NCBI GenBank assembly: GCA_002894665.1
Contig: NCRB01000050.1
Location: 1 to 34,933, forward strand
Reading direction: 5' to 3'
DNA length: 34,933 nucleotides
Source: Salinivenus iranica
Lineage (GTDB): Bacteria; Bacteroidota; Rhodothermia; Rhodothermales; Salinibacteraceae
Notes under the pieces: model-generated
What the model saw: only the letters and a program-made list of their open reading frames with translations
Told to the model about the DNA's origin: nothing
The model's database searches: none
Program-made: the position numbers and the translations under genes
In this document: positions 1 through 34,933 of the stretch, piece after piece
Position numbering within the stretch: position 1 is the stretch's first letter
Layout of the letters: every line of letters begins with the position of its first letter

Positions 1-803
1 AGCCCCAGCCGTCCGGCCCGCCCCAACGCGGCAGCTACACTGTGGAGGAGGGCCCCAGCGAGGAGGTGCTCCAGCAGCAGTACGGCCAGAACATCGACGT
101 GCAGCCGATGGACCGGATGCGCAAAATTACCGCCGAGCACATGGTGCGGTCCAAGGCTACCTCGGCCCACGTCACCTCCTTCGCCGAGGCGGATGTGACT
201 GGTCTCGTCCGCTTCCGCGAAAACAACAAAGAGGCCTTTCAGGAGCGCGAGGGGCTCAAGCTTACCTTCACGCCCTTCTTCGTGAAGGCCGCCGTGGAGG
301 CCCTCCGCGAGCACCCTGTCCTCAACGCCAGCGTGGAGGGGGACAAGATCGTGATGAAGAAAGACTACCACGTGGGCATCGCCGTGGCGATTGGCGACAA
401 GGGCCTGCTCGCCCCCGTCATCCGCAACGCCGGCGACTACAGTGTGACGGGGCTCGCCCGCAAGGCCGCCAACATCGCCGAACGCGCCCGGAGCAAGGAG
501 CTCCAGCCCGACGAGTTGCAGGGCGGCACCTTTACCGTCACCAACATCGGCTCGCTCGGGTCGCTCATGGGCACGCCCATCATCAACCAGCCGCAGGTCG
601 GCATCCTCGCCACCGGCGCCATTCAGAAGCGCCCCGTTGTGATCGAGGACGACGACCTCGGCGACGTCATCTCGGTCCGGCACATGATGTACCTCTCGCT
701 TAGCTACGACCACCGCATCATCGACGGCGCGATGGGGGCCAGCTTCCTCCAGCACGTCGCCACCGAGCTGGAGTCGATTTCGGCGGACGACAACCTGCTC
801 TAA
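1..803 (+). CDS. 2-oxoacid dehydrogenase E2 (dihydrolipoamide acyltransferase), 5'-partial
   Basis: This is the C-terminal part of the E2 core enzyme of a pyruvate, branched-chain or 2-oxoglutarate dehydrogenase complex, which moves an acyl group from lipoyl-lysine to CoA. The frame is open from base 3 to the stop at 801-803, so the start, the lipoyl domain(s) and probably the E1/E3-binding domain lie left of the window. A Pro/Gln/Gly-rich linker leads into the catalytic domain, which opens with the typical 'MRKITAEHM' helix. The active-site signature SYDHRIIDG lies near base 705; its His and Asp are the catalytic pair. Substrate class cannot be told from this domain alone. The lipoyl synthase gene lipA is about 11.6 kb downstream. 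The family assignment is firm; pyruvate versus branched-chain specificity is open. Confidence 0.93.
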   Translation, partial: PQPSGPPQRGSYTVEEGPSEEVLQQQYGQNIDVQPMDRMRKITAEHMVRSKATSAHVTSFAEADVTGLVRFRENNKEAFQEREGLKLTFTPFFVKAAVEALREHPVLNASVEGDKIVMKKDYHVGIAVAIGDKGLLAPVIRNAGDYSVTGLARKAANIAERARSKELQPDELQGGTFTVTNIGSLGSLMGTPIINQPQVGILATGAIQKRPVVIEDDDLGDVISVRHMMYLSLSYDHRIIDGAMGASFLQHVATELESISADDNLL

Positions 804-961
804 GAGCCCGGCATGGCCGACCGAGCGGGCGGTCTGCGCGTCACGCACGGGAACGGGCCGCCCGGCTGTGGATTCCGTTATTGACCCCTCGTGCGGCATT
901 CTCGCCCCAGGCGACGCCGCACGCACGGGCCGCATCCTCCCACACCGTCCCCCCTCCCGCC

Positions 962-1909
962 ATGCCCGACGCCCCCTCGACCGACGACGTGGGCCTTTCG
1001 CTCTCGCTCCGAGAGCTGCGCGACCACCTGCAGGCCTTCCAGGACGACTACCTGGCCGATAAGAGCGACGAGACGGTGGGCACCTACCGCCGCTCCCTCA
1101 ACTCATTCGAGAAGTGGTTCGTCCAGCAGGAACCCTTCCGCTTCACCGAGGACGACATCCGCGACTACAAGCGGTACCTGATGGAGGAGCGCGAGCTGAG
1201 CCAGGTCTCCGTCTCCACCTATCTCACCGCCCTCCGCCGCTTTTGCCAGTACCTCACCGACATTGGGGGGCTGGAGGAGAACCCGGCGAAGGCCGTGAAG
1301 GGCAACCGCCGCCCCGACTCACACTCGCGATCGGTGCTCACCGAACAGGACATCGAAAAGCTGGAAGAGGTGCTCGGCAATACGGCGCAGCTCGACAAGC
1401 GCGACCGGGCAATCGTGTACCTGATGCTGTACGCCGGACTCAGCGAGATTGAGATCGTGCGGGCCGACGTGGAGGACCTGGAGCACACGCTCATGGGTCC
1501 GGTCCTGCGCGTGCAGGGCAAGGGGCGGAAGGTGAAGGATCAGGAGGCCCCGCTCGACGAGCCCGTGCTGGAGGCCGTGGAGGCCTACCTCGACACCCGC
1601 GACGACGTGCACCCCGAGGACCCCCTCTTCGTCTCCCACGGCCACCGCTCCGATGGGAAACGCCTCAAGACGCGCTCCGTGCGCAGTCGCATCAACGGCT
1701 ACCTGAAGCAGGCCGGCATCAAGCGCAAGGGCGTCACGCCCCACAGCCTCACCCACACCGCGGCCCTCATCTGGCTCAATGACGGCATGCCGATCGAGGA
1801 GGTGAAGCAGCGCATGCGACACGGCACGCTCGACACGACGATGATCTACTACAAGAAGCAGGGCCTCCTGAAGCGCGACCCGGAGGAGATTGAGAAGCTG
1901 ATGTCCTAA
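962..1909 (+). CDS. Tyrosine recombinase/integrase-like protein lacking both catalytic arginines
   Basis: This 315-aa protein has the two-domain XerC/XerD layout: an N-terminal SAM-like core-binding domain (about residues 20-110) and a C-terminal catalytic fold. The catalytic Lys region (KGRK, 187-190), His265 of the H-x-x-R-H box, His287 and Tyr296 are present, with the usual nine-residue spacing from His287 to Tyr296. The first catalytic Arg, normally in 'GLR-x-SE', is Ser161 ('GLSEIE'). The second, in 'H-x-L-R-H', is Thr264 ('HSLTH'). Both Args normally stabilise the transition state, so strand cleavage is doubtful; DNA binding may remain. I chose ATG 962 because a TTG at 881 would add a low-complexity leader. 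The gene lies 158 bases after the E2 gene and converges on a PorQ-like gene. I see no att sites or phage genes beside it. Confidence 0.85.
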   Translation: MPDAPSTDDVGLSLSLRELRDHLQAFQDDYLADKSDETVGTYRRSLNSFEKWFVQQEPFRFTEDDIRDYKRYLMEERELSQVSVSTYLTALRRFCQYLTDIGGLEENPAKAVKGNRRPDSHSRSVLTEQDIEKLEEVLGNTAQLDKRDRAIVYLMLYAGLSEIEIVRADVEDLEHTLMGPVLRVQGKGRKVKDQEAPLDEPVLEAVEAYLDTRDDVHPEDPLFVSHGHRSDGKRLKTRSVRSRINGYLKQAGIKRKGVTPHSLTHTAALIWLNDGMPIEEVKQRMRHGTLDTTMIYYKKQGLLKRDPEEIEKLMS

Positions 1910-1999
1910 CCGGGGCGCCGGTTGCACGGAGGCCCCCCCCCCGCTCCTTGCCCTGCGCTCCCCGGGCTGTTCTCCTCTCGCAGAACATGCTCCTCGCTC

Positions 2000-3001
2000 C
2001 TACTCCTCCCCACTCGTCCACTCGCCAAGGTCGGTGCGGAGGCTAAACTGGTGCAGCCCGCCCAGCGACGACCAGGAGGTGTAGGCGTAATCGGCCGCCA
2101 GCGGCCCCACGTGCACCCCAAAGCCCGCCCCAAAGCCCGCCAGGTCAAACCGATCGGTGAGCGCCAGCTCCGCGCTCCGGCGGTGGTTGTACCCGAGGCG
2201 CACCCGCAACACCTCCCCCGGCCGCGCCTCCACGCCCAACGTGAGGTGGGCAAGAACGTGGTCGACCGTGGTGCCGCCCGCAATGCCCTCCGACAGGTTC
2301 GTCAGGTCGTACGCCGAGGCCGAAAGCAGCACCGGCAGGTGGGCGAGCCGCTTCGTCACCCCGAGCCGAAGGTCGAGCGGCAGGGTGGGGCGCCGGGGCC
2401 CGTACCCGTCGAGCGACAGGCCGACGTTCCGGAGCGTCGCGCCGACAGTCATCTGGTGCGCGGGCAGCCGGTAGAGCGCCCCGACGTCGGCCGCCACCGC
2501 GGTGGCCTGCGCCGACTCGACGCGGGAATGAATGAGGTGAAGGCTGCCCCCGTATCGCAGGCTCGATTCCCCCAGTCCCCGGGCCGCCCCAAGGGTCAGC
2601 GCCACGTCCTGCGCCCCAAACGTTCCCGTTCGCTCGCCGAACGCGTTCCGCTCCTCGAACGTGCCCCAGTCCGCAAACCGAACGCCCCCGTGCAACGCCG
2701 TGCTCGCCGCCCCCACCACGCGGCTGTAGGCCACCGACCCGGCGTTGATGTCCGACAGGTGGTTCAGGTACGAAAGGGAGGCCGTCCGGTCGGTCGCCGG
2801 CCCCGACACTGCGGGATTGTAGAACACCGCGTTCACGTCGCCGTCCGCCACGGCCCCGAAGGCCCCCGCCAGCGCCGCCGCCCGCGCCGACGGCTCCAGT
2901 CGCAGAAACGGAAAGCTCGTGACGGACCCGCCCGGTTGTGCCGCCGCGGGGGCACTCGCCAGCACCACCACCATCAGACCGGCTACGAGAGAGAGACGCA
3001 T
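2000..3001 (-). CDS. porQ: PorQ-like type IX secretion outer-membrane protein
   Basis: This 333-aa predicted outer-membrane beta-barrel begins with a clear Sec signal peptide (MRLSLVAGL..., cleavage probably after APAAA near residue 21). After it come the PorV/PorQ-family features: 'SARAAALAGAFGAVADGDVNAVFYNPA' split over residues 35-60, and 'SLSYLNHLSDINAGSVAYSR', in which the Y-x-N-x-x-x-D-I-N/Y-x-G-S-V-A-Y pattern is typical of PorQ. Alternating hydrophobic strands run to the C-terminus. PorQ works with the type IX secretion machinery of Bacteroidota, probably in attaching cargo to the cell surface. ATG 3001 is preferred because it puts the signal peptide at the N-terminus; the frame stays open upstream to 3121. 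The gene diverges from secA across a 233-base spacer in which I see no clear site. Confidence 0.75.
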   Translation of the reverse strand: MRLSLVAGLMVVVLASAPAAAQPGGSVTSFPFLRLEPSARAAALAGAFGAVADGDVNAVFYNPAVSGPATDRTASLSYLNHLSDINAGSVAYSRVVGAASTALHGGVRFADWGTFEERNAFGERTGTFGAQDVALTLGAARGLGESSLRYGGSLHLIHSRVESAQATAVAADVGALYRLPAHQMTVGATLRNVGLSLDGYGPRRPTLPLDLRLGVTKRLAHLPVLLSASAYDLTNLSEGIAGGTTVDHVLAHLTLGVEARPGEVLRVRLGYNHRRSAELALTDRFDLAGFGAGFGVHVGPLAADYAYTSWSSLGGLHQFSLRTDLGEWTSGEE

Positions 3002-3234
3002 CGGGACCAAAATCCGCGATGGAACGCGACGTGTCGGCAATGGTCCGGGCCAGGGGCGGTTCCGATGGCGGCCTGCATCGGGCGCTTCCCCGTGCGTTGT
3101 GGCCCCGTCTCCCCCGAACACGCGGGAACGCTCCCCCCGAGCCTGCGTGACACTTTCCGTGCCGCCGTGGATCTTTGCGCGGCGGCTGCCCTCCCGCGAC
3201 TTTCGTCGCTCCCTGCACGTACTGCCGTTTCCAC

Positions 3235-6720
<3,486 letters not shown>

Positions 6721-6779
6721 GCCAGTCGCCGGGCCAGCACCTCCCTGGACTGCTCGTTCCCTTCAATGCTGCCCCTGAT

Positions 6780-6835
6780 GGTCGAGGATCGAGGATCGCG
6801 TGGGGGGACGAGCAGACATCCGTCGATCCTCGACC
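6780..6835. repeat. 13-bp perfect inverted repeat between secA and recN
   Basis: The arms GGTCGAGGATCGA (6780-6792) and TCGATCCTCGACC (6823-6835) are exact reverse complements separated by 30 bases. The left arm also overlaps a short direct repeat (CGAGGAT twice). No T-run follows, so it is not a classical intrinsic terminator. It lies 60 bases after the secA stop and 22 bases before the recN ATG, so it could be a processing or attenuation hairpin or a protein-binding site. Confidence 0.55.
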
Positions 6836-6856
6836 CTCGAACACTCGGCACGTGCC

Positions 6857-8575
6857 ATGCTTCAGTCGCTCTACGTTCGGGACTACGCCCTGATCGAGGA
6901 GCTGGAGATGGAGTTCGGCAGTGGGCTGAACATCATCACTGGCGCCACGGGGGCGGGCAAGTCGATCCTGATCGGAGCGCTCAGCATGATCCTCGGGGAG
7001 CGAGCCAACACCGACGTGGTCCGCGGCGACGCAAAAAAGGCCGTGGTGGAGGGCATCTTTGACGACGCCGACACCGAGCGCATCCGATCGGTGCTCGAGG
7101 AGAACGCCATCGAGACCGGTCCCCTCCCCCGCGTCATCCTGCGCCGCCGCATCACCGAGCGGGGCAGCCGCGGCTTCGTGAACGACACCCCCGCCACCCT
7201 CGACGTGATGCGCGCCGTGGCGGCGGAGCTCATCGACCTGCACGGGCAGCACGAGCACCAGAGCCTCCTCCACACCGAAACCCACCTGCGCCTCCTCGAC
7301 AGCTTCGGGGGCCTGGGCGGGCTCGTCGAGCACTACCAGGAAAAACGCCAGCGGGTGGCCGATCTCGTGGCGGAACGCGAACAGCTGGCCAACCGCGAAC
7401 GGGAGCTCCGGCAGCAGAAGGAGCTCTACGAATTCCAGATCGAGGAGATCGACGAGGTGGACCCGCAGCCCGGCGAGGAAGAGGAGCTGGAAGCCGAGCG
7501 CCGCGTCCTCGAAAACGCTGAGCAGCTCTACTCGTCCACGCGCGGCCTCTACGAGATGCTGTTTGAGGACGAAAACGCCGTACACGACCAGCTCGTGGTG
7601 GCCCGCAACGACCTCCAGGACCTCGCCCGCATCGACGACGCGTTCGAGGAGCAGGTCGACGAGATCGAGACCGCTCAGATCATCGTCAGCGAGCTGGCCA
7701 ACTTTCTCCAGGACTACAACGCCCACATCGAGTTCGATCCCGAGCGGCTGGAGGCCATCCGGCAGCGCACCACCGAGCTCGAAAAGCTAAAGCGCAAGTA
7801 CGGCGGCACGCTCGAGGCCGTGCTGGAGCACCGTCGCGAGATCGGCGAGCAGTACGAGCTCGCCCAGGACTTTGAGGGCAACCTGGAACGGCTCGACGAA
7901 GAGATCTGCGAGGCGCAGGCCGACCTCACGGACGTGGCGCTCCGCCTCTCCGACAAGCGGCGCGAGGTGGCCGCCCGCATCGAGGACGCCATCCTCGACG
8001 AGCTAGCCACCCTCGGCATGCCCGACAGCCAGTTCGAGGTGCGGTTTACGCGTCAGGAAGAGCCCGACGGCTGGATTCGCCCCGGGGATGCAGAGGCCCG
8101 CTACCGGGCCTTTCAGAAGGGCGTCGACCAGGTCGAGTTCTTCATCTCCACGAACGTGGGCGTCGCCCCCAGGCCGCTGGCCGAGGTCGCCTCCGGCGGC
8201 GAAATTAGCCGCATCATGCTGGCGCTCAAGACAATTTTGGCCAAGAGCGAGCGGCTGCCCATCCTCGTGTTCGACGAGATCGACGTGGGCATCTCGGGCG
8301 ACATGGCCCGCCGCGTGGGCGAGAGCATGCACGCCCTCGCCCGGTACCATCAGATCATCACGATCACACACCTCCCGCAGATCGCCGCCCTGGGCGACCG
8401 GCACTTCAAGGTCGAGAAGATCGTGGAGGACGGCACGACGAAAACCACCATCCACCGGCTCGACGAAAACGAGCAGGCGACGCAGGTGGCGTCCCTCATC
8501 AGCGGCGAGGACGTGACCGACGCCGCCCTCAAGAACGCCCGCGAACTCATGGCCGCGGGCGAGCGGGAGGACTAA
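6857..8575 (+). CDS. recN: DNA repair protein RecN
   Basis: This 572-aa SMC-like ATPase acts early in recombinational repair of double-strand breaks, bridging DNA and stimulating RecA. The N-terminus 'MLQSLYVRDYALIEEL' is characteristic. Walker A GATGAGKS is at 29-36. A long coiled coil (about 150-370, very Glu/Arg/Leu rich) separates the two ATPase halves. The ABC-type signature SGGEISR begins at 446 and Walker B 'ILVFDEID' has Asp473-Glu474. Length matches the family (about 550-570 aa). ATG 6857 fits the conserved start; an upstream in-frame start at 6800 would only add a leader that passes through the inverted repeat. The gene ends five bases before the stop of convergent lat. The protein is strongly acidic, as expected in a halophile. 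Confidence 0.97.
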   Translation: MLQSLYVRDYALIEELEMEFGSGLNIITGATGAGKSILIGALSMILGERANTDVVRGDAKKAVVEGIFDDADTERIRSVLEENAIETGPLPRVILRRRITERGSRGFVNDTPATLDVMRAVAAELIDLHGQHEHQSLLHTETHLRLLDSFGGLGGLVEHYQEKRQRVADLVAEREQLANRERELRQQKELYEFQIEEIDEVDPQPGEEEELEAERRVLENAEQLYSSTRGLYEMLFEDENAVHDQLVVARNDLQDLARIDDAFEEQVDEIETAQIIVSELANFLQDYNAHIEFDPERLEAIRQRTTELEKLKRKYGGTLEAVLEHRREIGEQYELAQDFEGNLERLDEEICEAQADLTDVALRLSDKRREVAARIEDAILDELATLGMPDSQFEVRFTRQEEPDGWIRPGDAEARYRAFQKGVDQVEFFISTNVGVAPRPLAEVASGGEISRIMLALKTILAKSERLPILVFDEIDVGISGDMARRVGESMHALARYHQIITITHLPQIAALGDRHFKVEKIVEDGTTKTTIHRLDENEQATQVASLISGEDVTDAALKNARELMAAGERED

Positions 8576-8580
8576 GGCCC

Positions 8581-9960
8581 TTACGCCGCCCCGTCGCCGA
8601 CGTGCGTCTGGGGCTCGCCCGTTACCGTGTGGAGCGCCCGCCGGATGCAGTCGACGCCCTCATCGATCTCCTCCTTTGTGATCGTGAGCGGGGTGCGGAA
8701 GCGGATGCTGCTCTCGCCACAGCCGAGGATGATGGCTCCCTCCTCGTACGTCTCCTCCTTCACCCGGTCGCGCATCTTCGTACTCGGCAGATCAAACGCG
8801 CACATCAACCCGAGGCCCCGGGCATTCGTGACGGCAGGGAACGTCTCCTGCAACTCCTGAAGCCGCTGCTGAAGGTGCCCGCCAACCTGCCCGGCATGCG
8901 GTACCAGCTCATCCTCTTCTATAATTTCGAGGATGCGGTCGAAGCGCACCATGTCGACGATGTTACCGCCCCAGGTAGAGTTGATCCGGCTCGTCTCCTG
9001 AAAGACGTGATTGTCGACCTCGTCCAGCTTCGTGCCCGCCAGGATGCCGCACACCTGCGTCTTCTTGCCGAACGCGATGATGTCGGGCTGCACGCCAAGC
9101 GCCTGGTGCGCCCAGAACTCACCCGTGATGCCGACCCCGCTCTGCACCTCGTCGAAGATGAGAAGCGCGTCATTTTCGTGGGCGAGGTTCTTCAAGCGCA
9201 TGAGGAAGGACGGCCGGAAGTGATTGTCTCCCCCTTCTCCTTGAATCGGCTCCAGGATCACCGCAGCAATCTGGTCCTTGCGTTCGTGAAAGTACCGCTT
9301 GGCCTGGTCAAGGGCCTTCTGCTCTTGGTCGGCCACGCGGCGTACCTCCTCTGCGTCCAGCGGGAAGCGGACCTTCGGATTCATGATCCGCGGCCAGTCA
9401 AACTTCGGGAAGTGCATCGTCTTCCGCGGATCGGCCGTGTTGGTAAGCGACATCGTGTAGCCGGTCCGCCCGTGGAAGGCCTGGTCGAGGTGCAGCACCT
9501 GGTGCCCCACCTCGCGCCGATAGCCCTTCTGGTGGTTTTTGCGCACCTTCCAGTCGAACGCAGTCTTGAGCGCATTCTCCACGGCCAGCGCGCCCCCGGA
9601 GATGAAGAAGGTATACGGCAGGTAGTCGGGAATGCCGACGCGGCTGAACGTATCCACGAAGCGGGCCATGTGCCCAGTCATCACGTCGGAGTTCGTGACC
9701 TTGTTGAGCGCCGCGTCCATCAGGCGCTCCATAAACCCGTCATCCTCGGCTAGCTTCGGGTGATTCATGCCAAGCGGATTAGACGCGTAGAACCCGAACA
9801 GGTCAACGAACGTGCGCCCGGTCTTCGCGTCGTGGAGCCGAACACCCTGACTCTCGTCCATGTCGAGCACCATCGGCATCATGCCCTTGGTGAGCACGTG
9901 CCGGGACAGAGACTCTTTCACTCGATCGGGCGAAATGGAATTTGCGGAAACCGCGTCCAT
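8581..9960 (-). CDS. lat: L-lysine 6-transaminase
   Basis: This 459-aa PLP enzyme of the class III aminotransferases should move the epsilon-amino group of lysine to 2-oxoglutarate, giving 2-aminoadipate 6-semialdehyde and glutamate. It matches the lysine 6-transaminase subfamily rather than general ornithine or GABA transaminases. The markers are 'FDEVQSGVGITGEFWAHQ' (Asp270 contacts the PLP ring nitrogen) and 'AFGKKTQVCGI', with Lys300 the predicted Schiff-base lysine at the same number as in the well-studied mycobacterial enzyme. 'GGNIVDMVRF' and 'LEPIQGEGGDNHF' also fit. No lysine-pathway partner, such as an aminoadipate semialdehyde dehydrogenase, is beside it. It lies 86 bases downstream of an amidohydrolase gene on the same strand. 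Start ATG 9960 has no Shine-Dalgarno. Confidence 0.92.
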   Translation of the reverse strand: MDAVSANSISPDRVKESLSRHVLTKGMMPMVLDMDESQGVRLHDAKTGRTFVDLFGFYASNPLGMNHPKLAEDDGFMERLMDAALNKVTNSDVMTGHMARFVDTFSRVGIPDYLPYTFFISGGALAVENALKTAFDWKVRKNHQKGYRREVGHQVLHLDQAFHGRTGYTMSLTNTADPRKTMHFPKFDWPRIMNPKVRFPLDAEEVRRVADQEQKALDQAKRYFHERKDQIAAVILEPIQGEGGDNHFRPSFLMRLKNLAHENDALLIFDEVQSGVGITGEFWAHQALGVQPDIIAFGKKTQVCGILAGTKLDEVDNHVFQETSRINSTWGGNIVDMVRFDRILEIIEEDELVPHAGQVGGHLQQRLQELQETFPAVTNARGLGLMCAFDLPSTKMRDRVKEETYEEGAIILGCGESSIRFRTPLTITKEEIDEGVDCIRRALHTVTGEPQTHVGDGAA

Positions 9961-10046
9961 GGACTTTCGTCGTTGGGAAAAAGCGTGAGTGATGGGACCA
10001 AAAGATATTCATTTCTCCCCCCTGCCGTTTCTCGATCGCGAGAGAA

Positions 10047-11774
10047 TTACTCCCGTTCGTACGCAATCTCGCCCCCGAGAATGGTGTGGGTGACCTCGGT
10101 GCGCCGGATCGAGTCGGCGGGCACCTCCAGGATGTTTTTCGACAGCACGGCCACGTCGGCCAGCGTGCCGGGCGCGAGGGTGCCCTGCTCGTCCTCGGCA
10201 AACGCCGCGTAGGCATTGTTCGCGGTGTAGGACTGGAGCGCCCGGCGCCGGCTCAGGGCCTCTTCGGCGGTAAACGCTGTGTCCGCCCCCGGCACCTGGC
10301 GTGCGACCGTGCAGTGGAAACTGGCGAGCGGGTCGATTTTCTCGACGGGCACATCCGTTCCGTTGGTCACCACCGCCCCGTCCTCCCAGAGCGTCTTCCA
10401 GGCGTAGGCACCCGCCTCCACCCGCTCGGCGCCGAGGCGCTGGTAGTTGTAGGGCGCATCGGAGCAGGCGTGGATGGCCTGCATCGAGGCAATCACGCCC
10501 TCGTTGGCAAAGCGGGAAATGTCGTCCGGGTGCAGGTGCTGGGCGTGCTCAATGCGCCAGCGAAGCGACGCGCCGTCCACGCCCGACGCGTCAAACAGGT
10601 CGGTGTAGAGGTCGAGCGTCTCGCGGTTGGCCCGGTCCCCAATCGCGTGCACCGCGAGCTGATAGTCCTCTTCCATCGCAATCTCGGCAATCTCGCGGAC
10701 GCGCTCCATGGGCGTCACGTTGATGCCGGTTTCGCCAGCCTCGTCGTCGTAGGGTTCCAACATCCAGGCGCTGCGAGACCCGAGGGCGCCGTCCACCGTC
10801 ACCTCGCCGATGCTGCGCACGGTGAGACGATTATCGTGCATGCCGGTCGTGCGGAGGGCGGCAAGCGAATCCTGGGTCTCCGACGTCACCTCGCGCTGCG
10901 ACACCATCGCGTAGAGCCGGATGTCGAGATCACCCGCCGCGGCCATGCGCCGGTACAGGTCGATGGTTTCGAACGAGGCCCCCTGATCGTGGAAGCTGGT
11001 GACGCCGTGGGCCAGGGCCTCCTCCGCGGCCAGCTGCACCTGCTGCTCCCGTCGCGCTCGCCGGTCCGCCGCACTCATGTCGCTGCGCGACGCCTCGACG
11101 GCCTCCTGCACAAGCCCCGCGGCGGTCTCCAACAGCACGCCGGTGGCCCGCCCCTGGGCGTCCCGCACGATGGTGCCGCCGTCCGGATCGGGCGTGTCGG
11201 GCCCAATGCCCGCCGCCTCCAACGCGGCGTCGTTGGCGATGGCCGCGTGGCCGCTGGCATGGGTGAGATGCACCGGCGTGTCCGGCGCCACCTCGTTCAG
11301 GCGGTCGTTCGTCGGAAACCCGCGGACGGTGCGGGCCGGCGTCTCCGCCCACTTTTCCTGGTGCCAGCCGCGTCCCTGCACCCAGTTCCCGGCGGCCCGC
11401 TCTGCCGCCGCCGAGTCCACCATCGCCACGATGCGGTCCCACGACGGCGTGCCGAGCAGGCCGAGCTGCATCTGCGCCTCCCCCATGCCCATGAAGTGGC
11501 CGTGCCCCTCGATAAGGCCCGGCACCGCCAGCCGCCCCTCCAGGTCGATCACACGCGTCTCCCCCCCTTCGTAGGTGCGAATCTCGTCCGCGCCTCCGAG
11601 GGCCAGCACCGTATCGTCGGCGATGGCAAGGGCCTCGGCCTCCGGCTGGCCCTCGGCCATGGTTACAATCGTGCCGTTTTTCAGGACGAGGTCGGCCGTG
11701 GGGCCGGACGAGCAGGCGGCACAAAGGCCGAGGACGAGCAGGCACAGCGGAAGAACGACCCGACGGAGCACCAT
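10047..11774 (-). CDS. Amidohydrolase (YtcJ-like, amidohydrolase_3) lipoprotein
   Basis: This 575-aa metal-dependent hydrolase starts with a lipoprotein signal: a hydrophobic stretch, then the lipobox LCAAC with Cys21, so it is predicted to be membrane-anchored outside the cytoplasm. The mature part opens with the usual small beta-domain ('ADLVLKNGTIVTM'). The metal-binding H-x-H is His91/His93 in 'EGHGHFMGMG', followed by the TIM-barrel segments 'VHLTHASGHAAIAND', 'GVTSFHDQGA', 'LAVHAIGDRANRE' and 'RIEHAQHLHPDDI', and 'NGTDVPVEKIDPLASF' near the end. This pattern is that of the YtcJ-like family, whose substrates are mostly unknown; amide or formamide hydrolysis is possible. The next gene on the strand is lat, but a shared pathway is only a guess. 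Confidence 0.88.
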   Translation of the reverse strand: MVLRRVVLPLCLLVLGLCAACSSGPTADLVLKNGTIVTMAEGQPEAEALAIADDTVLALGGADEIRTYEGGETRVIDLEGRLAVPGLIEGHGHFMGMGEAQMQLGLLGTPSWDRIVAMVDSAAAERAAGNWVQGRGWHQEKWAETPARTVRGFPTNDRLNEVAPDTPVHLTHASGHAAIANDAALEAAGIGPDTPDPDGGTIVRDAQGRATGVLLETAAGLVQEAVEASRSDMSAADRRARREQQVQLAAEEALAHGVTSFHDQGASFETIDLYRRMAAAGDLDIRLYAMVSQREVTSETQDSLAALRTTGMHDNRLTVRSIGEVTVDGALGSRSAWMLEPYDDEAGETGINVTPMERVREIAEIAMEEDYQLAVHAIGDRANRETLDLYTDLFDASGVDGASLRWRIEHAQHLHPDDISRFANEGVIASMQAIHACSDAPYNYQRLGAERVEAGAYAWKTLWEDGAVVTNGTDVPVEKIDPLASFHCTVARQVPGADTAFTAEEALSRRRALQSYTANNAYAAFAEDEQGTLAPGTLADVAVLSKNILEVPADSIRRTEVTHTILGGEIAYERE

Positions 11775-12404
11775 GGAAACAGCAGGGGTGGGAGCGAGAA
11801 CACATCGGCCCTCATAGTCTCGCGAAGCGACCGCTGCATATCAAGACTGCGTCCTGGACAACGACGCCCCCCTCGGTTGATTGCCCCTCGGCGATGCGGG
11901 GCGCCCCATGGAGGAATCGGAAATTGAGCCGGCTTTGTATGGACATATGGACGCAATTGTCGTCATACACCACTGCACCGAAACGGTTTTAGCCATCAGG
12001 GTATTACGGAAATCACGTCTGGTGGTATACAAATTTTGCCTTATTGGATACGATATGTTGGTACGGTTAAGACGCATTACGTTATTTTATTAATTTTTAT
12101 TGCTTAATAGTCATCACAGATTTACTTGACTTTTTGGTTTAATTAAAATGGAGAGACTCCCAACTCTACTAAATTTAGTATCGAGGAAGGAAAAATATGT
12201 TAGCAGTGCCATGTGTGCCATACATCCCCAGGGGGCTGAGATCCCCGGTGCGCGGCTCTGATTCTCCCTTCCCGTTCCCCCGGCCCGACGGCCCCACACA
12301 GGAACGCCCCTCCGCCCCCCTCGTACGTACCGATCCACGTTATCCTCGGAGGAGCTCCCCGACGCTGAGGGCCCGTTCCGACCCAACGAAGCTTCCGATT
12401 CTAC
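11775..12404. other. 630-base gene-free region with an AT-rich island
   Basis: No convincing coding sequence lies between the amidohydrolase start and lipA. GC counted by eye over 12001-12180 is 56 of 180 bases (about 31%), in a chromosome that is mostly above 60%. The island includes long A/T runs (12081-12100), the palindrome TTTAATTAAA (12138-12147) and the larger palindrome at 12167-12180. From about 12215 to 12404 the sequence is GC-rich and pyrimidine-rich and would be the lipA leader. The short open frames inside (for example 11841-12077 minus and 11881-12093 plus) resemble nothing I know. It could be a divergent control region or a remnant of acquired DNA. Confidence 0.6.
12167..12180. 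promoter_or_regulatory. 14-bp perfect palindrome, candidate operator
   Basis: TACTAAATTTAGTA reads the same on both strands and sits at the edge of the AT-rich island about 225 bases before lipA and about 390 bases upstream of the divergent amidohydrolase. Its symmetry suits a dimeric repressor, but chance palindromes are more likely in AT-rich DNA and I do not recognise the binding protein. Confidence 0.3.
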
Positions 12405-13400
12405 ATGCCCAACCCGACCGCCGACCCGCCCGCGTCCGAGCGCGAACCCACCACGCCCGACGAGGTCGACCTCCAATCGGTTGAACCCGACTCGTTCGGC
12501 CCGTCCGGCGACGGCGATCCCGGCTTTATGGAGCTGCCCGTCGTCGAGAACACCAACAAGAACAAACGCGGCGGCCGCCCCGAATGGCTCCGCGTGCCGC
12601 TGCCGCAGGGCGAGTCCTACAACGAGGTGCGCGAGACCGTGGAGGACCACGACCTGCACACGGTCTGCGAGAGTGCCAACTGCCCCAACATGGGCGAGTG
12701 CTGGAGCCGCGGCACCGCCACGTTCATGATCCTGGGCAACGTATGCACCCGTTCCTGCGGCTTCTGCGCCGTGAAGACGGGCCGCCCGGACGACGGACTC
12801 GACTGGGACGAGCCGCGTCGCGTGGCGGAGGCCGCCGACAAGATGGACCTCGACCACGCCGTCATTACCAGCGTGAACCGGGACGAGCGCGAGGACGGCG
12901 GCGCCCCCATCTTCGCCGAGGTCATCGAGCGCATCCACGACCTGGGCGCCACCTGCGAGGTGCTCACGCCCGACTTCCGCGGCATGCGGGAGCCGTGCGA
13001 AACCGTCTTCGAGGCCGAGCCCGACATCTTCAACCACAACGTCGAGACGGTGCCCAGCCTCTACCGGCGCGTCCGGCCGCAGGCCGACTACGAACGGTCG
13101 CTGAAGGTGCTCCAGTGGGCGAAGGACGCCGGCCTGCGCACCAAGAGCGGCATCATGGTGGGCCTCGGCGAGACGAAGGAGGAAGTACTGGACATCATGG
13201 ACGACTTCGTGGAGATTGGCCTCGACGTGATGACCATCGGGCAGTACATGCAGCCCACCGAGCACCACCTGCCGGTTGAGGAGTGGGTGGAGCCCGAGGT
13301 GTTCGACTGGTACAAGCAGGTCGGCGAGGAGAAGGGCATCGAGCACGTTGAGAGCAGCCCGCTCACGCGGTCGTCGTACCACGCCGAGGAGCACGTGTAA
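12405..13400 (+). CDS. lipA: Lipoyl synthase
   Basis: This 331-aa radical SAM enzyme inserts two sulfurs into protein-bound octanoyl groups to make the lipoyl cofactor of 2-oxoacid dehydrogenase E2 subunits and the glycine cleavage H protein. The auxiliary 4Fe-4S cluster is bound by Cys88, Cys93 and Cys99 ('CESANCPNMGEC') and by the C-terminal Ser of the R-S-S-Y motif (323/324). The radical SAM cluster is bound by Cys114, Cys118 and Cys121 ('CTRSCGFC'). An acidic, Pro-rich leader of about 55 residues precedes the conserved core, longer than in E. coli and typical of halophiles. A Uma2-family gene follows only 16 bases later and may be co-transcribed. The partial E2 gene at the left edge is a plausible substrate. 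Confidence 0.97.
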   Translation: MPNPTADPPASEREPTTPDEVDLQSVEPDSFGPSGDGDPGFMELPVVENTNKNKRGGRPEWLRVPLPQGESYNEVRETVEDHDLHTVCESANCPNMGECWSRGTATFMILGNVCTRSCGFCAVKTGRPDDGLDWDEPRRVAEAADKMDLDHAVITSVNRDEREDGGAPIFAEVIERIHDLGATCEVLTPDFRGMREPCETVFEAEPDIFNHNVETVPSLYRRVRPQADYERSLKVLQWAKDAGLRTKSGIMVGLGETKEEVLDIMDDFVEIGLDVMTIGQYMQPTEHHLPVEEWVEPEVFDWYKQVGEEKGIEHVESSPLTRSSYHAEEHV

Positions 13401-13416
13401 GGACCTCTACACTGCC

Positions 13417-14001
13417 ATGGAGGCGACTGCCCCTACCACAGCTACCCCGACGCAGCGCCGCTTCACGGTGGCGGAGTACCACCGCATGGCGGAGGCGGGC
13501 ATCCTGCACGAAGACGACCGCGTCGAACTGCTCAACGGCCGCCTCTATGCTATGCCCCCGATCGGGAGCTCGCACGCCAGCCGCGTGGACCGCCTGAATC
13601 GCCTCTTCGTGCTCCGCGCCGAGGACCGCGCGACGGTGCGAGTGCAGAATCCGATTCAAATCAGCACGGATTCCGAACCCGTGCCCGACTTGGCTCTTGT
13701 CGACCCGAACGATGAGGCCTATCGGGAGCGACACCCCAGGCCCGAGGAGGTACTACTCGTTGTGGAGGTGGCCGATACGACGGAGGCGTTCGACCGGAGC
13801 ACCAAGCTCTCACTTTACGCGCAGGCCGGCCTTTCGGAGTACTGGGTCGTGTCCCTTCCGAACGAACGGGTGTACGTCCACCGCGAGCCGACCGGCGACG
13901 AGTATGGGCTACGCCTGACCCGTCCCCCCGGCGATTCGGTTACGGTCGCGGCGCTCCCGGAGCTGGATCCGATTCCGGTGGACGAGATTCTCGGGACGTA
14001 G
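13417..14001 (+). CDS. Uma2-family (DUF820) putative PD-(D/E)XK nuclease
   Basis: This 194-aa protein has the Uma2 pattern. After an N-terminal 'FTVAEYHRMAEAGIL' come 'DRVELLNGRLYAM' (35-46), then Pro90-Asp91 ('PDLALVD'), 'LLVVEVADTT' with Glu117, and 'FDRSTKLSLYAQAGLSEYWVVSL', where Lys130 belongs to the conserved D..-K motif. The fold is that of restriction-endonuclease-like nucleases and the acidic residues are kept. The cellular role of Uma2 proteins is not established. They often occur in many copies in cyanobacteria and some other bacteria. ATG 13417 fits the family start; the frame stays open upstream inside lipA. The 16-base gap from lipA suggests read-through rather than functional linkage. 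Confidence 0.9.
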   Translation: MEATAPTTATPTQRRFTVAEYHRMAEAGILHEDDRVELLNGRLYAMPPIGSSHASRVDRLNRLFVLRAEDRATVRVQNPIQISTDSEPVPDLALVDPNDEAYRERHPRPEEVLLVVEVADTTEAFDRSTKLSLYAQAGLSEYWVVSLPNERVYVHREPTGDEYGLRLTRPPGDSVTVAALPELDPIPVDEILGT

Positions 14002-14026
14002 CGATCTCCGATCACAACAGGCCGGG

Positions 14027-14398
14027 TCAGAGTTCGACCTCGCCCTTGTCGATGTATTCGTCCCCGTCGTCGGTCACGCGGAGCATCGTCCAGGGGCGCT
14101 TCGGGTCGCTCAGGAAGCAGAGCACCTCCTTCCCCAGTCCCTCGTGTGCCTCCCGCGCACAGGCCTGGGCCGTATTCCACGGCATCGTGGGGGCATTGAA
14201 CCAGACGCTCGTGTACGGTCCCCCCTCGACTCTCTCCGCGATCTGGACGGGCACCGTCTCGCCCTCGTAGGTGCCTTCGTACGTCAGCACGAGGGCGTCG
14301 TCATCCCGCGCCACGTCATGAAACACCTCACGCAGCCACGGCACCACGTCGTCAGCCGAGAGGTCGCGGACGTAAATCTCAATCGTGTCGTGGGCCAT
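14027..14398 (-). CDS. Hypothetical acidic protein
   Basis: This 123-aa protein matches no family I recognise. It begins 'MAHDTIEIYVRDL', has no signal peptide or membrane segment, is strongly acidic, and has a single clear Cys-x-x-x motif-free core around 'TSVWFNAPTMPWNTAQACA' and 'PKRPWTMLRVTDDGDEYI'. Predicted alternation of strands and helices suggests a small soluble domain. It lies 34 bases upstream-strand of the ABC ATPase gene and 25 bases from the convergent Uma2 gene. Codon use (third positions mostly G/C) supports a real gene. Confidence 0.7.
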   Translation of the reverse strand: MAHDTIEIYVRDLSADDVVPWLREVFHDVARDDDALVLTYEGTYEGETVPVQIAERVEGGPYTSVWFNAPTMPWNTAQACAREAHEGLGKEVLCFLSDPKRPWTMLRVTDDGDEYIDKGEVEL

Positions 14399-14432
14399 GG
14401 GTGCGCAAATTAGGGTTTGAGAAACGCGAGCA

Positions 14433-15059
14433 CTATTGATGGTCTTCGATGCGAAGCTGCCGGTCGTGACGTGCAGCCTCGTCGGCCCGATTCGTGGCCA
14501 CCACCACGAGCCGGTCGCGAGCCAGCTGGTCGTCCATCACCCGGTCGACCAGCTCCCGGCCGGCCGCGTCGAGGTTGGCGGCGGGCTCATCGAGAAGCAG
14601 GAGCGGCGGGTCCGCAAGCAGGGCGGCGGCGTACTTCACCCGCTGCCGCATGCCCGAGGAATAGGTTCCCACGAGGTCGCCCGCCCGCCCGCTCAACCCC
14701 ACGCGCTCCAACACCGACTCGATTCGAGACGGGGCCTCGGACAGGCGTCGGGCCTGGGCGAGAAAAACGAGGTTTTCCCGGGCCGTGAGGTCGTCGTACA
14801 CCCCCAGCGCCGGGGCGACAAGGCCGGCGTGCAGCGGGTGGTCGTCCGCCGGAAGCTCGCGGCCGTTCGCTGTGAGTGTCACCGTTCCGGCTTTGGGCGC
14901 GAGCACCCCGGCCAGGATGCGCAGCAGCGTCGACTTGCCGGCCCCATTCGCCCCGGTCACGGCCAGGCTCGCCCCTCCCTCCAGCGAAAACGAGAGCCGC
15001 CGGAAAAGCAAAAGCATTCCGTACCGGTGCCCGAGCGTATCGGCAACGAGGGTGGGCAT
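14433..15059 (-). CDS. ABC transporter ATP-binding protein, CcmA-like
   Basis: This 208-aa stand-alone ABC ATPase has Walker A GANGAGKST (36-44), signature SSGMR (134-138) and Walker B LLLLDEP (Asp157-Glu158). Two switch positions are unusual. The Q-loop region reads 'LVAPALGVYDDLTARENL' with no Gln, and the H-loop position is Asn190 ('VVATNRADEA') instead of His. Related CcmA-like ATPases of Bacteroidota and Chlorobi, as I recall them, also have 'VAP' and 'ATN' here. In the CcmAB system the ATPase pairs with a CcmB permease and helps cytochrome c maturation, but no permease gene is next to it. ATG 15059 was chosen because upstream codons read through the divergent polB leader. Substrate unknown. 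Confidence 0.85.
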   Translation of the reverse strand: MPTLVADTLGHRYGMLLLFRRLSFSLEGGASLAVTGANGAGKSTLLRILAGVLAPKAGTVTLTANGRELPADDHPLHAGLVAPALGVYDDLTARENLVFLAQARRLSEAPSRIESVLERVGLSGRAGDLVGTYSSGMRQRVKYAAALLADPPLLLLDEPAANLDAAGRELVDRVMDDQLARDRLVVVATNRADEAARHDRQLRIEDHQ

Positions 15060-15203
15060 GGCGGGTCGATAGATTAACAGCGGGCAATACGAAAACCTAC
15101 GGGTACACGCGCAGAACGCAAAGCGAGCCCCCCCTCTCCGACACATCTTCCCGCGCGGTTCGTAGACGCAAACGGCAGATTCTCTTCGACCTTCCATCCG
15201 CTC

Positions 15204-18200
15204 ATGTCTCCGTCCTCCCCCACGGCCGCGTCCCCCGAGGCTCCCTCGGCCGACGTGGCCCTCTTTGGCAAGGATCAAATGCCGCGCATTGTAGACGTCC
15301 ATCCCCTGATGGACGGGCCGTCGGACCAGCCGGCGCGGGTCCGACTCTACCAGCGGTCGGAAGATTTTTCGACGGTCATCGAGCACGAGGATTCCTTTTT
15401 CCCCTTCTTTTTCCTGTCGGACATCACGCTCCTGCGGGGCATGCGGGATCGGTTCCGGTTTCAGCGCCTGGACGGCGACAATTTCTTTCGTCACCTCGTC
15501 GCCTTCCGGACGTGGGACGACTACTGGGACGCGGTGCGCACCGTGGAACGCCGCACCGACAGCGACGAGGGCTGGCCCGATGAACTCTACCGGGTGGGCT
15601 CTCCCGTGCAGCAGTACCTCATGCAAACGGGCCGCACCTGCCTGCTCGACATGAGCCTCGACGACCTGCACCGCCTGCAGCTCGACATCGAGGTGTACAC
15701 CGAGGGCGGCTTTCCCAATGCCGAACGGCCCGAGGACAAAATCATCATCGTTGCCCTGTCCGACAACCGCGGCTGGGACCAGGTCCTGCACCTCCGCGAC
15801 GGCATCGACGAAGACACGCTGCTCCGGGAACTGGTCCACGTTCTGCGCGAGCGCGACCCGGACGTGATCGAGGGGCACAACGTGTTCTCCTTCGATTTAA
15901 CCTACATCCTCGATCGCTGCGACCTTCACGGCGTCGACTTTGCCATCGGGCGCGACGGGTCGACGCCGCGCACCTACGACTCCAGCATGCGGTTTGCCGA
16001 GCGCACGGTCGACTACCCCGCGGTCGACATTGCGGGGCGGCACGTCATCGACACCTACTTCCAGGTGATGTCGTTCGATGTCTTCAGCCGCGACCTGCCG
16101 GACTACAGCCTCAAAACGGCCGCCCGCTACTTTGGCCTCGCGCCCGAGGACCGGACCTACATCGAGGGCACCGACATCTCGCGGGCCTGGCGGGAGAACC
16201 GCGACACGCTGCTCGACTACGCGCTCGACGACGTGGTGGAGACGCGCCGCCTGGCGGGCCACCTGTCCGGCTCCACGTTCTACCTCGCGCAGATGCTGCC
16301 CATGACCTACGGCTCGTCGGCGCGGCGCGGCCCCGCGGCCAAAATCGAGAGCCTCTTCGTGCGCGAGTACCTCCGGAAACGCCACGCCCTTCCCCGCAGC
16401 GAGTGGGGCAGCCAGTCGATGGGCGGCTACACCGACATCTTCATCAGCGGCGTAATGGGCCCCATCGTCTACGCCGACGTGGAGAGCCTGTACCCCTCCA
16501 TCATGCTGAACTACGACGTGCAGCCGTCCGGCGACTCGCTGGACCTCTTCCCCCAACTCCTGGAGCGGCTCACGGACCTGCGCCTCGAGACGAAGCAGGA
16601 CATGAAGGAGGCGGAGGACGAGGAAATCCGCAGTGAGCTCGACGCGCGGCAGAGCTCGTACAAGGTGCTAATTAACTGTTTCGATCCCGAGACGGAGATC
16701 CTGACGGTTAAGGGTATCAAGTCCGTTGATGAGGTGGAAGTCGGAGATCACGTCTATTCGCTCAACCCGGACACAGGAGAGGTCGAGATAAAGCCCGTTA
16801 CGGCCACGCAAGCCCAGCACTACGAGGGGCCGATGGTCGAAATTAAAAACCGTCACACTGATTTTCTCGTCACCCCAAACCATCGGTTCCTAACTCAGAA
16901 ATTTACGTCTGGCGAATACACGGATCTGGAGTGGGAGACAGCGGATGACATGCTGGAGGATCGAATTCGGCGCCGTCTTCCGTCTCTCCAAGCCTTCCCC
17001 CCCGCAGAGAAAGTTCCCTCTTCGGTGTCTCTTTCTGCGGTGTGTGATCGACACGGCATTGAACACAAGACGGGACCGCGCGGAATTAAGGAGCTCCGCC
17101 AACAGGCACGCTGGCAACCGGAGCAATATGACTTAGAGGAGTGGCTTCGCATCCTTGCGTGGTTTGCCACGGAAGGAACGCTTTACAAAAGCAAGGCGCG
17201 GGAGTACGAGAGCGGACACGTCCGAGGCGTGTCATACCAGACGACCCTGTGTCAAAAAAATGAAGAGGGCCGAAGACAAATCGCCGAGTTGCTTGACCGC
17301 GTCGGACCCTCGTACAGCTCCGACCAAAACGGTCATTCCTTTTGCTCGAAAGTGCTGTATGAAGTTCTCGAGGCTGAGTGTGGACCAGACAGTTTTTCTA
17401 AGCACCTTCCCCCCTGGATTTTTCAGCTTGGATCCGATCAACTGAAGATTGTATTCGACACCCTAATGCGGGGCGACGGCAATGCGAGGGGAGATCGGTT
17501 CACAACCTCCAGCGACCAATTGGCAGAAGATTTCATTCGCCTCGCGATGCACATGGGGCGTAGAGCATTCCACATGCCGAATGATGGAAGCCATCGAATC
17601 CAAGTAAACAAGGTTCGAGGTCAGCGCCCGACGATTAAGCCGAAACATCGGCAACAGGTGGACTACTCGGGAATGATCTACTGCCTCACCGTTGCTGACA
17701 ACCACACGGTGCTCGCAGGACGCAATCGCAAGTTCAACTGGACGGGACAGAGCTTTTACGGCGTCCTCGGGTTCTCTCTGTCCGTCTTCAACGACTTCGC
17801 GGAGGCCGACCGCGTGGCGCGCACCGGGCAGGAGATCCTGCGCGACCTGATCGACGAAATCCGCGACCGCGGGGGAACTGTGATCGAGGTCGACACCGAC
17901 GGCGTGCTCTTCGTGCCGCCGGACGGGGTGCGGGGAGAACAGGCCGAGATCGACTTCACGGTCGGCCTCACGGAGGCCATGCCCGAGGGCATCCGCGTCG
18001 GGTTCGACGGGCGGTTCCAGAAGATGCTCTCGTACAAGAAGAAGAACTACGCCCTCCTCACCTACGACGACGAACTGAAGTTTAAGGGCTCCTCGCTCAT
18101 CTCCCGCTCCAATGAGCCGTTCGGGCGAGACTTTGTGCGCCGGGCCGTTCGGCGCCTCCTGGACCACGACGTCGACGGGCTGCACGAGCTCTACATGGAC

Positions 18201-18674
18201 ACCCGCACCAAAATCATCAACAGCGACTGGGAGAGCGTCGACAGCTTTGCCCGCACCGAGACGCTCAAGGACACCCTGGAGGACTACGAGGCCGACGTGG
18301 ACGAGGGCAACCGGCCCCGGGCCGCCACCTACGAGCTCGCCAAGCAGAAGCAGGAGCGGACCGGGAAGCCGGTGAAGAAGGGGGATCGCATCTCCTACTA
18401 CATCACCGGCGATAGTGCCAACGTAACGGCCTTCAAGCACTGCGCCCTCGCCGCCGACTGGGACCCGGACAATCCGGACGAAAACACAGCCTACTACCTG
18501 AAGCGCCTCAACGAGTTTGCGACGAAGTTCGAGCCGTTCTTTACTGAGGAAGACTTCCGGCTCGTCTTTTCGCCCGAGGACATCTTCGGCTTCTCGGCCG
18601 ACGGAATCGAAATCCAGACCGTTGAACACGAACCGGACGTCCCGACGGACGGACCGGACGAGGTCCCCTTTTAG
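15204..18674 (+). CDS. polB: Family B DNA polymerase precursor containing an intein
   Basis: The 1156-codon gene encodes a B-family DNA polymerase of about 798 aa once the 358-aa intein (codons 492-849) is removed. The proofreading exonuclease has Exo I Asp161-x-Glu163 ('LDIEVY'), Exo II Asn226...Asp231 ('HNVFSFDLTY') and Exo III Tyr339...Asp343 ('YALDD'). The polymerase has motif A 'DVESLYPSI' (Asp425), motif B 'KVLIN|SFYGVLG' split by the intein, and motif C 'VDTDGVLF' (Asp897 and Asp899 in precursor numbering). Overall it resembles archaeal PolB and E. coli Pol II. In bacteria such enzymes usually serve repair or bypass, not main replication; that role here is inference. It diverges from the ABC ATPase gene across 144 bases. 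The acidic C-terminus has no obvious clamp-binding motif. Confidence 0.96.
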   Translation: MSPSSPTAASPEAPSADVALFGKDQMPRIVDVHPLMDGPSDQPARVRLYQRSEDFSTVIEHEDSFFPFFFLSDITLLRGMRDRFRFQRLDGDNFFRHLVAFRTWDDYWDAVRTVERRTDSDEGWPDELYRVGSPVQQYLMQTGRTCLLDMSLDDLHRLQLDIEVYTEGGFPNAERPEDKIIIVALSDNRGWDQVLHLRDGIDEDTLLRELVHVLRERDPDVIEGHNVFSFDLTYILDRCDLHGVDFAIGRDGSTPRTYDSSMRFAERTVDYPAVDIAGRHVIDTYFQVMSFDVFSRDLPDYSLKTAARYFGLAPEDRTYIEGTDISRAWRENRDTLLDYALDDVVETRRLAGHLSGSTFYLAQMLPMTYGSSARRGPAAKIESLFVREYLRKRHALPRSEWGSQSMGGYTDIFISGVMGPIVYADVESLYPSIMLNYDVQPSGDSLDLFPQLLERLTDLRLETKQDMKEAEDEEIRSELDARQSSYKVLINCFDPETEILTVKGIKSVDEVEVGDHVYSLNPDTGEVEIKPVTATQAQHYEGPMVEIKNRHTDFLVTPNHRFLTQKFTSGEYTDLEWETADDMLEDRIRRRLPSLQAFPPAEKVPSSVSLSAVCDRHGIEHKTGPRGIKELRQQARWQPEQYDLEEWLRILAWFATEGTLYKSKAREYESGHVRGVSYQTTLCQKNEEGRRQIAELLDRVGPSYSSDQNGHSFCSKVLYEVLEAECGPDSFSKHLPPWIFQLGSDQLKIVFDTLMRGDGNARGDRFTTSSDQLAEDFIRLAMHMGRRAFHMPNDGSHRIQVNKVRGQRPTIKPKHRQQVDYSGMIYCLTVADNHTVLAGRNRKFNWTGQSFYGVLGFSLSVFNDFAEADRVARTGQEILRDLIDEIRDRGGTVIEVDTDGVLFVPPDGVRGEQAEIDFTVGLTEAMPEGIRVGFDGRFQKMLSYKKKNYALLTYDDELKFKGSSLISRSNEPFGRDFVRRAVRRLLDHDVDGLHELYMDTRTKIINSDWESVDSFARTETLKDTLEDYEADVDEGNRPRAATYELAKQKQERTGKPVKKGDRISYYITGDSANVTAFKHCALAADWDPDNPDENTAYYLKRLNEFATKFEPFFTEEDFRLVFSPEDIFGFSADGIEIQTVEHEPDVPTDGPDEVPF
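16677..17750 (+). mobile_element. PolB intein with LAGLIDADG homing endonuclease
   Basis: This 358-residue in-frame intein lies between Asn and Ser of polymerase motif B (KVLIN|SFYG), a classic PolB insertion site. Block A starts at Cys1 ('CFDPETEILTVKG'). Block B has Thr66-x-x-His69 ('TPNHRF'). Block F is 'IYCLTVADNHTVLAG'. The C-terminus is non-canonical, Gly-Gln ('NWTGQ') instead of His-Asn, with Ser as +1 nucleophile. A LAGLIDADG-type endonuclease is present: motif 1 'LRILAWFATEG' (Glu166) and motif 2 'LKIVFDTLMRGDG' (Asp267), both with the catalytic acid kept. Three sampled 60-base lines give 94/180 GC (52%), against 45/60 in a sampled extein line, which points to acquisition from another genome. 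Confidence 0.93.
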
Positions 18675-18767
18675 CGACCCGGTCTGTTCTCTGCCCCTCG
18701 TGAACCATTTGGCGCATGGGCAGTGTGCATGTCTGATATTCTTTTGGACTGACCGTTCCTCAATTCT

Positions 18768-18989
18768 ATGAAGCGGCTCGCAGCGGCCGGCACCTTTACC
18801 CTCCTCGCCGGTGCCTTCGGCCTTCTCCTCCTCGCCTCCATTGTCTTCTCGTGCCGACAGGGCGGAACGCCCCACGAGATGGGGGCCACCTCTCCCCCTC
18901 CGACCGACGCCCACGCGTCGGTGGCCCCCGAGGACGCTGCCCCGGACGACGGAACGCGGATCCCAATGACGACCGCGCACAGGGCCTAA
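18768..18989 (+). CDS. Small membrane or lipoprotein, hypothetical
   Basis: This 73-aa protein begins 'MKRLAAAGTF' followed by a strong hydrophobic stretch (10-28) that ends in 'SIVFSC'. This could be a lipobox with Cys29 (Phe at -2 is atypical) or a simple membrane anchor. The rest is short, Pro/Asp/Ala-rich and probably disordered. Third codon positions are mostly G/C, which supports translation. An 8-bp perfect hairpin (ACCGACGC-CCAC-GCGTCGGT, 18903-18922) lies inside the gene. I recognise no family. It sits 93 bases after polB and 140 before the next gene. Confidence 0.55.
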   Translation: MKRLAAAGTFTLLAGAFGLLLLASIVFSCRQGGTPHEMGATSPPPTDAHASVAPEDAAPDDGTRIPMTTAHRA

Positions 18990-19129
18990 CCCCTCTGCTG
19001 GGGGAATCGATGAGCCCCCCGTGCGCCGTGGGCTCCGGGGCTTCCTCGGGCAATCCGTCCGTGGCTTGATGTTTGCGGGTGTCCCGCACGTCCGTTCGGT
19101 CTCGTTTTCAATTTCCCCATTGCCCGTCC

Positions 19130-20125
19130 ATGAAACGTCAGGTATTCGGTACACTCGCAGGTCTTCTTGCCGCGCTCCTTCTCCTCCCCCTTCCCGCCCA
19201 GGCGCAGTCCGACAACCTGAGTGAAGCCCTGGGCGTTATTGGCGAACAGTACGCCGACAACTACACCCAGCCCGTAACGGATGCCCTCGGCGCTGGGCTC
19301 AACGCCGGCCTCTTCCGAACCGCCGAGGTTGGAGGCACCGGCCTCATCCCCGCCGTGGACGTGTACGTGGGCGTTTCGGCGATGGGGATCTCCACCCCCG
19401 GGTCCGCCGACTCCTTTCAGCCCGAGACGGAGCAGTTCACCACCCAGAGTGGGCAGACGGTGACGGTCAACTACGGCCCGAACCGGGTGCCGACCGTGTT
19501 TGGCGAGGAGACGTCTCCCGGCACCGCAACTATTTCCGACGAACAAGGAAATTCCACACAGGTGGAGCTCCCGCCCGGGCTGCTGAACACCTCAATTGCC
19601 CCGCTGGCCGTGCCCCAGATGGGCGTCGGCACACTGCTCGGCACCGACGCCCAGGCGCGCTACCTGCCCGAAACGACCATCAGCAACTACGGCTCGGTCT
19701 CGCTCTTCGGGCTCTCGGCCCGGCACAGCATCAGCCAGTACCTCCCCCTCTTCCCCGTTGACCTTGCGGTGCAGGGCGCCTGGCAGTCGCTCAGCGTATC
19801 GGGCACCGACCAGGACGGCGTGGTGGACGCGAGCGGATGGGCCCTGAACGCTCAGGTCAGCAAGAGCCTCCCGGCGGCGCCGATCACGTTCTACGGCGGC
19901 CTGCAGTACGAACAGTTCGAGGTGGACGTCGACTACACGTTTGAGACCAACGCCGGCACCGGAGGGGTGAGCGTGAGCGATGAAATCGCCTTCTCCCAGG
20001 ATGCCTCCACCAATGTGCGGGCCCTGGCCGGCGTGTCCGCCACCCTCGCCCTCTTTCAGGTAAACGTGGACTACGCCCTCGGGGCCAACAACACCGTCTC
20101 CGCTGGTGTCGGGATCACGCTGTAG
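19130..20125 (+). CDS. Predicted outer-membrane beta-barrel protein
   Basis: This 331-aa protein starts with a textbook signal peptide (MKRQVFGTL, then a long Leu/Ala core, cleavage after PAQAQ near residue 25). The mature part is Gly/Ser/Thr-rich with alternating strands, for example 'GLIPAVDVYVGVSAMGIS', 'DLAVQGAWQSLSV', 'ITFYGGLQYEQFEVDVDYTF' and a final 'NNTVSAGVGITL' that suits a terminal barrel strand. It resembles uncharacterised DUF6588-like proteins of Bacteroidota; I am not sure of that assignment. Export through Sec and insertion by the BAM machinery would be expected. The gene ends six bases before the stop of convergent ppa. ATG 19130 is fixed by the signal peptide. Confidence 0.8.
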   Translation: MKRQVFGTLAGLLAALLLLPLPAQAQSDNLSEALGVIGEQYADNYTQPVTDALGAGLNAGLFRTAEVGGTGLIPAVDVYVGVSAMGISTPGSADSFQPETEQFTTQSGQTVTVNYGPNRVPTVFGEETSPGTATISDEQGNSTQVELPPGLLNTSIAPLAVPQMGVGTLLGTDAQARYLPETTISNYGSVSLFGLSARHSISQYLPLFPVDLAVQGAWQSLSVSGTDQDGVVDASGWALNAQVSKSLPAAPITFYGGLQYEQFEVDVDYTFETNAGTGGVSVSDEIAFSQDASTNVRALAGVSATLALFQVNVDYALGANNTVSAGVGITL

Positions 20126-20131
20126 GCCGTC

Positions 20132-20710
20132 TCAGGAGGCGGAGGGCCGCCCCGCCTCGTCCGTCGCGGCCTGCTGCTCGGGCAGAATTTCCCGCTCGTA
20201 GCGCGCCACGGACGTTTCCACCACGTCCTTGGCGCGCTCCGGCCCAAAGAAGTCCTGCACCCGTACGGATTTGTCTTCCAGCGCCTTGTAGTCCTGAAAA
20301 AACCGGCGGAGCTCTCGGAGGCGGTGGCCCGGGAGCTCCTTGATGTGCCAGTAGTCGTTGAAGGCCGGGTCGTCAATGTGGATGCAGATAATCTTCGCGT
20401 CCTCCTCGTCGTCATCCACCATGCTCATCAGCCCGATCGGGCGGGCCCGCAGGATGCTTAGGGGGTCGACCGCTTCCTGGGCCAGCACGAGCACGTCGAG
20501 CGGGTCGCCGTCGTCGGCGTACGAGTGGGGAATGAATCCGTAGTTTGCCGGGTACACCACCGAAGAGTACAACATCCGGTCGACCCGGAGCATGCCGGTC
20601 TCTTTGTCGAGCTCATACTTCACCTTGCAGCCCTGCGGGATTTCGATGACGGAGTTGAAGACGTCGGGGGCATCGGCACCCACCGATACGTCGTGCCAGG
20701 CGTGAGCCAT
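20132..20710 (-). CDS. ppa: Inorganic pyrophosphatase (family I)
   Basis: This 192-aa soluble cytoplasmic enzyme hydrolyses pyrophosphate to phosphate and so pulls biosynthetic reactions forward. The signature Asp-Gly-Asp-Pro-Leu-Asp is at 67-72, with the three Asp that bind magnesium. Other family marks are 'EIPQGCKVKYELDKETG' (active-site Lys and Glu), 'YPANYGFIPHSYADDGDP' and 'DDPAFNDYWHIKELP', and the 'RFFQDYKALE' helix. Length matches bacterial family I enzymes (about 175-215 aa). It has an acidic, Ala/Gln-rich tail. The gene converges on the outer-membrane protein gene and lies 78 bases downstream of the next minus-strand gene. Confidence 0.97.
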   Translation of the reverse strand: MAHAWHDVSVGADAPDVFNSVIEIPQGCKVKYELDKETGMLRVDRMLYSSVVYPANYGFIPHSYADDGDPLDVLVLAQEAVDPLSILRARPIGLMSMVDDDEEDAKIICIHIDDPAFNDYWHIKELPGHRLRELRRFFQDYKALEDKSVRVQDFFGPERAKDVVETSVARYEREILPEQQAATDEAGRPSAS

Positions 20711-20788
20711 GAGCTTGCGTTGTCAGGGGAAAGGAGGAACGGAAAAGTTGTATCCGGGCCCGCCCCGCCCGGGTCCGCGGAGCGGGGG

Positions 20789-21460
20789 CTACGAGCCGGA
20801 CGTCGGGCGAGAGGAGTCTGTCTGGGGGGCATTCTTCAGGTGCTGCGAAGGGTCGAACGATCGCTCCTGGCCCAGCCAGGCCGCAAGGGCCACGCTCGTC
20901 AGCGGCGGGCCGGCCTCTCGCACTTCCCGGAGCGACCCGGGGGCGTCGCCGGAGGCCTGATCCCCCTCCGCCTCGTCGAGCACCTCAAAGGCGTGCTGCA
21001 GGTCTCGTGCCACGCGCGAGGCCGCCTCTCGGCTGTGCTCTTCTATCCCGAACCGGCCCTCCCGATGCAAGTCCACGAGGCGCCGCACGACCTCAACCGT
21101 ATTCAATTGGACGCCCATCTGGTCGCGGTCGTCGATCGCCCCGCCGCGGCCCGAGGTCCGGGTCGCCGCAACCGGATCGAGGCCGCGGTCGCGAAGCGCC
21201 TCCAGGAGGGCCTGCCCCGCCCCTCGCGCCCGGTTAACGATCAGGCTGGTGCGTCCGATGTAGGGCTGCTCCGACACCAATCCCTGCAGGTGATCCGCAA
21301 GGCCCTCCGCCGAGTCGACCTCGCGGAGGTGCCGGATGTGGTCGAGTCGAAACTGCGCGGCGGCGTCATCCGGATTTTGTTCTTTCTCAAGCAGGGCAAC
21401 CGTCGCGTCGTTCGTCGTCTCGCCGTGCATCTCAACACCGAGGAAGAAGGCGTGGGCCAT
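20789..21460 (-). CDS. Orphan protein resembling the terminase large-subunit nuclease (RNase H) fold
   Basis: This 223-aa protein has no confident family, but its order of elements fits the RNase H-like nuclease half of phage terminase large subunits. They are an opening strand 'AFFLGVEMHG' with 'NDATVALLEKE', a third strand 'FRLDHIRHL', a helix, then 'TSLIVNRARGAGQALLEALRDRGL' (compare the terminase 'D-x-x-G-x-G-x-x-x-x-x-L'), 'VAATRTSG', and a helical 'EVVRRLVDLHREGRFGI'. The expected catalytic Asp of strand 1 is Glu and that of strand 4 is Asn, so it may not cut DNA. No ATPase half, portal or capsid gene is nearby. The last 60 residues look disordered and acidic. The fold assignment is by pattern only. 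Confidence 0.6.
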   Translation of the reverse strand: MAHAFFLGVEMHGETTNDATVALLEKEQNPDDAAAQFRLDHIRHLREVDSAEGLADHLQGLVSEQPYIGRTSLIVNRARGAGQALLEALRDRGLDPVAATRTSGRGGAIDDRDQMGVQLNTVEVVRRLVDLHREGRFGIEEHSREAASRVARDLQHAFEVLDEAEGDQASGDAPGSLREVREAGPPLTSVALAAWLGQERSFDPSQHLKNAPQTDSSRPTSGS

Positions 21461-21544
21461 AACGTCGGAACGCTTTGTTTACAGACATCGGGGTATAGGC
21501 ATGGAGCCGCGACGGGCACGTTCCCGACGCCCCTCAGTACTTCG

Positions 21545-22648
21545 TCAAGTTAATTCTCTGGGGGCCGAACCGAACTCAAAATCCCGAACATCCAGCACGC
21601 CATTTCGAGCACGGTCGAGAGATCTTCCTGGCGAAGCCGCCGCCTTCAGGGAGGCTTCTCGACTGTGCTGGGAGCGAAGCGCCCTGAGCGTAAGCGAAGA
21701 AGTGCTCGTGGAGTGCGACCTCCAGACCTCTTCCACGCCCAGGCCGGCCTCGGCGGCCAGCGCCTCGAAGTCGTCAAGCGTGTACTTGTAAGAGTACTCG
21801 GTGCGAATCGTCTCGCCCTCCGCAAAGGCAATCGGCTCCCCGGCCACCGTGACCGTCTGGTTGCCCCGGCTGCGCAGGTGCATCTCGATGCACCCGGCGT
21901 CCTCGTTCCACACGGCCTCGTGCTCAAACTGGTCGAGGTCGAAGGTGGCGTCGAGCTCCCGATTCATGCGACGGAGCAGGTTCTTGTTGAACGCCGCGGT
22001 AACGCCCTCCGAATCGTTGTAGGCGGCCCGGAGCACATCGACGTCCTTCCGCAGGTCCACCCCGATGAGGAGCCCACCGTCCGCTCCCACGGTGTCCGCA
22101 ATGCCCGTCAGGAACCGGCGCGCGTCGTTCGGCTGAAAGTTTCCGAGCGTGGAGCCTGGGTAGTAGACCACAGTCCGGCTCGCCGGACGGGGCGGCTCGG
22201 GCAGGTCAAACGCCTCCGTGTAGTCCGCACAGAGCGGCTGCACGGGAATGTGGGGGTAGCGCTCCGCAATCACTTCCGCGCTCTCCGCAAGGTGCGCCCG
22301 GGAAATGTCAATGGGCACGTAGAGCGCCAGGTCCTCCACGTGGTTGAAGAGAATCCGTGTCTTCAGGCTGCTGCCACTCCCGTACTCCGCAAGCAGCACC
22401 CGAGGCCCAAGCGCCTCGACCATCTCCTCCACATGCTGTTTCATGATGCCAATTTCGGTGCGGGTGGGATAGTAGTCGTCCGTTTCGCAGATGGCATCGA
22501 AGAGCTTCGACCCCCGCTCGTCGTAGAGAAACTTTGAGGGGATTTCCTTCTGCGATTTTTGAAGCCCCTCAAGGGCCGTCGTCCGGAAGGAGTCCGTCGA
22601 CGGGGTGGATTGGTCGAGGAGCGGAAGCGTCTCGGCGGTCGAGTCCAT
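21545..22648 (-). CDS. egtD: EgtD-like L-histidine N-alpha-methyltransferase with abnormal C-terminus
   Basis: This 367-aa SAM-dependent enzyme should trimethylate histidine to hercynine, the first step of ergothioneine synthesis. Family marks are 'YDERGSKLFDAICETDDYYPTRTE', the SAM loop 'LAEYGSGSSLKT' (87-97), 'YVPIDIS', 'YYPGSTLGNFQP', 'GVDLRKD' and 'GVTAAFNKNLLRRMNREL'. Glu284 and Ser286 in 'RTEYSYKYT' correspond to the substrate-selecting pair of mycobacterial EgtD. After 'EEVW' (about residue 309) family members usually end within about 12 residues (W-T-D...). Here 58 unrelated Ser/Arg/Ala-rich residues follow, encoded by a structured, repeat-like sequence (about 21545-21720). No egtB partner is adjacent. 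ATG 22648 matches the family start; the frame is open further upstream. Confidence 0.85.
   Translation of the reverse strand: MDSTAETLPLLDQSTPSTDSFRTTALEGLQKSQKEIPSKFLYDERGSKLFDAICETDDYYPTRTEIGIMKQHVEEMVEALGPRVLLAEYGSGSSLKTRILFNHVEDLALYVPIDISRAHLAESAEVIAERYPHIPVQPLCADYTEAFDLPEPPRPASRTVVYYPGSTLGNFQPNDARRFLTGIADTVGADGGLLIGVDLRKDVDVLRAAYNDSEGVTAAFNKNLLRRMNRELDATFDLDQFEHEAVWNEDAGCIEMHLRSRGNQTVTVAGEPIAFAEGETIRTEYSYKYTLDDFEALAAEAGLGVEEVWRSHSTSTSSLTLRALRSQHSREASLKAAASPGRSLDRARNGVLDVRDFEFGSAPRELT
21608..21669. repeat. Nested inverted repeat within the 3' end of egtD
   Basis: The outer arms AGCACGGTCGAGA (21608-21620) and TCTCGACTGTGCT (21657-21669) pair at 12 of 13 positions. Inside them GAAGCC (21634-21639) and GGCTTC (21653-21658) also pair. 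Just beyond is a GCGAAG-rich stretch (21674-21702). This looks like a REP- or MITE-like element rather than normal coding sequence and coincides with the point where EgtD homology ends. Confidence 0.5.
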
Positions 22649-22861
22649 GCGTTCCAACGAAGACCGGTGAAATGACGATGTGAATGTACGTCCTCTTTGC
22701 GCCCGAGGCAGAGGGGGGGAGGTGCCATGACATCGGAGGCGTCCCTTTCTCCTGGGCCCTACAGACACTGCCCAACAACGGCGGGGCCCGCCCCAAAAAT
22801 CAAGGCCCTTTGCATGGGGCGGTAGGTGTACGGGGATCGTTACAAAAATCGCCCGCGAGCC

Positions 22862-23722
22862 TCACTCGGCCGTCGGGGCATCAACAAGATCAGCGAGGGG
22901 ATCCGGATGGGTGAACGTATACCCGCAGCGGTCTTTGAGCCGCTGGTTGCTCACGCGCTTCCCCGTGGTCGGATCGTCACGATCAAACGTCGGCGGCTCG
23001 AGCCCAAGGGCCTCCGCCGCACGGGTGTAGAGGGCCCGGCGGGTCGGATGCTCGTCGGCACAGGCGTTGAACACTTCTCCCCGAATGTTCTGGGCCAATA
23101 GCGTAGCGAACACTCCCACGGCGTCGTCCCGGTGGATCAGGTTCACGGGAGCGTTGGGCCGCGCCACGTCGGAGCGGCCGGCCAGGAACCGGCCCGGGTG
23201 CCGGTCGCCTCCGTAGAGCCCGCCCAGGCGCACGATCGTGACGTCCACCGCGGGCGCTTCCATCAGCAGGCCCTCGACGTTCAGCAGCGCCTCGCCCGTC
23301 CGTCGTCGCGGACCGGGAAGGGCGTCGGGCTGCCCCGGTGGACAATCTGTCTCGCTTACGGTCCGCTCCACGTTGGGGTACACGCCGGTAGAGCTGGCAA
23401 ACAGGATCCACTCCACGGCCCCCGCACGCGCCGCCTCGAGAACAGCCCTCACCTGCTGTCGGTGAACCGCCGTCACGTCGTCCTCCGAGCGGGGGGGCGG
23501 AATGTTGAGGACCAGAATGGGCGAGGCGAAGAGCGCCCCCGGGTCGCCCGAAAGATCAGGATCGAGCCGCAGGAGCACCGGATCGATGCCGTCTTCCCGC
23601 AGCGCCTCGCGCTTCTCGGGCGTCGTGGTCGACCCGCAGACCTCTAGGCCCTGCTCCACAAGGTGGGCGCCGAGGGGGCGGCCCAGCCAGCCGCAGCCGA
23701 GAATGCTAACAGGAGATGCCAT
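22862..23722 (-). CDS. NAD(P)-binding epimerase-like protein (YeeZ-type extended SDR)
   Basis: This 286-aa protein has an N-terminal Rossmann motif 'ILGCGWLGRPLGAHL' (G-x-G-x-x-G) and an atypical extended-SDR core: 'LVLNIPPPRSEDD', 'WILFASSTGVYPN', 'VRLGGLYGGDRHPGRFL', and 'VNLIHRDDAVGV' toward the C-terminus, with 'VFNACADEHPTRRALY'. The canonical SDR Tyr-x-x-x-Lys is absent; at that place is 'PRRRTGEALL', as in YeeZ-like members that use an R-x-x-x-E pattern. Substrate unknown. ATG 23722 was chosen over an in-frame GTG two codons earlier. It lies between the kinase gene (36-base gap) and egtD (213 bases), all on the minus strand. Confidence 0.85.
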   Translation of the reverse strand: MASPVSILGCGWLGRPLGAHLVEQGLEVCGSTTTPEKREALREDGIDPVLLRLDPDLSGDPGALFASPILVLNIPPPRSEDDVTAVHRQQVRAVLEAARAGAVEWILFASSTGVYPNVERTVSETDCPPGQPDALPGPRRRTGEALLNVEGLLMEAPAVDVTIVRLGGLYGGDRHPGRFLAGRSDVARPNAPVNLIHRDDAVGVFATLLAQNIRGEVFNACADEHPTRRALYTRAAEALGLEPPTFDRDDPTTGKRVSNQRLKDRCGYTFTHPDPLADLVDAPTAE

Positions 23723-23758
23723 GTGCACAGAAGGGAGATCTGACCATACGGAATGACG

Positions 23759-24883
23759 CTACTCAGACTCCACCTCCGTGCCCACTGATTCGTTCCGCCG
23801 GGCCATGTACCTCTCAGCGTCGAGACTCGGGAGCACCAGCGTAAAAGTGCTTCCCTCTCCCAGGGCCGTGTCCACCTCCACGTCGCCGTTATGGAGGGAG
23901 ACAATTTGCTTGACGATGTACAGCCCAAGCCCCGAGGTCCCTTCGTCGCCCGTGGGCTTCGGGGTGAGTCGCCGAAACGGGGCAAAGAGACGCTCCTGAT
24001 CGCGCATACTCAGCCCGGGCCCCTGGTCGGAGACCGAAAATCTGACGGTCCGGTCGGCGTGCGTCACCGTCACGTCGACCGACGTGCCCGGCGGGGCGTA
24101 CTTGAGCGCGTTGCTGATGAGATTGATCATCGCTTCACGGAGCTTGCCCCGGTCGCCCGCAACGATGCACGGGACATCGGGCACCGTACATCGGAGCGTT
24201 TGGTCCTTGCGCTGGGCCTGGGGCTCAAAGCTGTTCACCACCCACCCGGCCAGCGCCGACACGTTCACCGGTTCGTCCTCCACGTACCCCGCCGTGCTCG
24301 CCGCCGACTCCATCAGCCCGTCGATTTGCTCCAACGTCTCCTGCGCCGACGTCCGGATGAGGTCAATCTTTCGGCGGGCCCGCTCCGAGAGCGACTCCCG
24401 CTCGAGCAAAATCTCGGCGAGGGCCCGCATCCCGAAGAGCGGATTTTTGAGGTCGTGCGTGGCCACCCCCAACAGGCGCGACTTCTCCTCGAGCGTCTCC
24501 CGGAGGCGCTTGTTCGTATGGATCAGCTCCCGATTGTACGTTTCCAGCTGCCGATTTTGGAGATGCACCTCCGCGGTCCGGTCGGACAGCACGTCCTCAA
24601 GGCGCTTCCGCGTCCGCGTGAGAATGGCAATCCGCCACTGAAGGTACCCCACCAGGAGGAACAGCCCCACGACGGCATAGACCCCAACGGCAACGGGACT
24701 CCGGTACCAGGCCTCCGCGTCGGCCTGTGGGGGCGCGGCGGGGGCGGTCGGCCCCTCCGCCGAAGCGAAAAGAACCGGTTCTCCCCCCCGATCGACCGAG
24801 TGCGGGCCGGCTGCCTCCGCCCTAGTGACCATCAATACCATTCCCAAAACCCCAAGAACGAGACGGAACGTGCCGGTATGCAT
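23759..24883 (-). CDS. Sensor histidine kinase with signal peptide and one transmembrane helix
   Basis: This 374-aa kinase has an N-terminal signal-like segment (residues 6-24, ending AEA) and a short Pro/Ala-rich external region. A transmembrane helix (about 63-83) and a coiled coil (90-135) follow. The HisKA box is 'VATHDLKNPLFGM' with His143 as the phosphorylated residue. The ATPase domain has N box 'NLISNALKYAPPGT', G1 'SDQGPGLS' and G2 'GTSGLGLYIVKQ'. The external part is too short for a normal ligand domain. No response regulator is adjacent, so it is an orphan. ATG 24883 suits the signal peptide; the frame continues to 24916. It diverges from the bPH2 gene pair across 275 bases, which contain a short 6-bp stem (ACCCGG/CCGGGT near 24955-24990). 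Confidence 0.92.
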   Translation of the reverse strand: MHTGTFRLVLGVLGMVLMVTRAEAAGPHSVDRGGEPVLFASAEGPTAPAAPPQADAEAWYRSPVAVGVYAVVGLFLLVGYLQWRIAILTRTRKRLEDVLSDRTAEVHLQNRQLETYNRELIHTNKRLRETLEEKSRLLGVATHDLKNPLFGMRALAEILLERESLSERARRKIDLIRTSAQETLEQIDGLMESAASTAGYVEDEPVNVSALAGWVVNSFEPQAQRKDQTLRCTVPDVPCIVAGDRGKLREAMINLISNALKYAPPGTSVDVTVTHADRTVRFSVSDQGPGLSMRDQERLFAPFRRLTPKPTGDEGTSGLGLYIVKQIVSLHNGDVEVDTALGEGSTFTLVLPSLDAERYMARRNESVGTEVESE

Positions 24884-25158
24884 TCGAAAGCCCCGCCAAC
24901 ATAGCGTCATACACAATCTCCAGAACCGAGTCTGATAATTACAATCTGTTTGGAGAACCCGGAATGAATCGCGTTCTTAGACCGGGTGGTGTAATAGCTG
25001 AAACATACGGGATAAAAGACGGCAAATCCACTCGACCGTATCCACGTGTGTTTGCCGTTGGCCGCCGGCCCGCAGGGGCGCCAGCAGCCCTCCGAACCCT
25101 GCTCCCCCCACTCGGTTTCATCATTGTTCTCGATCGTCCCAGCGACGCCATTGCTTCG

Positions 25159-25698
25159 ATGGAGGCTTCTTCTCCGCCCGCCGCCGTTTCCGCAGCCCCC
25201 CCTGATGACGATCGCATCCGGTCCCTGGATGCGTCCATCCAGGCGGTCTGGCGAATCAAGCTGGCCGGACTCTCCCTGTTCCTGCTTCTCCCGGTGCTGT
25301 TCTACGACCTCACCTTTCTCTTTTCCCCCGACCCGTGGCTTCCCTTCGGCGTCCTGTCGGGGACGGGGCTTGTGGTGGGCACGGCGTTTACGCTTCTCTG
25401 GCCGCGCTTGCGGTACCGCTCCTGGGGCTTTGCCCTGTGGCCCGAGGAGCTGTACCGCGAACACGGCGTGATCACCCACGTGCGCACCGTGGTGCCGCTC
25501 CGCCGGATCCAGCACGTCGATGTGTCCCAGGACCTTCTGGAACGCGAGTTTGCGCTGGGGCGACTGGTGGTCCACACCGCCGGCTCCCGCAGCAGCGACG
25601 TGGTGATCCCCGGCCTGCCCCTCCCCGAGGCCGAACGCATTCGGGACGAAATCAAACGCTTCATCCTCGAAGACCCGCTCCTTGAAGACCCGGTGTAA
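25159..25698 (+). CDS. bPH2 (DUF304) membrane protein, YdbS-like
   Basis: This 179-aa protein has two predicted membrane helices ('LAGLSLFLLLPVLFYDLTFLF' split across about 36-56, and 'GVLSGTGLVVGTAFTLLW' at about 64-81), then a single bacterial PH domain. The domain has the marks 'LYREHGVITHVRTVVPLRRIQHVDV' and 'RLVVHTAGS...DVVIPGL'. YdbS and YdbT of Bacillus are the best-known relatives and are tied to resistance to some antimicrobial compounds; the biochemical role is unknown. The stop overlaps the next start (TAATG, 25696-25700), so the two proteins are almost certainly made from one mRNA and probably form a complex. ATG 25159 is chosen; an in-frame upstream ATG at 24964 would add a GC-poor leader. 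Confidence 0.88.
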   Translation: MEASSPPAAVSAAPPDDDRIRSLDASIQAVWRIKLAGLSLFLLLPVLFYDLTFLFSPDPWLPFGVLSGTGLVVGTAFTLLWPRLRYRSWGFALWPEELYREHGVITHVRTVVPLRRIQHVDVSQDLLEREFALGRLVVHTAGSRSSDVVIPGLPLPEAERIRDEIKRFILEDPLLEDPV

Positions 25699-27422
25699 TG
25701 CCGTCTTCCTCCCCCGCGTCCGACCCGGACGCGTCCGCATCGGAGTCCCCACCGGACGCGGCCCCTCCGCCGTCCGCGGACGCAGCGCCCGCCGCCGATT
25801 CATCCGCCACCCTCGGCACCGTACGGGAGCCCCAACGCCTGCACCCGCTCACCCTTCTTCTCCGCGTGGGGGCGAGCCTCCCGGCGCTGGTGATCATCCT
25901 CCTCCCCACCCTCCAGAACCCAAGCTCCGAGAATGCCCTCTCGGTGGTGCTGGGGCTGCTGTACGGGCTCGTGGCCCTGCCGGCCATCGTGATGCAGTAC
26001 TTGCGCTTCAGCTACCGCATCACACCGAAGCAAATCGTCATTCAGAAGGGCGTGCTCAATCGAAAGAACCGAAGCATCCCCATCGAGCGCGTCCAGAACA
26101 TCCAGATCGAGCAGAACCTGCTCGCCCGCCTTCTGGGCGTCGCCAAGGTAAACATCGAAACGGCGGGCAGCTCCGGAACGGAGGGCTCCCTGGAATACGT
26201 GGGCGTGGACGCGGCCCACGAGATCCGACAGGCCGTTCGGTCGTTTCAGCACCGGACCGCAGAGGCCCCCGCCCCCGCCGAGGACACCGACGATACGCAC
26301 CGGGACACCCTGTACACGATGAACCTGCGCCGCGTACTGCTCTCCGGCGCCTTCCGGTTCTCCCTCTTCTACCTCGCCCTCATCTTCTCGGCGCTGGAGC
26401 TCATCGATCCGGAGCTGATCGTGGAGCGTGTGCTTCGGTCCGAGGGACGCATCGAACAGGTCACCGACCTGATGACGGCCTACCCGGCCCTCGCCATTCT
26501 CGGGTCCGTCGGCACGGCGGTCGTGCTGGGCTGGATCAGTGGCATCCTCGTCCACGTCTCCCGGTACTACGGCTTCCGGCTGTGGCTCGACGACGATAAG
26601 CTTCGGAAGCGGCACGGGCTGTTTACCGTCACGGAAGGCACCGTCCCGCTCGGCAAAGTGCAGGCCCTCATCCTGCGCACCAACCCCCTGATGCGCGCCT
26701 TCGGGTGGTACGGCCTCGAAGTGCAGACGGTGGGCACTGACGTGAACGAGCAGGGCCACCGGGTGATTGCACCGTTTGTGCAGTACGACGACCTGCTGCC
26801 GCTGGCCCAGCGGATCCGATCGTTCGACCTCCCGGACCAGTTCCGCTCCGTGTCCCCCCTCACCATCCGTCGGCGGTTTTTTCGATACAGCGTCGTGCTC
26901 GGCCTCGCCCTGGCCCCGCTGATCTATTTCTGGCCCGTCACCTGGTGGCACCTGGGCGGCGTGGCGCTTCCCTGGTGGGGGCTCGTCCTCGTGCCGGGCC
27001 TGCTGGGCTGGGCCGTGTTGCAGTACCGCCATCACGGCTACGAACAGCGGGACGACGGCCTCTACGTCCGCCGCGGCGTCTTGTCGCGCCACCTGTGGGT
27101 TCTCCCTACGGAGAAGTTTCACGTGTTCGCCGCAACCGCCTCCCTCTTCCAGCGCCGCCTCGGCCTCAAGACGCTCTACGTGGACACCGCCGGGGCGGCC
27201 TCGTTTGCCTACCCTGAGGTGATCGACCTGCCCGCCGCCGAGGCCGACGCTCTTCTCGACACGCTGTACCACCGGTTCAAAACCCTCTACCGAACCCGCA
27301 TTGAGGCCGAGACGGGAGATGCCGACACGCGCCTCTCGCCCGACGCACGCCCCCGCCTCCCCGTCGAGCACACGGATGCCCGCGTGAGCGCCCCCTCCTC
27401 GCCCCCCACCAACGAGCCGTAG
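25698..27422 (+). CDS. Multi-bPH2-domain membrane protein, YdbT-like
   Basis: This 574-aa protein carries three bPH2 (DUF304) domains separated by paired membrane helices. Domain 1 lies near 110-180 ('ITPKQIVIQKGVLNRKNRSIPIERVQNIQIEQ'), after helices near 50-100. Domain 2 is near 285-370 ('LDDDKLRKRHGLFTVTEGTVPLGKVQAL'), after helices near 210-275. Domain 3 is near 450-530 ('RDDGLYVRRGVLSRHLWVLPTEKFHVF'), after helices near 395-440. This is the YdbT plan. Each repeat keeps the 'L/I-x-x-G-V/L-x-x-x-x-x-x-P-x-x-K/R-V/I-Q' core. The N-terminus is Pro/Ala/Asp-rich and disordered. It is coupled to the upstream single-domain partner by a one-base overlap. Function in the envelope is inferred, not shown. 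Confidence 0.88.
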   Translation: MPSSSPASDPDASASESPPDAAPPPSADAAPAADSSATLGTVREPQRLHPLTLLLRVGASLPALVIILLPTLQNPSSENALSVVLGLLYGLVALPAIVMQYLRFSYRITPKQIVIQKGVLNRKNRSIPIERVQNIQIEQNLLARLLGVAKVNIETAGSSGTEGSLEYVGVDAAHEIRQAVRSFQHRTAEAPAPAEDTDDTHRDTLYTMNLRRVLLSGAFRFSLFYLALIFSALELIDPELIVERVLRSEGRIEQVTDLMTAYPALAILGSVGTAVVLGWISGILVHVSRYYGFRLWLDDDKLRKRHGLFTVTEGTVPLGKVQALILRTNPLMRAFGWYGLEVQTVGTDVNEQGHRVIAPFVQYDDLLPLAQRIRSFDLPDQFRSVSPLTIRRRFFRYSVVLGLALAPLIYFWPVTWWHLGGVALPWWGLVLVPGLLGWAVLQYRHHGYEQRDDGLYVRRGVLSRHLWVLPTEKFHVFAATASLFQRRLGLKTLYVDTAGAASFAYPEVIDLPAAEADALLDTLYHRFKTLYRTRIEAETGDADTRLSPDARPRLPVEHTDARVSAPSSPPTNEP

Positions 27423-27539
27423 GAGGCCCCTGCTCGGCCCACGCATGTCTTTGCGGCGAATCCTTTTGTGATTCCCGCGGGGCTTGGTTTGACTACATGC
27501 TGGTCGTTCGTCCTTGTCCCCACCGACTCCCGCCTTCTT

Positions 27540-29051
27540 GTGGCTTCTCGTCGCGTCAGTGGCCTTCTGCTTCACATTACGTCGCTGCCCAGCGCGTACG
27601 GCATCGGCGACCTGGGGCCCGCGGCCTACCGGTTTGCCGACTTCCTGGCCCGGACGGACCAGCGGCTCTGGCAGATGCTCCCCCTCGGCCCCGCCGGCGT
27701 CGGCCACTCGCCCTACTCGGCCACGTCTACGTTTGCCGGCAACCCGCTCCTCATTAGCCCCGAGCCCCTCCGCGAGTACGGCCTGGTCACCGAAGACGAC
27801 CTCGCCCCGCTCCGCGCCCTCCCCGCCGATCACGTGGACTACGCCCGGGTCGCCCCCCGAAAAGAAGCCGTCCTCGTCACGGCGTACGAGCGCTTCGCCG
27901 CGGGACACTCGTCCGTCGACGAATCGTCCCTTGACCAGTTTCGCGAAAGCCAGTCCGCGTGGCTTGCCGACTATACCCTCTACGCGGCCCTAAAGGAGGT
28001 CCACGACGGCGCCCCCTGGACGGAGTGGCCCGCCCCGTTGGCCCAGTTCGATTCCGATGCCCTCACGCGGGCCCGGGCCACCCACGCCGACACCGTCCGC
28101 AAGCACGCCTTCTGGCAGTACCTGTTTCACCGCCAGTGGAGCGCCCTGCAGGCCTACTGCCACACCCGCGACATTCGCCTCTTTGGCGACCTGCCCATCT
28201 ACGTGGCCTACGACAGCGCCGACGTGTGGGCGCACCAGGGCCTCTTCCAGTTGGACGCAGACGGCGCCCCAACGGCCGTGGCCGGCGTGCCGCCCGACTA
28301 CTTCAGTCCCGAGGGACAACGCTGGGGCAACCCGCTGTACCGCTGGGAACGCATGCGTGAGAACGACTACGCGTGGTGGACGGCCCGCATGCGGCACGCC
28401 TTCGATCGGTTCGACCTTGTTCGGCTCGATCACTTCCGCGGGTTCGACGCCTACTGGAAAATCCCGGCGGACGAGGAGACGGCCATCAACGGCGAGTGGG
28501 TGGACGGCCCCGGCGCCCCCTTCTTTGAGACCCTGAAGGCAGAGCTCGGAGAGCTCCCGGTCGTGGCCGAGAACCTCGGCATCATCACGGACTCGGTGGA
28601 CGCCCTGCGGACGACCGTCGATGTTCCGGGCATGGCGGTCTTGCAGTTTGCGTTCGACGGCAACCCGTCGAACGAATTTCTGCCCCACAACTACGAGCGG
28701 GGGGTCGTCGCCTACTCCGGGACCCACGACAACAACACAATCATGGGCTGGTGGGAGAACGAGCTCTCGTCCTCGGACCGTGCCTTTGCCCAGCGCTACC
28801 TCGGCCTGGAGCGCTCCTCCGCCGACGTGCACGAACAGTGCCTGCGCTTCCTCATGGCGTCGGTGGCCGACCGCGTGGTGACCCCCCTGCAGGACGTGCT
28901 GGGGCTCGGGGCAGAGGCGCGCATGAACACGCCCGGGGAGCCGACCGGCAACTGGACGTGGCGCGTAACACCCGACCAGATGACCGACGCGGCGGAGGAG
29001 ATGCTCTCCGACCTGACCCGGCTCTACGGACGGGCCCGTGCCCACGAGTAA
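27540..29051 (+). CDS. malQ: 4-alpha-glucanotransferase (amylomaltase)
   Basis: This 503-aa GH77 enzyme cuts alpha-1,4-glucans and transfers the released segment to another glucan, in maltodextrin or glycogen turnover. The family start 'RRVSGLLLHITSLPSAYGIGDLGP' is intact. The nucleophile is Asp297 in 'FDLVRLDHFRGFDAYW', the acid/base is Glu344 in 'VVAENLGIIT', and the third acid is Asp397 in 'SGTHDNNT'. Length is normal (about 500 aa). The best start is GTG 27540, four codons before the conserved segment. An in-frame GTG at 27468 would add 24 residues with a hydrophobic run, which is unusual for this cytoplasmic enzyme. No other glycogen or maltose genes are in the window. The next gene starts 101 bases later. 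Confidence 0.95.
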   Translation: MASRRVSGLLLHITSLPSAYGIGDLGPAAYRFADFLARTDQRLWQMLPLGPAGVGHSPYSATSTFAGNPLLISPEPLREYGLVTEDDLAPLRALPADHVDYARVAPRKEAVLVTAYERFAAGHSSVDESSLDQFRESQSAWLADYTLYAALKEVHDGAPWTEWPAPLAQFDSDALTRARATHADTVRKHAFWQYLFHRQWSALQAYCHTRDIRLFGDLPIYVAYDSADVWAHQGLFQLDADGAPTAVAGVPPDYFSPEGQRWGNPLYRWERMRENDYAWWTARMRHAFDRFDLVRLDHFRGFDAYWKIPADEETAINGEWVDGPGAPFFETLKAELGELPVVAENLGIITDSVDALRTTVDVPGMAVLQFAFDGNPSNEFLPHNYERGVVAYSGTHDNNTIMGWWENELSSSDRAFAQRYLGLERSSADVHEQCLRFLMASVADRVVTPLQDVLGLGAEARMNTPGEPTGNWTWRVTPDQMTDAAEEMLSDLTRLYGRARAHE

Positions 29052-29152
29052 CCCGGCCCGTCTCCGCCCGTCGACCCGCCACGGCGGAATGCGGTTCATT
29101 TTTTGCGCCTTGTGCTCTGCCCCACGCCCCCTTCCTCAGTCTCCTTCCTGGC

Positions 29153-30745
29153 ATGAGCTCGTCCGGTCCCTTGCGCCTCGCCTCCTCGCTCGTCGTCCTG
29201 TCGCTGCTTCTCCTTCTGGGGGCCTGCGACATCGGCGGTGCCGGCAGCAGCGACGTGACCCTGTCGGGCCGCGTGCTGAACGCCTCGACCCAAAACCCGG
29301 TCGCGGAGGCCGTCGTGACCATCCAGTACGAGCAGGACGGCGAGCAGGAGGAGACGACGGTCGTCACCGACGCGTCGGGGCGTTTTTCCACGTCTGTTGA
29401 GATAAGTAACTCCACCCCGGTCACCATCGAGGCCTCGAAGCGCGGCCAGACCGTGCAGGTGACCGAGCGCGTCGCCCCGGACCTGAACACGGTCGACGAC
29501 ATCGAGCTGCGACTCAGTTTCGGCGAGGACGACGAGACAGAGCCCGGGCGGCCCACCAACATCACCCTGTCGGAGCAGTCGACCGACGTGATTCGCGTGC
29601 AGGAAAGCGGGGGCGAGGAGGTGGCCCGCCTGACCTTCCAGGTGGTCGACTCCACGGGCACGCCCATCGGGCTCGACCAATCGGTGGGCGTGGACTTTCG
29701 GTTTAGCCAGCAGCCGGGCGACGCCACGCTCACTCCCGAGTCCGAGTCGACCGACGGCAACGGAACGGCGACGGTCAACGTCGCGAGCGGAAAGACGGCG
29801 GGCATCGTGCAGGTGGTGGCCGAGGCCGAAAAGGCCGACGGGACGCCGATCCGGTCCAAGCCGGTGCGGCTCACGGTGCACGGCGGCCTGCCCAACAAGT
29901 GCCACTTTACCGTCACCCCTGCGCAGTCCAACTTTCCGGGCCTCATCAGCTCGGACCTGACGAACTCGATCACCGCCATCGTGGGGGACAAGTACGGGAA
30001 TCCCGTGGTGCCCGGCACCGCCATCTATTTCTCCACCAACGCGGGCATCATTGGCGGCTCCGCCCAGACGGGCGAGAACGGCACCGGCTCGGTTACGCTC
30101 ACGTCCTCCCAGCCCACTCCCTCCGACGGCGTGGCCACGGTGCAGGCGCAGACCGTCGGGACCGACGACGCCAACACCATCGTCGACCCGGACAACTGCC
30201 CCGCCCCCGCCGCCACGGGCAACGAAAACGAACTGACCGAAACGGTGCCCGTCGTCTTCTCCGGCAACCCCGAGGTGCAGGTCTCCCCCGAGTCCGCCCA
30301 GCTCAACCAGACCTACCAGCTCACGCTGTGGGACATCGAGAACAACAATCCGCTGGCGCCGGGCACGTCGATCTCGGTCGAAGCCGAGGGCACGCAGGTG
30401 CAGGCCACCGGCAACACCGACGTGACCCTCGACGACACCACCATCCGTGACGACGAGGGCGACGGCTTTGACGGCGGAGACATCGTCACGGGCGAGGGCA
30501 TTACGGAGTTTACGTTCCGCATCTCCGAGAACCCCGACCCGGACGCGACGGAAGACCCAGCGATCGAGACGGTGACCATTGCCATCAGTGGCCCGAACGG
30601 GGAACTGGAGATTGTCCTGACGCCCTCGGGGCGGGGCGCCGGCACGGCGGGCACGACGACCCAAACGGTCCGCGTCTCCCAGGACGCCACTGTGCAGTCG
30701 GACGGGGACGGAACGGCCGTCATTCAGTCCCGGACGGAGCAGTAA
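29153..30745 (+). CDS. Surface lipoprotein with carboxypeptidase-regulatory-like and Ig-like (invasin-type) domains
   Basis: This 530-aa protein begins with a lipoprotein signal peptide whose lipobox is LLGAC (Cys25). Next is a carboxypeptidase-regulatory-like beta domain (about 34-110: 'VTLSGRVLNASTQNPVAEAVVTI', 'TDASGRFS'). An acidic linker and two Ig-like repeats of the BIg1/invasin kind follow (about 140-245, with 'TDGNGTATVNVASGKTAGIVQVVAEA', and 250-345, with 'VGDKYGNPVVPGTAIYFST' and 'GENGTGSVTLTS'). A Thr/Asp-rich C-terminal beta region ends the protein. The recurring 'D/G-x-x-G-N/T-P-V...G-x-x-x-x-x-F' and 'T-x-x-x-G-x-G' patterns mark the repeats. It is probably held in the outer membrane, with an adhesion or structural role by inference. 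It lies 24 bases from the protease gene that follows. Confidence 0.83.
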   Translation: MSSSGPLRLASSLVVLSLLLLLGACDIGGAGSSDVTLSGRVLNASTQNPVAEAVVTIQYEQDGEQEETTVVTDASGRFSTSVEISNSTPVTIEASKRGQTVQVTERVAPDLNTVDDIELRLSFGEDDETEPGRPTNITLSEQSTDVIRVQESGGEEVARLTFQVVDSTGTPIGLDQSVGVDFRFSQQPGDATLTPESESTDGNGTATVNVASGKTAGIVQVVAEAEKADGTPIRSKPVRLTVHGGLPNKCHFTVTPAQSNFPGLISSDLTNSITAIVGDKYGNPVVPGTAIYFSTNAGIIGGSAQTGENGTGSVTLTSSQPTPSDGVATVQAQTVGTDDANTIVDPDNCPAPAATGNENELTETVPVVFSGNPEVQVSPESAQLNQTYQLTLWDIENNNPLAPGTSISVEAEGTQVQATGNTDVTLDDTTIRDDEGDGFDGGDIVTGEGITEFTFRISENPDPDATEDPAIETVTIAISGPNGELEIVLTPSGRGAGTAGTTTQTVRVSQDATVQSDGDGTAVIQSRTEQ

Positions 30746-30775
30746 CGCTCCGGAACGGCGAGGCGCGCCGTGTTT

Positions 30776-32074
30776 ATGCGTCCTTCGTCGTCCGCTGATC
30801 TCTTCTCCGCAGTGATGAACGTCTACGGTGCCATCATCCTGGCCGCCCTGGTGGCCGAGTATGCCCTCAACGTCGTAGGGGACGTGCTGAACCTCCGCAA
30901 CCTGCGGTCCGACCTGCCCGACGCCTTTGCCGACACGTTCGACCAGGACGAATACGCGCAGTCCCAGGCGTACACCCGCGCCCGCACCCGATTCGGGCTT
31001 CTGCGCTCCACCGCGAGCCTGGTGGTGCTGCTCGTCTTCTGGTTTGCCGGCGGCTTTCCGTGGCTCGACGAACTCGTGCGGGGCTGGGGATTCTCTCCCA
31101 TCGTCACCGGCCTGTGCTTTATCGGCCTGCTGATCGGCGCCCAGGGCATGCTGTCGCTGCCGTTTTCCCTCTACAGCACGTTCGTCATTGAGGAACGCTT
31201 CGGCTTCAACGAGACCACGCTCCGCACCTTCCTCCTCGACCGCCTAAAGGGGCTGGCCCTCGGGGTGGTGATTGGCGGCCCACTCCTGGCCGCCCTCCTG
31301 TGGTTCTTCCAGCAAACGGGGCCGTACGCGTGGATTTATGCCTGGGGCACCGTCACCGCAGTCCTGCTGTTGCTCCAGTACGTCGCGCCGCGGGTCCTGA
31401 TGCCCCTGTTTAACGACTTTGAGCCCCTGGCGGAAGGCGAACTCCGCGAGGCCCTCCTCGACTACGCCGACTCGGTCGACTTTGCCCTCGACGACATCTA
31501 CGTCATGGACGGGTCGCGCCGGTCGAGCAAGTCGAATGCCTTCTTTACCGGCTTCGGGACCCACCGCCGCATCGTGCTGTTCGACACGCTCGTGGAGGAG
31601 CAGTCGGTGGACGAGCTGGTGACGGTGGTGGCCCACGAGATGGGCCACTACAAGCGGCACCACATCCCCCAGCGCATGGCGATTAGCATCCTCCAGACCG
31701 GGGGGCTGTTTCTCCTGCTCTCCATCTTCCTGCAAGTGGACGGGTTGTACGAGGCCTTCTTCGTGGAGCAGCTGTCTGTGTACACCGGGCTCGTGTTCTT
31801 TGGCCTGCTGTACACGCCGGTCGATCTCTTGCTCTCGGTGCCGCTGCAGGCGTGGTCGCGACGACACGAATACGAGGCCGATGCCTTTGCCGTGGAGACA
31901 ACCGGTCGCCCCGAGACCTTCATCGCGGGACTCAAGCAGCTGGCCGCCTCCAACCTCGCCAATCTCACGCCGCATCCCGTCTACGTCGCGCTTCACCACT
32001 CCCACCCTCCGCTCCGCGAACGCATCCGGCACATCCAGCAGGGGGCCGCCGCGCCCTCTCCCACTCAGTCGTAG
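30776..32074 (+). CDS. Ste24-type M48 metalloprotease (CAAX protease 1 homologue)
   Basis: This 432-aa integral membrane zinc protease belongs to family M48A. The zinc site is His287-Glu288-x-x-His291 ('VVAHEMGHYKRHH'), with Glu367 in 'RHEYEADAFAVE' as the third ligand. At least six hydrophobic helices are visible, and the Ste24 marks 'LPFSLYSTFVIEERFGFNETT' and 'SNAFFTGFGTHRRIVLFDTL' are present. Eukaryotic Ste24 trims prenylated CAAX proteins. Bacteria lack prenylation, so here the likely role is membrane or envelope protein quality control (inference). ATG 30776 was taken; GTG 30770 and ATG 30815 ('MNVYGAIIL', the usual family start) are alternatives. The 3' end overlaps the convergent kinase gene by 10 bases. 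Confidence 0.93.
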   Translation: MRPSSSADLFSAVMNVYGAIILAALVAEYALNVVGDVLNLRNLRSDLPDAFADTFDQDEYAQSQAYTRARTRFGLLRSTASLVVLLVFWFAGGFPWLDELVRGWGFSPIVTGLCFIGLLIGAQGMLSLPFSLYSTFVIEERFGFNETTLRTFLLDRLKGLALGVVIGGPLLAALLWFFQQTGPYAWIYAWGTVTAVLLLLQYVAPRVLMPLFNDFEPLAEGELREALLDYADSVDFALDDIYVMDGSRRSSKSNAFFTGFGTHRRIVLFDTLVEEQSVDELVTVVAHEMGHYKRHHIPQRMAISILQTGGLFLLLSIFLQVDGLYEAFFVEQLSVYTGLVFFGLLYTPVDLLLSVPLQAWSRRHEYEADAFAVETTGRPETFIAGLKQLAASNLANLTPHPVYVALHHSHPPLRERIRHIQQGAAAPSPTQS

Positions 32075-34933
32075 TCGGCGCCCGGGGCCTCCTCTTCCGC
32101 GAGGGGAAGCTGAACCCAGAAGGTCGTTCCCTCCCCGTCGGTGGTCTCAAAGCCGATGCGCCCCCCCAGTTCGTCGACCGTCTTTTGGGCGATGGCCAGG
32201 CCCAACCCCGTCCCGCTCGTTTTCGTCGAGAAGTTGGGCTCGAAGATCTTGCCGCGCAGGTCGGGGGGAATGCCGCTCCCATTGTCGATCACCCGGCTTG
32301 TTGCGACACGCCCCCCCTCCGCGTCCGTGTCGATTGTCGTGGACACGCGGACCTGCCCCGTTCGCTCGTCGGGGATGGCCTGGAGGGCATTCTTGATGAG
32401 GTTGATGTAGAGCCGGCGCAGCTCCTCCCGGTCGGCCTCTACCACCAGCGGCTCGGGGTGCAGGTCCACGTCGATCCGGTCCGTGCCCGTTTCCTCTTCC
32501 ATCAGATCGGTCGCCTCCTCGACCACCTCGTTGAGGTCGAGCGGCTCCGGGACGCGGGTGGGCAGGCGGGCGAAGGTCGAGAACTCATCCGCGATGCGGA
32601 CGAGCGACTCGATTTGCTCGATGAGCGTGGTCGTAATTCGGTCGAAGACGCTCGCGAAGTCCGCGTCGCCGTTCGCCTCCCGCTCTCGCTTGAACGCCCG
32701 CCGCAGGTGCTGGATGGACAGCTTCATCGGCGTAAGCGGGTTTTTGATCTCGTGGGCCACCTGTCGGGCCATCTCGCGCCAGGCCAGCTCCCGCTCCTGC
32801 TGCGCCAACTTCCGCCGGCTCTCCGACAGCTGCTCGCGCATCTCGTTGAACGTGCGCACCAGGTCGCCGATCTCGTCGCGCGTGTTCACGGTGAGGGAGC
32901 GCGCGAACCGGCCCTCGCCCACGGCCTCCAGCCCCTCCCGAAGCCGGGCGATGGGCTGGGCAAGGGCGTTGGCCAGCACCACGGCCGTAAGCATCACCAC
33001 CACCACGAGCACCAGCAGGGCCCCGAACAAGTACGCCAGGGTGCGCGCCTGCTCCTGCTCCAGCCGCTCCTGCTCGGCGAGGGTGGGCACCCCCAGCACC
33101 AGCCGAGGCCGTCCCTGCTCGTCGGCCAACATCTGGTATCCCACCCGATACTGGAATGCCCCAATGGAGGCGCGGGCGCTCGTAAACCGGTACGCCTCCT
33201 CGTGGAGCGCGTAGTAGACCGCCCCCGGCAGCCGCTCGTCGACAAGGCCGTCCCGCACGAGCCGGGGCCGGCTCGTGCCCGTCAGCTGACCGTCCTCGTA
33301 GATCCGCAGGTCCAACCCGACCCGCGCCGCGAGAGAATCCACATTCATTCGCTCGGCCACCTGCCACAGCTGCTCACCGGCACGGGCCTCCAGGACGAGC
33401 GTTTCCTCGACCCGGCCGAGTTGCTCCTGAATCTGTCGGTCGACGATCCGATCGTTCTCCCCCGTCACCACACGCACCCCCACGACCCCCACCGCCACCA
33501 TCGAAACCACGCCTACGATCAGGAAGGCATTGAGCACCTTGTCCCGAAACCGCACCCGCTCGGCCGGCAACAGGCCCCGCCGATAGCGCCCGTACACCCC
33601 GAGCAGATAGAAGAAGCCCCCCACGCCCAGCCCGGCCACCGTCAGTCGCAGCAGGTAGTACAGGTGGTCGAAGGAGAGAATGGCCGGAATACGAACCGCC
33701 ACGGTTGCGGTCGTGGTGCCGGGGTCCCGGTGGTAGTAGGTCAGATACTGCTGCCCCTGCATCGACTCGGCGCGCCAGAGCGTAGCGTTCTCCTCCAGCT
33801 GCGCCCGAAAGGCCTCCGGCAGCTGCGTGCGCCCAAAGCTCTGCCCAAAACTCCGCACGAGCGTCCCATCCTGAAACTCGGCCAGCGAGAGGTCGGCGTA
33901 GAGGTCGCTGTACGACCCGTCCGGGAGGAGCACGCGCGGCACGCCCGGCCCCGTTCCCGGCAGGAGCGAGCGCGGCTCCGCGCGCAGGAGCACCCAGTAC
34001 GCCACCGTCCCGTCCGCCCGCGTCACGTTAAAGAGCCCGGCGTACTGGAAGCGCCCGGCGCCCGGTCGGCCCCGCGCATCCGGCAGTCGGTTAATCAGCG
34101 GCCCCGGATCGAACTGACGCTCGTACACCTGCCGCATATTTTGGAAGACGGCCCGGTCCGACCGGCTGTCCGATCGGCCGCCCCCCAGCGCGGCGCGTCC
34201 CCTCACCAGCGTCCCATTCGCATCGAAGAGGCTGATGCTCACCTCGTACGTGGTGAGCGACGCCAGCAGGGAGCGCCGAACGAGGCGCGTCATCACCGAG
34301 TCGGCCGTCTCGGGGGAGAGGATCGCCTCCGCGTCCGGGGCCGGGTCCATCTCCTCCTCGCCGGTGCGGAGGACCTGACGGATGGAGTAGAGCACCCGCG
34401 GGTCGTACCCCTCCTCAAACGACTGGGCGGCGTCGACCATGCGCTCGCGTCGCTGCGCATCCATGCCGGCGTAGAGGAGCGGATACAGCAACAGCGTGAC
34501 CCCGAACAGGGCCAGGAGATGCCCCCGGACGGTGAACACGTCACTGCCCCCTCTCCGCCCCACCATCCCGTACACGGCCGCACACACGACGACCCCGATC
34601 AAAACCGGCGGGTAGGCCGCGGAGACCAGGGCCGGCGCCAGAGGACTGCTGTACACCGCAACCGTGCCCACGACGCCCAGCAGGACAATGCTGAGCGACA
34701 GCAGGCCCCGCGGCCAGTGCGACGGTCGATGCCGAAGGGCCCACCGGCTCCCGATCCAGAGCAACGCAACGCCGATCAGAACAACCGCAACGACGAGGAG
34801 AAAGAGGGCACACAAGACCACCAGGACCAGCGGCTCCGGCAGCAGCCCGGTCCGCGAGAAGAAGTCCAGTGTGCTATCCAGAACTGCGCGCCGCACCACA
34901 TAGGCCAGCGCAATCGCCCCCCCAAACCCCGCC
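32065..34933 (-). CDS. Large NtrY-like sensor histidine kinase, 5'-partial at the window edge
   Basis: At least 956 codons are visible. The frame stays open past GTG 34899 to the last base ('GAIALAYVVRRAVLDS'), so the true start is probably outside. Numbering from 34899, several membrane helices occupy about 20-140, a large extracytoplasmic region lies near 140-400, two more helices near 400-490 flank a second sensor region (490-620), and a further helix precedes a HAMP domain ('ALAQPIARLREGLEAVGEGRF', 'TRDEIGDLVRTFNEM'). The HisKA box is 'RQVAHEIKNPLTPMKLSI' with His716. The ATPase has N box 'NLIKNALQAIPDE', G1 'DNGSGIPP', F box 'FEPNFSTK' and G2 'GTGLGLAIAQKTV'. This plan matches NtrY-type kinases. 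A response regulator might lie upstream outside the window. The 3' end overlaps the M48 protease gene by 10 bases. Confidence 0.93.
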   Translation of the reverse strand, partial: AGFGGAIALAYVVRRAVLDSTLDFFSRTGLLPEPLVLVVLCALFLLVVAVVLIGVALLWIGSRWALRHRPSHWPRGLLSLSIVLLGVVGTVAVYSSPLAPALVSAAYPPVLIGVVVCAAVYGMVGRRGGSDVFTVRGHLLALFGVTLLLYPLLYAGMDAQRRERMVDAAQSFEEGYDPRVLYSIRQVLRTGEEEMDPAPDAEAILSPETADSVMTRLVRRSLLASLTTYEVSISLFDANGTLVRGRAALGGGRSDSRSDRAVFQNMRQVYERQFDPGPLINRLPDARGRPGAGRFQYAGLFNVTRADGTVAYWVLLRAEPRSLLPGTGPGVPRVLLPDGSYSDLYADLSLAEFQDGTLVRSFGQSFGRTQLPEAFRAQLEENATLWRAESMQGQQYLTYYHRDPGTTTATVAVRIPAILSFDHLYYLLRLTVAGLGVGGFFYLLGVYGRYRRGLLPAERVRFRDKVLNAFLIVGVVSMVAVGVVGVRVVTGENDRIVDRQIQEQLGRVEETLVLEARAGEQLWQVAERMNVDSLAARVGLDLRIYEDGQLTGTSRPRLVRDGLVDERLPGAVYYALHEEAYRFTSARASIGAFQYRVGYQMLADEQGRPRLVLGVPTLAEQERLEQEQARTLAYLFGALLVLVVVVMLTAVVLANALAQPIARLREGLEAVGEGRFARSLTVNTRDEIGDLVRTFNEMREQLSESRRKLAQQERELAWREMARQVAHEIKNPLTPMKLSIQHLRRAFKREREANGDADFASVFDRITTTLIEQIESLVRIADEFSTFARLPTRVPEPLDLNEVVEEATDLMEEETGTDRIDVDLHPEPLVVEADREELRRLYINLIKNALQAIPDERTGQVRVSTTIDTDAEGGRVATSRVIDNGSGIPPDLRGKIFEPNFSTKTSGTGLGLAIAQKTVDELGGRIGFETTDGEGTTFWVQLPLAEEEAPGADYD

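Follow-up and report, generated by a model that had tools for sequence, protein, structure and literature searches.

A LAGLIDADG intein with a Gly-Gln C-terminus at motif B of a bacterial family B DNA polymerase

The polB locus and its intein

The window analyzed here, the whole 34,933-nucleotide stretch of contig NCRB01000050.1 from Salinivenus iranica, contains at positions 15204-18674 of the forward strand one open frame for a 1156-aa family B DNA polymerase (PolB), with exonuclease and polymerase domains identified from the translation and from Pfam matches on the whole protein (DNA_pol_B_exo1, 2.6e-15; DNA_pol_B, 9.3e-23). The N-extein (15204-16676, +), assigned from Pfam and translation, comprises the exonuclease domain, motif A and motif B as far as KVLIN, and is followed by an intein of 358 aa (16677-17750, +; PolB residues 492-849), running from Cys1 to Gly-Gln and splitting motif B at KVLIN|SFYG. 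The C-extein (17751-18674, +), delimited by translation and alignment to empty alleles, begins with Ser+1 (SFYG) and carries motif C (VDTDG) and the stop codon. Both intein junctions are fixed, because intein-free alleles of the same genus read KVLINSFYG uninterrupted, and motif B is restored exactly as in the 16 empty alleles of the family. The intein also matches the Intein_Nterm model TIGR01445 with 31.3 bits, above the cut-off of 24.5, and has a clear fold match (PI-PkoII, see below). It is real and well delimited, and the coordinates and motif B position given in an earlier note on this DNA proved exact, as did its extein length of 798 aa (1156 aa minus 358 aa). An alternative C-terminal junction, e.g., at Asn354, was rejected, since +1 would then be Trp and motif B would be left unrestored.

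The splicing and endonuclease motifs can be followed along the intein, all on the forward strand. The N-terminal nucleophile Cys1 (block A, 16677-16679) and the Thr66 and His69 of block B (TPNH, intein residues 66-69, 16872-16883) are invariant in the 19 aligned motif-B inteins. A homing endonuclease domain, whose limits are approximate and derived from the mini-intein comparison and the fold match, occupies residues 105-318 (16989-17630), which is about the part absent from the 188-189-aa mini-inteins. According to sequence and alignment, it holds LAGLIDADG motif 1 (RILAWFATEGTLY, 17148-17186), with the acid Glu166 at 17172-17174, and motif 2 (around FDTLMRGDGNA, 17448-17486), with the acid Asp267 at 17475-17477. 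Cys1, the block B Thr-x-x-His and both acids had been listed as kept in the earlier note, and in the alignment Cys1, TPNH, Glu166 and Asp267 are indeed invariant among full-length relatives. Block F (IYCLTVADNHTVLAG, 17676-17720) contains Cys336, Asp341 and His343 (17703-17705); its Asp and His are invariant in 19/19 aligned sequences, and Cys336 in the six full-length bacterial inteins. Block G (FNWTGQ, 17733-17750), supported by homologues, ends with the penultimate Gly357 and the terminal Gln358, whose codon CAG (17748-17750) directly precedes that of Ser+1 (17751-17753), in agreement with the Gly-Gln|Ser junction first read from the sequence.

The GC content of the intein is 54.4% (GC3 0.61) and that of the extein 64.2% (GC3 0.88), so the previously noted contrast (about 52% against about 75%) is real, but the gap is smaller and the value of 75% was too high. 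A further intein is present elsewhere in the same genome (G000), in an RtcB-like tRNA ligase (YDIN|CLSGDS ... VVSN|CGVRL; L122:854-3838, G000:C54:18000-22000).

An AlphaFold model built from the 19 aligned motif-B inteins reached a mean pLDDT of 90.4 for the intein. Its top fold match is PI-PkoII, the second intein of the Thermococcus kodakarensis (KOD) polymerase (PDB 2CW7), with Z 28.4 and rmsd 4.0 over 337 residues, followed by TliVMA, PhoVMA, PI-SceI (Z about 21) and PI-PfuI (Z 21.6). A sequence-profile search also placed PI-PkoII first (E 5.6e-23), which makes it the best relative in both sequence and fold; it is, however, longer (537 aa versus 358 aa) and shares 20% identity over the structural alignment. 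PI-PkoII, too, interrupts motif B between N and S. Three fixed positions of PolB inteins have been described in the Mimivirus intein paper (PMC549080).

Classification and probable splicing with a Gly-Gln end

The features that define class 1 inteins are largely present: an in-frame insertion whose removal restores the host protein, a position-1 nucleophile together with a block B TxxH, and a terminal Asn or Gln (Gln358) followed by Cys, Ser or Thr (Ser+1). The usual, though not universal, penultimate His is replaced by Gly357. About 5% of functional inteins have a residue other than His at this position (PMC4031507), and Gly357 therefore does not exclude class 1 membership. Two LAGLIDADG motifs with their catalytic acids and a matching fold mark a homing endonuclease intein, and the N|S insertion and the clustering with same-site inteins assign it to the pol-b (PolB motif B) allele group. 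A class 3 mechanism was rejected on account of the invariant Cys1 and the lack of Trp after the His of block B (TPNHR); a block F Cys such as Cys336 is common to class 3 inteins, yet it is insufficient for that class, which needs a Trp-Cys-Thr triplet in blocks B, F and G and no position-1 nucleophile. We consider it very likely that the element is a full-length LAGLIDADG homing intein at the pol-b site, splicing by the class 1 route with cyclization of Gln358 and the help of His343, and homing with flanking extein. It is mostly of a known kind, and PolB inteins of Salinibacter, taken as a genus, are on record.

In the most likely class 1 route, Cys1 would form the N-terminal thioester, aided by Thr66 and His69, and the N-extein would be accepted by Ser+1. 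The intein would then be released through cyclization of Gln358, with block F His343 filling a role in which a penultimate His usually takes part, and an O-to-N shift would give the 798-aa polymerase. We infer precursor splicing, Gln cyclization helped by His343 and cutting by the nuclease. The earlier view that the assisting His is missing holds for the penultimate position, but block F His343 is present and invariant. Because it is invariant throughout the 19-sequence alignment and the penultimate position is occupied by Gly, His343 probably assists the third step alone, standing in for the missing penultimate His. Gln cyclization, also expected in the earlier note, is in line with other Gln-ended inteins (PMC4031507), which splice in this manner (PMC4031507, PMC8175363). 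Among them are the Pol II inteins of Pyrococcus abyssi (Pab), P. horikoshii (Pho) and Methanoculleus marisnigri (Mma) and the CIV RNR intein, which resemble the present one in a terminal Gln thought to cyclize with the block F His; in Pho Pol II this His is 3.4 A from the terminal Gln (PMC8229266). The Pab and Pho Pol II inteins differ in their penultimate His (PMC8175363), where Gly is found here, and also in their host protein. The intein is most likely functional. Purifying selection acts on both parts in the comparison of G000 with G003 (dN/dS 0.076 in the splicing domain and 0.100 in the endonuclease), a measure that becomes unreliable for distant pairs owing to high synonymous divergence.

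The Gly-Gln end had been taken for an oddity of this intein, which it is not: Gly-Gln|Ser is fixed in all ten motif-B inteins of the bacterial family, and the viral PolB motif-B inteins mostly end in Gly-Gln too, with Gly-Asn in L086 and L087. Gly-Gln is a lineage trait and not a peculiarity of one copy. Sequencing error or recent decay as its source was rejected, as the same end is seen in 10 genomes and also in viruses. Six of the ten bacterial inteins have 357-358 aa, one has 363 aa, one of 270 aa has mostly lost its endonuclease, and two are minis of 188 and 189 aa; the family includes a degraded form (G002), an endonuclease-deleted one (G017) and the minis (G020 and G026). Since full-length, endonuclease-deleted and mini forms all keep Gly-Gln, splicing with this end seems to have been retained after endonuclease loss, and its persistence in minis that would no longer be able to home alone is the strongest indirect indication of adequate splicing with such ends. 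In a wider group of inteins, a distant member in a sugar-nucleotide epimerase of the cyanobacterium Hydrocoleum (L044:4642-5637) has Gly-Gln before Cys, and several phage inteins of this wider group, which includes L044, end in Gly-Asn.

The same end could instead mean poor or conditional splicing (e.g., dependent on salt, temperature or redox), in which case Gly-Gln would act as a brake that regulates how much polymerase is made. Slow splicing is reported for the Gln-ended Pol II inteins of Pab and Mma, and a Gln to Asn exchange in Pab Pol II made C-terminal cleavage 20-fold faster (PMC4031507), while within the present lineage Gly-Gln is conserved with no reversion to His-Asn. This conservation may, however, be plain lineage history, splicing of the CIV RNR intein is better with a terminal Gln than with Asn (PMC4031507), and the Asn ends of the same-site viral relatives L086 and L087 indicate that both states are tolerated. 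We consider such a brake unlikely, and prefer class 1 splicing through Gln358 with the help of His343.

Distribution, mobility and viral relatives

The polymerase was scorable in 26 of the 27 family genomes searched, and the comparison for empty sites proposed in the earlier note gave 10 filled and 16 empty motif-B sites. Two same-genus genomes (G003 and G011) have the intein at 82-83% identity. No motif-B intein was detected outside the family in a scan of 114 genomes of the order, and among 395 genomes of the phylum the intein was found only in the same genus. On an extein tree from which 45 codons on either side of the site were left out, the presence pattern corresponds to about seven gains or losses, at least six of them forced by well-supported branches.

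The exteins of G000 and its sister G001 share 98.2% of their protein and 96.4% of their DNA sequence, but G001 has no motif-B intein and instead carries a 417-aa intein at ExoII (GHN|C, His-Asn end). DNA identity between the two is about 95-99% along the gene and drops to 0.87 at motif B and to 0.89-0.91 at ExoII. Extein differences number 27/270 and 19/270 at the two intein sites (46/540), versus 45/1974 elsewhere, a clustering that was reached in 0 of 20000 permutations and in 9 of 840 circular shifts. The divergence at both sites looks like what co-conversion during homing would leave, and change may have occurred in the flanks of G000 as well as in those of G001. The filled ExoII allele has Cys+1, as splicing needs, whereas empty alleles have Val, Ile, Ala or Leu. 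ExoII inteins of 416-417 aa, unrelated-looking and with a Thr-His-Asn end, were seen at L033 (G001:C26:15900-20000) and L034 (G017:C51:8400-13300), G017 having both inteins. Within the genus and G018, the Ser codon eight before the motif-B site is AGY in 5/5 filled and TCN in 9/9 empty alleles, a marker that was chosen post hoc. The endonuclease domain would cut intein-free polB alleles, to which the polymorphic distribution and the flanking divergence point indirectly, and the element would copy itself in with a stretch of flanking extein; it is very probably mobile.

Same-site inteins were also found on viral contigs, in the PolB of haloarchaeal tailed viruses, of several low-GC viruses and of one 484-kb phage. 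These viral motif-B inteins (L047-L050, L083-L094, L096, L104) share the insertion site, a TVADNHT block F, a Gly-Gln or Gly-Asn end and a single clade with the bacterial ones, from which they differ in their low identity (26-40%) and, for L088 and L094, in being inserted one residue later. The latter two, in halovirus-like PolBs of the same clade, have NS|CYG, Cys+1 and an Asn end, which suggests that the site of insertion can shift by a single codon. Downstream of its motif-B intein, the PolB of L083 (IMGVR_UViG_3300028382_000001) seems to be interrupted once more, by an intein at motif C (VTHGDS|VPADEPVLV...). The C-extein of L086 is 73.6% identical to the PolB of HSTV-2, whose length indicates that it has no intein at the site. 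Phage and plasmid records gave only distant relatives, the best (30.8%) being another PolB motif-B intein in an uncultured 484-kb phage. In an intein tree sampled from the bacterial family, viral PolB inteins and inteins of other host proteins, all sampled motif-B inteins group together, apart from those of other host proteins (93/82). Within this group the bacterial inteins are monophyletic (93/92; recovered in 90% of bootstrap trees), the halovirus PolB inteins make up a separate clade (98/96), and the nearest sampled neighbors of the bacterial clade are the viral L089 and L104, outside the halovirus group (91/97).

Two other histories of the element have to be weighed against these data. 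Under the first, the intein would be decaying, purely vertically inherited and no longer mobile in the genus, for which the degraded, endonuclease-deleted and mini forms of the family provide a decay series; it is nonetheless very improbable in view of the patchy distribution with its several changes, the empty site of the sister genome with flanks differing exactly there, the retention of both catalytic acids, and the G003 and G011 inteins, which are closer to each other (dS 0.028) than the exteins are (dS 0.115), as expected from recent conversion. Nor do vertically inherited inteins of matching GC, which the earlier note had set against its own reading, describe the data, as the distribution is patchy and GC3 differs. 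Under the second, which would put the earlier note's transfer between domains in the shared brine, the source would be a haloarchaeon or its virus directly. This idea has prior support, because a 2014 survey, in its passages on Salinibacter ruber, assigns the PolB inteins of this species (YP_003572085, YP_446104) to polB-a and polB-b and indicates that they fall inside clusters of Halobacteria (PMC4071816). The S. ruber inteins are comparable to ours in host protein and ecological group, and those passages do not discuss a Gly-Gln end (PMC4071816). Same-site inteins in haloarchaeal tailed viruses, such as that of the HSTV-2 relative L086, and an intein GC3 below that of the host gene point in the same direction. 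However, same-family inteins reach a GC3 of 0.82, which makes low GC3 alone weak evidence, and an identity of only 29-37% to the haloviral members means that any transfer is old. Because the bacterial and halovirus clades are separate and L089 and L104 are the nearest neighbors, the sampled set gives no support to a recent, direct origin from haloarchaea. Transfer between domains as such is possible, whereas a direct one seems doubtful, and an intein that moves by homing within the family remains our preferred reading.

Possible traces at intein-free sites

In intein-free alleles, third codon positions near the empty site are unusually AT-rich. When GC3 minima were scanned in 24-codon windows, corrected for amino acid and for the codon use of each gene, the gene-wide lowest window lay no more than 15 codons from the site in 8 of the family's 16 empty alleles (about 4% expected; p 1.5e-7 on the assumption of independence, which does not hold for these alleles) and in none of the 10 filled ones. 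In other families of the order it did so in 3 of 16 genes (p 0.03). For the empty alleles of the genus as a group, the minimum lies 6 codons before the site. The mean GC3 dip does not differ significantly between empty and filled alleles (p 0.16), and it is the test on the position of the minimum that stands out. Genomes with the lowest window at or beside an empty site are G001, G005, G006, G008, G009, G010, G012, G023, G031, G032 and G056. The empty alleles of G008, G009, G012 and G023 count as recoded, those of G004 and G007 as unrecoded.

The non-sisters G001 and G006 have almost the same unusual codons, and the tract itself may thus move by recombination. Comparable gradients beside yeast mitochondrial mobile introns have been ascribed to error-prone repair or co-conversion (PMC5378118). 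Escape of the target through synonymous change is a further, third option; single synonymous changes are reportedly tolerated by such nucleases (PMC3024317), so that several of them together would be needed. We tentatively suggest, as a reading somewhat less likely than not, that intein-free polB alleles in the order carry the footprint of repeated homing attack exactly at the pol-b site, in the form of a short run of unusual AT-ending synonymous codons that either were selected to block cleavage or remained after a break was repaired or an intein was lost. If true, the footprint would correspond, for inteins, to the diversity gradients around mobile introns.

The new parts of this work are the breadth of the Gly-Gln group, the sister pair with swapped sites and the empty-site footprint. 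Gly-Gln can be a stable, ancestral state of a large intein group across bacteria and viruses and not a rare defect, which makes this group well suited to testing how inteins splice when the penultimate His is missing. One bacterial family shows every stage of the homing cycle at one site, i.e., full, degraded, endonuclease-deleted, mini and empty. With the swapped intein sites of G000 and G001 and the recoded alleles at empty sites, both co-conversion and escape of the target site are open to direct tests.
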